Origin: a virus
DNA: 41,292 nt
IMG/VR virus record: IMGVR_UViG_3300035112_000010
Location: 1-41,292 of that record
Direction: 5' to 3' (one strand)
Under the pieces are notes generated by a model that had not been told where the DNA came from, did not search any database, and saw only the letters and a list, made by a program, of their open reading frames with translations. Positions within the stretch are counted from its first letter, which is position 1. Every line of letters starts with the position of its first letter. This document shows, piece after piece, positions 1 to 41,292 of the stretch. The position numbers and the translations under genes are program-made.

Positions 1-118
1 CCCGCGCTCTCCCAACGGGGCGCCGGCCAATGGTGCGGCTGCCAAGCCCAAGTCGAGCAGCGTCCGGGATTCCCTCCTGTCGTCCATTGGAGAGCTCAGG
101 GAAGGACAGCGGGCCTAA
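1..118 (+). CDS. 3' end of scaffold protein gene (partial; second copy of the end of 40078-41244)
   Basis: The last 38 codons of the scaffold gene, ending in TAA at 116-118. The same sequence closes the intact gene at 40078-41244, because the two ends of the window overlap on a circular map. Four third-position transitions distinguish this copy (positions 10, 19, 37 and 40) and none changes the protein. It is not a separate gene. The stop codon lies inside the hairpin at 113-134, just ahead of the capsid start. Confidence 0.9.
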   Translation, partial: PRSPNGAPANGAAAKPKSSSVRDSLLSSIGELREGQRA

Positions 119-134
119 CCCATAAGGGGTAGGC
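113..134 (+). promoter_or_regulatory. Hairpin spanning scaffold stop and capsid ribosome binding site
   Basis: Positions 113-121 can pair with 126-134 around an ATAA loop, with a single A-G mismatch at 118/129. The left arm contains the scaffold TAA stop. The right arm contains AAGGGG, the ribosome binding site of the capsid gene that starts at 136. Seen: the inverted repeat and its position. Inferred: a ribosome finishing the scaffold gene melts the stem and frees the capsid site, linking the amounts of the two proteins. The same hairpin appears in the right-hand copy at 41239-41260. Confidence 0.6.
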
Positions 135-135
135 T

Positions 136-1167
136 ATGGCCTTTCCGAATCTCTCTGAAATCGTGACGACCACCCTGCGCAATCGCACGGGTGAACTCGC
201 CGACAACATGAGCCGCAACAATGCGCTGCTCGCTCGTTTGTCCCGGCGCGGCAAAATCAAGACCTTCTCGGGCGGCCGTACCATCGTCCAGGAGCTCAAC
301 TACGCCAACAACCAGACTTTCCAGTGGTATTCGGGCTACCAGACCCTGAATATCGCGCCGTCGCAGACCTTCTCCGCGGCGGAATACCCGATCCGTCAGT
401 CGGCAGTGGCAGTCTCGATTTCCGGTCTGGAAGAACTCCAGAACTCAGGCGAAGAGGCCATCATCGACCTGCTCGAAAGCCGTATCGAGAACGCCGAAGA
501 GACGTTCATGAACGGCATGAGCCAGGGCATTTACGGTGACGGCACCGTGACCGGCTCCGTGAACGGTCTCCAGTTGCTGATCGCGACCTCGCCCACTTCG
601 GGTATCGTCGGCGGCATCGACCGGGCGACCTGGACGTTCTGGCAGAACCAGGCGTATTCGTCGGCCACCAATGGCGGCGCGGCGGCGACCGCGGCGAACA
701 TCCAGCAGTACATGGACTCGCTGTGGGTGACGCTGGTCCGCGGCCGTGATTGTCCCGACCTGCTCGTCGCGGACAACAACTACTACAAGCTCTACTGGCA
801 GAGTCTGCAGGCCATCCAGCGCATCGCGAGCGAGAACGGCTCCGGTGAGCATGGCGCGCTCGGCTACCAGTCGCTGAAGTACAACACCGCTGACGTGGTG
901 CTGGACGGCGGCTTCCAGGGCTTCTCAAGCGATCCATTCCCCGGCGAGGTCTCTTCGACCGTCACCGGCGTCGGCGGCGCTCCGACCAACAGCATGTATT
1001 TCATCAACACGAAATACCTGCATTGGCGGCCGCATGCACGCCGCAACATGGTGCCGCTCGATCCCGATCGGTTCTCAGTCAATCAGGATGCCATGGTGAA
1101 GCTCATGGGCTGGGCGGGGAATATGACCCTCAGCAATGCGTTCCTCCAGGGCGTGCTTTCGGCTTAA
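136..1167 (+). CDS. Major capsid protein
   Basis: 343 residues. It follows the scaffold gene directly and precedes a decoration-like gene, the usual place for an HK97-fold coat protein. The N-terminal helix region is rich in polar residues and is followed by an aromatic stretch with a Q-W-Y-S-G-Y motif near residue 60, then an E/A-rich spine-helix-like segment (EELQNSGEEAIIDLLESRIE, about 97-116). The start has AAGGGG eight bases upstream, held in a hairpin. The coat role comes from position, size and overall character. The exact coat family was not determined from sequence alone. Confidence 0.88.
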   Translation: MAFPNLSEIVTTTLRNRTGELADNMSRNNALLARLSRRGKIKTFSGGRTIVQELNYANNQTFQWYSGYQTLNIAPSQTFSAAEYPIRQSAVAVSISGLEELQNSGEEAIIDLLESRIENAEETFMNGMSQGIYGDGTVTGSVNGLQLLIATSPTSGIVGGIDRATWTFWQNQAYSSATNGGAAATAANIQQYMDSLWVTLVRGRDCPDLLVADNNYYKLYWQSLQAIQRIASENGSGEHGALGYQSLKYNTADVVLDGGFQGFSSDPFPGEVSSTVTGVGGAPTNSMYFINTKYLHWRPHARRNMVPLDPDRFSVNQDAMVKLMGWAGNMTLSNAFLQGVLSA

Positions 1168-1179
1168 GGAGCAGCACAC

Positions 1180-1743
1180 ATGACTGTCGCAGGTTTCAAC
1201 ACCATCAACACCGAAGGCATCGACTTCACGGCGATCTATACGGGCTATTCGCAGTCCAGCGCCGTTTCGTCCACCAACGTTCCCGAGTATCCGGGTCCGA
1301 CCGGCCCGTTCACTCTGGGACAGACTGCGCTCGGCACCGACGGTTCGTCCTGGGTCTATGTCCTGGCCGGTGGCACGATCAATGCGGGCGATGTCGTCAT
1401 CATCACCAACACGGCAGCGCTGTGGACGGCGAACGCCATCACCACGATCAACGCGGTCGGCAAGCTCGGTGATCTGGTCGGCGTGGCCCTGGTGGCGATC
1501 ACCTCGGGCTATTATGGCTGGGTCCAGCGGGCAGGCAAGTGTGCCACGCTCAATGTGATCGCGTCCGTGGCCGCGAATGCGCAGTTGCGCACGACCAACA
1601 CGGCGGGCCGTTTGACCGGCACGACCGCGACCGGATCGTCAACGCAGCTGGCTGGCGTGGTTCTGACCACGGCGAACGGCGGCACGGCGGGCGCCTTCGT
1701 TGAGGGCATCCTGAACTTCCCGGTTATCTCGACCGGCGATTGA
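1180..1743 (+). CDS. Putative head decoration protein
   Basis: 187 residues, low in charge and rich in T, G, A and V, with many short beta-prone stretches, as in the DUF2190-type decoration or cement proteins that often follow coat genes. AAGGAG sits eight bases before the ATG. The stop TGA overlaps the next start (ATG at 1743), indicating translational coupling. The assignment rests on composition, size and position next to the coat. A minor tail or other beta-rich virion protein is the alternative. Confidence 0.6.
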   Translation: MTVAGFNTINTEGIDFTAIYTGYSQSSAVSSTNVPEYPGPTGPFTLGQTALGTDGSSWVYVLAGGTINAGDVVIITNTAALWTANAITTINAVGKLGDLVGVALVAITSGYYGWVQRAGKCATLNVIASVAANAQLRTTNTAGRLTGTTATGSSTQLAGVVLTTANGGTAGAFVEGILNFPVISTGD

Positions 1744-2573
1744 TGAACACCTCTCACGAAATCCATGGCAGCGATCCGTCGCTGCCATGGGAGCCGGCGA
1801 ATCTCGAAATCGTTTCGAATTTCGAGAAGGAAATTCTTGCGGCCAATATTCGTGCCAATGCCAGACGCGATCTGCCTTTCATGATCGAGCAGTCCTTCGC
1901 AAAGACGGATGAACCTCTGGCCATCGTGGCAGGAGGCCCGACGCTCAACGATACGATTGGCGATCTACGCCAGTTTCGCCATGTCATGGTTTGCGGGTCT
2001 GCTCATGATCATGTCGTTTCGCTTGGCATAAAGCCGACCTACGCAACGTTCTGCGATGCAATGCCGTCGCCTCCTTTCTTCTCGCAGAAGCAGAAGGACT
2101 GTCATTACCTGCTTGCCACGCAATGTGATCCGTCGCTGTTCGATCATCTGTCGGACTGCCTGATATCCATGTGGGATCTGAACGGATACGTCGCTGCCAG
2201 CGAGTTTGAAGGTCGCGGACGCATCAATGGCGGAACCACGATGGCGATGCGCGCGCCAGCTATCGGCCTCGTGCTCGGGTACAGCGATTTTCATTTCTTC
2301 GGGGTGGACTCGTCCTTTCCGAACGAACGCGATCGGCATGCATACGACTATGAGGACGAGAGCGAAATTCTGCCGGTGGTTCACGTCAGGATCAACGATC
2401 GCGTTTTTCGCACGACAAACCAATTCATTGCCCAAGCGCAGGACTTTCAGTCGATCTGCACCCACTACGGGACGATGTTTTCCGTGAAGGTCTATGGCGA
2501 CAGCCTGATGGGCGCTGTCTGGAAGGACATGAACGACAAGGTTTTGGCTTTATTCAAGCGGGAGAGTAATTGA
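1743..2573 (+). CDS. DUF115/MptE-like Rossmann-fold protein
   Basis: 276 residues. Near residue 62 there is the motif VAGGPTLND, followed by VMVCGSAHDH about 25 residues later. This resembles the glycine-rich loop of DUF115 proteins (6-hydroxymethylpterin diphosphokinase MptE-like; also the core of Maf flagellin-modification enzymes). INGGTTMAMRA and HFFGVDSSF further on fit the same fold. The start ATG overlaps the previous stop, and its own stop TGA overlaps the next ATG at 2573. In a capsid cluster it might modify a virion or surface sugar, but that is inference. Substrate and activity are unknown. Family call moderately sure. Confidence 0.6.
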   Translation: MNTSHEIHGSDPSLPWEPANLEIVSNFEKEILAANIRANARRDLPFMIEQSFAKTDEPLAIVAGGPTLNDTIGDLRQFRHVMVCGSAHDHVVSLGIKPTYATFCDAMPSPPFFSQKQKDCHYLLATQCDPSLFDHLSDCLISMWDLNGYVAASEFEGRGRINGGTTMAMRAPAIGLVLGYSDFHFFGVDSSFPNERDRHAYDYEDESEILPVVHVRINDRVFRTTNQFIAQAQDFQSICTHYGTMFSVKVYGDSLMGAVWKDMNDKVLALFKRESN

Positions 2574-3352
2574 TGTCCGACACCTACACCGATTTTCGGC
2601 CCATGACGGGGATGGATCGCGCGTCGATCGATTCCCAAGGCTATGGCATGGTCCAGTACGGGCCGACAGACGATAAGCTGATCGTCGGCTTCTACAAGAA
2701 ATCCGTTCTCAATCAGGCGCGCTCGCGCGAGATGGGTAAGCCGGTCCATGAGGGCCGGGATTTCGTCAAGATCCAGCATCCCGGCGAGACGCTCAATATC
2801 GTCGATCGGCCGGTCAAGGACGACGACAAGCAGCGTTGGCCGCGGCAGTGGCACAGCTATCAGCAGGGCGTGCGGCAGATGCCGGACGGTGTGCCGATCA
2901 ATCTGCTGTTTCCGGCCAAGCCCGAAATCGAGACCATGCTGCGCGGCTACAACATCCACACCGTGGAGCAGCTTGCGGGGCTCTCTGGTGAGGCCATCAG
3001 CACGGTGGGCATGGGCGCCCAGGAATGGGTCAACGCTGCCCAGCGCTATCTGGAGCGCGCTAACAAGGGCGTGAACCACCATCAGTTCGAGAAGGCGCTG
3101 GCCGAGAAGGATGCGCAGATCGCCGCCCTGACCCGCCAAGTGGCCGAGATCACGGCTCTCGTGCGGCAGCAGCAGAGCCCTCAGCAGCAGGCCACGAACC
3201 CGCAGAACTACGATTTCCAGACCAGCCAGATCAACGCCACGCATCAAAGCGTGGACATGCCGTACACGCCGCCCGGCGCCGAGTTCGTCCAGGACTTGTC
3301 GGGCATGACTGCACCGAAGCGACGCGGGCGTCCGCCCAAAGTCCGAAACTAG
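2573..3352 (+). CDS. Conserved phage protein with helix-hairpin-like segment and AT-hook-like tail
   Basis: 259 residues from the ATG that overlaps the preceding TGA. Residues around 120-165 (YNIHTVEQLAGLSGEAISTV and following) read like a helix-hairpin-helix fold, often seen in DNA-contacting proteins. A coiled-coil-like stretch follows (EKALAEKDAQIAALTRQVAE), then a Q-rich linker. The C-terminus is PKRRGRPPK, which matches the minor-groove AT-hook core RGRP. Nucleic-acid contact in the capsid is possible, but no function is known. It lies between the DUF115 gene and a small structural-type gene. Confidence 0.55.
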   Translation: MSDTYTDFRPMTGMDRASIDSQGYGMVQYGPTDDKLIVGFYKKSVLNQARSREMGKPVHEGRDFVKIQHPGETLNIVDRPVKDDDKQRWPRQWHSYQQGVRQMPDGVPINLLFPAKPEIETMLRGYNIHTVEQLAGLSGEAISTVGMGAQEWVNAAQRYLERANKGVNHHQFEKALAEKDAQIAALTRQVAEITALVRQQQSPQQQATNPQNYDFQTSQINATHQSVDMPYTPPGAEFVQDLSGMTAPKRRGRPPKVRN

Positions 3353-3362
3353 GAGAACAGGA

Positions 3363-3731
3363 ATGTCCAAAGCAGCAGATTTGATGCCTCTTGGGTTTTC
3401 GTGGCCGCTGGCGCAGGCCATTGGCTATTCGTCTGTCGCGATCACGGCGGCTGGCACTACCAGCACCGACGCGACCGCGTGCGATACGCAGAACTCGATC
3501 TTCATCATGACGGCGACCGGCTCCGACGGCATTCGCATGAGCACGGCCGTGCCGATCATGAAGCCGATCATGGTGGTGAACACGTCAGGCTCCACGGGCA
3601 AGGTCTATCCGTTCACGGGCGGCAACTTCAACGGCGGCTCGACCGATGCCGGCATTTCGGTGGCGACCCTGAAAGCCATCATCATCATGCGGCTGACCTC
3701 GACGCTGTGGCTCTCCAACCTCTCGGCGTAG
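3363..3731 (+). CDS. Small structural-type protein, unknown
   Basis: 122 residues, rich in T, S, G, A and I, with few charges, beta-prone throughout. It begins after AGGAGAACAGG, a strong ribosome binding site, and ends four bases before the next gene. Composition is like the decoration-type protein at 1180-1743 and the proteins at 33136-33573 and 35918-36400. Probably a minor head or head-tail component. I recognise no specific family. Confidence 0.5.
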   Translation: MSKAADLMPLGFSWPLAQAIGYSSVAITAAGTTSTDATACDTQNSIFIMTATGSDGIRMSTAVPIMKPIMVVNTSGSTGKVYPFTGGNFNGGSTDAGISVATLKAIIIMRLTSTLWLSNLSA

Positions 3732-3734
3732 GTC

Positions 3735-4688
3735 ATGGCGCAGCTGAATTTGTTACAAATTATTCAAGCCATTACCGGCGAGCTCGGCCTGATCCAGCCC
3801 GCCGCAGTCATTGGCGCGACCGATTTGCAGACGGTTCAGCTTTACAATCTGGTCAACCGCGAGGGCGACAACCTCAAGCGGATGCATGATTGGACGCAGT
3901 TGCAGACGCTGTTCACGCTCAACGTGGCGGCGCCAACGGTCACGACCGGAAATGTCACGCTGGGCTCTGCGATCATTACCGGCATTCCGAGCACGGCAGC
4001 GATTACGGCCGAAACCTTCGTGGTGACTGGCAGCAATATCCCGGTAGCGGCGCGGGTGCTGTCGGTCGATAGCGCAACGCAAGTCACCATGGACATGGTG
4101 GCGACCGCGAGCGCGACCGCAACGACGCTGACCTTTGCGAAGGACACCTACCCGGAGAACTCCGACTTTGACCGCTTCCTCAACGGGACGGCCTGGGACA
4201 GAACCAACCGGTGGGCGCTGATCGGACCGGACAGCCCGCAGCTGGATGAATACCATCGTTCCGGCATTGTCACGACAGGCCCGCGGCGACACTTTCGGCA
4301 GGTCGGCAATCTGACGGCCGGCACCTATCGCATCTGGCCGCCTCCGGGAAGCGGCGATACGCCGTTCCAGATCGCCTGGGAATACCTGTCGCTGAATTGG
4401 GTTCGCAATGTCGGCGGCACGCTGCAAGCCAGCATGACGGCCGATACCGACACGCCGATCCTCGATAGCCAAGCGCTGATCCTGGGCGGCAAATGGCGCT
4501 TTCTGCAGGCCAAGGGCATTCCGACCGCAGCCTCGATGCAGACCGAATATCTCGACTACGTGCAGCAGCTGATTGCGCGCGATGGTGGCGCACCGACGCT
4601 GACCATGGGCCGGCGCTATACGCCATACCTGCTCAATGCATGGAACGTGCAGGACGGAAACTGGCCAGCCGGGAGCGGTTCTGCATGA
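3735..4688 (+). CDS. Putative head-tail adaptor protein (P22 gp4-like position)
   Basis: 317 residues. The N-terminal 45 residues are helical (LLQIIQAITGELGLIQPAAV, then QTVQLYNLVNREGDNLKR), typical of adaptor proteins that dock under the portal in short-tailed phages, and W-T-Q-L-Q follows. The middle is beta-rich, with repeated T/V/A segments that could form an inserted domain. Its stop overlaps the start of the next gene (ATGA at 4685). The order coat-...-adaptor-hub matches podoviruses. Alternative: tail tubular protein A-like. Family certainty is moderate. Confidence 0.55.
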   Translation: MAQLNLLQIIQAITGELGLIQPAAVIGATDLQTVQLYNLVNREGDNLKRMHDWTQLQTLFTLNVAAPTVTTGNVTLGSAIITGIPSTAAITAETFVVTGSNIPVAARVLSVDSATQVTMDMVATASATATTLTFAKDTYPENSDFDRFLNGTAWDRTNRWALIGPDSPQLDEYHRSGIVTTGPRRHFRQVGNLTAGTYRIWPPPGSGDTPFQIAWEYLSLNWVRNVGGTLQASMTADTDTPILDSQALILGGKWRFLQAKGIPTAASMQTEYLDYVQQLIARDGGAPTLTMGRRYTPYLLNAWNVQDGNWPAGSGSA

Positions 4689-6307
4689 GGCCAACGCTTG
4701 CCATGCAGATGGACAAGAAGTCCGCCAATCGCTTGATGGCGGGCACGGGACAGGCGTTCCCGATGTCCATTCCTGCCTCGGTCAAGGGCTGGGATCAGAT
4801 TTCTTCCCTCGCCGACATGCCGCCCGATCACGCGGTGCAGCTCGACAACTGGATTCCCCGGCCGGGCTATCTCGAAATCCGCCGCGGCTCGCGTTCATGG
4901 GCTTCGGGTATCGGCACGAGTTCATCACCTGTCGAAACCATCATGGCCTACAACTCGCCGAACCTGGGCAATTCAAAACTGTTCGCGATCGGGGGCGGCG
5001 CAATCTATGACGTGACGGCCGGCGGCGCGGCCACGATCACGACCATTACCGGGCTCTCCAGCAACCGCTGGCAATACTGCAACTTCACCAATGCGGCGGT
5101 GGCGGCATGGCTCGTGGCGGCAGATGGCGTCGATACGCCGGTCATCTATGACGGCTCTGTCTGGGCGACGATGACGCTCTCTGGCGTCACCGTGAACGAC
5201 ATTTCGTCGTGGACGGCATGGAAGGGGCGTCTGTGGTGTACGCTCGCCAATTCAACAGCCGTCGGCTATCTCGGCAATAGCGCGATTTCGGGGGCGGTGA
5301 CCAAGTTCGACCTCGGTCAGCAGATGACGCGCGGCGGCTTCATCATCGCGATCGCAACATGGACGCAGGATTCCAAACAGACCGTTGACGAGTACATTGC
5401 GTTCATTTCCTCGCGCGGCCAGGTGATCGTCTATCAGGGAACCGACCCGAGCACGGCGAACACCTTTGCGCTGGTCGGGGTCTATGACATCGGCGCCCCG
5501 ATCGGAAAGCGTTGTTTCCTGCGCATTTCTGGCAATCTCTGGGTTATCTGCGTCGATGGCATCCTGCCAATGTCGGAGATGCTGACGCAGGATCGCGCCG
5601 CGGCCGCCAAGGTGGCGCCGACTACCATGATCCAGAACGCCATGATGAACTCGGCGCGGCTCTATAGCGGCAATTTCGGCTGGCAGTTCATCGAGTATGC
5701 CAAGAGCCAGCTCGCAATCCTGAACATTCCCCAGGTCGAGAACAACACCTCCGTCCAGTACGTCATGAACACGCTCACCGGCGCATGGTGCCAGTTCACC
5801 GGCATGTCAGCGAACTGCTGGGAAGTCCTCAATGACGTGCCGTATTTCGGCGCGAACGATGGGCGCGTGTATCAGTGGGACTACGGTTCTGGCGACTTCA
5901 TCAACGATGAAAACCTGCCGATCACGGCGACCGTGCAAACGGCCTTCAACTATTTCGACAGCCGCGGGCATCTGAAGCGCTGGACTATGGTGCGGCCGAT
6001 CCTGACGACCGACGGCAGCGTGACCCCGGGTGTCGGGCTCAACATCGATTTCGGAACGGATGCGCCGATCTCGATCCCTTCGACTGCCACGACCGTGAGC
6101 GCGCTCTGGGATGTCGCGCTCTGGGATGTGGCCACATGGCCGCTCAATTCATCTCTGGTCGCGAACTGGACCACGGTGGAGGGCATCGGGCAATGCTGCT
6201 CGATCCTGACCAAGGTTTCGACGGTCCAGAACGGGCAGGCAAATGGCGTTGTGCTGCAGCTGAATGGCTGGGATCTGATCGCAGAGCCGGGGAGGGCTTT
6301 CTTCTGA
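4685..6307 (+). CDS. Putative tail hub / DNA stabilisation protein (P22 gp10-like or tail tubular B-like)
   Basis: 540 residues from ATG 4685, which overlaps the upstream stop; a longer upstream reading would overlap the adaptor gene by nearly 200 bases. Near the N-terminus, LDNWIPRPGYLEIRRGSRSW is the kind of 'ENW.P..G.L..R.G' segment that opens podoviral tail-hub proteins. The rest is beta-rich and W/G-rich (SGNFGWQFIEYAKSQLAIL; VALWDVATWPLNSSL), like a propeller or beta-sandwich hub. It would plug the portal channel after packaging. Identity is inferred from sequence character and order. Confidence 0.6.
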   Translation: MRPTLAMQMDKKSANRLMAGTGQAFPMSIPASVKGWDQISSLADMPPDHAVQLDNWIPRPGYLEIRRGSRSWASGIGTSSSPVETIMAYNSPNLGNSKLFAIGGGAIYDVTAGGAATITTITGLSSNRWQYCNFTNAAVAAWLVAADGVDTPVIYDGSVWATMTLSGVTVNDISSWTAWKGRLWCTLANSTAVGYLGNSAISGAVTKFDLGQQMTRGGFIIAIATWTQDSKQTVDEYIAFISSRGQVIVYQGTDPSTANTFALVGVYDIGAPIGKRCFLRISGNLWVICVDGILPMSEMLTQDRAAAAKVAPTTMIQNAMMNSARLYSGNFGWQFIEYAKSQLAILNIPQVENNTSVQYVMNTLTGAWCQFTGMSANCWEVLNDVPYFGANDGRVYQWDYGSGDFINDENLPITATVQTAFNYFDSRGHLKRWTMVRPILTTDGSVTPGVGLNIDFGTDAPISIPSTATTVSALWDVALWDVATWPLNSSLVANWTTVEGIGQCCSILTKVSTVQNGQANGVVLQLNGWDLIAEPGRAFF

Positions 6308-6450
6308 TGAAAGGCTTTCCGGAAATTCGGGCGAGAGCGGCTTCTGAACCATCCCCCAAGCATGCTCGGGTTTGTGAGGTATCCGCTAGCTCCGACTTCT
6401 CCCTTTCGGGCTCGCCCACAGCCCTCATAGCATGCGAGGTGCGGCTATGA
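6307..6450 (+). CDS. Possible 47-residue coupled ORF
   Basis: ATG at 6307 overlaps the stop of the tail-hub gene, and its TGA overlaps the ATG of the acetyltransferase-like gene at 6447, so the three would be translationally coupled. The sequence is S/P/A-rich with no known domain. Its first 13 bases (ATGAAAGGCTTTC) are repeated exactly at the start of the next gene 140 bases later, so this stretch could be an insertion or partial duplication ahead of the old start. It may not encode a useful protein. Confidence 0.3.
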   Translation: MKGFPEIRARAASEPSPKHARVCEVSASSDFSLSGSPTALIACEVRL

Positions 6451-6863
6451 AAGGCTTTCTGCTCGGCAGGGACGTGGAAGTGGCCGCCTGGGCCTTCAAG
6501 ACGTTCGGCTTTCACCCGACGCAATACTGCATGGCCGTGGGCATCCTGCAGGACGGCCTTTTGGTCGGAGCCTGCATGTTTCACGCGCACAACGGCCCCG
6601 ATGTCGAGCTTTCCTACTATGGGCCGAAGACGTTGACGTTGGGCCTTGTGAAGGGGCTGGCAAAGATCGCTGTCGAGCATCTCGGGGTGTCGCGGGTCAC
6701 GGCGCGCACGGCGCGATCGAACAAGACCATGACGCGCGGGATTCGCAAGGTCGGGTTCGAGTTCGAGGGCGTTCGCAAGTGCGGCTACGGCAATCAGGAC
6801 GCAATCATGTATGGCCTTTATGGCAAGAACCTCGCCAGACTTGCGGGAAAGGCGCTGCATTAG
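6447..6863 (+). CDS. GNAT-like acetyltransferase-fold virion-region protein
   Basis: 138 residues. The pattern is that of a compact GNAT fold: an early beta segment (QYCMAVGILQDGLLVGACMF), a central strand (DVELSYYG), a helix, then ARTARSNKTMTRGIRKVGFE, which matches the GNAT motif where N...R..L...GF marks the end of the acetyl-CoA site, and Y-G-N-Q-D-A-I-M-Y-G-L at the end. Proteins of this shape commonly sit next to internal virion genes in podoviruses. It starts after GAGG in 'gcgaggtgcggct'. Whether it still binds acetyl-CoA cannot be told here. Confidence 0.6.
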   Translation: MKGFLLGRDVEVAAWAFKTFGFHPTQYCMAVGILQDGLLVGACMFHAHNGPDVELSYYGPKTLTLGLVKGLAKIAVEHLGVSRVTARTARSNKTMTRGIRKVGFEFEGVRKCGYGNQDAIMYGLYGKNLARLAGKALH

Positions 6864-7676
6864 ATGAGCTTCGGCGCACCCAAAGCCCCCGATCCGACGG
6901 CAACTGCGAATGCACAGCAGCAGTATAATGTTGAAGCTGCAGGCGCACAGAACAGGGCGAATTCATACAATCAGGAAACCCCGTTCGGCTCGGTCAGCTA
7001 TGTGGCCGACGCGAGCAGCCCATCCGGCTATCGCGTCGTCACCAACACCGGCGCTACGGGACAGAAGCTGCTGGGTGCCGCGTCCAATCTCGCGGACAAT
7101 TCAGTTGGCATGTATTCGCAAGCGCCGAATCTCGATGCGGTCACGGGCGACACAGCGAAGCTGCTGAACTCATGGCAGCAGCGGTATGTTCAGCCGATTT
7201 TCAATCAGCAGGATTCCAACCTTGAGGCGCAACTGCGCAGCCAGGGCCTGACGCCGGGCTCGGAAGCCTACAACAACGCCAAGAACCTTCTCGCCCGCAA
7301 TCAGGGCGATGTCACCAATGATTATCTGACCAAAAACGAAGCTCAGGCTTATGGCCAAGCCCTGCAAAACTATCAGCTGCCGCTGGAGACCATTGGCGGC
7401 CTGTTTCAGACGGCAGCTCCAGGCCAATTCCAGCAGACGCCAACTGCATCGATTCAGCCGGCCAACTATCAGGGCGCGGTGCAGGCAAACTACGAAAACC
7501 AGATGAAGAACTATGAGAACACCTGGAACAACATCGGGAAGCTGGGCGGCTCGGTCTTGAACCTCGCCATGGCGCCGACGACCGGGGGCACCTCGATGGC
7601 CGGGATGTTCGGTAAGGGTCCGGGCGGGGGCTGGGGAAACATGTTCATGGGCGGCGGCAGCCCGACGGGATTGTGA
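6864..7676 (+). CDS. Putative internal virion / tail assembly protein
   Basis: 270 residues, beginning FGAPKAPDPTATANAQQQYN, an opening common in podoviral internal virion proteins. It is Q/N/A-rich and largely helical through the middle (LEAQLRSQGLTPGSEAYNNA), and ends in a glycine/methionine-rich tail (GKGPGGGWGNMFMGGG). It is first of three adjacent proteins (this, 7686-9089, 9089-10708) that together resemble the ejection-protein set of short-tailed phages. Individual function is unknown. Confidence 0.6.
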   Translation: MSFGAPKAPDPTATANAQQQYNVEAAGAQNRANSYNQETPFGSVSYVADASSPSGYRVVTNTGATGQKLLGAASNLADNSVGMYSQAPNLDAVTGDTAKLLNSWQQRYVQPIFNQQDSNLEAQLRSQGLTPGSEAYNNAKNLLARNQGDVTNDYLTKNEAQAYGQALQNYQLPLETIGGLFQTAAPGQFQQTPTASIQPANYQGAVQANYENQMKNYENTWNNIGKLGGSVLNLAMAPTTGGTSMAGMFGKGPGGGWGNMFMGGGSPTGL

Positions 7677-7685
7677 GGGAGCCTT

Positions 7686-9089
7686 ATGGCTGACTTTTTC
7701 CAATCATCCCCAACGTTCATCAATCCGGCCTATGCCACTCCGGAGCAGTTGGCGACGCAGCGGGCTTATGCGGAGGCGCTGACCAAGCGCAGCGGCGAGA
7801 ATGTCACGCGCCCGACCGGCGCTATCGCCAACATGATCACGGCCTTGACGGCCGGTCTTGAGCGCAACCGCGCCAATGAGCTCCAGAGTCAGGCCGCGGA
7901 GGGCAATGCCGCCAACATGTCGGCGCTGATCGGCCAATTGCAGCACGGGCAGACGGTCGATCCCAACAATCTCGGCCGCATGATAGCCAATCCGATGGTT
8001 TCGCCCGAGCAGCGGGCGCTGGCCATTGAGCTGATGCGCCCGAAGGCCGTCGAGGACGTGGCGGGCCGTCCTGGGTACGCGAGCCCCGTCCAGGGAGTGC
8101 AGGCTGCGCCGGTCCAAGGCGCCTTTCAGCCGGGCTTCCGTGCGCCGGAAAGCGCCGGCAGTGTCAGCACCACCACGCCAATTCCCGCGCCCGGCATCGC
8201 TCCTACGGGGCCTGCCATGCCTCGCCCGCCGGTTGCTTCAGGTCCCAAGGTCTGGGGCGATCAGGAGGCGATCGCGGCCGGCCTTTATCCGCCTACTGGG
8301 GCTCCGCAGCGTGGGAGCGGCGGGGGGCAGCAGGCGCCTGGCGCGGGTACTCCCCCTGCGCCGGCGCCTGTCGTTCCCGGCTCGCGGCTCGATCAGCTGG
8401 CGGCCAAGGATCGTGAGCTTTCGGCCGAAAAGGAGCGCACCCAAGGCGGTGCCAAGGCCGAAAGCGGCGTCATTGAAACCGATGTCAGGCGCGCCGCGGC
8501 GGCTCCTGAGACCCTGAAAGGTCTTGGGATCATGAAAAATACCATCCAGAGCGTCGGCGATCAGATGACGTTCGGCCCGACGGCCAAGCTCTCCAACGAG
8601 GCAAGGCGGGTCATTGCCAACTATGCGCCCGGCCTGGTCGATGAGAAGGCACTGGCCGGCGCCGACGCGATCGAAAAGCTCAATCTGGGCTTGGCCGGCT
8701 CGCTGTCGCAGCAGCTCGGGCTTAATCCGTCCGACATTTACCGTTCGGTGGCGTCCGTTCCCGGCAACGAAAAGAGCAAGGCTGGCACGCTCGCGCTGAT
8801 CAACATGATGGAGCAGGCGGCCCGCAACGACCAGTATGTGGGCACCACGCTGTACCAGAACTCCAAGGGCGACCTCGGGGCCTATCAGCTCGCCCGCGCG
8901 GCCTATTACGCGCATCACCCGATCGTCAATCCGATCACTGGGAATGCGATCGATATCGACGCCAGCAAGCCGCAGCAGGGCGCCCAGAATGCCGGGCCGA
9001 TCAGCGTTTCGACGCCCGAGGAAGCCCGCAGGTTGCCCAAGGGCACGCCGATCCGGCTGCCCGACGGCCGGGTGGGAGTGGTGCCCTGA
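7686..9089 (+). CDS. Putative ejection / internal virion protein
   Basis: 467 residues. The N-terminal third is helical (ATPEQLATQRAYAEALTKRS, then NRANELQSQAAEGNAANMSA). A long P/A/G-rich linker runs from about 130 to 240. The C-terminal half is helical again and soluble (EAIDIDA..., LGLNPSDIYRSVASVPGN). Ejected DNA-conduit proteins of podoviruses often combine such linkers with helical domains. The stop overlaps the next ATG. No enzymatic motif was recognised. Confidence 0.55.
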   Translation: MADFFQSSPTFINPAYATPEQLATQRAYAEALTKRSGENVTRPTGAIANMITALTAGLERNRANELQSQAAEGNAANMSALIGQLQHGQTVDPNNLGRMIANPMVSPEQRALAIELMRPKAVEDVAGRPGYASPVQGVQAAPVQGAFQPGFRAPESAGSVSTTTPIPAPGIAPTGPAMPRPPVASGPKVWGDQEAIAAGLYPPTGAPQRGSGGGQQAPGAGTPPAPAPVVPGSRLDQLAAKDRELSAEKERTQGGAKAESGVIETDVRRAAAAPETLKGLGIMKNTIQSVGDQMTFGPTAKLSNEARRVIANYAPGLVDEKALAGADAIEKLNLGLAGSLSQQLGLNPSDIYRSVASVPGNEKSKAGTLALINMMEQAARNDQYVGTTLYQNSKGDLGAYQLARAAYYAHHPIVNPITGNAIDIDASKPQQGAQNAGPISVSTPEEARRLPKGTPIRLPDGRVGVVP

Positions 9090-10708
9090 TGGCCGATCCC
9101 TGGGCTGAATTCTCCCCTCAAGGCGCGGCGCCGCAGCAAGGCGCGGGCGCCGATCCATGGGCAGAATTCATCGCTCCGCAGATGTCTGCCGGCGAGAAAG
9201 CCATGGATGCCTATAAGGGGCTCGGCACGGGGGCCATCAAGGGCACGCTGGCGCTTGGCGGCATGGTCGGGGATCTGACTAACCTGGGCGCCAAGGGCAT
9301 CGAGAAGGCTTCCAATGCGGTCTCGGATGCCCTCGGGATTGAGCGCTATCAGCGGCCGGAAACGCCGTCGGCTCTCAATGCCATCCCGACCACTCAGAGC
9401 CTGACCGAAAGCCTCAAGAGCGCGCTTGGTGCGGATTTCTACCACCCCAAGTCGGATTACGGGAAGGCGGCCGAAAAGGTCGGCGAGTTCATCCCCGGCG
9501 CGGCTGCTACTGGTTTCACCGGTGGCGGATCGCTGGCCGGCAATGTTGCGCGCTATGCCGTGGCACCTGGCGCGGCGACCTTTGCGGCCGAGAAATACCT
9601 TCCGGAGAGCGATTACAAGCCGTGGCTGGTGGCCGGCGCTGGCGTGGGGGCGAGCCTCGCCAATCCGGCCCGTGTTGTCACTCCGCTAGAAGCCACACCA
9701 GCCAAACAGGCCGCTGTGGCGGCGCTGGAGCGCGAGGGTGTCACGTCGCTGACGGCCGGTCAGCGCACCGGCAACAAGTCTCTGCAGTATCTGGAGAGCG
9801 CCGCAAGCCATGCTCCGGGGGCTGGAGGTGGCGCGACCCGGATCGAGCACGAAGGACAGCGGCAATTCACGGAAGCCGCTCTGCGCCGCGCGGGGACGGC
9901 TGGAGAGGCCACGCCGGAAGTGCTAGCGGCCAACCAGCAGCGGCTCGGGCAGGCGTTCCAGGATCTATCAGCACGGAACACCTTGGTCCCGGATAACCAG
10001 TTCATCAACGACCTCACTGATGCCGTCAGCCGATACCGTAATGTTCCGGATTCGCAACAGCGTCAGATCGTCCAGGGCTACATCAATGACATCGTTCCGC
10101 ATGTGAATGCGGGCGGTATGCCAGGCACGCAGTATCAGCCCATGCGCTCGATGTTGTCGGCGGACGCGAAGTCGGTTGCCAATAGCGATCCTTATCTGTC
10201 TCGGGCTCTTGCCGGCATCCGGAATGCGCTCGACAGCGCCATGATGCGCTCAATCTCTCCGGAAGATCAGACGCTTTGGCAGCAAGCGCGGCGCGAATAC
10301 GGCGCGCAAAAGGTCATCGAGAAAGCCGCGAGCCGGGCCGGCGAGGCCACCGCCGAAGGCCAGATCACGCCGGCCAACCTGCGCAATACCGTGGCGGCCG
10401 AGAACCGCGGCGGCTATGCGCGGGGGGAAGGGCCATTCAATGAGCTCGCTCGATCGGGTGTCAGCGTCATGTCGCCGCTGCCGAACTCAGGCACAGCACA
10501 GCGCGCCAATGCCTTCCACCTCTTGAATGCGGGTCTGCTCGGCATTCCTCAGGCTCTGATGGGGCGCGCAGTGATGTCGCATCCGGTCCAGTCGTATCTG
10601 GCCAATCAGTTGATGGCCGGCGCGCTGCCGACCAATCCGGCCGCCCGCGATCTATTGATGATCGAAGCGCTTCAGCGATCCCAGCAGCCAGCGATAGAGG
10701 CGAAGTGA
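9089..10708 (+). CDS. Putative ejection protein, large
   Basis: 539 residues. The first 40 carry a repeated DPWAEF motif (residues 2-7 and 22-27). Glycine/alanine-rich segments around 45-65 (GLGTGAIKGTLALGGMVGDL) and 135-180 could associate with membrane, as expected of a protein that forms a channel during DNA entry. The remainder is helical. The ATG overlaps the previous TGA. Its last 57 bases overlap the minus-strand gene at 10652-10855 on the other strand. The role is inferred from position and character. Confidence 0.55.
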   Translation: MADPWAEFSPQGAAPQQGAGADPWAEFIAPQMSAGEKAMDAYKGLGTGAIKGTLALGGMVGDLTNLGAKGIEKASNAVSDALGIERYQRPETPSALNAIPTTQSLTESLKSALGADFYHPKSDYGKAAEKVGEFIPGAAATGFTGGGSLAGNVARYAVAPGAATFAAEKYLPESDYKPWLVAGAGVGASLANPARVVTPLEATPAKQAAVAALEREGVTSLTAGQRTGNKSLQYLESAASHAPGAGGGATRIEHEGQRQFTEAALRRAGTAGEATPEVLAANQQRLGQAFQDLSARNTLVPDNQFINDLTDAVSRYRNVPDSQQRQIVQGYINDIVPHVNAGGMPGTQYQPMRSMLSADAKSVANSDPYLSRALAGIRNALDSAMMRSISPEDQTLWQQARREYGAQKVIEKAASRAGEATAEGQITPANLRNTVAAENRGGYARGEGPFNELARSGVSVMSPLPNSGTAQRANAFHLLNAGLLGIPQALMGRAVMSHPVQSYLANQLMAGALPTNPAARDLLMIEALQRSQQPAIEAK

Positions 10709-10855
10709 TTCCATGATGATCGTGGTTGCCAGCAACGCAGCAAAGAAGGCCACCAGCGCGGCCACGTATCCGTTTGGGGTCCAGCCGTATTTGTTGTTGG
10801 AGCCGATGACACCGACCAGCACTGCAAACTGGACGACCTTCAAGAAGAACTGCAC
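10652..10855 (-). CDS. Small two-segment membrane protein on the strand opposite the tail genes
   Basis: 67 residues from a GTG at 10855, preceded by GAGG five bases upstream. Residues 2-20 (QFFLKVVQFAVLVGVIGSN) and about 30-50 (VAALVAFFAALLATTIIMES) form two likely membrane helices, then a basic tail (RLYRWLLGSLKRFDHQ). It is minus-strand between two plus-strand virion genes and shares 57 bases with the end of 9089-10708. The protein character is too membrane-like to be an antisense shadow. A moron-like or superinfection role is speculation. Compare 12275-12394. Confidence 0.6.
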   Translation of the reverse strand: MQFFLKVVQFAVLVGVIGSNNKYGWTPNGYVAALVAFFAALLATTIIMESLRLYRWLLGSLKRFDHQ

Positions 10856-10866
10856 GGGGGCCTCAC

Positions 10867-12270
10867 ATGCCGTTTAACGGCTCTGGCACGTTTACCATCG
10901 TCAATACCTTCGTGCCCAACACCACGATTCTTTCGGCTGCGGTCAACCAGAACTTCACCGACATCGCCACCGGCTTGTCCGACTGCCTGACCCGTGACGG
11001 CCAGGCAGGAATGTCCGCCGTATTCAAGGCCGTCTCTGGGTCTGTCTCGGCTCCCGGCATTTCGTTCAATTCCGATGCTACGGCAGGTCTCTATCTCAGT
11101 TCAACCGGGATTGTCGGGCTTGTCGCCAAGTCACTCGGTCTTCTAGTCAATTCCGCGATCTATCAGGCGACCTCGGCCACCGTGCAGGCCGGCGGTTCCG
11201 GCTATGCTGTCGGCGACACCATCACGGAAACCGGTGGAACGGCGATTTCGAACGCCGTTTTCACGGTCGCGACGCTGAGCGGATCGGCGGTTGCGACCGT
11301 GACCGTTGGCTATCCTGGTAACTACACGGTGGTTCCGTCCAACCCTGTCAGTCAAGGCTCGACTTCCGGCCTCGGAACGGGCTGTACGCTCAACATCACC
11401 TTTGCCGCACAATTTGCGAGTTCCCTCGTGACCAACGAGGCCGGGGCATTGCCTTGGCAGCGGCTCGGATCGTCGTCCTTTGTCTCGGGGCTGATGGCGC
11501 TTGCCAATGGCAAGGATTTTGTGACCGGTCTCGGCGCCTCCAACGTCATCTCCGCGATTGGTCTTTCCGCGCCGCCTCCTGGCGCATCGTTCAAGAATCT
11601 CGTCATCAAGGTTGCCACCACCACCACGGCGACAGTCGCGGCTGATTACGTTGTCGTGACCAACGGTACCGCCTATCAGACGCTGGCGTTCAGCTCGACG
11701 ATCAATTTTGCCACAACAGGCGCGAATGCTCTTGATACCGGATCAATCGCCACATCGACTTGGTATGCAATTTGGGTGATTGCCAAGCCAGATGGCACCA
11801 CGGCCGGTCTTGCATCGACCTCGGCCACGTCTCCCACAATGCCAAGCGGCTACACCTACAAGGCCCGCGTTGGTTGGGTGCGTTCCTCATCCAGCGTTGC
11901 GCAGCTCTATGGCACCTGGCAGTTCGGACGACGGGCACAATATGTTCTTGGCCTCGGTGCGCTCTCGGCTATGCCGCAGATGATCAACGCGGGCAGCGCG
12001 ACGTATGCATCGGCCTCTGTGTCCAATTTCGTCCCGACTACGGCAAGCGAAATCTACTTCACAGCCGCCAATGCGACGGTAAGTGCGTTCAACGCAATTG
12101 CGCCGAATAATGGATATGCCACCACCCTTAGCACAACGAGCCCGCCTCCATTCGGTGGTGAGACTCGGCAAATCTCCGGAACCTTCGTGCTGGAAAGCAC
12201 GAACGTCTGGTACGTCAGTTCGTCCGGAACGCTCGTCGCTTTCTGCAACGGCTGGGTGGACAACCTATGA
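10867..12270 (+). CDS. Tail fibre protein
   Basis: 467 residues. It opens PFNGSGTFTIVNTFVPNTTI, a start shared by many podoviral and siphoviral tail fibres of proteobacterial phages. Then follow alternating beta-prone T/S/G/A/V stretches, including SATVQAGGSGYAVGDTITET and a late hydrophobic-polar repeat. It follows the ejection proteins and precedes the lysis genes, as in many P22/T7-like maps. It is flanked on both sides by small minus-strand membrane genes. Receptor unknown. Confidence 0.75.
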   Translation: MPFNGSGTFTIVNTFVPNTTILSAAVNQNFTDIATGLSDCLTRDGQAGMSAVFKAVSGSVSAPGISFNSDATAGLYLSSTGIVGLVAKSLGLLVNSAIYQATSATVQAGGSGYAVGDTITETGGTAISNAVFTVATLSGSAVATVTVGYPGNYTVVPSNPVSQGSTSGLGTGCTLNITFAAQFASSLVTNEAGALPWQRLGSSSFVSGLMALANGKDFVTGLGASNVISAIGLSAPPPGASFKNLVIKVATTTTATVAADYVVVTNGTAYQTLAFSSTINFATTGANALDTGSIATSTWYAIWVIAKPDGTTAGLASTSATSPTMPSGYTYKARVGWVRSSSSVAQLYGTWQFGRRAQYVLGLGALSAMPQMINAGSATYASASVSNFVPTTASEIYFTAANATVSAFNAIAPNNGYATTLSTTSPPPFGGETRQISGTFVLESTNVWYVSSSGTLVAFCNGWVDNL

Positions 12271-12274
12271 CCGC

Positions 12275-12394
12275 TCACCACTGGCTGCCATCCCAATCGT
12301 ATTTCGGCCGCTCCTTGCTTTGCGTTGCGAGCCAGAACGAGAGCGGCAGTCCGAGCACGAACAGAACGACAAGAACGATTGCTGACACGTCCAT
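12275..12394 (-). CDS. 39-residue single-pass membrane peptide on the opposite strand
   Basis: Reads MDVSAIVLVVLFVLGLPLSF, then a short polar basic tail ending DWDGSQW. One clear membrane helix (residues 4-22) followed by a cytoplasmic-type tail. GGGAGA lies eight bases before the ATG at 12394. It fits snugly between the tail-fibre stop (12270) and the endolysin start (12464), on the minus strand. Too short for a usual ORF cut-off. With 10652-10855 it brackets the fibre gene. Function unknown; lysogenic conversion or exclusion is a guess. Confidence 0.6.
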   Translation of the reverse strand: MDVSAIVLVVLFVLGLPLSFWLATQSKERPKYDWDGSQW

Positions 12395-12463
12395 CGCAAT
12401 ATCTCCCTTTGCGCAATCCGGGCAACGTATCACGGCCGGGCGACAACCTGCAATGAGTCCGAG

Positions 12464-13162
12464 ATGACCGACATCAACGCGCTCCGTGTCGCGAATGCAC
12501 AGCGCTGGGCAAAGGCGAAGGCCACGCGCGATTTCAGCAGTGTTGCAAAACATCTGGTCGCGCCGGAAGCCAAGAAGCAATATCAAGCGGTTGAGGCGCG
12601 TACCGGAGTTCCCTGGTGGTTTATCGCTGTCGTCCATGAGCGTGAGTGCTCGCAGAATTGGTCCGGTTCGCTCGCGCAGGGCGACCCATGGAATGCGATT
12701 TCTGTGCATGTCCCGGCCGGTCGCGGCCCGTTCAGGTCGTGGCAGGAAGCCGCGGTCGATGCGTTGGTCAACTGTCCTCCGCATGCCGCGCGCTGGACGG
12801 ATTGGAGCGCGGGCGGTGCGCTGACGATACTCGAACAATACAACGGCCTGGGCTATGCCGCGCGAGGCATCCCGTCTCCCTACATCTGGTCCGGCACCGA
12901 TCAATACCGATCCGGCAAGTACATCCGCGACGGCGTCTTTGATCCCAGTGCCGTTGACAGCCAGCTTGGCTGCGCCGGCCTGCTCAAGGCCATGATGGCG
13001 CTCGATCCCACCATCACATTTACGGGCGTCACGATCAGGCCCGCTCCGACTCCTGTTCCCAAACCCGCGTCTCCATCAACCACGAGCCCAGACAAGGGCT
13101 CGATCGGCGCGGTGATCGCCTCCTTGATCAGTGCGCTGGCATCCCTGTTCAAGAGGAAATGA
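12464..13162 (+). CDS. Endolysin (lysozyme-like peptidoglycan hydrolase)
   Basis: 232 residues. Around residue 50, WFIAVVHERECSQNWSGSLA matches the catalytic H-x-R/E-E-S segment of a family of phage muramidases, with the glutamate as likely general acid. It is followed by PAGRGPFRSWQEAAVDALV, LEQYNGLGYAARGIPSPYIW, and SGTDQYRSGKYIRDGVFD, all in the order of that family. The C-terminal 55 residues are a P/T/S linker and a hydrophobic end (VIASLISALASLF), which could be a membrane anchor. It opens the lysis cassette. Confidence 0.88.
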   Translation: MTDINALRVANAQRWAKAKATRDFSSVAKHLVAPEAKKQYQAVEARTGVPWWFIAVVHERECSQNWSGSLAQGDPWNAISVHVPAGRGPFRSWQEAAVDALVNCPPHAARWTDWSAGGALTILEQYNGLGYAARGIPSPYIWSGTDQYRSGKYIRDGVFDPSAVDSQLGCAGLLKAMMALDPTITFTGVTIRPAPTPVPKPASPSTTSPDKGSIGAVIASLISALASLFKRK

Positions 13163-13163
13163 C

Positions 13164-13331
13164 ATGAATTATCTGGCCGTATTCAATGCCTCATTCGCGA
13201 TCGGCGTCGGTGCTGGTGGCGCCATCGTCTGGTTCTTCAAGGACAAGCTCGTTGGCTGGTGGAAGGGCGCAGAGCGGTTTGCGCAGGATCTTGAGGCCAA
13301 GGCAAAAGCGATCAAAGGCGCTGTGAAATAA
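13164..13331 (+). CDS. Small membrane protein of the lysis cassette
   Basis: 55 residues from ATG 13164, after GAGGAAATGAC. The first 25 residues (MNYLAVFNASFAIGVGAGGA, then IVWFF) make one membrane helix, followed by a basic amphipathic tail ending KAKAIKGAVK. Its stop overlaps the next ATG at 13331. Between endolysin and holin, it may be a second holin-like or antiholin protein. That is inference. Confidence 0.6.
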   Translation: MNYLAVFNASFAIGVGAGGAIVWFFKDKLVGWWKGAERFAQDLEAKAKAIKGAVK

Positions 13332-13720
13332 TGGGCCTTTTCGATATCACTGGAATTGGAGCGGTTGCCGATCTCGCAAAAGAGATTCTGGCGATGTTTC
13401 CAAATGCCGAGCAGCGGGAAGCCGCCGCAAACAAGCTCCAAGATCTCGTTGCGCAGGTCGCGCAGGCTCAATCCGCAACCAACACGGAAGAGGCCAAGAG
13501 CACGTCTCTGTTTGTCGCCGGCTGGCGCCCGTTCATCGGGTGGGTTTGCGGCTTTGGTTTTGTCTATTCGATCGTGCAGCCTGCATTGCATTTGCCGCCC
13601 GTCGACATGAACAACATGATTACGATTCTTGGGGGCATGCTCGGGCTTGGCGCGATGCGCAGCTACGACAAGGCGAACAACATCCCAGATTCCAAGATCA
13701 AGCTTTTCGGGAAACGTTGA
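13331..13720 (+). CDS. Holin, 3TM type (putative)
   Basis: 129 residues. A polar, amphipathic N-terminal half (residues 10-55), then two hydrophobic segments: FIGWVCGFGFVYSIVQPAL near 63-81 and NMITILGGMLGLGAMRSYDK near 95-114. The GWRPFIGWVCG motif is the hallmark of the 'holin of 3TMs' family common in alphaproteobacterial phages and gene-transfer agents. It follows the endolysin. A pore for endolysin release is the expected role. Confidence 0.8.
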   Translation: MGLFDITGIGAVADLAKEILAMFPNAEQREAAANKLQDLVAQVAQAQSATNTEEAKSTSLFVAGWRPFIGWVCGFGFVYSIVQPALHLPPVDMNNMITILGGMLGLGAMRSYDKANNIPDSKIKLFGKR

Positions 13721-13792
13721 ACAGCAAGCGGCCCAGAGCGTCGCGTCAACGGCGCTCCGAGCCTGGCCACACCAACCCGGATAGGGGCTGAT

Positions 13793-13873
13793 ATGGTTAC
13801 GACTATGGAACTACAACTTTCGGGCGAGACTATTTCGTTGGATGCCGTTCCCGTGAAAATACCCGAGCTGTGA
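13793..13873 (+). CDS. 26-residue coupled peptide before the coiled-coil protein
   Basis: Reads MVTTMELQLSGETISLDAVP and ends VKIPEL. A strong AGGGG lies seven bases before the ATG, and the stop TGA overlaps the ATG of the next gene (GTGATGATG at 13870-13878). That arrangement favours a translated leader that couples the next gene. It has no recognisable domain. Could also be only the upstream leader of that gene. Confidence 0.35.
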   Translation: MVTTMELQLSGETISLDAVPVKIPEL

Positions 13874-14292
13874 TGATGCAGCCACAGGAAGCAGGCGGAT
13901 TCGATTGGTTGCATGGACTGACCGGCATTGGTGGCGGTGCGATTGGCACGCTGATGACGTGGATCTGGCGCGCAGCTCGCATTGAACCGAAGATTCGCGC
14001 AGACTTTCAATCGGATATCAAGACGGCCGAGGAGCATCTAGAGGCCAAGATCGAGGATGCCGAGCGCCGCGGAGAGGCAAAGGTTGAGGAAATGATCGGC
14101 CAGTTTCGCGAATCGTTCACGGGCATGCGTCGCAAGATCGATGACGTGGAGAAGGGGAGCCTTCTGAAGGACGATTTCCATCGCTATCGCCAGGAGGACC
14201 GCTTGGCTGCCGAGGAACGCCGGAAGGAGAACCGTGAGGACTTCAGGCGGCTTGAGGCCAAGATTGACCAGATCCTGGGACAGCGGCAGTGA
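13873..14292 (+). CDS. Coiled-coil membrane protein, spanin-like position
   Basis: About 139 residues from the ATG at 13873 (an in-frame ATG follows at 13876). Residues about 15-35 (TGIGGGAIGTLMTWIWRAAR) are a membrane segment, and the rest is a long charged coiled coil (EEHLEAKIEDAERRGEAKVE, then FRRLEAKIDQILGQ). An inner-membrane protein with a long periplasmic or cytoplasmic helix in a lysis cassette suggests an i-spanin. No lipoprotein partner was recognised. The stop overlaps the next GTG. Confidence 0.5.
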   Translation: MMQPQEAGGFDWLHGLTGIGGGAIGTLMTWIWRAARIEPKIRADFQSDIKTAEEHLEAKIEDAERRGEAKVEEMIGQFRESFTGMRRKIDDVEKGSLLKDDFHRYRQEDRLAAEERRKENREDFRRLEAKIDQILGQRQ

Positions 14293-14480
14293 TCACCTGG
14301 GCCTCGACAAAATCCTCCCCGCATATGCTGGAGCGGCCGATTGACCGCAAAGTCGCTCGTTATCTCCGTGAGAACCGAGGCATCGATGCCGTTCTGCTGG
14401 CGGCAGATCTCAAGCTTGATGTGCGCCTTGTGGTATCGTATCAGCGGCGGCTTGGGCTGAGAGGCGCTGGGCAGGTCTGA
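14289..14480 (+). CDS. Small basic protein, unknown
   Basis: 63 residues, GTG start overlapping the previous TGA. The segment from about residue 18 (DRKVARYLRENRGIDAVLLA, then ADLKLDVRLVVSYQRRLGLR) suggests a compact helical, possibly helix-turn-helix, protein. It is the last plus-strand gene before the convergent minus-strand operon. Function not recognised. Confidence 0.45.
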   Translation: MITWASTKSSPHMLERPIDRKVARYLRENRGIDAVLLAADLKLDVRLVVSYQRRLGLRGAGQV

Positions 14481-14483
14481 TGC

Positions 14484-14564
14484 TCATTGCCCAAGAGCGC
14501 GGACTAGCTTTCGAAGGATGCGAGCAATCTTCTTTGCCTGCTTCCTTCCTTTCCGATTTCTCAT
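14484..14564 (-). CDS. 26-residue cationic amphipathic peptide (possible)
   Basis: Reads MRNRKGRKQAKKIARILRKL and ends VRALGQ. Eleven of 26 residues are K or R. Hydrophobic residues (I, A, L, V) recur every three to four positions, as in an amphipathic helix. It is the last reading frame of the minus-strand operon, stopping four bases from the convergent plus-strand gene. No clear ribosome binding site was seen. It may be a real peptide or a chance frame. Confidence 0.3.
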   Translation of the reverse strand: MRNRKGRKQAKKIARILRKLVRALGQ

Positions 14565-14588
14565 GAAGACGGGTTGCGCGTACATCGC

Positions 14589-14750
14589 TTATGTTCGCCG
14601 TCGATACTTGCCGCGCTTCGGCTTTGGTCCGAGCGGTCCTGCAAAGATACTTCGAAAGCCGCATTGATTGACGGGTCGATAGCGGCCTCGTCTCGGCCTG
14701 TAGTTCATTGGAGGCCGGCCATATGGTGGATTGTAGATCGCGATCTGCAT
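14589..14750 (-). CDS. Small arginine/proline-rich protein
   Basis: 53 residues from ATG 14750: MQIAIYNPPYGRPPMNYRPR and onward to a basic end (GPKPKRGKYRRRT). AGGA lies eight bases upstream, in the same AACAGGAA context as the preceding gene (14765-14935). Disordered and basic, with no family recognised. Nucleic-acid or membrane binding is possible but unsupported. Confidence 0.45.
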   Translation of the reverse strand: MQIAIYNPPYGRPPMNYRPRRGRYRPVNQCGFRSIFAGPLGPKPKRGKYRRRT

Positions 14751-14764
14751 GCTGCGGTTCCTGT

Positions 14765-14935
14765 TTAGAAATGATGGGTGCCTGGCACATACCAACGGCA
14801 AGCGGAAGGCGATTCCGCGCTTCCATAACCCGCCGTGCTGTACGTGACCGCATCGGCGTCCAAAATCCATTCGTGCCATCGCAGAAATTGCGGCTTGATT
14901 TGAGGAGGCGGACTTAGCTTTTGATCGTGGGTCAT
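14765..14935 (-). CDS. Small acidic/aromatic protein, unknown
   Basis: 56 residues: MTHDQKLSPPPQIKPQFLRW, then HEWILDADAVTYSTAGYG and an end SACRWYVPGTHHF. AGGA precedes the ATG by eight bases. The codons have the protein-like character of neighbouring genes and the frame is closed by TAA. It belongs to the chain of tiny genes downstream of the integrase. No family recognised. Confidence 0.5.
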   Translation of the reverse strand: MTHDQKLSPPPQIKPQFLRWHEWILDADAVTYSTAGYGSAESPSACRWYVPGTHHF

Positions 14936-14949
14936 CTTGCGATTCCTGT

Positions 14950-15129
14950 TTACGTCCGTTGCACAGCGGATAAGGCGGCGTCCAGCGCCTTTTGAGCAGC
15001 CTCATATTTCGACCATGCCGGAGCCTGGTCATTGAAACGCAGATTGCCTTGCCGCCCCTCAGCAAGCATCCAGTCGTTGACTTCCTTCATGGCCTCGTTT
15101 CGAGCAGCAGAAAGATCGTCAAGTGTCAT
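14950..15129 (-). CDS. Small helical protein, unknown
   Basis: 59 residues from ATG 15129, chosen because GGAG lies seven bases upstream (CGGAGAATACC); an in-frame GTG seven codons earlier is possible. It reads MTLDDLSAARNEAMKEVNDW and is charged and helical throughout (KYEAAQKALDAALSAV). No domain recognised. Confidence 0.55.
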   Translation of the reverse strand: MTLDDLSAARNEAMKEVNDWMLAEGRQGNLRFNDQAPAWSKYEAAQKALDAALSAVQRT

Positions 15130-15153
15130 GGTATTCTCCGTTTCGTTCACTGC

Positions 15154-15345
15154 TCAAGCGCGCTCAGCGGCAATAGCTTCGCGCGCAACCCTTCCCATTT
15201 CCTCGAAAATCTCAGCCCAGATATCCACGTCTTCGATACCGAGTTGATCGTATCGGAATCCTCTCCGATCATCGAGAGCACGCATATAAATCTTGCGGCC
15301 AAGTTCCCGGTCGGCACTGCCCTTCGGCAGTTCGTGGTAGCTCAT
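15154..15345 (-). CDS. Small charged protein, unknown
   Basis: 63 residues: MSYHELPKGSADRELGRKIY onward, acidic and basic residues alternating, with EDVDIWAEIFEEMGRVAREA near the end. GAGG in GAGGATAG precedes the ATG; the same GAGGATAG box precedes genes starting at 16192 and 19069. Function not recognised. Confidence 0.55.
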   Translation of the reverse strand: MSYHELPKGSADRELGRKIYMRALDDRRGFRYDQLGIEDVDIWAEIFEEMGRVAREAIAAERA

Positions 15346-15366
15346 GTTTCTATCCTCGATCTTCGG

Positions 15367-15468
15367 TCAGGATCGTGGCCGAGTTTGCGAAATCCCCCAC
15401 ATGAGCAGCAGCCCCAAGGGGATTCCGACATATACGAACCAAGCGTTTTGTATATCAAGTGGCGTCAT
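15367..15468 (-). CDS. 33-residue membrane peptide
   Basis: MTPLDIQNAWFVYVGIPLGL, then LLMWGISQTRPRS. A single membrane helix (about 10-26) with a short basic tail. The ATG overlaps the TGA of the upstream gene (15468-15644). One of at least four tiny membrane genes of the minus-strand operon (with 22313-22435 and 24704-24805). Function unknown. Confidence 0.5.
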   Translation of the reverse strand: MTPLDIQNAWFVYVGIPLGLLLMWGISQTRPRS

Positions 15469-15644
15469 CAGCGCTTCCCATTCGAAAGCGCGCCAGCCTT
15501 GCGGATCTCTTCAATGGCGGTACGCGCCAATCTATGAGCATTGTCGAAATCCCACGTTGACCCAAATATCTGGATACATTCCTTGCGGAGCGCTTTTGCG
15601 ACCCTCTCCTCCAAGGCATAATCAAAATCGCTGGTTGTGAGCAC
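15468..15644 (-). CDS. Small helical protein, unknown
   Basis: 58 residues from GTG 15644, preceded by GAGG at seven to eight bases. It reads (M)LTTSDFDYALEERVAKALR, then KECIQIFGSTWDFDNAHRLA. Charged and helical. It stops at TGA overlapping the ATG of the next gene. No family recognised. Confidence 0.5.
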   Translation of the reverse strand: MLTTSDFDYALEERVAKALRKECIQIFGSTWDFDNAHRLARTAIEEIRKAGALSNGKR

Positions 15645-15671
15645 GTTTACCTCGCTTTCTACTGATGATCG

Positions 15672-15929
15672 TCAGAAGCCCAACACGACGAAACCAGGCT
15701 CAATGCCGAATTGACCGCCGGTCAGGATGTACTCGATCTTCTTCTCGATGCTATAGGGGACGTTGTCGTCCGGATCGCATACGTATCCGTATCCAGGGGT
15801 GTACTGCTGCAGCTGGACGAAATCGCCCTTCTGATATCCCCGGTCGTCGCGACGAACATCGAATTTCTTGTCGCCGCGCACGATCGCTTCATAGTAAGGC
15901 GTCCAGCACTTCAATTGATGCGTAGTCAT
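15672..15929 (-). CDS. DUF3850 / ASCH-like protein
   Basis: 85 residues from ATG 15929, after AAGGAG. MTTHQLKCWTPYYEAIVRGD begins a textbook DUF3850: the start is followed by KKFDVRRDDRGYQKGDFVQL, and the C-terminus is GIEPGFVVLGF. DUF3850 belongs to the ASCH/PUA-like group, proteins with an RNA-binding-type barrel, seen widely in phages and mobile elements. The biochemical role is not established here. Confidence 0.85.
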   Translation of the reverse strand: MTTHQLKCWTPYYEAIVRGDKKFDVRRDDRGYQKGDFVQLQQYTPGYGYVCDPDDNVPYSIEKKIEYILTGGQFGIEPGFVVLGF

Positions 15930-15952
15930 CTCGCGCTCCTTATTGAAGACCG

Positions 15953-16192
15953 TCAGAAACAAACGTCGCAGGTGCAATGCGGTCGCTTGCCGCTCTCACA
16001 CCTAGGCGATGGATCATGGGAAGGACCAAAGCTACCTTGCGCTAACTCAGCGCAAGTGGGGCAACCCTCCTCCATCACGATACGCCTTCGGGTTGGTATT
16101 GATGGCCGTTCCGACACTATGGTGCGCCGCGCCTTATCGTAAATGAGGCGCCCGCGGCCGGGTTCGATGTTCGGCGGATCTTGTTCTGGCAT
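15953..16192 (-). CDS. Small cysteine-rich zinc-ribbon-like protein
   Basis: 79 residues from ATG 16192, after GAGGATAG. The N-terminus is polar (MPEQDPPNIEPGRGRLIYDK). The C-terminal 40 residues carry CPTC, one C in PRCESG, CTC and DVC, a cysteine pattern suited to metal binding. Longer upstream readings are possible, but the start chosen has the operon's standard binding site. No family recognised. Confidence 0.55.
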   Translation of the reverse strand: MPEQDPPNIEPGRGRLIYDKARRTIVSERPSIPTRRRIVMEEGCPTCAELAQGSFGPSHDPSPRCESGKRPHCTCDVCF

Positions 16193-16196
16193 TGGT

Positions 16197-16433
16197 CTAT
16201 CCTCGCTCCTCTGCATTGTTGGCGGGTCCCTCCGGCATGGGAACCCAATGCGTGACGTGTTCCGGAAGCGAAAATACCGTGTACCAGGGGTCCTCGCAGT
16301 CAACGATGAGCCATCCGGAATGAAGCTCATCCTGAAATCTAATCTCGTCCTCCCAATGAGTTGGCCAGCATCCAGGCCAAATCAAAATCCGCGTCCCGTC
16401 CTTCGGCGCGGTCTCGATCGGTCTCCACTCCAT
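16197..16433 (-). CDS. DUF551-like small protein
   Basis: 78 residues starting MEWRPIETAPKDGTRILIWP, followed near the end by HVTHWVPMPEGP. This 'W.PI.TAPKDG..ILIW ... HW.P.P' layout is that of DUF551, common in phages and prophages. GGGGAAGCAT precedes the ATG. Function unknown. Confidence 0.75.
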   Translation of the reverse strand: MEWRPIETAPKDGTRILIWPGCWPTHWEDEIRFQDELHSGWLIVDCEDPWYTVFSLPEHVTHWVPMPEGPANNAEERG

Positions 16434-16468
16434 ATGCTTCCCCCTACCTCGGTCTGAATCCTTGATGG

Positions 16469-16663
16469 TCAGGCCATCCGCCTCATGAACTCGTTGTACT
16501 GGCGCCGGAAGTGACGCTCCGGGTCGGCGTGCTCGTCCCAGCCCTTGAGGATCTGCATCAGGTTGGAGGCGATCGGCTTGGCGTTGGCCGGTAGGTTCCG
16601 GTAGGCGCGGGCGAGCTTGCGGCGAAGGTTTTCCAAATCTCGTTTCGTTCCTGCTATTTCCAT
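16469..16663 (-). CDS. Small basic helical protein next to the attachment region
   Basis: 64 residues: MEIAGTKRDLENLRRKLARA, then a helical, basic remainder. GAGG precedes the start. The first codons carry one copy of the sequence GTTTTCCAAATC (plus-strand reading), also found in the integrase 3' end, so the N-terminus (GTKRDLEN) matches a C-terminal stretch of the integrase (GTEQDLEN). Its gene overlaps the candidate attP. No family recognised. Confidence 0.5.
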   Translation of the reverse strand: MEIAGTKRDLENLRRKLARAYRNLPANAKPIASNLMQILKGWDEHADPERHFRRQYNEFMRRMA

Positions 16664-16815
16664 GGGTCTCTATTCCTCAGTTTTCCAGAATATGCGAGCG
16701 ATCTCAAAGATGGGGTAGCTTTCTCAGAGCCCTCCCTAATCGTCTAACTTGCTGTTATTCTTGCTATTTTTGGAGATTTGGAAAACCTGAGCCCTCCCGT
16801 TTTCCAAATCCTGTT
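16620..16815. other. Candidate attP: repeat cluster downstream of the integrase
   Basis: Three copies of GTTTTCCAAATC: 16628-16639 and 16799-16810 on the plus strand and 16775-16786 inverted. A related GTTTTCCAGAAT lies at 16680. GAGCCCTCCC occurs twice, at 16727-16736 and 16789-16798. The pair at 16775/16799 forms a 12-bp inverted repeat with a 12-base spacer, inside the last codons of the integrase. Integrase arm and core sites commonly cluster just past the integrase gene. Inferred from repeats and position; no core exchange sequence is proven. Confidence 0.5.
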
Positions 16816-17890
16816 CTGTTCCCGTTCCATTGCGGGCGAAAAACACCTCAATGATCCGTTGCTCTTGCTCGACGTGACGAGTGTAGTGCGCGCCCATCCG
16901 GGCGTCCCGATCGCCCAAGGCCGCCGCCACCTGGCTGTCATTGGCGCCGGTCACGCGCTTGATCTCGGCAGCGAACGAAACACGCAGCCCATGCAAGGTC
17001 AGGCCGGAACCGATCAGCCCCTTGGCTTCCAACTTCGCAAGGAAATTGCTCGACTGTTTTTGCAACTGCTCAGCACTTACCCAAGGCTGCCCGTTATAGC
17101 GCAGCGCGATCGGACCTTCAGTCACGCGAACCTTGAGAGAGGCAAGGAAACGTTGCAGCTCGGGCGAGGCCGGCAGCCAGTGCTGTTCGCTGTTCTTCTT
17201 GTGCGTCGTCCTGAAGCACTTTCCAAAGCGCTGATCGGCCTGATAGTTGGACCACTGGACAGCGACAATGCTTTGGCTGCGGTAGCCTAGATGGCGGGCG
17301 AGCATATAGGCCGTTCGCAGGTGCAGCGGAGCGCGAGCCATCGCGGCTTCCCATTCCGCAGGCATCCACTCGCGGTTCGCGTTGGGATCTGATTTTTGCG
17401 TCCGGTCCATCCCAGCCGCCGGATTCGCCGGCATCCATCCGCGCTTGACCGCCTCACCGAACATCGAGGCCAGCGCTGTCACCATCTTGTCGGCAAATGC
17501 TGGCCACTTGTCGGCGACGCAGCGATCTCGCACTGCATAGAGATCGGCCTGTGTGATGCCGGCCAGCGGGAAATCATACTCTGGCTCAAGATAGCCCAGT
17601 CGATCGGCGTATTCGGTTCTGGTCGTCTCGCTGAGGCTGGCGAACTTCGGACACTGCGCGGGGTCAGTAAACCATGCCACTAGCCAGCCTAGGGAGCGCT
17701 CTGGATATGCCATGCGTTTGCGGGCGCCGTTGTATAGCCCGATGATATCTGGCTCAGCCAGACGCTTCACGAGGGCCGCGCGCTCGCCTTTGAAGCCGCG
17801 CAATAGCACCGCGCCGTCTGAACGGCGGTAGACGTAATATTTGCCCTTGGCGCGGGCGATCTTCAGCCCTTTAAGCGGCACCTTGACCAC
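16736..17890 (-). CDS. int: Tyrosine integrase
   Basis: 384 residues from GTG 17890, chosen because GGGGAG lies seven bases upstream and it minimises overlap with the gene at 17871-18080; an in-frame upstream ATG at 17971 is less likely. Catalytic residues visible: R204 (LGYRSQS), a lysine near 231, H300-x-x-R303 (LTLHGLRVSF), and the nucleophile Y336 (GAHYTRH). The usual LGH histidine is an aspartate (LGD, 327). The N-terminal part (8-50) is a small DNA-binding domain. It would integrate and help excise the genome. Confidence 0.92.
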   Translation of the reverse strand: MVKVPLKGLKIARAKGKYYVYRRSDGAVLLRGFKGERAALVKRLAEPDIIGLYNGARKRMAYPERSLGWLVAWFTDPAQCPKFASLSETTRTEYADRLGYLEPEYDFPLAGITQADLYAVRDRCVADKWPAFADKMVTALASMFGEAVKRGWMPANPAAGMDRTQKSDPNANREWMPAEWEAAMARAPLHLRTAYMLARHLGYRSQSIVAVQWSNYQADQRFGKCFRTTHKKNSEQHWLPASPELQRFLASLKVRVTEGPIALRYNGQPWVSAEQLQKQSSNFLAKLEAKGLIGSGLTLHGLRVSFAAEIKRVTGANDSQVAAALGDRDARMGAHYTRHVEQEQRIIEVFFARNGTGTEQDLENGRAQVFQISKNSKNNSKLDD

Positions 17891-18080
17891 CGAGCTTCTC
17901 CCCGAATTTGCGGGGCAATGGTTGCGCATTTTCCGGAACCAGGGAAGACACTTCCACGGGCTTGTCACCAACGATCAAGGTGCCGTCAGTCCTGACCCCG
18001 ATCACGAAGCGGCCAGCCTGTTCCACGCCTTTGATGGCGCGAGCGAGGGATGCTGCAGTGAAGGGGATGTGGCGCGTCAT
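17871..18080 (-). CDS. Small protein upstream of the integrase, possible excisionase
   Basis: 69 residues: MTRHIPFTAASLARAIKGVE, then AGRFVIGVRTDGTLIVG. GAGG precedes the ATG. It overlaps the start of int by 20 bases, so the two are co-transcribed. Helical N-terminus followed by beta strands, a layout seen in small regulatory DNA-binding proteins. A role in directionality of recombination is inferred from position only. Confidence 0.55.
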   Translation of the reverse strand: MTRHIPFTAASLARAIKGVEQAGRFVIGVRTDGTLIVGDKPVEVSSLVPENAQPLPRKFGEKLGGQGAA

Positions 18081-18086
18081 GGTGCC

Positions 18087-18386
18087 TCAGAACGGAATTT
18101 CGTCGTCGGTCAGAACAGTTAGCGACTTCCGCGGCCAGAACTTTTCCAGCAGCCGGAAGATCGGCCAGCGGATCGGCAGCGTCAGCTTGCGCCAGAACTC
18201 GCAGCGTTCCTGTTGCCGGCACCATGTATCGTATTCGGCCTGCTGCTCTCGCTGGTGATCGATTTCGATTTTCGATGCCCACCATGTTGCATAGCAAGAG
18301 TCACAGTGAGCGCGACCTTCAAAGTCGATCTCGTAGTGCTCGTGCGAGCATTCGACTCCGGGATCTTCGTCATCGTAATAGTTCAT
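18087..18386 (-). CDS. Cysteine/histidine-rich protein
   Basis: 99 residues. CSHEHYEIDFEGRAHCDSCY near residues 13-32 has cysteines and histidines in a zinc-finger-like order (C-x-H-x2-H ... C-x2-C). It is followed by a basic, tryptophan-rich, amphipathic C-terminus. Its ATG overlaps the stop of the HNH gene. Function unknown. Confidence 0.5.
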   Translation of the reverse strand: MNYYDDEDPGVECSHEHYEIDFEGRAHCDSCYATWWASKIEIDHQREQQAEYDTWCRQQERCEFWRKLTLPIRWPIFRLLEKFWPRKSLTVLTDDEIPF

Positions 18387-19069
18387 GGCTTTCCGCCATC
18401 TGCTTGAGGAACGGCGGAGCGATCCTTTTTTGGTGTTCGCCGCACGCCAGATGCCAGACCTAGACGATAGGTTCGTGCTTCCACGCCTCCACGAGTGCGA
18501 CCAGGCAAGAGTATCGTCAATTGTCTAAAGCTCAGTCCCTTGGCGACGCCGTCGCGAATGATGGTATCCTCTTGCGCGGACCAGTGATTGATGGCACGGG
18601 GCCGGTAGTGAGTCTTGCCGGTCCAGACGTTGCTAATCGCGGATTCCGATACGCCGTATTCATCGGCCAATTCACGCAGGGTCTTCGCACCCTGCGCGCT
18701 GCGAATTGCTTCGGCCTGTTCAGGGGTGAGTTTTCCGGCGCTGCCATATCTCGACCGAACATGCGTGCCGTGTTCTCGGCAATCCAGCATGTTCTCAGAA
18801 GGCGTTTTCCACGAAAGATGATGCGGGTTGACGCAAGCCGTATCACCGCAGGAATGAGCGGCCTCGTGGACGTTTGATGGGGCGCGACCATGCGCAAGTT
18901 CGCACATGAACCGGTGGGCGTAATAGGCTTTCCCGAGATATCCGAAAGTGCCATATCCCCGCGTTGTGGAGAAGGGCCAGATCAGGCACCAATCCTTATG
19001 CGGGTATCCTTCGTGATCTCGGATGAAGCGAATGGCTTTGCCTTCGCCCTTCTTGGCTTGTTCAGCCAT
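18383..19069 (-). CDS. HNH homing-type endonuclease with helix-turn-helix tail
   Basis: 228 residues from ATG 19069 (GAGGATAGC upstream); an upstream in-frame ATG exists but lacks a site. AHRFMCELAHGRAPSNVHEA, then HSCGDTACVNPHHL is an HNH core of the homing-endonuclease class (...H..C....C.NP.HL). A helix-turn-helix follows (TLRELADEYGVSESAISNVW), and then a basic tail (GRTRGGVEARTYRLG). Such genes are often mobile within phage genomes. Cleavage target unknown. Confidence 0.82.
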   Translation of the reverse strand: MAEQAKKGEGKAIRFIRDHEGYPHKDWCLIWPFSTTRGYGTFGYLGKAYYAHRFMCELAHGRAPSNVHEAAHSCGDTACVNPHHLSWKTPSENMLDCREHGTHVRSRYGSAGKLTPEQAEAIRSAQGAKTLRELADEYGVSESAISNVWTGKTHYRPRAINHWSAQEDTIIRDGVAKGLSFRQLTILLPGRTRGGVEARTYRLGLASGVRRTPKKDRSAVPQADGGKP

Positions 19070-19207
19070 TGCTATCCTCGCTTCCCTGGGGTGAACGCTG
19101 AGGTTCTCGATAGGGGAGATATTCGGGACAGCGATCCCGTTCATCTTCGGTGCTGCAGGCACGTCCTGACACGAAATGAGTGTCGCAAAATCTACAATAT
19201 TCTCGGC

Positions 19208-19423
19208 TCATGGTTCCTTCCGGCGGTGTTGCGAAGTGAGCGCTGACCCCACCTCTGCGTCAGAAACGTTCCTAAGGCGAAGCCCATGGTCGTGGACTGC
19301 TGGGCCGACGCGATGACAAGACGAACACACTTCACCTTCCGGAAGATCGCGACCGTTCGCGCACAAAATGCATCCGCTGCACACAATGCATCCACATTTT
19401 TTGGAATGAATATTATCGGTCAT
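19208..19423 (-). CDS. Small cysteine-rich protein (possible zinc ribbon)
   Basis: 71 residues: MTDNIHSKKCGCIVCSGCIL, followed by CANGRDLPEGEVCSSCHRVG. The pairs CxC, CxxC and CSSC suggest one or two metal sites. Its ATG overlaps the stop of the gene at 19420-19593. The 138-base gap downstream holds an in-frame extension of the HNH gene but no supported gene. Function unknown. Confidence 0.55.
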   Translation of the reverse strand: MTDNIHSKKCGCIVCSGCILCANGRDLPEGEVCSSCHRVGPAVHDHGLRLRNVSDAEVGSALTSQHRRKEP

Positions 19424-19593
19424 GCCAATCCCTCGATCTTACGCGCCCTCTCGACCTCTTGCTGGTATGTGCGGCCAATTCCAATGCGGCCATGACGTAA
19501 CCAAACTTGCAGGTCATCATATTCTTGAAGAGTAAGGCCGAGCGCGGCTGCCTTACGCTCCATTTCTTGAACATTGTCGGGATTCTCGCTCAT
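19420..19593 (-). CDS. 57-residue helical protein
   Basis: Reads MSENPDNVQEMERKAAALGL, then TLQEYDDLQVWLRHGRIGIG and a charged end. Start ATG at 19593 overlaps the methyltransferase stop, and the stop TGA overlaps the next ATG, so it is coupled on both sides. This tight fit supports a real gene though it is short. No family recognised. Confidence 0.6.
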   Translation of the reverse strand: MSENPDNVQEMERKAAALGLTLQEYDDLQVWLRHGRIGIGRTYQQEVERARKIEGLA

Positions 19594-20309
19594 AGCATCG
19601 TCTCTTGTTTTGATGGTTTTGGGCGTTCTATGAACATATCACCTTGAGACAGCGCCTTTTCGATGCGCTTGCAGGCGATGTCGAAGTATCTGGGTTCGAT
19701 CTCGATGCCGATAAACTGGCGACCGAGTTTCACCGCAGCTACTCCTGTCGTCCCCGAACCCATGAAAGGATCGAGCACAATTTCGCCTGCACTTGAGGCA
19801 TGATCGACTAGCCACATCATCCAGCCCAGAGGCTTTGGGCATGGATGTCCATTCTGAGAAGCAGCCTCTGTGCTTTCGATGGCACTTGGCCTTGACCCAA
19901 AGTTTAAACGTGGCGCCGTGCCGTAAAGGGCGATTGGTGAAAGCGAATTAAAACCCCAACAATGCCTTCCCTGGCTGGCCGGAAGATACACGCCGCCGAT
20001 AGCATCCGGCTTCGGTAGCTCGTGCAGATTATTGTTTGAGAATACGGCACCGCGAGAAGCAATAGAAAGGCTCGCTTCTACGGCGGGAACTATGATTGAT
20101 CGATAGTTGTCTAGGCTATCTGCATAGCTCCCATACGCCATCTTAGCCAAACCGTGCCGGCCTCCGCGCTTGTCATTGCGTTCGCCCAAATCAAGCCCAT
20201 ATGGCGGATCAGTCACAACGGCATCGACCTTGCCAAGCGTTGGCAGAATCTCACGGCAATCCCCGAGATAGAGCGTCACGCCTTCGGCTATGGTTTCGAT
20301 GCGGCTCAA
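19590..20309 (-). CDS. DNA methyltransferase (N6-adenine or N4-cytosine, beta-type order)
   Basis: 239 residues from a TTG at 20309, with AGGGG upstream. Catalytic motif DPPY at 34-37 (VVTDPPYGLD). The AdoMet-binding motif DPFMGSGTTG at 180-189 comes after it, which is the beta order. The region between the two motifs is where target recognition sits. The size is at the small end. Recognition sequence not readable here; GANTC is a guess prompted by the GcrA gene. It may protect phage DNA or mark promoters. Confidence 0.88.
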   Translation of the reverse strand: MSRIETIAEGVTLYLGDCREILPTLGKVDAVVTDPPYGLDLGERNDKRGGRHGLAKMAYGSYADSLDNYRSIIVPAVEASLSIASRGAVFSNNNLHELPKPDAIGGVYLPASQGRHCWGFNSLSPIALYGTAPRLNFGSRPSAIESTEAASQNGHPCPKPLGWMMWLVDHASSAGEIVLDPFMGSGTTGVAAVKLGRQFIGIEIEPRYFDIACKRIEKALSQGDMFIERPKPSKQETML

Positions 20310-20312
20310 GTC

Positions 20313-20537
20313 TTACCCCTCTCCACGATCGGGGCGCGATACTGCGTGCCGCCTCGCATGCTGCTTGCAAAACTCACCGTTAGGACCATGGCCCCGTTTG
20401 CGTGAGCACTGCACCGAGACGTAACGATAACTCTGAGATACGCATTCAATGCAGCGGGTCATATTTTCTGCAAATCCCTTGGGGTTTCCGGCCCAAACCC
20501 CATAGCGGCGCTTGCCGGGCTCGCCATCGGGTATCAT
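20313..20537 (-). CDS. Small cysteine/histidine protein
   Basis: 74 residues starting MIPDGEPGKRRYGVWAGNPK, then CIECVSQSYRYVSVQCSRKR, then HGPNGEFCKQHARRH. The cysteine-histidine order (CxxC ... C ... C..H) suggests a zinc site. The ATG overlaps the stop of the gene at 20534-21331. Function unknown. Confidence 0.55.
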   Translation of the reverse strand: MIPDGEPGKRRYGVWAGNPKGFAENMTRCIECVSQSYRYVSVQCSRKRGHGPNGEFCKQHARRHAVSRPDRGEG

Positions 20538-21331
20538 TCCCCACCCCGCTCTTTAGAGGTGACCGAGCGGGGGATATCATTGTCTCCGTAATCAGGCGCT
20601 CCGCATCGTCTGCACTGGCATATGTATGTCTCCCCGACACGCTCCCAATCGTGGCCCTCTCGGCACGGATCATCCGAGGAAAACGTGCCAAGTGGGGGCT
20701 TCTCGTATGGTGGCAACCCCCGGCGTTGACGCTCGGCTGGGCTGTCTGTCGATGTGAGCACGGATGGCTCTCCCTTTGCCAATAATCCGATGCATTTTCG
20801 GCCTATCTGCCGCTCGCAGTAAACCTGACAATCGCAAAGGTGCTCAGGCCGCGTTGTTTGGGCAGGCGGTGCGCCGGGGGTCGATGAGATCGCGGCATGA
20901 TAGTCCAGCACCGCCTTGACGTGCAGAAGGACGATTTCCTTTTGCCATTCAAGGCTATCCCAATAGTGGTTTACGAACCTGCCCCACAACTGTTCATCAA
21001 CAATCGGCAGCGAACTTTGGGCATGACCGTTGACATAGACGCACGTCGGCAAAACTTTATCGATCTGCTCCAACGTCTGATCCGGCCGAAGTTGTCCCTC
21101 TAGCAGCACTTCCTCACCGGTCTTTATGTTGATGACGATCAGTTCAAATTTGCCCCCTTGGAACGAAGCAAACCCAAACCGAACTTCAGCAGTCTCAGGG
21201 GATGGCGCCGGTTGGGCAGGACGGCGCAGGGCCTTCGCTGCTTCTAAGATCATTCCGGCTTCGGCCGCCGAATAGAGACCATGCGCGTAGGCGGTTAGCT
21301 TGTCTGCAAGATCGAGCATGGATACGGTCAT
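20534..21331 (-). CDS. Unrecognised phage protein with C-terminal cysteine motif
   Basis: 265 residues starting MTVSMLDLADKLTAYAHGLY. The first half is helix-strand mixed. The C-terminal part has CDCQVYCERQIGRKC near 165, and later CRRCGAPDYGD, suggesting a metal-binding end. AAGGA lies nine bases before the ATG. No known domain recognised. It overlaps the gene downstream by four bases, as usual in this operon. Confidence 0.5.
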   Translation of the reverse strand: MTVSMLDLADKLTAYAHGLYSAAEAGMILEAAKALRRPAQPAPSPETAEVRFGFASFQGGKFELIVINIKTGEEVLLEGQLRPDQTLEQIDKVLPTCVYVNGHAQSSLPIVDEQLWGRFVNHYWDSLEWQKEIVLLHVKAVLDYHAAISSTPGAPPAQTTRPEHLCDCQVYCERQIGRKCIGLLAKGEPSVLTSTDSPAERQRRGLPPYEKPPLGTFSSDDPCREGHDWERVGETYICQCRRCGAPDYGDNDIPRSVTSKERGGE

Positions 21332-21334
21332 TGC

Positions 21335-21583
21335 TTAAATCCTTCTGCCGAAACGACGATCATTATACTTCCAATACGCTTTGGTTCTCTCCGACTTGAA
21401 GTCTTTGACCTTGTCATTGAGGATCAGAGCCTCCGCGAGATCACCGTTCTTTGCTGCGCGGTCGCGCTCAGCGCGGAGTGCGGCAAGCCGTGCTGCTCTT
21501 TCCTCAAGACGCCACAGGCCGTTTGTGAATCCACCAGCCTTGAGATTGCGCGGGCCGCGGGGCGGTTTCGGTTGCTTGGCCAT
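21335..21583 (-). CDS. Paralog B of a tandem pair of small basic proteins
   Basis: 82 residues: MAKQPKPPRGPRNLKAGGFT, then NGLWRLEERAARLAALRAER and a basic end. GGAG lies nine bases upstream. Residues 3-29 (KQPKPPRGPRNLKAGGFTNG then LWRLEER) are identical to the gene at 21641-21925, after which a charged coiled-coil-like part diverges. A tandem duplication is the simplest reading. Function unknown. Confidence 0.65.
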   Translation of the reverse strand: MAKQPKPPRGPRNLKAGGFTNGLWRLEERAARLAALRAERDRAAKNGDLAEALILNDKVKDFKSERTKAYWKYNDRRFGRRI

Positions 21584-21640
21584 GGCTTACAACTCCACGG
21601 TCTCAGGGGAAGATCGTTCAATGGTCATTATGATGCCCAC

Positions 21641-21925
21641 CTAATTTGAGGATGGCGGTTCGTAGAATCTCTTACGAGCTATCGCGCTCTCGAACCTTTG
21701 CATCACACGTTCGACAGTCTCTGAGCCTCCACCTTTAAGGTCTTTGATCCTGTCATTTAGGATCATGGCCTCGGCGTGGTTGCCGTGCTCTGCCGCAAAA
21801 TCGCGATCAGCGCGAAGCTTTTTCAAAAGCGCTTCTCTGCGCTCTTCAAGTCGCCATAAGCCGTTGGTGAAACCACCAGCTTTTAGATTCCGCGGGCCTC
21901 GCGGTGGTTTTGGTTGTTTAACCAT
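21641..21925 (-). CDS. Paralog A of a tandem pair of small basic proteins
   Basis: 94 residues from ATG 21925, chosen to match paralog B's MAKQP start and because GAGAGGG lies nine bases upstream (an in-frame ATG three codons earlier also exists). MVKQPKPPRGPRNLKAGGFT and NGLWRLEER then a different helix (EALLKKLRADRDFAAEHGNH). Longer than its paralog at the C-terminus. A duplicated small protein suggests copies retained for different partners, which is inference. Confidence 0.65.
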   Translation of the reverse strand: MVKQPKPPRGPRNLKAGGFTNGLWRLEERREALLKKLRADRDFAAEHGNHAEAMILNDRIKDLKGGGSETVERVMQRFESAIARKRFYEPPSSN

Positions 21926-21930
21926 GTTCA

Positions 21931-22278
21931 TCATCCCTCTCCACGGTCAGCAGACGAGACAGCTTTGCGGGCGCGATCCAATGCAGGCCATTCGCCATCC
22001 TCGAACTCGCAGCCATCGCCGGGATTCTTTATTTCGTTCACCAGATCCCGCAGCGCCCCCTCCAGCTCCTCAATGCGAGCTTTCGACTCGTCTTTCCCGG
22101 CCTCAAAAGAGACCCTGACGATCTCGATCAGGTTGCGCGCCAGATCAGCATCAAATCCCATGCCTCTGATTTTGGCGTAGGCATCCTCGCACATAGGCTG
22201 TGTCATCTGAGCGGTGCGCTCGCCGGGAAACGGATCGGCCTCCTGGCCACGTCCGAACATGGATGGTTTGTCGGTCAT
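21931..22278 (-). CDS. Small acidic protein with helical C-terminus
   Basis: 115 residues from ATG 22278 (AAGGGC upstream); a longer in-frame reading would run over the membrane peptide gene at 22313-22435. MTDKPSMFGRGQEADPFPGE, then ARNLIEIVRVSFEAGKDESK and ARIEELEGALRDLVNEIKNP. The 'FGRGQEADPFPGE' opening is typical of small early phage proteins. Function unknown. Confidence 0.5.
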   Translation of the reverse strand: MTDKPSMFGRGQEADPFPGERTAQMTQPMCEDAYAKIRGMGFDADLARNLIEIVRVSFEAGKDESKARIEELEGALRDLVNEIKNPGDGCEFEDGEWPALDRARKAVSSADRGEG

Positions 22279-22312
22279 CAACGGTTGCCCTTCATGATCG
22301 TTGATAGCCGCA

Positions 22313-22435
22313 TCACCAGCTCCAGCCCTTCGAGAAGTACAGAACCATGGCAGCCCAAAGCAGCGCATCATGAAGTGCCGCAATCGCCACAGCGATGAGA
22401 AATGCTTTCGCAATCCCGTGGAAGATGTCAGTCAT
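22313..22435 (-). CDS. 40-residue membrane peptide
   Basis: Reads MTDIFHGIAKAFLIAVAIAA, then LHDALLWAAMVLYFSKGWSW. Residues 9-35 are mostly hydrophobic, giving one or two membrane passes. The start overlaps the end of 22428-22628 by eight bases, indicating coupling. Likely a membrane-active early protein; role unknown. Confidence 0.5.
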   Translation of the reverse strand: MTDIFHGIAKAFLIAVAIAALHDALLWAAMVLYFSKGWSW

Positions 22436-22628
22436 GGCCGCCATCCAAGCAGTGGCATTCGTTAATCGAGATCAGATCGCCTTTAACCGGGGTGGTGTCC
22501 TCGATCGACATGCGATCAATGGTGCAGCGGCTAAGGGCGCGCTCCGTGTAGTCCTTCACCGACGGGCCCGTCATCGCCATAGTCGGGAGAGATTCCGCGG
22601 TGCAGTCCAAGATGATGCGATATTTCAT
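22428..22628 (-). CDS. Small protein, unknown
   Basis: 66 residues: MKYRIILDCTAESLPTMAMT, then ISINECHCLDGGHD at the end. Starts immediately after the HNH gene on the minus strand (3-base gap). Mixed strand and helix; no family recognised. Confidence 0.45.
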   Translation of the reverse strand: MKYRIILDCTAESLPTMAMTGPSVKDYTERALSRCTIDRMSIEDTTPVKGDLISINECHCLDGGHD

Positions 22629-22631
22629 GAT

Positions 22632-22964
22632 CTATCTCTCTCGTGATGCAAAAACAGGAGAGCCGTCGAAGCGTCTCCAGGCTCGAATGGATCTAGGCTT
22701 TTTGATCCCGCGCTGGCGATCCTGAATGCGCTTGGTCTTGGCGATTGCCGGCACGTCCTGCGTTGCAGTCTTGATCTTGTGACATGGCGTACAAAGCACT
22801 TGGCAGTTCTCCAGCGTCGGGTCGCCACCAAGGCCATCCGCAATGCTGTGGTCATAGTGGAATTTGCCGATAGTCAGACGAGCTCCGCAGCTTTCCCCTT
22901 CGCAGCAACCATTGGCGCGGAGGAACGCATCTCGCTTTGTTTGCTTTGAAAATTCCTTCCTCAC
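22632..22964 (-). CDS. HNH endonuclease, small
   Basis: 110 residues from GTG 22964, overlapping NinB's stop (GTGA), with GGAG eight bases upstream. Zinc cysteines CCEGESCGARL at about 19-29, then HYDHSIADGLGGDPTLENCQ, with CTPCHKIK further on. This is the CxxC...DH...N...C..CH..K pattern of HNH nucleases in recombination regions. Lies among ERF, exonuclease and NinB genes. Substrate unknown. Confidence 0.85.
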   Translation of the reverse strand: MRKEFSKQTKRDAFLRANGCCEGESCGARLTIGKFHYDHSIADGLGGDPTLENCQVLCTPCHKIKTATQDVPAIAKTKRIQDRQRGIKKPRSIRAWRRFDGSPVFASRER

Positions 22965-23356
22965 GCAACACACTCCAGTTCACGAAAGCGAACCGACTTT
23001 TCGGCACCAAAAGCATAGATCAGCTCGATAAGCTCACTGATCTCTTCCTTGGTCATCTGGCTTGTTCGCATCCCAAGCGGGACGAATGTGCCGGCGTCTA
23101 TGCCTGGCACAACACGGGTTCGGCGCAGAGAAGCAGTAAGAACGTCCTTCCAATCCTCGCTTGAAAGCTTCTGGCCGTACCAATCGACTTGCTTGCTGAT
23201 CTGGCCAAGGAGGGACCACATCAGCGAGTTCTGATCGAGAGACCGGCGCGGCGCACGAAATTCTACCGTTGTTCCCTCCGGAACATTGCTGGCCCAAGTC
23301 GCAATCAAATTGCGATCGGCCCTTCCCTTGATCTCGACGATTGCGCGGGGCATCAA
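22961..23356 (-). CDS. NinB-family recombination protein
   Basis: 131 residues. RRSLDQNSLMWSLLGQISKQ, then DWYGQKLSSEDWKDVLTASL is the signature NinB segment, with MRTSQMTKEEISELIELIYA toward the C-terminus. NinB binds single-stranded DNA and aids recombination in lambda. It lies directly downstream of the exonuclease and ends at the HNH gene. Stop and start overlaps tie it into the operon. Confidence 0.88.
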   Translation of the reverse strand: MMPRAIVEIKGRADRNLIATWASNVPEGTTVEFRAPRRSLDQNSLMWSLLGQISKQVDWYGQKLSSEDWKDVLTASLRRTRVVPGIDAGTFVPLGMRTSQMTKEEISELIELIYAFGAEKSVRFRELECVA

Positions 23357-23988
23357 GCAGCATCCTTCTCGCCGTACAGACTGTTAAGCTGAGAAAGTTT
23401 GACTGCCATTTCGAGAAGAAACGAAGCGATCTCGGTCTCAAGGTCCGAAATGCGCCTCGGATCGCGGGACACTCGCCTGATGAACAAGCGCATGTTTTCC
23501 GGCATGCGCGGATCATAGGAGACGAAATCGCACCAGGCCCGGCCCGTGCAAGCCATCTGAAACTGAATCTGCGCTTCATATTTGGAAGGGATGCCTTGGC
23601 CGAGCAGCGTTTCCAGATGTGTCGCTGTATTCGGGCACTTGATCTCAACCAAGCCATCTTCACCAACCAAGCCGTCAGGTGAGCATCCGGCTTGATCGAT
23701 CGAGGGGTGCGGCACAAACGCAACTTCCCGCACCGTTACACCCTGATAGAACTCATATGCCGCGCGAGCTTCCGGCTCAGTCTCGGTCCCATGCTGCATG
23801 GCCGCGTTGGTGTAGGCTTCAGCAACCGTTCCCGTAAGGCGCTCGGCAATCAACTGCGCCAAGTAATTCGCCCGCGAAGCCGAATAGCCGGTCTTGGTCT
23901 TGGCGATGACATCGGCAACGCGAGAGGCAGTTACTTTGCCCAAGCGAAGCTGCTTCCATTCGTCGGAACCTTGGATGATTTCGCTCAT
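23353..23988 (-). CDS. YqaJ-type exonuclease (lambda exonuclease family)
   Basis: 211 residues. The N-terminus MSEIIQGSDEWKQLRLGKVT with ASRVADVIA fits the W...R...TAS start of YqaJ recombinases. Nuclease motif: SPDGLVGEDGLVEIKCP near 103-119 (the D...ExK pair). Q-x-Q-F-Q-M-A-C follows (EAQIQFQMACTGRAWCDFVS). It would resect DNA ends so that the ERF protein can anneal. The ATG overlaps the ERF stop. Confidence 0.9.
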   Translation of the reverse strand: MSEIIQGSDEWKQLRLGKVTASRVADVIAKTKTGYSASRANYLAQLIAERLTGTVAEAYTNAAMQHGTETEPEARAAYEFYQGVTVREVAFVPHPSIDQAGCSPDGLVGEDGLVEIKCPNTATHLETLLGQGIPSKYEAQIQFQMACTGRAWCDFVSYDPRMPENMRLFIRRVSRDPRRISDLETEIASFLLEMAVKLSQLNSLYGEKDAA

Positions 23989-24707
23989 TTTGCTGCCCTC
24001 TTCTTGTTCAGAGCGGCGATAGCGCGGGGGAAGTCCTTGGTAGTGATATCGGCCAAGCCTCCAACCTTGAAGTACCGGCAGAACGCTTCTTTGTCGGCCC
24101 CGACTTCATCAGCGAGAGCCACAAGCTGTTCCACCTGTTCAAGTGTGATGGCTTCAGCCGATCCCGCTGCGTTGCCGTCATCGTCTTTCGCCGCTGCAAG
24201 TCCAAGCATCTGCACCAGCGAATAGCGCTGCAGATAGGTCAGGGTCGATCCAATCGCCTGGATAGCGTTCTTATTGCCAGTCGTGTCTGCACCGGCTGAC
24301 AGAGCCGTTTCTTCGCTGTGGCCATGGCCGAACAGGACGCAAGTCACCATGATCGACTTTTCAGTCTGCACGGTCTTGAAGCGATAGGAGAGACCATGTC
24401 GGCCTAGAATGGGATCGATCGCTTTCGCAATTGCGGCAAAATCGGCATATTTCTTTTCGTTGTGGCCAGTGGCATTGCGGATCACGATAGGGATTTCTCC
24501 CTTCGCTGCGGCCAAAGCCTGCTCGAACGCCTTACGGGCATTGGCGCTTTCCCAGCGCTCCTGCAAACTCATGAGTTTTTCCAGCACATCGATGTCTGCG
24601 CCCGAGGCGACGGCGCGGTTGAGCATATCCATCGGAGTGACAGGCTGAACCATCGTCGGGGCAGTCTCCTGCGGAATGATGCTGACTTTCTCAACTGCGT
24701 TGCTCAT
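23985..24707 (-). CDS. ERF-family single-strand annealing protein
   Basis: 240 residues. GHNEKKYADFAAIAKAIDPI, followed by LGRHGLSYRF is the classic ERF block, and GNKNAIQAIGSTLTYLQRYS follows as the conserved annealing-protein motif (G.a..Y..Ry.l). The C-terminal part is helical with basic residues. Works with the exonuclease next to it, a Red-like pair, for recombination and possibly circularisation. Confidence 0.92.
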   Translation of the reverse strand: MSNAVEKVSIIPQETAPTMVQPVTPMDMLNRAVASGADIDVLEKLMSLQERWESANARKAFEQALAAAKGEIPIVIRNATGHNEKKYADFAAIAKAIDPILGRHGLSYRFKTVQTEKSIMVTCVLFGHGHSEETALSAGADTTGNKNAIQAIGSTLTYLQRYSLVQMLGLAAAKDDDGNAAGSAEAITLEQVEQLVALADEVGADKEAFCRYFKVGGLADITTKDFPRAIAALNKKRAAK

Positions 24708-24805
24708 GCGCGCTCGCTCCGGTCAGAGATGACAGTGGCGGACCAACAGACCGCGACTGCCACGAGGCAGAACACGGTGAACGCACCTGCGATGAAAGCG
24801 ATCAT
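24704..24805 (-). CDS. 33-residue membrane peptide
   Basis: MIAFIAGAFTVFCLVAVAVC, then WSATVISDRSERA. One membrane helix with a short tail. Start and stop overlap the flanking genes by four bases each (ATGA junctions). Real by coupling, though tiny. Function unknown. Confidence 0.5.
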   Translation of the reverse strand: MIAFIAGAFTVFCLVAVAVCWSATVISDRSERA

Positions 24806-25059
24806 CTGGCCATCTCCTCTTGCACGCGCCCCATGGTCTCGGCGAACTCCTCTGGGCTCGGCCGGCGCTCGGCGAACTGCCGTAGCAGCGAGTCCATGCG
24901 GTCATATGCCGATGCGGTCGCGTCAATCTTCGCGCCGGCTGCCATCGTGCGAGCGTACTGCTCGATCAGATCGGCGCCGTCCTGCAGGTCGATCGTCTTG
25001 ACCAGCACGGCGATCTCGATGGCGGTGGGGATCTTGGCGGGGGTGAGGAGTTCACGCAT
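24802..25059 (-). CDS. Small helical protein, unknown
   Basis: 85 residues starting MRELLTPAKIPTAIEIAVLV, then helices with charged patches (ARTMAAGAKIDATASAYDRM). It follows the first gene after the left promoter. No family recognised. Confidence 0.5.
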   Translation of the reverse strand: MRELLTPAKIPTAIEIAVLVKTIDLQDGADLIEQYARTMAAGAKIDATASAYDRMDSLLRQFAERRPSPEEFAETMGRVQEEMAR

Positions 25060-25357
25060 GGGCGAGTTCCTCCTCGATCGCGTTGTTCACGGCATCCTGC
25101 ACGCGCGGGCGCCATTCATCATCGAGGCGATCGAAGATCATGGAGTGAAGCGGCGTGCCGCGATCGACCATCACAACGCGCGGCAGCCATCCGCCCGATG
25201 GCGCCTTGGCATATCCTTCAAGGTAGATTTCGGAGATGCCCCACTGGCCGTCAGGCCAGTAGTTGAGGAGGGCGGACCCATTTACCAGGCCGGCATCAAT
25301 GCCGCCGGTGACGAGGAGAGGAAGTTCCTCGAACTTGTAATCGAGCTGGCGAGCCAT
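25052..25357 (-). CDS. First gene of the left early operon, unknown
   Basis: 101 residues: MARQLDYKFEELPLLVTGGI onward, with aromatic strand-like segments (YWPDGQWGISEIYLEGYAKA) and a helical end (NNAIEEELAHA). AGGAG lies eight bases before the ATG. About 25 bases of untranslated leader separate it from the left promoter. Role unknown; as the first early gene it may be a regulator. Confidence 0.5.
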   Translation of the reverse strand: MARQLDYKFEELPLLVTGGIDAGLVNGSALLNYWPDGQWGISEIYLEGYAKAPSGGWLPRVVMVDRGTPLHSMIFDRLDDEWRPRVQDAVNNAIEEELAHA

Positions 25358-25381
25358 GGCGATCTCCTGTTCTGGAGACCA

Positions 25382-25424
25382 CCTTAAGGACAGTCGGTCC
25401 TAGGTGTCAAGGACTATTTGTCCT
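25382..25424 (-). promoter_or_regulatory. Left promoter with operators O1 and O2
   Basis: Read on the minus strand: -35 TTGACA at 25405-25410 and -10 TTAAGG at 25382-25387, spacer 17. Operator O1 (AGGACAGTCGGTCCT, 25387-25401) occupies the spacer. Operator O2 (AGGACTATTTGTCCT, 25410-25424) overlaps the far end of the -35. Centres are 23 bp apart. Bound repressor would block polymerase. Sites seen; binding inferred. Confidence 0.65.
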
Positions 25425-25439
25425 AAGAGCCAATATTTT

Positions 25440-25760
25440 TTAGGCGGCGTTTTTGGATCGCCTTCGAACGCGCGGCTTTGGTGCTGGCTCGATATCTGGC
25501 GTGATCTCAGGAATTGAGGCGACTTTCATGCGCCCTTGGCCGGTCATGAGCCATTCCATGTCAATCCTGGCGATGAGACAGAACCTGCGGACGAGATGGT
25601 GCGGGAGTAAGCTGCGGCCCTCGTACTGCTTATATTTATCCTGAGGCATGCCCAAAGCCTCGGCCATTTGCCATTGCTTCCAGCCAAGCGCCACGCGCGC
25701 TTGGGCGACACGGGCCATAAACGCCTGCTTATATTCAGTTTCTGTCTCTGAGTCCGCCAT
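25440..25760 (-). CDS. CI-like repressor, short, no autocleavage domain
   Basis: 106 residues from ATG 25760. A XRE-type helix-turn-helix spans about 16-60 (ARVALGWKQWQMAEALGMPQ, then DKYKQYEGRS). The C-terminus is short and basic (KPRVRRRSKNAA). There is no LexA-type Ser-Lys protease domain, so induction would not go by RecA cleavage. The gene is divergent from Cro and its start is next to operator O3, giving likely self-control. An upstream in-frame extension into the switch region is not credible. Confidence 0.8.
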   Translation of the reverse strand: MADSETETEYKQAFMARVAQARVALGWKQWQMAEALGMPQDKYKQYEGRSLLPHHLVRRFCLIARIDMEWLMTGQGRMKVASIPEITPDIEPAPKPRVRRRSKNAA

Positions 25761-25761
25761 A

Positions 25762-25806
25762 CGGACAGTGTGTCCTAATGATAATTCACGGTCCAAGGAC
25801 ACTTTG
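25762..25806 (-). promoter_or_regulatory. Operator O3 and candidate repressor promoter
   Basis: O3 (CGGACAGTGTGTCCT, 25762-25776) sits immediately upstream of the repressor ATG. On the minus strand TATCAT (25778-25783) is a good -10 and CAAAGT (25801-25806) a poor -35, as expected of a promoter that needs an activator. A degenerate operator half-site (AGGACACTTTGGGCT, 25796-25810) lies over that -35. Inferred: repressor helps or blocks its own promoter according to which site is filled. Confidence 0.5.
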
Positions 25807-25809
25807 GGC

Positions 25810-25838
25810 TTGTTTTTAAGGACAGGCTGTCCTATGCT
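25810..25838 (+). promoter_or_regulatory. Right promoter with operator O5
   Basis: -35 TTGTTT at 25810-25815, -10 TATGCT at 25833-25838, spacer 17. Operator O5 (AGGACAGGCTGTCCT, 25819-25833) begins three bases after the -35 and its last T is the first T of the -10. This is the same phase as operator O1 in the left promoter. The -10 ends only seven bases before the Cro ATG (25846), so the transcript may be leaderless. Confidence 0.65.
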
Positions 25839-25845
25839 CTGAGGC

Positions 25846-26112
25846 ATGACGCAAATTACTTCGTTCAGGTCGATCGTTGAGCTTTGGGGCCCAAAGGACG
25901 CGCATGGAGCGCGCCTGGCGATGGGCTCCGAGATCGGAGCATCAGCCGGACTTGTAACCAAATGGTGGCAGCGGGACTGGATTCCGCCTGAGTGGTGGTC
26001 TGCTGTGCTGTCAACGGAGAAATCCCGCGACGCTGGAGTGACAGCCGATCTCCTTGCGCGCTTGGCCGCCCGTCGCACTTTCACAGCAGACGCCTGTGAG
26101 GCGAGCCAATGA
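25846..26112 (+). CDS. Cro-like regulator (short HTH)
   Basis: 88 residues: MTQITSFRSIVELWGPKDAH onward. SEIGASAGLVTKWWQRDWIP, followed by PEWW, is a helix-turn-helix like those of carph-isopro/YdaS-type Cro proteins. It is the first plus-strand gene after the right promoter, divergent from the repressor. GAGG just before the ATG is too close to be a normal site, agreeing with a leaderless start. It should compete with the repressor for AGGAC-N5-GTCCT operators. Confidence 0.7.
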   Translation: MTQITSFRSIVELWGPKDAHGARLAMGSEIGASAGLVTKWWQRDWIPPEWWSAVLSTEKSRDAGVTADLLARLAARRTFTADACEASQ

Positions 26113-26473
26113 GCTCGCCCATTCCAAATGACGCTCATAAAAATTGCCCCCGTCGGGCCCCGGATTTTGCGCGCGGCTGCTCCGCGTCTGTTCCTTCGCT
26201 CTTGGCCGTGAGCACTCTTTGGGATCGCGCTCACGACGGGGAGCATCCAACCACAGCGCGCAGGTTTCTGTCACGAAGAATTCGCCGTTCAGACACAATC
26301 GTGAAAGCGGTGTGTGTCTTTCGCGCATCCTCCGGTAGTGCATCGGCAACCGGAAATATAGCGCGACATTCCGTAAAGATACGGTCAGCTCGACTGACAG
26401 ATGATTCAGTGAAATCGATTGCGGTGTCTCAGTCTGGGACATGTGTTTGTCCTGTGCATGTAGGGGTGCGTTC
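26113..26473. other. Weakly coding stretch between Cro and the next gene
   Basis: About 360 bases without a well-supported gene. A plus-strand frame (26109-26744, ATG overlapping the Cro stop) and a minus-strand frame (26011-26443, with AGGA seven bases before its ATG) both stay open, but neither shows the G/C-rich third positions or protein-like composition of the neighbours. A palindrome, GTCAG-CTCGA-CTGAC, lies near 26378. It may hold regulatory sites or a degenerate gene. Confidence 0.4.
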
Positions 26474-26764
26474 ATGCGTTCAGTATCGGGGGCGCAGCAC
26501 GCGCCGGCTATCGAGATCGACCGACAGGCAAGTCGCGAGGACGACAGATTTGTCGGCGATGCGCTCGCAGGGATCTGCAAGCTCATCCTTTGGCCTGAGA
26601 ATACAGCTGCTTACCTCGCGGCCGCTGCGAAGTGCAGCACGCGTCAGGCCGAGCGCTTCCTTGGCGGGCACTGTGAATGGTCCGGCGCGGCGCAAGCCGC
26701 CGTTATCACCGAAGTTCTCAATCGTCGCGGCATGCGGAACGTGAAGATCGTTCCGCGCCGCTGA
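26474..26764 (+). CDS. Helix-turn-helix-like small protein (CII-like position)
   Basis: 96 residues from ATG 26474, with AGGGG seven bases upstream; a longer upstream ATG exists without a site. WPENTAAYLAAAAKCSTRQA, then ERFLGGHCEWSGAAQAAVIT forms the helix-turn-helix: A..L...A.CS.R.AERFL. Such proteins follow cro in many alphaproteobacterial phages. A CII-like role is inferred from position. Confidence 0.6.
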   Translation: MRSVSGAQHAPAIEIDRQASREDDRFVGDALAGICKLILWPENTAAYLAAAAKCSTRQAERFLGGHCEWSGAAQAAVITEVLNRRGMRNVKIVPRR

Positions 26765-26827
26765 GTTCTATTTTGTGAGTGCGTCCTACGCCTGCAGGGG
26801 GCAGGTGACATCATCGTCTAGGCGCGC

Positions 26828-27163
26828 ATGCCTTTTTCTATGCCTCGTCGCCGCAATAAATTCGGCGCCAAGTCGATCGTGGTCGACAATATCCGGTTTG
26901 CGAGCCTTGCCGAGGCCCGGCGCTATGAGCAGCTCAAGCTGCTCGCGCGCGCATGCGATATCCGCAATCTCGAACTTCAGCCTGAGTTTCCGTTCCTGAT
27001 GAACGGCGAGAAGATTTTCATCTATCGCGCGGACTTCGCGTATTTCCGCGGCGAGACCAGGATCGTCGAAGACGTGAAGGGCGTCAGCACGCCGCTTTAT
27101 CGTCTGAAGAAGAAGCTCATTGAGGCGGCCTACCACATCGAGATCGTCGAGGTGGGCCGATGA
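26828..27163 (+). CDS. DUF1064 phage protein (nuclease-like fold)
   Basis: 111 residues. The block RRRNKFGAKSIVVDNIRFAS, then LAEARRYEQLKLL and IYRADFAYFRGETRIVEDVK matches DUF1064: E.rRy..L.lL ... Y.aDF.Y ... vvEDvKg. The D...ExK-like arrangement (residues Y-R-A-D-F ... E-D-V-K) suggests a PD-(D/E)XK-type nuclease such as a Holliday-junction or Vsr-like enzyme. Function unproven. ATG overlap ties it to DUF1376. Confidence 0.8.
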   Translation: MPFSMPRRRNKFGAKSIVVDNIRFASLAEARRYEQLKLLARACDIRNLELQPEFPFLMNGEKIFIYRADFAYFRGETRIVEDVKGVSTPLYRLKKKLIEAAYHIEIVEVGR

Positions 27164-27771
27164 GCCGTCCTTGGATGCCGCTCTATGTGGCCGACTATCA
27201 GGCGGACACTGCGCACCTCACCACGACTGAGCACGGGGCGTACCTGCTGCTCATCATGTTTTACTGGACGAAGGGTGGATTGCCAGAAAGCGAGGAGGCG
27301 ATCCGGCGCGTGACGCGCATGACCGCCCGCCAATGGTCGCAATCTCGCGACGTTCTGAGGTCGCTGTTTGGAGACGAATGGCGTCACAAGCGAATTGACG
27401 AGGAACTGGCAAAAGCCGTTGAAAAGTCTCAGGTCAATTCAGCGAACGCAAAGCGACGGCACAGCGAACGCACTGCGGACGCAAAGCGTTCGGATACACA
27501 ATCACAATCACATAAGAAAGATGCCGCTCCCGCGGCGTCTGATCCTGAAATCGATCTGTTCCGCCGCGGTCGGGAATTGCTGGGCAACAGCGCTGGAGGA
27601 CTCGTCAAGCAACTCCTCCAGGCGAAGGGCGGGAAGATTACCGACGCTCGCGCTGCGCTGGAGACCGCGGCGGGCAAGAGCAACCCACGGGAATACCTCG
27701 GGGGGGTGATCCGCAAAAAACGCGACGACGATCAGCCGCAATGGCTCGACGGCATTCCGGGGGTGCTCTGA
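27160..27771 (+). CDS. DUF1376 (YdaU-type) replication-region protein
   Basis: 203 residues. Starts MSRPWMPLYVADYQADTAHL, then TTTEHGAYLLLIMFYWTKGG, a clear DUF1376 N-terminal block. A basic polar stretch around 75-125 may bind DNA. The C-terminal part (AALETAAGKSNPREYLGGVI) resembles the tail of replication-initiation proteins. It directly precedes a helicase, so an origin-binding or helicase-loading job is inferred. Confidence 0.85.
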   Translation: MSRPWMPLYVADYQADTAHLTTTEHGAYLLLIMFYWTKGGLPESEEAIRRVTRMTARQWSQSRDVLRSLFGDEWRHKRIDEELAKAVEKSQVNSANAKRRHSERTADAKRSDTQSQSHKKDAAPAASDPEIDLFRRGRELLGNSAGGLVKQLLQAKGGKITDARAALETAAGKSNPREYLGGVIRKKRDDDQPQWLDGIPGVL

Positions 27772-28607
27772 TGGCCGAGATTATCGAACTTCCGGATATT
27801 TCGGTGCCCGCCGGTTTGTATTCGCTGGCGGACCTGCCGCAGCGGGGATCTGTTGCTAGACAGGCGTTCAAGGCTGGATGGCCCGAGCTCGACTCGATCC
27901 TGAAATTCTATCTCGGCCAGTTCATCGTGCTGACGGGCATCGCCGGCCACGGTAAATCTACGTTCATCCTGAACGTTTTGATGAAGCTCGCGAAGGATCG
28001 CGGCGTCGGGTCGTTCATGTACGTTCCGGAGAACGAGAGCCATTTGCTCGAAAAGCTGCGGCTAATCTGGCCAGGAAACGAACAATCCTTTCAGCATTTC
28101 TGCCGTTCGCAGTGTTCGATTCAATCCGCGGTTCCGCATCAGCATTACGAGCCGGCGCATACGATTCAGTGGGTTCTCGATCGTGCCGAATGGGCGGTTG
28201 TTCATCGCAAAGCCGAGATCGTGCTGATCGACCCTTGGAACGAACTCGATCGCGCTCGCAAGCGCGATGAAATGATGACGGACTACATTGGTCGCTGTCT
28301 GATGGAGATCAAGGATTTTTGCCGATCTCTCGGCGCCATCGTTGTCATCGTTGCGCACCCGACGAAGGCGATCACGCAGACTGGCAACCGCGTTGTGAGC
28401 CTTGCAGACATCGAAGGCTCGATGAATTGGTACAACAAATGCGACAACGGTCTGATTGTTGTTCGTGAGGCTGGCAACACGGCCAAGGTGATCAGCGCCA
28501 AGGTGCGCGAGATCGGCGCCGGCAAGATCGGCAGCTGCAGTTTCTTCGTTGATCCGAATACTGGAAAATTCACCCCTCAATACGGGAGCGATTGCGATGT
28601 CATGTGA
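27771..28607 (+). CDS. DnaB-type helicase ATPase domain
   Basis: 278 residues from ATG 27771, overlapping the previous stop. Walker A is GIAGHGKST at residues 56-64. Walker B is IVLIDPWNEL near 150-159. VIVAHPTKAIT follows as the sensor-like motif, and DIEGSMNWYNKCDNGLIV and VREAG near the end are DnaB/RecA-like C-terminal motifs. It lacks the DnaB N-terminal domain. With DUF1376 it is the likely replication engine; the phage must use host polymerase. Confidence 0.85.
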   Translation: MAEIIELPDISVPAGLYSLADLPQRGSVARQAFKAGWPELDSILKFYLGQFIVLTGIAGHGKSTFILNVLMKLAKDRGVGSFMYVPENESHLLEKLRLIWPGNEQSFQHFCRSQCSIQSAVPHQHYEPAHTIQWVLDRAEWAVVHRKAEIVLIDPWNELDRARKRDEMMTDYIGRCLMEIKDFCRSLGAIVVIVAHPTKAITQTGNRVVSLADIEGSMNWYNKCDNGLIVVREAGNTAKVISAKVREIGAGKIGSCSFFVDPNTGKFTPQYGSDCDVM

Positions 28608-28788
28608 TGAAGTCAAGAGGTCGACGTTGGCCACGCTCAATGAGATTGCGGTCGGTGAGGCCGAGTTTAAGGCGCGGCATAGCATCGATGTCCGCGACGA
28701 AGACGAGTGGATGCAACTGCGTGACATCGTGGCGCGGATCGAGCGCAAGCTGATGGCGAAGCTGCCAGCAAAGGATGCTGCCGAATGA
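28597..28788 (+). CDS. Small acidic helical protein
   Basis: 63 residues from ATG 28597 (GGGAG eight bases upstream). MSCDEVKRSTLATLNEIAVG, then EAEFKARHSIDVRDEDEWMQ. Overlaps the helicase by 11 bases and the LuxR-type gene by four. No family recognised; may be a helicase partner. Confidence 0.5.
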   Translation: MSCDEVKRSTLATLNEIAVGEAEFKARHSIDVRDEDEWMQLRDIVARIERKLMAKLPAKDAAE

Positions 28789-29048
28789 CTCCGCTGACGC
28801 CACGAGAGCGCGAGGTATGCGAACTGCTCTGCCTCGGGAAGGTCAATAAGGAAATTGCGACCGAACTCGGGATTTCCTCCCGTACCGTCGAAGATCATCG
28901 CGCGATCATCCTGCGCAAGTGCGATGTGCGCAACGTGGTCGAGTTGGTCCGCGTCGTCTACGGGCTCAAGGAATTTGGTCCGACTGCCAGTCCATCAATC
29001 ACACCCGAGCGGGGGCTCGAAGATGCCGTTTCAAACGCACAATCCTAG
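28785..29048 (+). CDS. LuxR/FixJ-type DNA-binding regulator
   Basis: 87 residues. PLTPREREVCELLCLGKVNK, then EIATELGISSRTVEDHRAII is the canonical LuxR helix-turn-helix (T.RE.EVL.L...G..NKeIA..L.is..TVe.Hr..i..K). No receiver domain, only the output domain with a short tail. Its gene overlaps GcrA by 26 bases. Probably a phage transcription regulator; target unknown. Confidence 0.9.
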   Translation: MTPLTPREREVCELLCLGKVNKEIATELGISSRTVEDHRAIILRKCDVRNVVELVRVVYGLKEFGPTASPSITPERGLEDAVSNAQS

Positions 29049-29547
29049 GCTATCCGACGTGTGGACGACCGAGCGCATTGCATTGCTGCTCAAGCTGGAT
29101 GCTGAGAATGTCCTGAGCCGCGCGCAGATCGCCAACGAGCTCGCAGCCCGCACCGGGAGCTGCTTCACCCGCAACGCCGTGATCGGCAAGCTGATGCGCC
29201 TCGGGGTGCCGAAGAAGGAACGTCCGGACCGCAAGCCGCCCTACATGCCGCGGCCGCGATATCTCCCAGGCCGATCGAGCGCGGGACCGCGACCAGCTCC
29301 GGCGCCACGACCGGTCTCCGAGCTCATCCAGGATTCGCTGCGCCTGTCGCTGTTCGATCTGACCGAGACGACATGCCGCTATCCGACCAATGACGAGCCG
29401 TGGGAATTCTGCGGACATCCGATCTGCGCCGGCAGCTACTGCGCCTTGCACGCCCAAATTTGCTATAATCCTCGTGAACCACATGTGCCGCGCCTATCGA
29501 GGCAGCAGCACATCCGGGCATGGAAGCTGAAATGTCAGGCCGCATGA
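29023..29547 (+). CDS. GcrA-family cell-cycle regulator
   Basis: 174 residues. The N-terminal domain (WTTERIALLLKLDAENVLSR, then NAVIGKLMRLGVP) is the GcrA helix-turn-helix with its hallmark NAVIGK. A basic P/R linker follows. The C-terminus (ETTCRYPTNDEPWEFCGHPI, then CYN) is the sigma-70-contacting domain with C..P......FCG..... In Caulobacter and relatives, GcrA activates promoters methylated at GANTC. Here it may retarget host RNA polymerase. Start at 29023 overlaps LuxR-type gene. Confidence 0.9.
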   Translation: MPFQTHNPRLSDVWTTERIALLLKLDAENVLSRAQIANELAARTGSCFTRNAVIGKLMRLGVPKKERPDRKPPYMPRPRYLPGRSSAGPRPAPAPRPVSELIQDSLRLSLFDLTETTCRYPTNDEPWEFCGHPICAGSYCALHAQICYNPREPHVPRLSRQQHIRAWKLKCQAA

Positions 29548-29988
29548 ATGAAGCTCTGCCGCTGTATCGATTGCGAAATCATTCGCATGACCTTCAGCGT
29601 ACAGTCTTACCGCGAATACCTCGAGCTTGAGAGAAGATTGGGAATGGGACGACTGAGCGAGAAGATGGCGGCCGCGGCCGCAGTGGCTCCCCGGCAGGCG
29701 GCCAAGATCGAAGCGAGGGCTGACCGTATTATTGCGGCTGAGCCTGAGATCGAGCGCATGACCGAGGAATCCTTCTCCGCTCATGAAGCCATCCTTGCTG
29801 AGGCAGAGAGGGGCCTAGGAGACGTTTTGCACGCTTTGGCGGGGTCAACCAACGGCGCCCCTTTAGAGCTCTCCAGCGCCTCGCCAGAGTCACCTGGAGG
29901 CCGTCCCTCTCAACAGCTGGGCTCCCCCGCGTCCAGTGAGCCCAGCGCGAGCGGAGACGCCCCCCAGAAGGACGTTTTTCATGCCTGA
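29548..29988 (+). CDS. Unrecognised small protein, P/S-rich tail
   Basis: 146 residues: a short Cys-containing start (MKLCRCIDCEIIRMTFSVQS), a helical middle (AEPEIERMTEESFSAHEAIL), and a low-complexity P/S/A C-terminus (ASPESPGGRPSQQLGSPASS). Overlaps the next gene by eight bases. No family recognised. Confidence 0.5.
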   Translation: MKLCRCIDCEIIRMTFSVQSYREYLELERRLGMGRLSEKMAAAAAVAPRQAAKIEARADRIIAAEPEIERMTEESFSAHEAILAEAERGLGDVLHALAGSTNGAPLELSSASPESPGGRPSQQLGSPASSEPSASGDAPQKDVFHA

Positions 29989-30199
29989 CCACATCGCGGC
30001 CGCGCAGAGCCTGATCCTGCGCCTGAATGCCCCGCCCCAATACCATTCGGTCTGGGTGCGCAACGAGGTTCAGGAGGACGGCTCGGTCAAGCAACTGCTC
30101 TGCGTCTCGATCCGTCCGGCGCAGGTGAAGAACATCCACGTTCCAGCCGAGCACATGGGAATTCCCGTGGTGCAGGTGCCGTGGCCGAAGGGGCAGTGA
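29981..30199 (+). CDS. Small protein of the packaging region
   Basis: 72 residues from ATG 29981. MPDHIAAAQSLILRLNAPPQ, then YHSVWVRNEVQEDGSVKQLL and onward; ends PVVQVPWPKGQ. Strand-rich; precedes the terS-like gene. No family recognised. Confidence 0.5.
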   Translation: MPDHIAAAQSLILRLNAPPQYHSVWVRNEVQEDGSVKQLLCVSIRPAQVKNIHVPAEHMGIPVVQVPWPKGQ

Positions 30200-30517
30200 A
30201 TGGGCTCCGACCGCACCAAGCGCAAAGTCCGCGGCGGATCGCTGCTCGGCAATGACTGGGAACAAAAGACCCGGGCAAAAATACAAGCCGGTGGAATCGT
30301 TAAGCGTTTGATCCTTTTCGTGAATGGGAAAATTTCGCTAGAGCCCGCGCAAGTCACTGCTGGGCTTGGGCTTTTGAAGAAAGTTCTGCCCGATACCGTA
30401 TTCGTCGAGCACAGCGGCGAGGTCAAGCACAGCGTCATTAGAGCGCCGGCTGTTTCAACCAACCTGAATGATTGGGAGCGCCAGCACGTTCCCGAGCAGT
30501 ACAAAACGGAACACTGA
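30200..30517 (+). CDS. Probable small terminase subunit
   Basis: 105 residues. GGIVKRLILFVNGKISLEPA, then QVTAGLGLLKKVLPDTVFVE, and VEHSGEVKHS. The layout (basic N-terminus, helix, Q.....GLLKK.LPD....E.SGEV) is that of small phage terminase DNA-recognition subunits of proteobacterial phages. It lies upstream of TerL, separated by five small genes. The stop overlaps the next ATG. Moderate confidence, since small terminases vary. Confidence 0.6.
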   Translation: MGSDRTKRKVRGGSLLGNDWEQKTRAKIQAGGIVKRLILFVNGKISLEPAQVTAGLGLLKKVLPDTVFVEHSGEVKHSVIRAPAVSTNLNDWERQHVPEQYKTEH

Positions 30518-30906
30518 TGCTGATCGAGCGAAGGTCATTCCTGAAGGGGCTTGGAGCAACGCTATTCGTAGCGCCGGCCATCGTTCGGGCTGAGAGCTTG
30601 ATGCAGGTGAGGGAAGTAATGCCATCGGTGCCCGATTGGTGTCCCCCTGGCTGGCTGCCCCTGGACGGCAGGGAGATCAAGAAGAAGTTCTATCCCGATC
30701 TCTATCGCTCCTATGAGCGCATGCGCTTTCCGATGTTCGTCGCCAATGAGCAGCGGTTTGAAGGTTATGGCGGCTATAAGATTCCCGACGGCCGGCTGCA
30801 GCCAAGCTTCGTCCGGATTATCGCTGCGAAAGATCAGGTTAGATCAAACGGAACGATTGCGCGGGCTGGCGTAGTCGCAACTATTTCAATTCCAACGGAG
30901 CACTGA
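30517..30906 (+). CDS. Tat-signal protein with collar-like domain
   Basis: 129 residues from ATG 30517. R5-R6-S-F-L-K-G is a textbook twin-arginine motif, followed by a hydrophobic stretch and APAIVRA cleavage-type site. After it, WCPPGWLPLDGREIKKKFYP, then YKIPDGRLQPSFVRII, resembles a phage-tail-collar domain (P.GWL.cdG ... P...). So a folded protein destined for export through Tat. Unusual in a packaging cluster. May decorate or alter the cell surface. Confidence 0.7.
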   Translation: MLIERRSFLKGLGATLFVAPAIVRAESLMQVREVMPSVPDWCPPGWLPLDGREIKKKFYPDLYRSYERMRFPMFVANEQRFEGYGGYKIPDGRLQPSFVRIIAAKDQVRSNGTIARAGVVATISIPTEH

Positions 30907-30907
30907 C

Positions 30908-31042
30908 ATGCCTCTCAAGAAATCGACCAGCAAGAAGGCGTTCAAGTCCAACATTCGCGCTGAGGTCAAGGCCGGCAAGCCGGTCAAGCAGGCTGTGGCC
31001 ATCGCATACAGCGAGAAGCGGGCGGCTGAGCGCAAGAAATGA
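30908..31042 (+). CDS. 44-residue basic phage peptide
   Basis: MPLKKSTSKKAFKSNIRAEV, then KAGKPVKQAVAIAYSEKRAA, and ERKK. Small, lysine-rich, helical; near-identical layouts (MPLKK...IK.E...GKP.KQAVAIAL) occur in many phages. GGAG lies eight bases before the start. Stop overlaps the next start. Function unknown. Confidence 0.65.
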   Translation: MPLKKSTSKKAFKSNIRAEVKAGKPVKQAVAIAYSEKRAAERKK

Positions 31043-31251
31043 GATACCAGGTTCAGGACTACGTCTCGCCTGACGTTCCCAATCCTTTTCATTCATGGAC
31101 GCTTGATGGCGCTTGGGATCACAAGCGGCCGTGGCGCTTCCTTGAAGAACATGGGGATGTCGTCCGGGCTTTCGGCGATCTCTGGAAGACCAACAAGGAC
31201 GCCACATTCAACGTGTTAGGCGCCATTGAATATGCTCAGGTGAACCTTTGA
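31039..31251 (+). CDS. Small aromatic protein, unknown
   Basis: 70 residues starting MRYQVQDYVSPDVPNPFHSW, then RPWRFLEEHGDVVRAFGDLW. Overlaps genes on both sides by four bases. No family recognised. Confidence 0.45.
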   Translation: MRYQVQDYVSPDVPNPFHSWTLDGAWDHKRPWRFLEEHGDVVRAFGDLWKTNKDATFNVLGAIEYAQVNL

Positions 31252-31394
31252 CCCCAGACCAGGCCCGCGATCTCCTGCGCGCCATCCGCCGCGCTCCGCA
31301 GTCCAACCCAGGCTATGTCGAGCCGCTGTCTGATCTTGAGATAGAGGGCTGGATCGCATTCCTGCAGGCGCTGGGACTGATCAAGGATCAATAG
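31248..31394 (+). CDS. 48-residue protein, TTG start
   Basis: (M)TPDQARDLLRAIRRAPQSN, then PGYVEPLSDLEIEGWIAFLQ, ending ALGLIKDQ. TTG at 31248 overlaps the upstream TGA, with AGGTGA just before. A compact helical protein ahead of the terminase genes. No family recognised. Confidence 0.5.
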   Translation: MTPDQARDLLRAIRRAPQSNPGYVEPLSDLEIEGWIAFLQALGLIKDQ

Positions 31395-31398
31395 GCCA

Positions 31399-31635
31399 AT
31401 GTCATCTATCCGTATTCTTGATATCGTTAAGCCTGACTTGAAGGGTATCAGAGATCTTATCGCTTCGGAGCTGAGGCTCATTCGCAAGCGCGATCCCATT
31501 GAAGCACGCCGACGATTGAAGCGCTTCCAAGCTGGAATGGCTTCGCTGGAAGCGAACCTGAATCACAATTTATTTTATGGCAACGCTGGGGGCGGCGGTC
31601 TGGCCCATCTCCTCGGAAGGACAAATGGGGAATAG
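31399..31635 (+). CDS. Small helical protein before TerL
   Basis: 78 residues: MSSIRILDIVKPDLKGIRDL, then IASELRLIRKRDPIEARRRL and a G-rich end (NAGGGGLAHLLG). Charged helices. It overlaps the TerL start by 11 bases. Might be a small-subunit partner or accessory; not recognised. Confidence 0.45.
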   Translation: MSSIRILDIVKPDLKGIRDLIASELRLIRKRDPIEARRRLKRFQAGMASLEANLNHNLFYGNAGGGGLAHLLGRTNGE

Positions 31636-33136
31636 GTCACCTGCCTTCGATGTCATCTGGGAACCTCAAGTCGGCCCTCAGACAGCATTGCTGGCCTGTC
31701 CGATCTTCGAAATCTTCTTTGGCGGTGCCCGCGGTGGCGGCAAGACCGACGGGATGCTTGGGGAATGGATCAGCCACCAAGATCAGTTCGGCGAGCACTG
31801 CAATGCGATCATGTTCCGGCGCGAGCGCACGCAGCTCGTGGATACCATCGAGCGCAGCCGGCAGCTATTCCGGCCACTAGGAGCGAACTTCCATGAGCAA
31901 GAGAAACTTTGGCGTTTCCCCAACGGCTCACGATTTCAATTCGCCTATCTCGATCACGACAGCGACGCGGATGCTTATCAAGGCCGATCGCATACGCGTG
32001 TTTACATTGAGGAGATTGGGACGTTTCCCTCTCCCAATCCTATTTTTAAGCTCATGGCTACTCTGCGTAGTGGCCATGGTATCCCATGCGGATTTCGAGC
32101 TACAGGCAATCCTGGCGGCCCTGGCCATCAATGGGTACGTGCTCGCTATATTGATCCGGCGCCTCTTGGCTGGAAGACCATAAGCGATAGCTTCACCAAT
32201 CCATGGACGAAAGAGATCGTCCGGCGCGATCGGATCTTCATTCCCTCCAAGCTGCAGGACAACCGGTATCTGGGTTCTGAGTACGTTGCCAACTTGCAGA
32301 TGGTTGGCAATGCGCAGCTGGTCAGAGCATGGCTTGAGGGCGACTGGTCGGTCATCGAAGGCGCGTTCTTCCCGGAGTTCAGCGAGGCAAAGCATGTTAT
32401 CCCGCCTTTTCAGATTCCTGCGAACTGGCTTCGGTTCAGATCGGGCGACTGGGGGTCCGCCAAGCCTTTCAGCATTGGTTGGTGGTCTGTCGTTGGAGAC
32501 GACTTCCCGCTACGTCAGGACGGAGGACGGCAGCTTGTGGTGCTACCGCGGGGGGCGCTGGTCCGTTATCGAGAGTGGTACGGAGCATCATCGCCGAATG
32601 TGGGCCTCAAGCTCCCGGCCGAAGACGTTGCCGACGGGATCAAGGTAAGGGAAGCCGATGAGCCACGAGATATCGAAGGTAATCCGGCTGTTACCTATGG
32701 GGTGCTCGATCCCGCTGCATTTGCGTCTGACGGAGGTCCAAGCATCGCAGAGCGAATGGCTGGTCGCAAAGTATTCTTTCGACGGGCCGATAACGCCCGG
32801 GTCTCTGCCCGAGGAGCTATGGGTGGCTGGGACCAGGTACGTGCGCGTCTCATGGGGGACGGAGAGCGACCGGGCATCTATTTCTTCTCCACTTGCCGAG
32901 ATTCCATAAGAACGCTGCCGGCGCTCCAGCACGATGCCAACAAGCCTGAGGACGTGGATACCGAGTCCGAGGATCATGCCCCGGACGAAATTCGCTATGC
33001 CGCGATGAGCCGGCCTTATGTGAAGCAGGTTATAACCCGGCCTGAGCAAAAGCTTCTCGTGGTCGGGCCGGGCAACCAAGTTTCGCTCGATGACCTTTGG
33101 GAGGCGAAAGCGCCGCGCAAAAGCCAGAGGGTCTGA
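31625..33136 (+). CDS. terL: Large terminase subunit (TerL)
   Basis: 503 residues from ATG 31625, chosen because GGAAGGACAA lies just before it (an upstream in-frame ATG has none). Walker A GGARGGGKT at 33-41; Walker B VYIEEIG at 126-132; a nuclease-domain strand (RFRSGDWGSAKPFSIGWWSV, with an acidic residue) follows. Motor and nuclease for DNA packaging. ATG of the next gene overlaps its stop. Confidence 0.93.
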   Translation: MGNRSPAFDVIWEPQVGPQTALLACPIFEIFFGGARGGGKTDGMLGEWISHQDQFGEHCNAIMFRRERTQLVDTIERSRQLFRPLGANFHEQEKLWRFPNGSRFQFAYLDHDSDADAYQGRSHTRVYIEEIGTFPSPNPIFKLMATLRSGHGIPCGFRATGNPGGPGHQWVRARYIDPAPLGWKTISDSFTNPWTKEIVRRDRIFIPSKLQDNRYLGSEYVANLQMVGNAQLVRAWLEGDWSVIEGAFFPEFSEAKHVIPPFQIPANWLRFRSGDWGSAKPFSIGWWSVVGDDFPLRQDGGRQLVVLPRGALVRYREWYGASSPNVGLKLPAEDVADGIKVREADEPRDIEGNPAVTYGVLDPAAFASDGGPSIAERMAGRKVFFRRADNARVSARGAMGGWDQVRARLMGDGERPGIYFFSTCRDSIRTLPALQHDANKPEDVDTESEDHAPDEIRYAAMSRPYVKQVITRPEQKLLVVGPGNQVSLDDLWEAKAPRKSQRV

Positions 33137-33573
33137 TGACCGATTCAACGCTGATGACCAACCCGGTGACGCCAGTCATCAATGGCGCGGCTCTTTCGGC
33201 CTCCAATCCGCTTCCGGTGACCAATGTTGGGGTGCAGGCGTCTGGCGTGACGGCCTTGGCCGGTAATGCTACGGGCACCACGGGGGCTGTGGTGGGCACG
33301 CTGACGGCGACCTCGACCACCACGGCCTACATCAACGGCTTCACGGTCTCGGCTGTGGGCGGCACGGCGGCGGTTGGGCCGATCACCGTGGCGGGCTTGG
33401 TTGGCGGCTCGCAGGTCTATTACCTCAACTCGTCGGCTGCTGGCAGCTCGTTGGTGGTGAACTTCCAGAGCCCGATCGCCGCGAGCGCAGTCAACACCAA
33501 CATCACGATTACGACCACGGCTGACGGCACGGCGACGAGCGTCTCGGTCAATAGCTGGGGCTTCCGCCTCTGA
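33136..33573 (+). CDS. Beta-rich T/S/A protein between TerL and portal
   Basis: 145 residues: MTDSTLMTNPVTPVINGAAL, then long T/A/G/V stretches such as GTLTATSTTTAYINGFTVSA. Almost no charge; beta-sandwich or fibre-like. Overlaps TerL and portal genes by a base or more. Possibly a decoration or head-fibre protein. Not recognised. Confidence 0.55.
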   Translation: MTDSTLMTNPVTPVINGAALSASNPLPVTNVGVQASGVTALAGNATGTTGAVVGTLTATSTTTAYINGFTVSAVGGTAAVGPITVAGLVGGSQVYYLNSSAAGSSLVVNFQSPIAASAVNTNITITTTADGTATSVSVNSWGFRL

Positions 33574-35912
33574 TGGCTGTTGCGCTCCAACCAGAGCAGG
33601 AGATGGCAGCTCACTGGAAAACCCAGATCGAGCAGGCCGACAAGGCGACCGACAAGTGGCGCAAGCGCGCCGAGAAGATCTCCAAGACCTATCGGGATGA
33701 GCGGCCGGACCAGCCCGGCGCTGCCACTGCCTCTGATGGTGGCGTGGCCAAGCGGCTCAATCTGTTCTGGTCCAATGTCGAAACTTTGAAACCCGTCATC
33801 TATTCCAAGACGCCTGTTCCGATCGTTGAGCGGCGCTTTCTGGACAAGGATACTACGGGCAGGGTGGCCTCGACCATTCTTGAACGTGCGTTGCGGTATG
33901 AGGTCGCGATGAGCGGCTTTGATGCCACGATGCGCCGCTGCCGGAACGATTACCTGATTCCGGGGCGCGGTCAGGCATGGGTGCGCTATGACCCGAAGTT
34001 CGGCGATCCGATCAGCCCCGAGCAGACAGCCGACCGTGACATCACGGACGGCGCTGGCGAGCCAATGGATGAGAGCCGTGAGATGGCTGAGGACGCGCAG
34101 GAGCGCGAGTTCCTCGCCGAAAGCCTCGCGGTCGATTACGTGCATTGGCAGGATTTCTACGTATTCCCGCCGAACGCTCGGACTTGGTGCGAGGTGGAAG
34201 GCGTCGGGCGCCGGCTGTTCCTGTCACGGACCGACCTGATCGAGAATTTTGGCGAGGCGACTGGCAAGAAGATCGAGCTCGACCACGTTCCCCGCACCGA
34301 TAACAACCAGCAAGGGGAAAGCCTGCTGTCGGGTCAGGAGGGCTTGCAGGCGACCATCTATGAGATTTGGTGGAAGCCGGAGCGCAAGGTCTACTTCATT
34401 GCGAAGTCCTATGGAGAGGTCTGCAAAGAGGTTGACGACCCCTTGAAGCTGGAAGGCTTCTTTCCGTGCCCTGAGCCGCTGTCGGCGACCATGACCAACG
34501 ACAGCATGATTCCGGTCCCGGATTATGCGGAGAGCCAGGATCAATATCTCCAGATTGACGAGCTGACCAAGCGCATCGACATCCTGACGGCATCGACGCG
34601 GGTTGTTGGCGTCTATGACAGCGCGGCGCAGTCCCTGAAACGGGTCTTTGAAGAGGCCAGCGAGCCCAATCTGATCCCCGTGGATAGCTGGGCCATGTTC
34701 GCCGAAAAGGGCGGGCTGAAGGGCGCTATCGACTGGGTACCGATCGAGGCGGTGGCCAAGACACTGCAAATCCTGATCGAGGTACGGACCAAGGTCATTG
34801 AGGACCTGGACCGAACGACGGGTATTTCCGACATCATGCGCGGCACGTCGGACGCCCGGGAGACCATGGGCGGCCAGCGGCTCAAGAGCAACAATTCCTC
34901 GACGCGGGTACGTGAGCGGCAGGACGCGATGGCCCGGTTTGCCCGTGATGTGATCTGCATCATGGGCGAGATCGTCTCGGAGCATTACTCGCCGGAGACG
35001 CTGATTCAGGTATCCGGCGCGATGTATGACGAGGGGCTTGACCCTCCCGCACTTCCCCAATCGGTGCAGCCGCCCATCAACCCGGCAGGGCCGGCCCCGA
35101 TGCCCCCGCAGGCGCCGAACGGCTCTCCTCTCGCTCCGGTGCCTGCGGGGCCGCCTGCCGATTCCCCCGAACAGCAGCAGGCTCGCAAGCTCGACATGAT
35201 CAGCAACGCGATCGCGCTGCTGCGGCAGGACAAGCTCCGCGGCTTCCGGATCGATATCGAGACGGACTCGACCGTCCAAGGCGATGCCGAGCAGGAGAAG
35301 GCTCAGCGAATTGAGTTCCTGACCGCGACAACGAAGTTCATCGAGACGGCCGCGCAGGTCACTCAGATGGTCCCCGAGTTCGCACCCTTGGCAGCCAAGA
35401 TGCTGGGCTTTGGCGTCCGTGGTTTCCGGGTGGGACGCGATCTGGAAAGCGCGATTGAGGAGTTCTGCGACAAGGCCGAGCAAGACGCCAAGGCCAAGGC
35501 ATCGCAGCCGCCGCAGCCCAATGCGGAGCAGATCAAGGCTCAGACCGAGCAGATGAAGGCGCAGGCCGAGATCGACCGGCAGAAGGTGGAGAACGAGGGC
35601 GAGCAGGCCAACAATGCCGCCAATCTGCGCATGAAGGAAATCGACATGCAGATGGAGCAGATGCGGCTCCGGATGGCCGAGATCAAGCTCGAGGAAACCC
35701 GCGTTCAAATGATGGGCAAGGCTCATGAAGCCGGCGAGGGCGAGGCCGGCTCGACCAAGGGCTTCGGCATCCATCCCATGATTGCCGGCGAGCACATCGT
35801 CAAGGCCGCCCAGGCGATAGATCTGGCGTCGCGTCGCAATGCAGCGCCGAAACGGATCATTCGCGGTCCCGACGGCAAGGCTGAACACATCATCACGGAC
35901 TTTCAGGAGTAG
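33573..35912 (+). CDS. Portal protein (P22-type size)
   Basis: 779 residues, a P22-class portal length. WRKRAEKISKTYRDERPDQP near the start, then MSGFDATMRRCRNDYLIPGR with GQAWVRYDP, and DVYHWQDF-like (VDYVHWQDFYVFPPNARTW). A P/A/Q-rich break near 500-535 precedes a long Q/E/K-rich coiled-coil (QIKAQTEQMKAQAEIDRQKV), as in the barrel of large portals. It anchors DNA entry and tail. Start overlaps the preceding gene. Confidence 0.88.
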   Translation: MAVALQPEQEMAAHWKTQIEQADKATDKWRKRAEKISKTYRDERPDQPGAATASDGGVAKRLNLFWSNVETLKPVIYSKTPVPIVERRFLDKDTTGRVASTILERALRYEVAMSGFDATMRRCRNDYLIPGRGQAWVRYDPKFGDPISPEQTADRDITDGAGEPMDESREMAEDAQEREFLAESLAVDYVHWQDFYVFPPNARTWCEVEGVGRRLFLSRTDLIENFGEATGKKIELDHVPRTDNNQQGESLLSGQEGLQATIYEIWWKPERKVYFIAKSYGEVCKEVDDPLKLEGFFPCPEPLSATMTNDSMIPVPDYAESQDQYLQIDELTKRIDILTASTRVVGVYDSAAQSLKRVFEEASEPNLIPVDSWAMFAEKGGLKGAIDWVPIEAVAKTLQILIEVRTKVIEDLDRTTGISDIMRGTSDARETMGGQRLKSNNSSTRVRERQDAMARFARDVICIMGEIVSEHYSPETLIQVSGAMYDEGLDPPALPQSVQPPINPAGPAPMPPQAPNGSPLAPVPAGPPADSPEQQQARKLDMISNAIALLRQDKLRGFRIDIETDSTVQGDAEQEKAQRIEFLTATTKFIETAAQVTQMVPEFAPLAAKMLGFGVRGFRVGRDLESAIEEFCDKAEQDAKAKASQPPQPNAEQIKAQTEQMKAQAEIDRQKVENEGEQANNAANLRMKEIDMQMEQMRLRMAEIKLEETRVQMMGKAHEAGEGEAGSTKGFGIHPMIAGEHIVKAAQAIDLASRRNAAPKRIIRGPDGKAEHIITDFQE

Positions 35913-35917
35913 GATCA

Positions 35918-36400
35918 ATGGCACTTTACTCGGTTTCGAATACGCTGGCAGGTTCTCAGCAGAACCTGTCTTCGTCTTACAAGACGCTGGTAGCACTGAC
36001 CGCGGCCACCGGCGCGGCTACGCTCAAGCGCGGCTGGATTTATGAAATCGAGGTCGGGCTGGACGGCCTGCCGAACTCGACGGATTGCGCCGTGGTCTGG
36101 CAGTGGTCGCGGCAGACGGCGGCTGGCACCTCGACGTCGGCCACGCCAAATCCGCTTGATCCGGCCGATACTGCCGCTGGTCTGGTCGCCTCGGTCAATT
36201 TCACGGCCGAAGGCACGGTTACGTCGGCTTCCGAGCTTCTGACGCTGGCGCTCAACCAGCGCAACTCACAGCGCTGGATTGCCCGAGATGACAGGTCGGC
36301 GCTGGTCATTCCGGCCACGAACCTCGCCGGTATCGCAGGGCGCGCGAAATCCTCGACCTATGCCTCGACCGCGGTCATGTCGCAGCATTTTGAGGAATAA
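35918..36400 (+). CDS. Beta-rich structural-type protein after portal
   Basis: 160 residues: MALYSVSNTLAGSQQNLSSS, with G/T/A-rich strands and a pattern like WQWSRQTAAGTSTSATPNPL. Resembles small head-decoration or tail proteins. Stop overlaps the next ATG. Not recognised. Confidence 0.5.
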   Translation: MALYSVSNTLAGSQQNLSSSYKTLVALTAATGAATLKRGWIYEIEVGLDGLPNSTDCAVVWQWSRQTAAGTSTSATPNPLDPADTAAGLVASVNFTAEGTVTSASELLTLALNQRNSQRWIARDDRSALVIPATNLAGIAGRAKSSTYASTAVMSQHFEE

Positions 36401-36666
36401 TGCGACAGCCGCAGGGATACACGATCATTACGGGTCCAGGCCCTGGCGCGGGCGAAATGGACTCGTTTACCTGCGCGCACTGCAATTCCGTGCGGTTTGT
36501 CAAGCCAAACGAGCGCGCTGAAGATCTGGGCGGGATCTGCCACCTCTGCGGCGACAAGAGCCGGCCCAGCTTCGTTTGCGAGAAGTGCGTCGGCAAGGGT
36601 TGCGATCCCTTCGAGAAGAAGCTGGAGCGCTGGGAACGCCGTGATCGCCTTCTGAGGTGTGTTTGA
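36400..36666 (+). CDS. Small cysteine-rich zinc protein
   Basis: 88 residues: CAHCNSVRFVKPNERAEDLG, then GICHLCGDKSRPSFVCEKCV. CxxC pairs (CAHC, CHLC, CEKC) suggest two zinc sites. A conserved small phage protein in this position; role unknown. Overlaps neighbours by one to a few bases. Confidence 0.6.
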   Translation: MRQPQGYTIITGPGPGAGEMDSFTCAHCNSVRFVKPNERAEDLGGICHLCGDKSRPSFVCEKCVGKGCDPFEKKLERWERRDRLLRCV

Positions 36667-37658
36667 TGTCGCACCTCTACAATCTCGCGCGGGTCACCAC
36701 GGCAACGACGGGCACGGGAACGATTACGCTCTCGACTGTGGTCTCTGGATACCTGACGTTCGCATTGGCTGGCGTTCAGGACGGTGAGACCGTCACCTAT
36801 GGCATCAAGGACGGCGCCAATAGCGAGATCGGCTATGGCGTCTATACTGCTGCCGGAACGACGCTCTCGCGCGCCACGATCATTAATTCCACCAATAGCG
36901 GCTCTGCGATCAATCTTTCCGGCTCAGCCGAGGTCTACATCACGGTTGCCGCAGCCGATCTCAACCTTGATGTCCAGACTTTCACGGCGAACGGCACATG
37001 GACCAAGCCGAGCGGGCTGATCGGCTCTGAGCTGGTCTTTGTTCAACTCTGGGGCGGTGGTGGTGGTGGCGGCAATGGCGCCGGCAACGATGGCGGCGGC
37101 GGCGGTGGTCAATATCTGGAAGGCTGGTACCGCGCCAGCGATCTAGGCTCGACGGAATCGGTTGTCGTGCCGGGAACGGCCGCCGGTGGCGCGCCGGGCA
37201 CTGCAGGCGGTAATACCACCTTCAAGGGCATGACGGCCTTTGGCGGTGGCGGCGGCGGCGGTAGCGGTGGCGGCGGCGGCGGTGGTGCAAAGGCCGCTGG
37301 TGCATCGAATGGCGGTGCTGGTGGCGGTCCGAGCGGTGGCGCGGCGGGCAATCCCGGCGGCGATTCCACGGCTGGCGGCGGTGGCAGCGGCAACGCACCG
37401 GCGGCTGCGGGCGGCTTCTCTGTCTGGGGCGGCGGCGGCGGCTCTTACACGACCGGAGCGGGCGGATCGTCCATCTGGGGCGGCGGTGGCGGCTCGGGCA
37501 ACGGCGGCACGGCTGGCACATCGGTCTTTGGCGGCAATGGTGGCGCCTCGGCCGGCGGCAATGGTGTGGCGCCAGGCGGTGGCGGGGGCGCCAATCCCAG
37601 CGCTACGGCAGGGACAGGCGCGCGCGGTGAGGCAAGGATCAGGGTGATCAGATCATGA
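36666..37658 (+). CDS. Glycine-rich adhesin / tail protein
   Basis: 330 residues from ATG 36666. N-terminal ~115 residues are a beta domain with a fibre-like start (SHLYNLARVTTATTGTGTIT). Residues about 125-330 are dominated by glycine runs, separated by short polar or aromatic inserts (FSVWGGGGGSY, SSIWGGGGGSG). Polyglycine-helix receptor-binding adhesins such as the T-even gp38 group share this architecture. It ends in a basic RIRVIRS. Overlaps the SGNH gene by four bases. Confidence 0.65.
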   Translation: MSHLYNLARVTTATTGTGTITLSTVVSGYLTFALAGVQDGETVTYGIKDGANSEIGYGVYTAAGTTLSRATIINSTNSGSAINLSGSAEVYITVAAADLNLDVQTFTANGTWTKPSGLIGSELVFVQLWGGGGGGGNGAGNDGGGGGGQYLEGWYRASDLGSTESVVVPGTAAGGAPGTAGGNTTFKGMTAFGGGGGGGSGGGGGGGAKAAGASNGGAGGGPSGGAAGNPGGDSTAGGGGSGNAPAAAGGFSVWGGGGGSYTTGAGGSSIWGGGGGSGNGGTAGTSVFGGNGGASAGGNGVAPGGGGGANPSATAGTGARGEARIRVIRS

Positions 37659-38704
37659 GATTGATTGCGGTAATATTGGCACTGTTCTTGGCGTCTCCAT
37701 CGTTGGCCGGCAATGACATCGTTGGGGACTCGATTGCGGCTGGGACGGCAGCAAGCCCGTCAACGCATTCATTCGGCTCTCTGCTCAATGACGAACTCGG
37801 TTTCGTCGATCACGGTGTGTCCGGCGCCGAGATCTTCGATGTGTCGGCGCAGACGGCTGGTGTTTCCGTCAGCCCCAATGATCTGAAAATCATCGTGGAG
37901 GGGCGCAATTCAGCGCGCTGGGGTTGCCCTGCGCCTTGTACTGGGACGGCCTCAACCGCCTTCCTCGCCGAATACCGCAGCTCCTATGAGGCAAATCTGG
38001 CATGGCTGGCCCTGCCATCCAAGCATACCGCGCGCGACGGATCGGTGACCTATCACGGCTCCTGCTGGAGCAATACGGCAGTCTACGGCATCGGCGAGAA
38101 CAGCAATTGCAATGGCAATTCGGCCGATCTGACGCCGATCGCCGGCAATGTACTGTATTTTGGCATGATCCAGCAGGACAACGCGCCCGGACAATGCACC
38201 TTTGACATCGATGGCGTATCCGGCGTTGCGGTCTTCAACACGCAGACCACGACCAATATCGGAACGACTTTCAACGGCGCCAGCTACGGATGGGCTACGG
38301 TGCGTGTTGTCGTCGGCGGCCTGATCTCGGCAACCCACACCGTTACCGTTCGTGTGACGTCGCCATCGAGCCCAGGCAATCGCTGCTATCTGGATTGGTA
38401 TGGCGGTAATTATCAGCCGTCCGGCCTGTCGAAGGTCTACGCCTCGAACGTCATCTATGCCGCGAACGCCGCGGCCTATGCCGGCAACGGCTCATCGACC
38501 ACCAATGACGACGCATTCAGCGCGCAGCAGGCGGCTGCGGTCGCGGAGCTTGCCGGCGATGGCCTCAACGTCGTCGTCTGGAACAACCGGGATGTGCTCG
38601 GCCCCTCCGACATGGACGGCGCGGTGCATCCAGTGAAGGGCCACCCCAAGATGTTCATCAACTTCTGGTGCCTGCAATCGCCCAAGCCGGCGGTGTGCCA
38701 GTAA
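37655..38704 (+). CDS. SGNH/GDSL hydrolase with signal peptide
   Basis: 349 residues. Signal-like start (MRLIAVILALFLASPSLAGN). GDSIAAG at 24-30 gives the nucleophile Ser26. VEGRNSARWG follows as the block with Gly/Asn. Near the end, DGAVHP holds D321 and H325 of the third block (DxxxHP). Between lie beta segments and cysteines. A surface esterase or polysaccharide-modifying enzyme tied to the adhesin next to it is likely; substrate unknown. Confidence 0.75.
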   Translation: MRLIAVILALFLASPSLAGNDIVGDSIAAGTAASPSTHSFGSLLNDELGFVDHGVSGAEIFDVSAQTAGVSVSPNDLKIIVEGRNSARWGCPAPCTGTASTAFLAEYRSSYEANLAWLALPSKHTARDGSVTYHGSCWSNTAVYGIGENSNCNGNSADLTPIAGNVLYFGMIQQDNAPGQCTFDIDGVSGVAVFNTQTTTNIGTTFNGASYGWATVRVVVGGLISATHTVTVRVTSPSSPGNRCYLDWYGGNYQPSGLSKVYASNVIYAANAAAYAGNGSSTTNDDAFSAQQAAAVAELAGDGLNVVVWNNRDVLGPSDMDGAVHPVKGHPKMFINFWCLQSPKPAVCQ

Positions 38705-38705
38705 G

Positions 38706-39578
38706 ATGCTCGGCTTCGATGCCATAGGGCGGCTTGCGCTCGGTCAGGTCGCAACATCGAGCAGTGGCGCTGCATTCCAGCAGATCATCTCCGGACCTTG
38801 GGAGATGCCTCGCAAGGCCGGTCTGACTGTCGCAGTCATTGCCACAAGCTTTGTTGGCTTTGTTGCTCCGCCTCCGGCCCAAGCGGCAGTCTTCAGCCAG
38901 TTTTCCCAGCCTACTGCACCGCGGATCAGCCTTCCGGACGAGCAGCCATCGGCGCTATTCGAAGCCCCACCGCCACCACAGCCAACGGCTGTCTTTGCGA
39001 GGTTCAGCGAGCCGGCGCCGATCAGGCGGACTCTGGATAGCTTCACCAACGCCCCGCAGCCGGCCTTCGTACAACCCTATGTGTTCGGCCAGTTCAGCCA
39101 GCCGGTCGCTAGCCGAACGGTTCTGACTGACGAACAGCCATCGGCGCTCTTTGATGTCGAGCCGCCAGCGCTGCCGCCGTTCACCGGCTTTGCGCAGTTC
39201 GAGGGTATCCAGCGCGCCAGGTTCAATGTCGCGGTATTTTCGGATATCAAGTTCGTCGTTTCTCCGATCACCGTTGATACCCATGACGGCGTTTGGGTCA
39301 AACGAAAGCGCAAGCGAACCGGTCCCGATCCGATCGAGTTCGAGCTGGCAGAGAAGGCCGCCAGGCGCGCCGCGCTGGAATTGGCTGTCTATGGGCCCGA
39401 GGTCGAGTATTCCGAGCCGCCGACGGTCTTTGCAGCGCCTGCGCCCAAGCCCGTCAATGTGGCTGATCTGGCCAAGGTGATCTCGGTTGCACAGGCCCAG
39501 CAGATACAGGCCAAGCGTTCGCAGGCTGAACAGGACGAGGAAAGCGATCTAGAGGCGATCTTGCGGGAGATTTTATGA
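38706..39578 (+). CDS. Repeat-containing proline-rich protein
   Basis: 290 residues. A repeat of about 60 residues is visible: FSQFSQPTAPRISLPDEQPS then ALFEAPPPPQ, and FGQFSQPVASRTVLTDEQPS then ALFDVEPPAL. Partial copies (FARFSEPAPIRRTL; FAQFEG) lie between. The C-terminus is a charged helical domain. Virion or host-interaction protein; not recognised. Confidence 0.6.
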   Translation: MLGFDAIGRLALGQVATSSSGAAFQQIISGPWEMPRKAGLTVAVIATSFVGFVAPPPAQAAVFSQFSQPTAPRISLPDEQPSALFEAPPPPQPTAVFARFSEPAPIRRTLDSFTNAPQPAFVQPYVFGQFSQPVASRTVLTDEQPSALFDVEPPALPPFTGFAQFEGIQRARFNVAVFSDIKFVVSPITVDTHDGVWVKRKRKRTGPDPIEFELAEKAARRAALELAVYGPEVEYSEPPTVFAAPAPKPVNVADLAKVISVAQAQQIQAKRSQAEQDEESDLEAILREIL

Positions 39579-39883
39579 CGCAGCGGATGTGTAAATCATG
39601 CGGGAAGTGGCACGACCTTGATGAGCCATGGCCGGAGAAATGCGGACGGCATTTTGTCCGAAGCTCGGCGCCTTACGTGATTTCGGACAATATCGAGCCG
39701 CTCAAGCATCACGCGACCGGCAAAATGATCTCCAGCAAGCGGGCTTTTGCCAAGGAAACGCGGGCGGCCGGCTGCATCGAGATCGGCAACGAGCCAATTC
39801 GGCCGCGCAAGCCGATCCCGCTGGATAAAGGGCAGCGTCGCGAGGCAATCAAGAGGACCATTTATGAGCTCAGAAACAGATAA
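39575..39883 (+). CDS. Small conserved phage protein with CxxC
   Basis: 102 residues: MTQRMCKSCGKWHDLDEPWP, then EKCGRHFVRSSAPYVISDNI and a helical basic end. CKSC and EKC suggest a metal site. A widely seen small protein in phage head regions. Overlap ATGA with the previous gene. Confidence 0.6.
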   Translation: MTQRMCKSCGKWHDLDEPWPEKCGRHFVRSSAPYVISDNIEPLKHHATGKMISSKRAFAKETRAAGCIEIGNEPIRPRKPIPLDKGQRREAIKRTIYELRNR

Positions 39884-40043
39884 ACCCGATCAGTGGCGGC
39901 TTGATGTCGAGACAGTCATGAAATCGATGCATGAGCGCATTTGCGCGCTGGAGGGGGCGGTTATTTCTCAGCAAAAGATGATGGAGGCGATGGCGAGCGA
40001 CGCTTTGAAGCCAAAGCTTATCCGGCCACAGCTCCGCTCATAG
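39864..40043 (+). CDS. 59-residue helical protein
   Basis: MSSETDKPDQWRLDVETVMK, then SMHERICALEGAVISQQKMM. GAGG seven bases upstream. Overlaps the end of 39575-39883 by 20 bases. Coiled-coil-like; likely scaffold-associated. Unknown. Confidence 0.5.
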   Translation: MSSETDKPDQWRLDVETVMKSMHERICALEGAVISQQKMMEAMASDALKPKLIRPQLRS

Positions 40044-40077
40044 AAAAAAACGGTCATTTCTGCTAATTATGTGAACC

Positions 40078-41244
40078 ATGAGCGAATTAGCCGACGCATT
40101 GATGAACGAAGCGGATTCCGCTGGAGTTGCGCCGGCAGATATTCCGGCCTCCGGCACGGAAAACTCGGGAGGGGAGGCGCATACCCCCCCGTCATCTCCT
40201 CCCGAGAAACCCTCCAAGGCCGAAAAGCTTTCGCTCCGCGATCAGATCAACAAATCCGTCGAGTCCGTCCGCACCGAGGAAGCCAAGCGCGCCCGGGATG
40301 TGACGACCGGCAAATTCGTTCCGAAAACCGAGGCCAGCGCGGAAAAGCCCGCTGCGGCAGAAATCCCCACGACCGAGCAGAACGCGCAAGCCCCAGCCTC
40401 AAAGCCTGTCGGCCCGCCCTCTGGCTGGTCCAAGGAAGCCCAAGCCCTTTGGGAGACTTTACCCCCGGCAGTGAAAGCGGACGCGGTCAGACGCGAGGCC
40501 GAAGTTGCCAAGGGATTCGACGAGTACCGAGGAAAAACCGCTCAACTCCAGGAAATCTCGCAAGCCCTTGAACCTCTGAAGCCCATTCTTCAACAGAGTG
40601 GCATTCAGACGGAAGCCCAGGCCGTCAAAAGGCTGTTGGAATGGGAAGGATCGTTCCGCAATCCGCAAACCCGGATGCAGGCGTTCCACAATCTTGCGCA
40701 GCAGTATGGGGTTGATCTCCGTTCACTGGTCCAAAGTCCATCCCCTCAGCCTTCATCGGCGCAGGAGATCCCCGAGCCCCTTCGGCCGGTCATCGATCAA
40801 TTCGGCAACATTGTTCAGGATGTGAACTCGGTAAAGCAGGAGCTTCAAACGCTCCGCAACGAGAACATCGAAAAAGAACTCCGCGCCTTTGCCAGCAAGC
40901 CAGAACATGCACACTTCGATAAGGTGCGTGTGCTCATGGGGCAACTCATGAGTTCCGGTGCTGTGCCTCCAGGTGATCTGGATACCGCCTATCAGAAGGC
41001 GACCTTGATCCATCCCGAGGTCTCAGCGGCGATCGAGGCGGAAAAGGCTGCGAAAGCGGCTGCCGAACTGCAAAAGACCAACGCCGAGAAGGCTGCGCGA
41101 GCCCGCCAAGCCGCCGTCTCACCATCCCCGCGCTCCCCCAACGGAGCGCCGGCCAATGGTGCAGCCGCCAAGCCCAAGTCGAGCAGCGTCCGGGATTCCC
41201 TCCTGTCGTCCATTGGAGAGCTCAGGGAAGGACAGCGGGCCTAA
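40078..41244 (+). CDS. Scaffold protein
   Basis: 388 residues, highly charged and helical with A/E/K/Q-rich segments (EAEKAAKAAAELQKTNAEKA). The first 100 residues are disordered and P/A-rich. No membrane or enzymatic motif. Immediately upstream of the coat gene, as scaffold genes are. Unusual start: no Shine-Dalgarno visible before ATG 40078. Its stop (41242-41244) lies in the hairpin at 41239-41260 before the coat start. Confidence 0.72.
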   Translation: MSELADALMNEADSAGVAPADIPASGTENSGGEAHTPPSSPPEKPSKAEKLSLRDQINKSVESVRTEEAKRARDVTTGKFVPKTEASAEKPAAAEIPTTEQNAQAPASKPVGPPSGWSKEAQALWETLPPAVKADAVRREAEVAKGFDEYRGKTAQLQEISQALEPLKPILQQSGIQTEAQAVKRLLEWEGSFRNPQTRMQAFHNLAQQYGVDLRSLVQSPSPQPSSAQEIPEPLRPVIDQFGNIVQDVNSVKQELQTLRNENIEKELRAFASKPEHAHFDKVRVLMGQLMSSGAVPPGDLDTAYQKATLIHPEVSAAIEAEKAAKAAAELQKTNAEKAARARQAAVSPSPRSPNGAPANGAAAKPKSSSVRDSLLSSIGELREGQRA

Positions 41245-41292
41245 CCCATAAGGGGTAGGCTATGGCCTTTCCGAATCTCTCTGAAATCGTGA
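41127..41292. repeat. Terminal overlap, right copy (matches 1-166)
   Basis: Right-hand copy of the 166-base overlap. It holds the last codons of the scaffold gene, the coupling hairpin at 41239-41260, and the first 31 bases of a second copy of the capsid gene, whose ATG here is at 41262. Differs from the left copy at 41136, 41145, 41163 and 41166. Confidence 0.9.

Follow-up and report, generated by a model that had tools for sequence, protein, structure and literature searches.

A probable lambda-like two-operator immunity region with a short repressor lacking a cleavage domain in a temperate phage

In phage lambda, an inner operator lies between the -35 and -10 elements of an early promoter and a second operator at the -35, OR2 lies at about -42/-43 of the repressor promoter PRM, and OR3 lies on PRM itself; the lambda repressor mRNA is leaderless. 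CI proteins of the PY54 type are related to that of lambda and are not 106-residue repressors of the kind described here. The closest characterised system to the present locus is PaaR2/YdaS of prophage CP-933P in E. coli O157:H7. PaaR2 is a short CI-like repressor that has no autocleavage peptidase and does not react to mitomycin C; experiments showed that it activates PRM at a low level and that its mRNA is leaderless (PMC8630535). In PY54, both cI and cro are expressed from leaderless mRNAs that start at the AUG, as determined by RACE (PMC4488713). The Gifsy repressors of Salmonella are likewise short (136 aa) and remain uncleaved on induction, which involves LexA-controlled antirepressors (PMC3121763). 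In T4, long upstream transcripts hide the Shine-Dalgarno sequence of gene e, and a promoter inside the 5' arm of the fold gives RNA without it (PMC3014915).

We analyzed a 41,292-nucleotide stretch of viral DNA (IMG/VR record IMGVR_UViG_3300035112_000010), hereafter the window, from a soil-bacterium phage with a relative in Bradyrhizobium. It probably contains the immunity region through which this temperate phage chooses between lysis and lysogeny, organized as a lambda-like switch with two operators on each side. A tyrosine integrase gene supports the temperate life style. The relevant features are given below; counts refer to the 29 non-redundant loci compared later in the text.

16736-17971, minus strand: tyrosine integrase (phrog_1, 1.6e-26; PF00589, 1.3e-6)
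25052-25357, minus strand: first gene of the leftward operon, 101 aa
25358-25383, minus strand: fold-back inverted repeat, GGTGGTCTCC-AGAACA-GGAGATCGCC, directly before the ATG at 25357
25382-25410, minus strand: predicted promoter PL, TTGACA (25410-25405), 17-base spacer, TTAAGG (25387-25382); -35 TTGAC in 27/29 loci
25387-25401: operator OL1, between the PL -35 and -10; exact palindrome, conserved
25410-25424: operator OL2, end base common to the PL -35; exact palindrome
25440-25760, minus strand: repressor gene, 106 aa, XRE/CI-type helix-turn-helix (HTH) and basic unstructured tail
25762-25776: operator OR3, over the PRM -10 and start, 1 nt before the repressor ATG; one mismatch
25767-25795, minus strand: predicted promoter PRM, TGGACC, 17-base spacer, CACACT (-10 at 25772-25767), 6 nt before the repressor ATG
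25796-25810: operator OR2, between the back-to-back PR and PRM -35 elements; two mismatches, one half degraded
25810-25838, plus strand: predicted promoter PR, TTGTTT (25810-25815), 17-base spacer, TATGCT (25833-25838); predicted start at the A of the cro ATG
25819-25833: operator OR1, between the PR -35 and -10; exact palindrome, perfect in nearly all loci
25846-26112, plus strand: Cro-like gene, 88 aa, YdaS/carph-isopro-like HTH; first gene of the rightward operon

The window and CP-933P have in common a short repressor without peptidase, divergent PR and PRM promoters, several palindromic operators including degraded ones, and a PL with matching operators; the Cro is of the YdaS type in CP-933P and may be so in the window (PMC8630535). 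CP-933P differs in its operators (half-site GTTTAGTAA, 18 bp), the equal spacing of its sites, its host group, and the toxin-antitoxin pair in its repressor operon (PMC8630535). At the level of sequence, the likeness consists of the HTH and sub-threshold YdaS matches; PaaR2 is likened to the repressor by description. With lambda, the window shares inner and outer operators, OR2 at about -43, OR3 on PRM, and a repressor mRNA predicted to be leaderless. It differs from lambda in that the repressor has 106 rather than 237 residues and no C-terminal dimer/cleavage domain, OR3 is 34 bp from OR2, there are two left operators instead of three, and Cro is also predicted to be translated from a leaderless mRNA. 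The leaderless cI and cro mRNAs of PY54, N15, and phiKO2 match that prediction; PY54-type phages differ from the window in that their Cro binds one 16-bp site and their prophage is a linear plasmid (PMC4488713).

The two proteins encoded on either side of the right operators are small. An AlphaFold model of the repressor places HTH helices at residues 2-73, with pLDDT above 90 over residues 11-70 and about 60-70 in the tail; its best PDB matches are of the 434 repressor/Cro type. No S24 LexA-type autocleavage/oligomerisation domain was found in the repressor, whose 106 residues give HTH matches only and end in a disordered tail, and the protein thus does not have the C-terminal S24 domain that marks the lambda CI family. 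The relatives of the Cro-like protein match YdaS_toxin (PF15943) and carphisopro (NF046037) below the curated cut-offs; as a single-sequence query, the protein itself gave no matches. Further along the rightward region, the open reading frame at 26441-26764 (107 aa) occupies the cII/ydaT slot downstream of cro and is HTH-like by eye with no family match, and 28785-29048 encodes an 87-aa protein that consists of a LuxR-type GerE DNA-binding domain alone (PF00196, 4.9e-17).

The operator consensus is a 15-bp sequence, AGGAC-N5-GTCCT, with three exact copies in the window (beginning at 25387, 25410, and 25819); OR3 (CGGACAGTGTGTCCT) has one mismatch and OR2 (AGGACACTTTGGGCT) has two. Reading the sequence confirmed the three perfect and one near-perfect operators of the original prediction, as well as its two promoters with 17-bp spacers in the same operator phase: on the left and on the right, the inner operator starts three bases past the -35, and the -10 begins with the T that closes this operator. 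The one-base overlap claimed between OL2 and the left -35 was found at base 25410; its counterpart on the right, base 25810, shared by OR2 and the right -35, was absent from that account. On both sides, the first T of the -35 is also the end base of the outer operator, and the pitch between the two operators is 23 bp in exact register. OR2 had been described as a degenerate half-site covering the -35 of the repressor promoter; it is instead a complete 15-bp operator with one degraded half, and it abuts the likely PRM -35 (TGGACC, 25795-25790). Since OR2 is a full operator in 23-bp register with OR1, the same two-operator module is present at the left and right promoters. The placement of O3, i.e., OR3, over the repressor start region holds and can be extended, given that the likely PRM -10 also falls within the site, whose end is separated from the repressor ATG by 1 nt. 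As in lambda-type switches, the operators lie between divergent repressor and Cro-like HTH genes, matching operators occur at a second early promoter past the repressor gene (across all 29 loci), and operators overlap promoter elements in a geometry from which exclusion of polymerase would be expected.

We then scanned IMG/VR with a pattern independent of any protein, i.e., two AGGAC-N5-GTCCT sites 6-10 bases apart. Of the 30 contigs retrieved, 27 code for a repressor relative; a Cro-like relative is also encoded in 26, positioned opposite the repressor. Three matches (L030, L031, and L035) are unrelated. L030 carries tandem sites with the same 23-bp pitch (1045-1082, and 1888) beside a different putative repressor of 215 aa, possibly through convergence or operator exchange. 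In L031, ten GGACATATTGTCC-type palindromes lie inside one open reading frame (10871-11143) and represent a coding repeat unrelated to the switch. A search with the repressor as query found five relatives in IMG/VR, all with five sites in register. A prophage of Bradyrhizobium sp. Arg816 has the same layout and a repressor that is 77% identical; of 272 Bradyrhizobium genomes only one carried the tandem pair, so there is little to gain from sequenced isolates. No close relatives were found among deposited phages, and no paper on an AGGAC operator in rhizobial phages turned up in a literature search. Bradyrhizobium phage ppBjS10J-1, the best relative by portal protein, was rejected as a switch relative given its different switch without AGGAC sites; several CCTACC..GGTAGG-like sites surround two HTH genes at about 10230-10730 of this phage (L051).

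Repressors of the 29 non-redundant loci are 29-80% identical to that of the window. The OL1-OL2 pitch is 23 bp in 25 loci and 24 bp in the other four, and the OR1-OR2 pitch is 23 bp in 25/29. The pattern search selected perfect OL pairs, so that their perfection in the loci it found carries no weight as evidence; no such selection applied to the OR sites. OR2 is imperfect in 28/29 loci, the exception being L028, which has a duplicated OR. Pitch, promoter phase, and an imperfect OR2 are kept across these loci. OR3 is found at the same place with at most two mismatches in 15 loci and is not recognizable in nine, which counts against the switch model. The center of OL2 is the same non-palindromic AAATA in 15/29 loci, a sequence that neither strand symmetry nor the half-sites require. 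In L004 and L013, about 240-430 bp are inserted between the repressor stop and OL2; these insertions, at the position of rex in lambda, are candidate lysogenic conversion genes.

The promoters are supported by conserved position rather than consensus strength. A generic sigma-70 scan requiring 9/12 matches missed PL, PR, and PRM alike, and the weakness of PR and PL by consensus counts against the switch model. The cro ATG lies 11-13 nt past OR1 in 26/29 loci, so that the PR transcript would be essentially without a leader. The PRM -10 has the consensus CATAAT (A2 in 26, A4 in 22, and T6 in 25 of the 29 loci); its forms CATAAT, CATACT, and CACACT end 6 nt before the repressor ATG, also in loci that lost OR3, and an xxGACx -35 is found 17 bp upstream in 21-23 loci. 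A TATCAT box was considered as the PRM -10 and dropped, since it is not conserved in the way that the CATAAT/CACACT element 6 nt from the ATG is. The geometry of PR and PRM predicts leaderless mRNAs for both the repressor and Cro.

An inverted repeat at the left promoter may provide a further layer of control. Its 3' arm holds the Shine-Dalgarno sequence of the first left gene, and its 5' arm falls between the -10 of PL and the start predicted for this promoter, at about 25373. PL and PRM point in the same direction, and the 15 bp between the repressor stop and OL2 in the window leave no room for a terminator. Predicted folding gave a stable structure for the read-through RNA (z = -4.0) and an open one for RNA beginning at 25373; this gene start is the most stable among the 37 of the window. 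Anchored stems of at least 6 bp were found in 22/28 loci (null mean 3.3, maximum 9; shifted controls 1-2), and the held-out loci L052 and L055 have stems of 9-10 bp. These observations suggest that the fold-back may silence read-through RNA from the repressor promoter and so stop leaky lytic expression. T4 gene e is the best analogy; there the gene is a lysis gene behind a T4 late promoter, as opposed to a lambda-type PL operon for which the mechanism is solely predicted.

It is quite possible, at something short of an even chance, that the inverted repeat is instead the 5'-end hairpin of the normal PL transcript, acting in stability or constitutive Shine-Dalgarno masking, or that it arose from a CTCC discriminator and a GGAG Shine-Dalgarno, each constrained separately. 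The PL start that separates the hairpin from the read-through reading is itself a predicted position; standard spacing places it past the 5' arm, often in a CAT context. Pyrimidine-rich and purine-rich motifs also pair by themselves, such that arms swapped between loci still average 4.9 bp. However, own arms average 6.25 bp, none of 20,000 permutations reached the observed pairing, and the two arms covary (10 bp in L012 and L055). We did not find a stronger fold-back in loci where a terminator between the repressor and OL2 is missing, a link that simple insulation from read-through would predict, and for this reason the silencing function is one that we infer.

The weakness of OR2 bears on how the repressor gene would be controlled. 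The center of OR2 lies at about -43 of the predicted PRM start, a position compatible with the repressor activating its own promoter. A possible, if rather doubtful, alternative is two-way repression in which PRM fires unaided and OR2 is weak only to spare the flanking -35 elements. OR2 indeed shares or abuts bases of both -35 elements, and the PRM -10 (CATAAT type) is decent in many relatives. Yet OL2 overlaps the PL -35 in the same manner and is perfect, though the OL pair was selected as perfect by the search. Moreover, the OR2 defect is not confined to one half (the PR-side half has AGGCC in 11 of 29 loci, the PRM-side half the mirror GGCCT in five), which fits tuned affinity better than damage by one overlapping element.

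It is improbable that the AGGAC sites serve mainly the YdaS-like Cro, with the 106-aa protein acting elsewhere or only as a partner: Cro relatives do adjoin the sites in 26 of the 30 pattern-found contigs, and both proteins bind overlapping sites in lambda and CP-933P (PMC8630535), but L077, with a related Cro and a 281-aa LexA-like repressor, has no AGGAC sites, whereas L010 keeps the repressor and the OL pair beside an unrelated divergent gene. The comparison of sequences indicates that the operators track the repressor rather than Cro, with the proviso that such loci are few. L052 and L055 have diverged recognition helices and altered operator end bases. An origin of the sites by chance or from a coding repeat was rejected on the basis of shuffles and of the IMG/VR pattern scan: none of 20,000 samples of the 600-bp region, drawn from a first-order Markov model, had any 5-N5-5 palindrome three times, and the composite left module had no matches in 100 shuffles of the whole window.

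The 106-aa HTH-only protein, the divergent Cro-like gene, and the layout in 29 loci support the original prediction of a compact lambda-like switch whose short repressor has no autocleavage domain. The further claim in that prediction, that induction cannot take the classical route, is a consequence of the absent peptidase domain; PaaR2 (PMC8630535) and Gifsy (PMC3121763) are precedents, although no alternative route was found. Gifsy and the window are alike in having short repressors, uncleaved on induction in the former and without a cleavage domain in the latter, and a Gifsy-type antirepressor would be the obvious model. No candidate antirepressor gene was identified in the window, which also holds genes without an assigned function, and LexA-type GTTC-N7-GTTC boxes were not in excess (35 versus 29.7 expected).

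We propose the following model for the switch. A dimer of the 106-residue repressor would recognize AGGAC-N5-GTCCT and, cooperatively as we infer, fill two operators 23 bp apart on each side, keeping polymerase off PL and PR. The weak OR2, filled beside OR1, would be in a position to promote synthesis of the leaderless repressor mRNA from PRM, and OR3 on the PRM -10 would shut this promoter at high repressor levels. The YdaS-like Cro, made from its own predicted leaderless mRNA, would be the lytic competitor. RNA from PRM that runs through the repressor gene into the left operon would fold back and hide the first ribosome-binding site, whereas RNA started at PL would lack the 5' arm and be translated. 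Cooperativity is left without account by a 106-aa protein with a disordered tail, which counts against the switch model and raises the question of how such a repressor, with no CI C-terminal domain, could switch cooperatively and respond to stress.

We tentatively suggest, with somewhat less than even confidence, that these loci form a widespread and undescribed family of lambda-like switches in alphaproteobacterial phages, combining a minimal non-cleavable repressor, two identical two-operator modules, leaderless switch mRNAs, and a PL fold-back that silences the lytic operon in read-through RNA, instead of or beside a terminator. If it works as predicted, the fold-back would lock the lytic left operon a second time, at the level of RNA. 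The approximately 29 natural variants, which keep spacing, phase, and an imperfect OR2 while repressor identity drops to about 30-50%, offer a natural data set on which parts of a lambda-like switch are indispensable.
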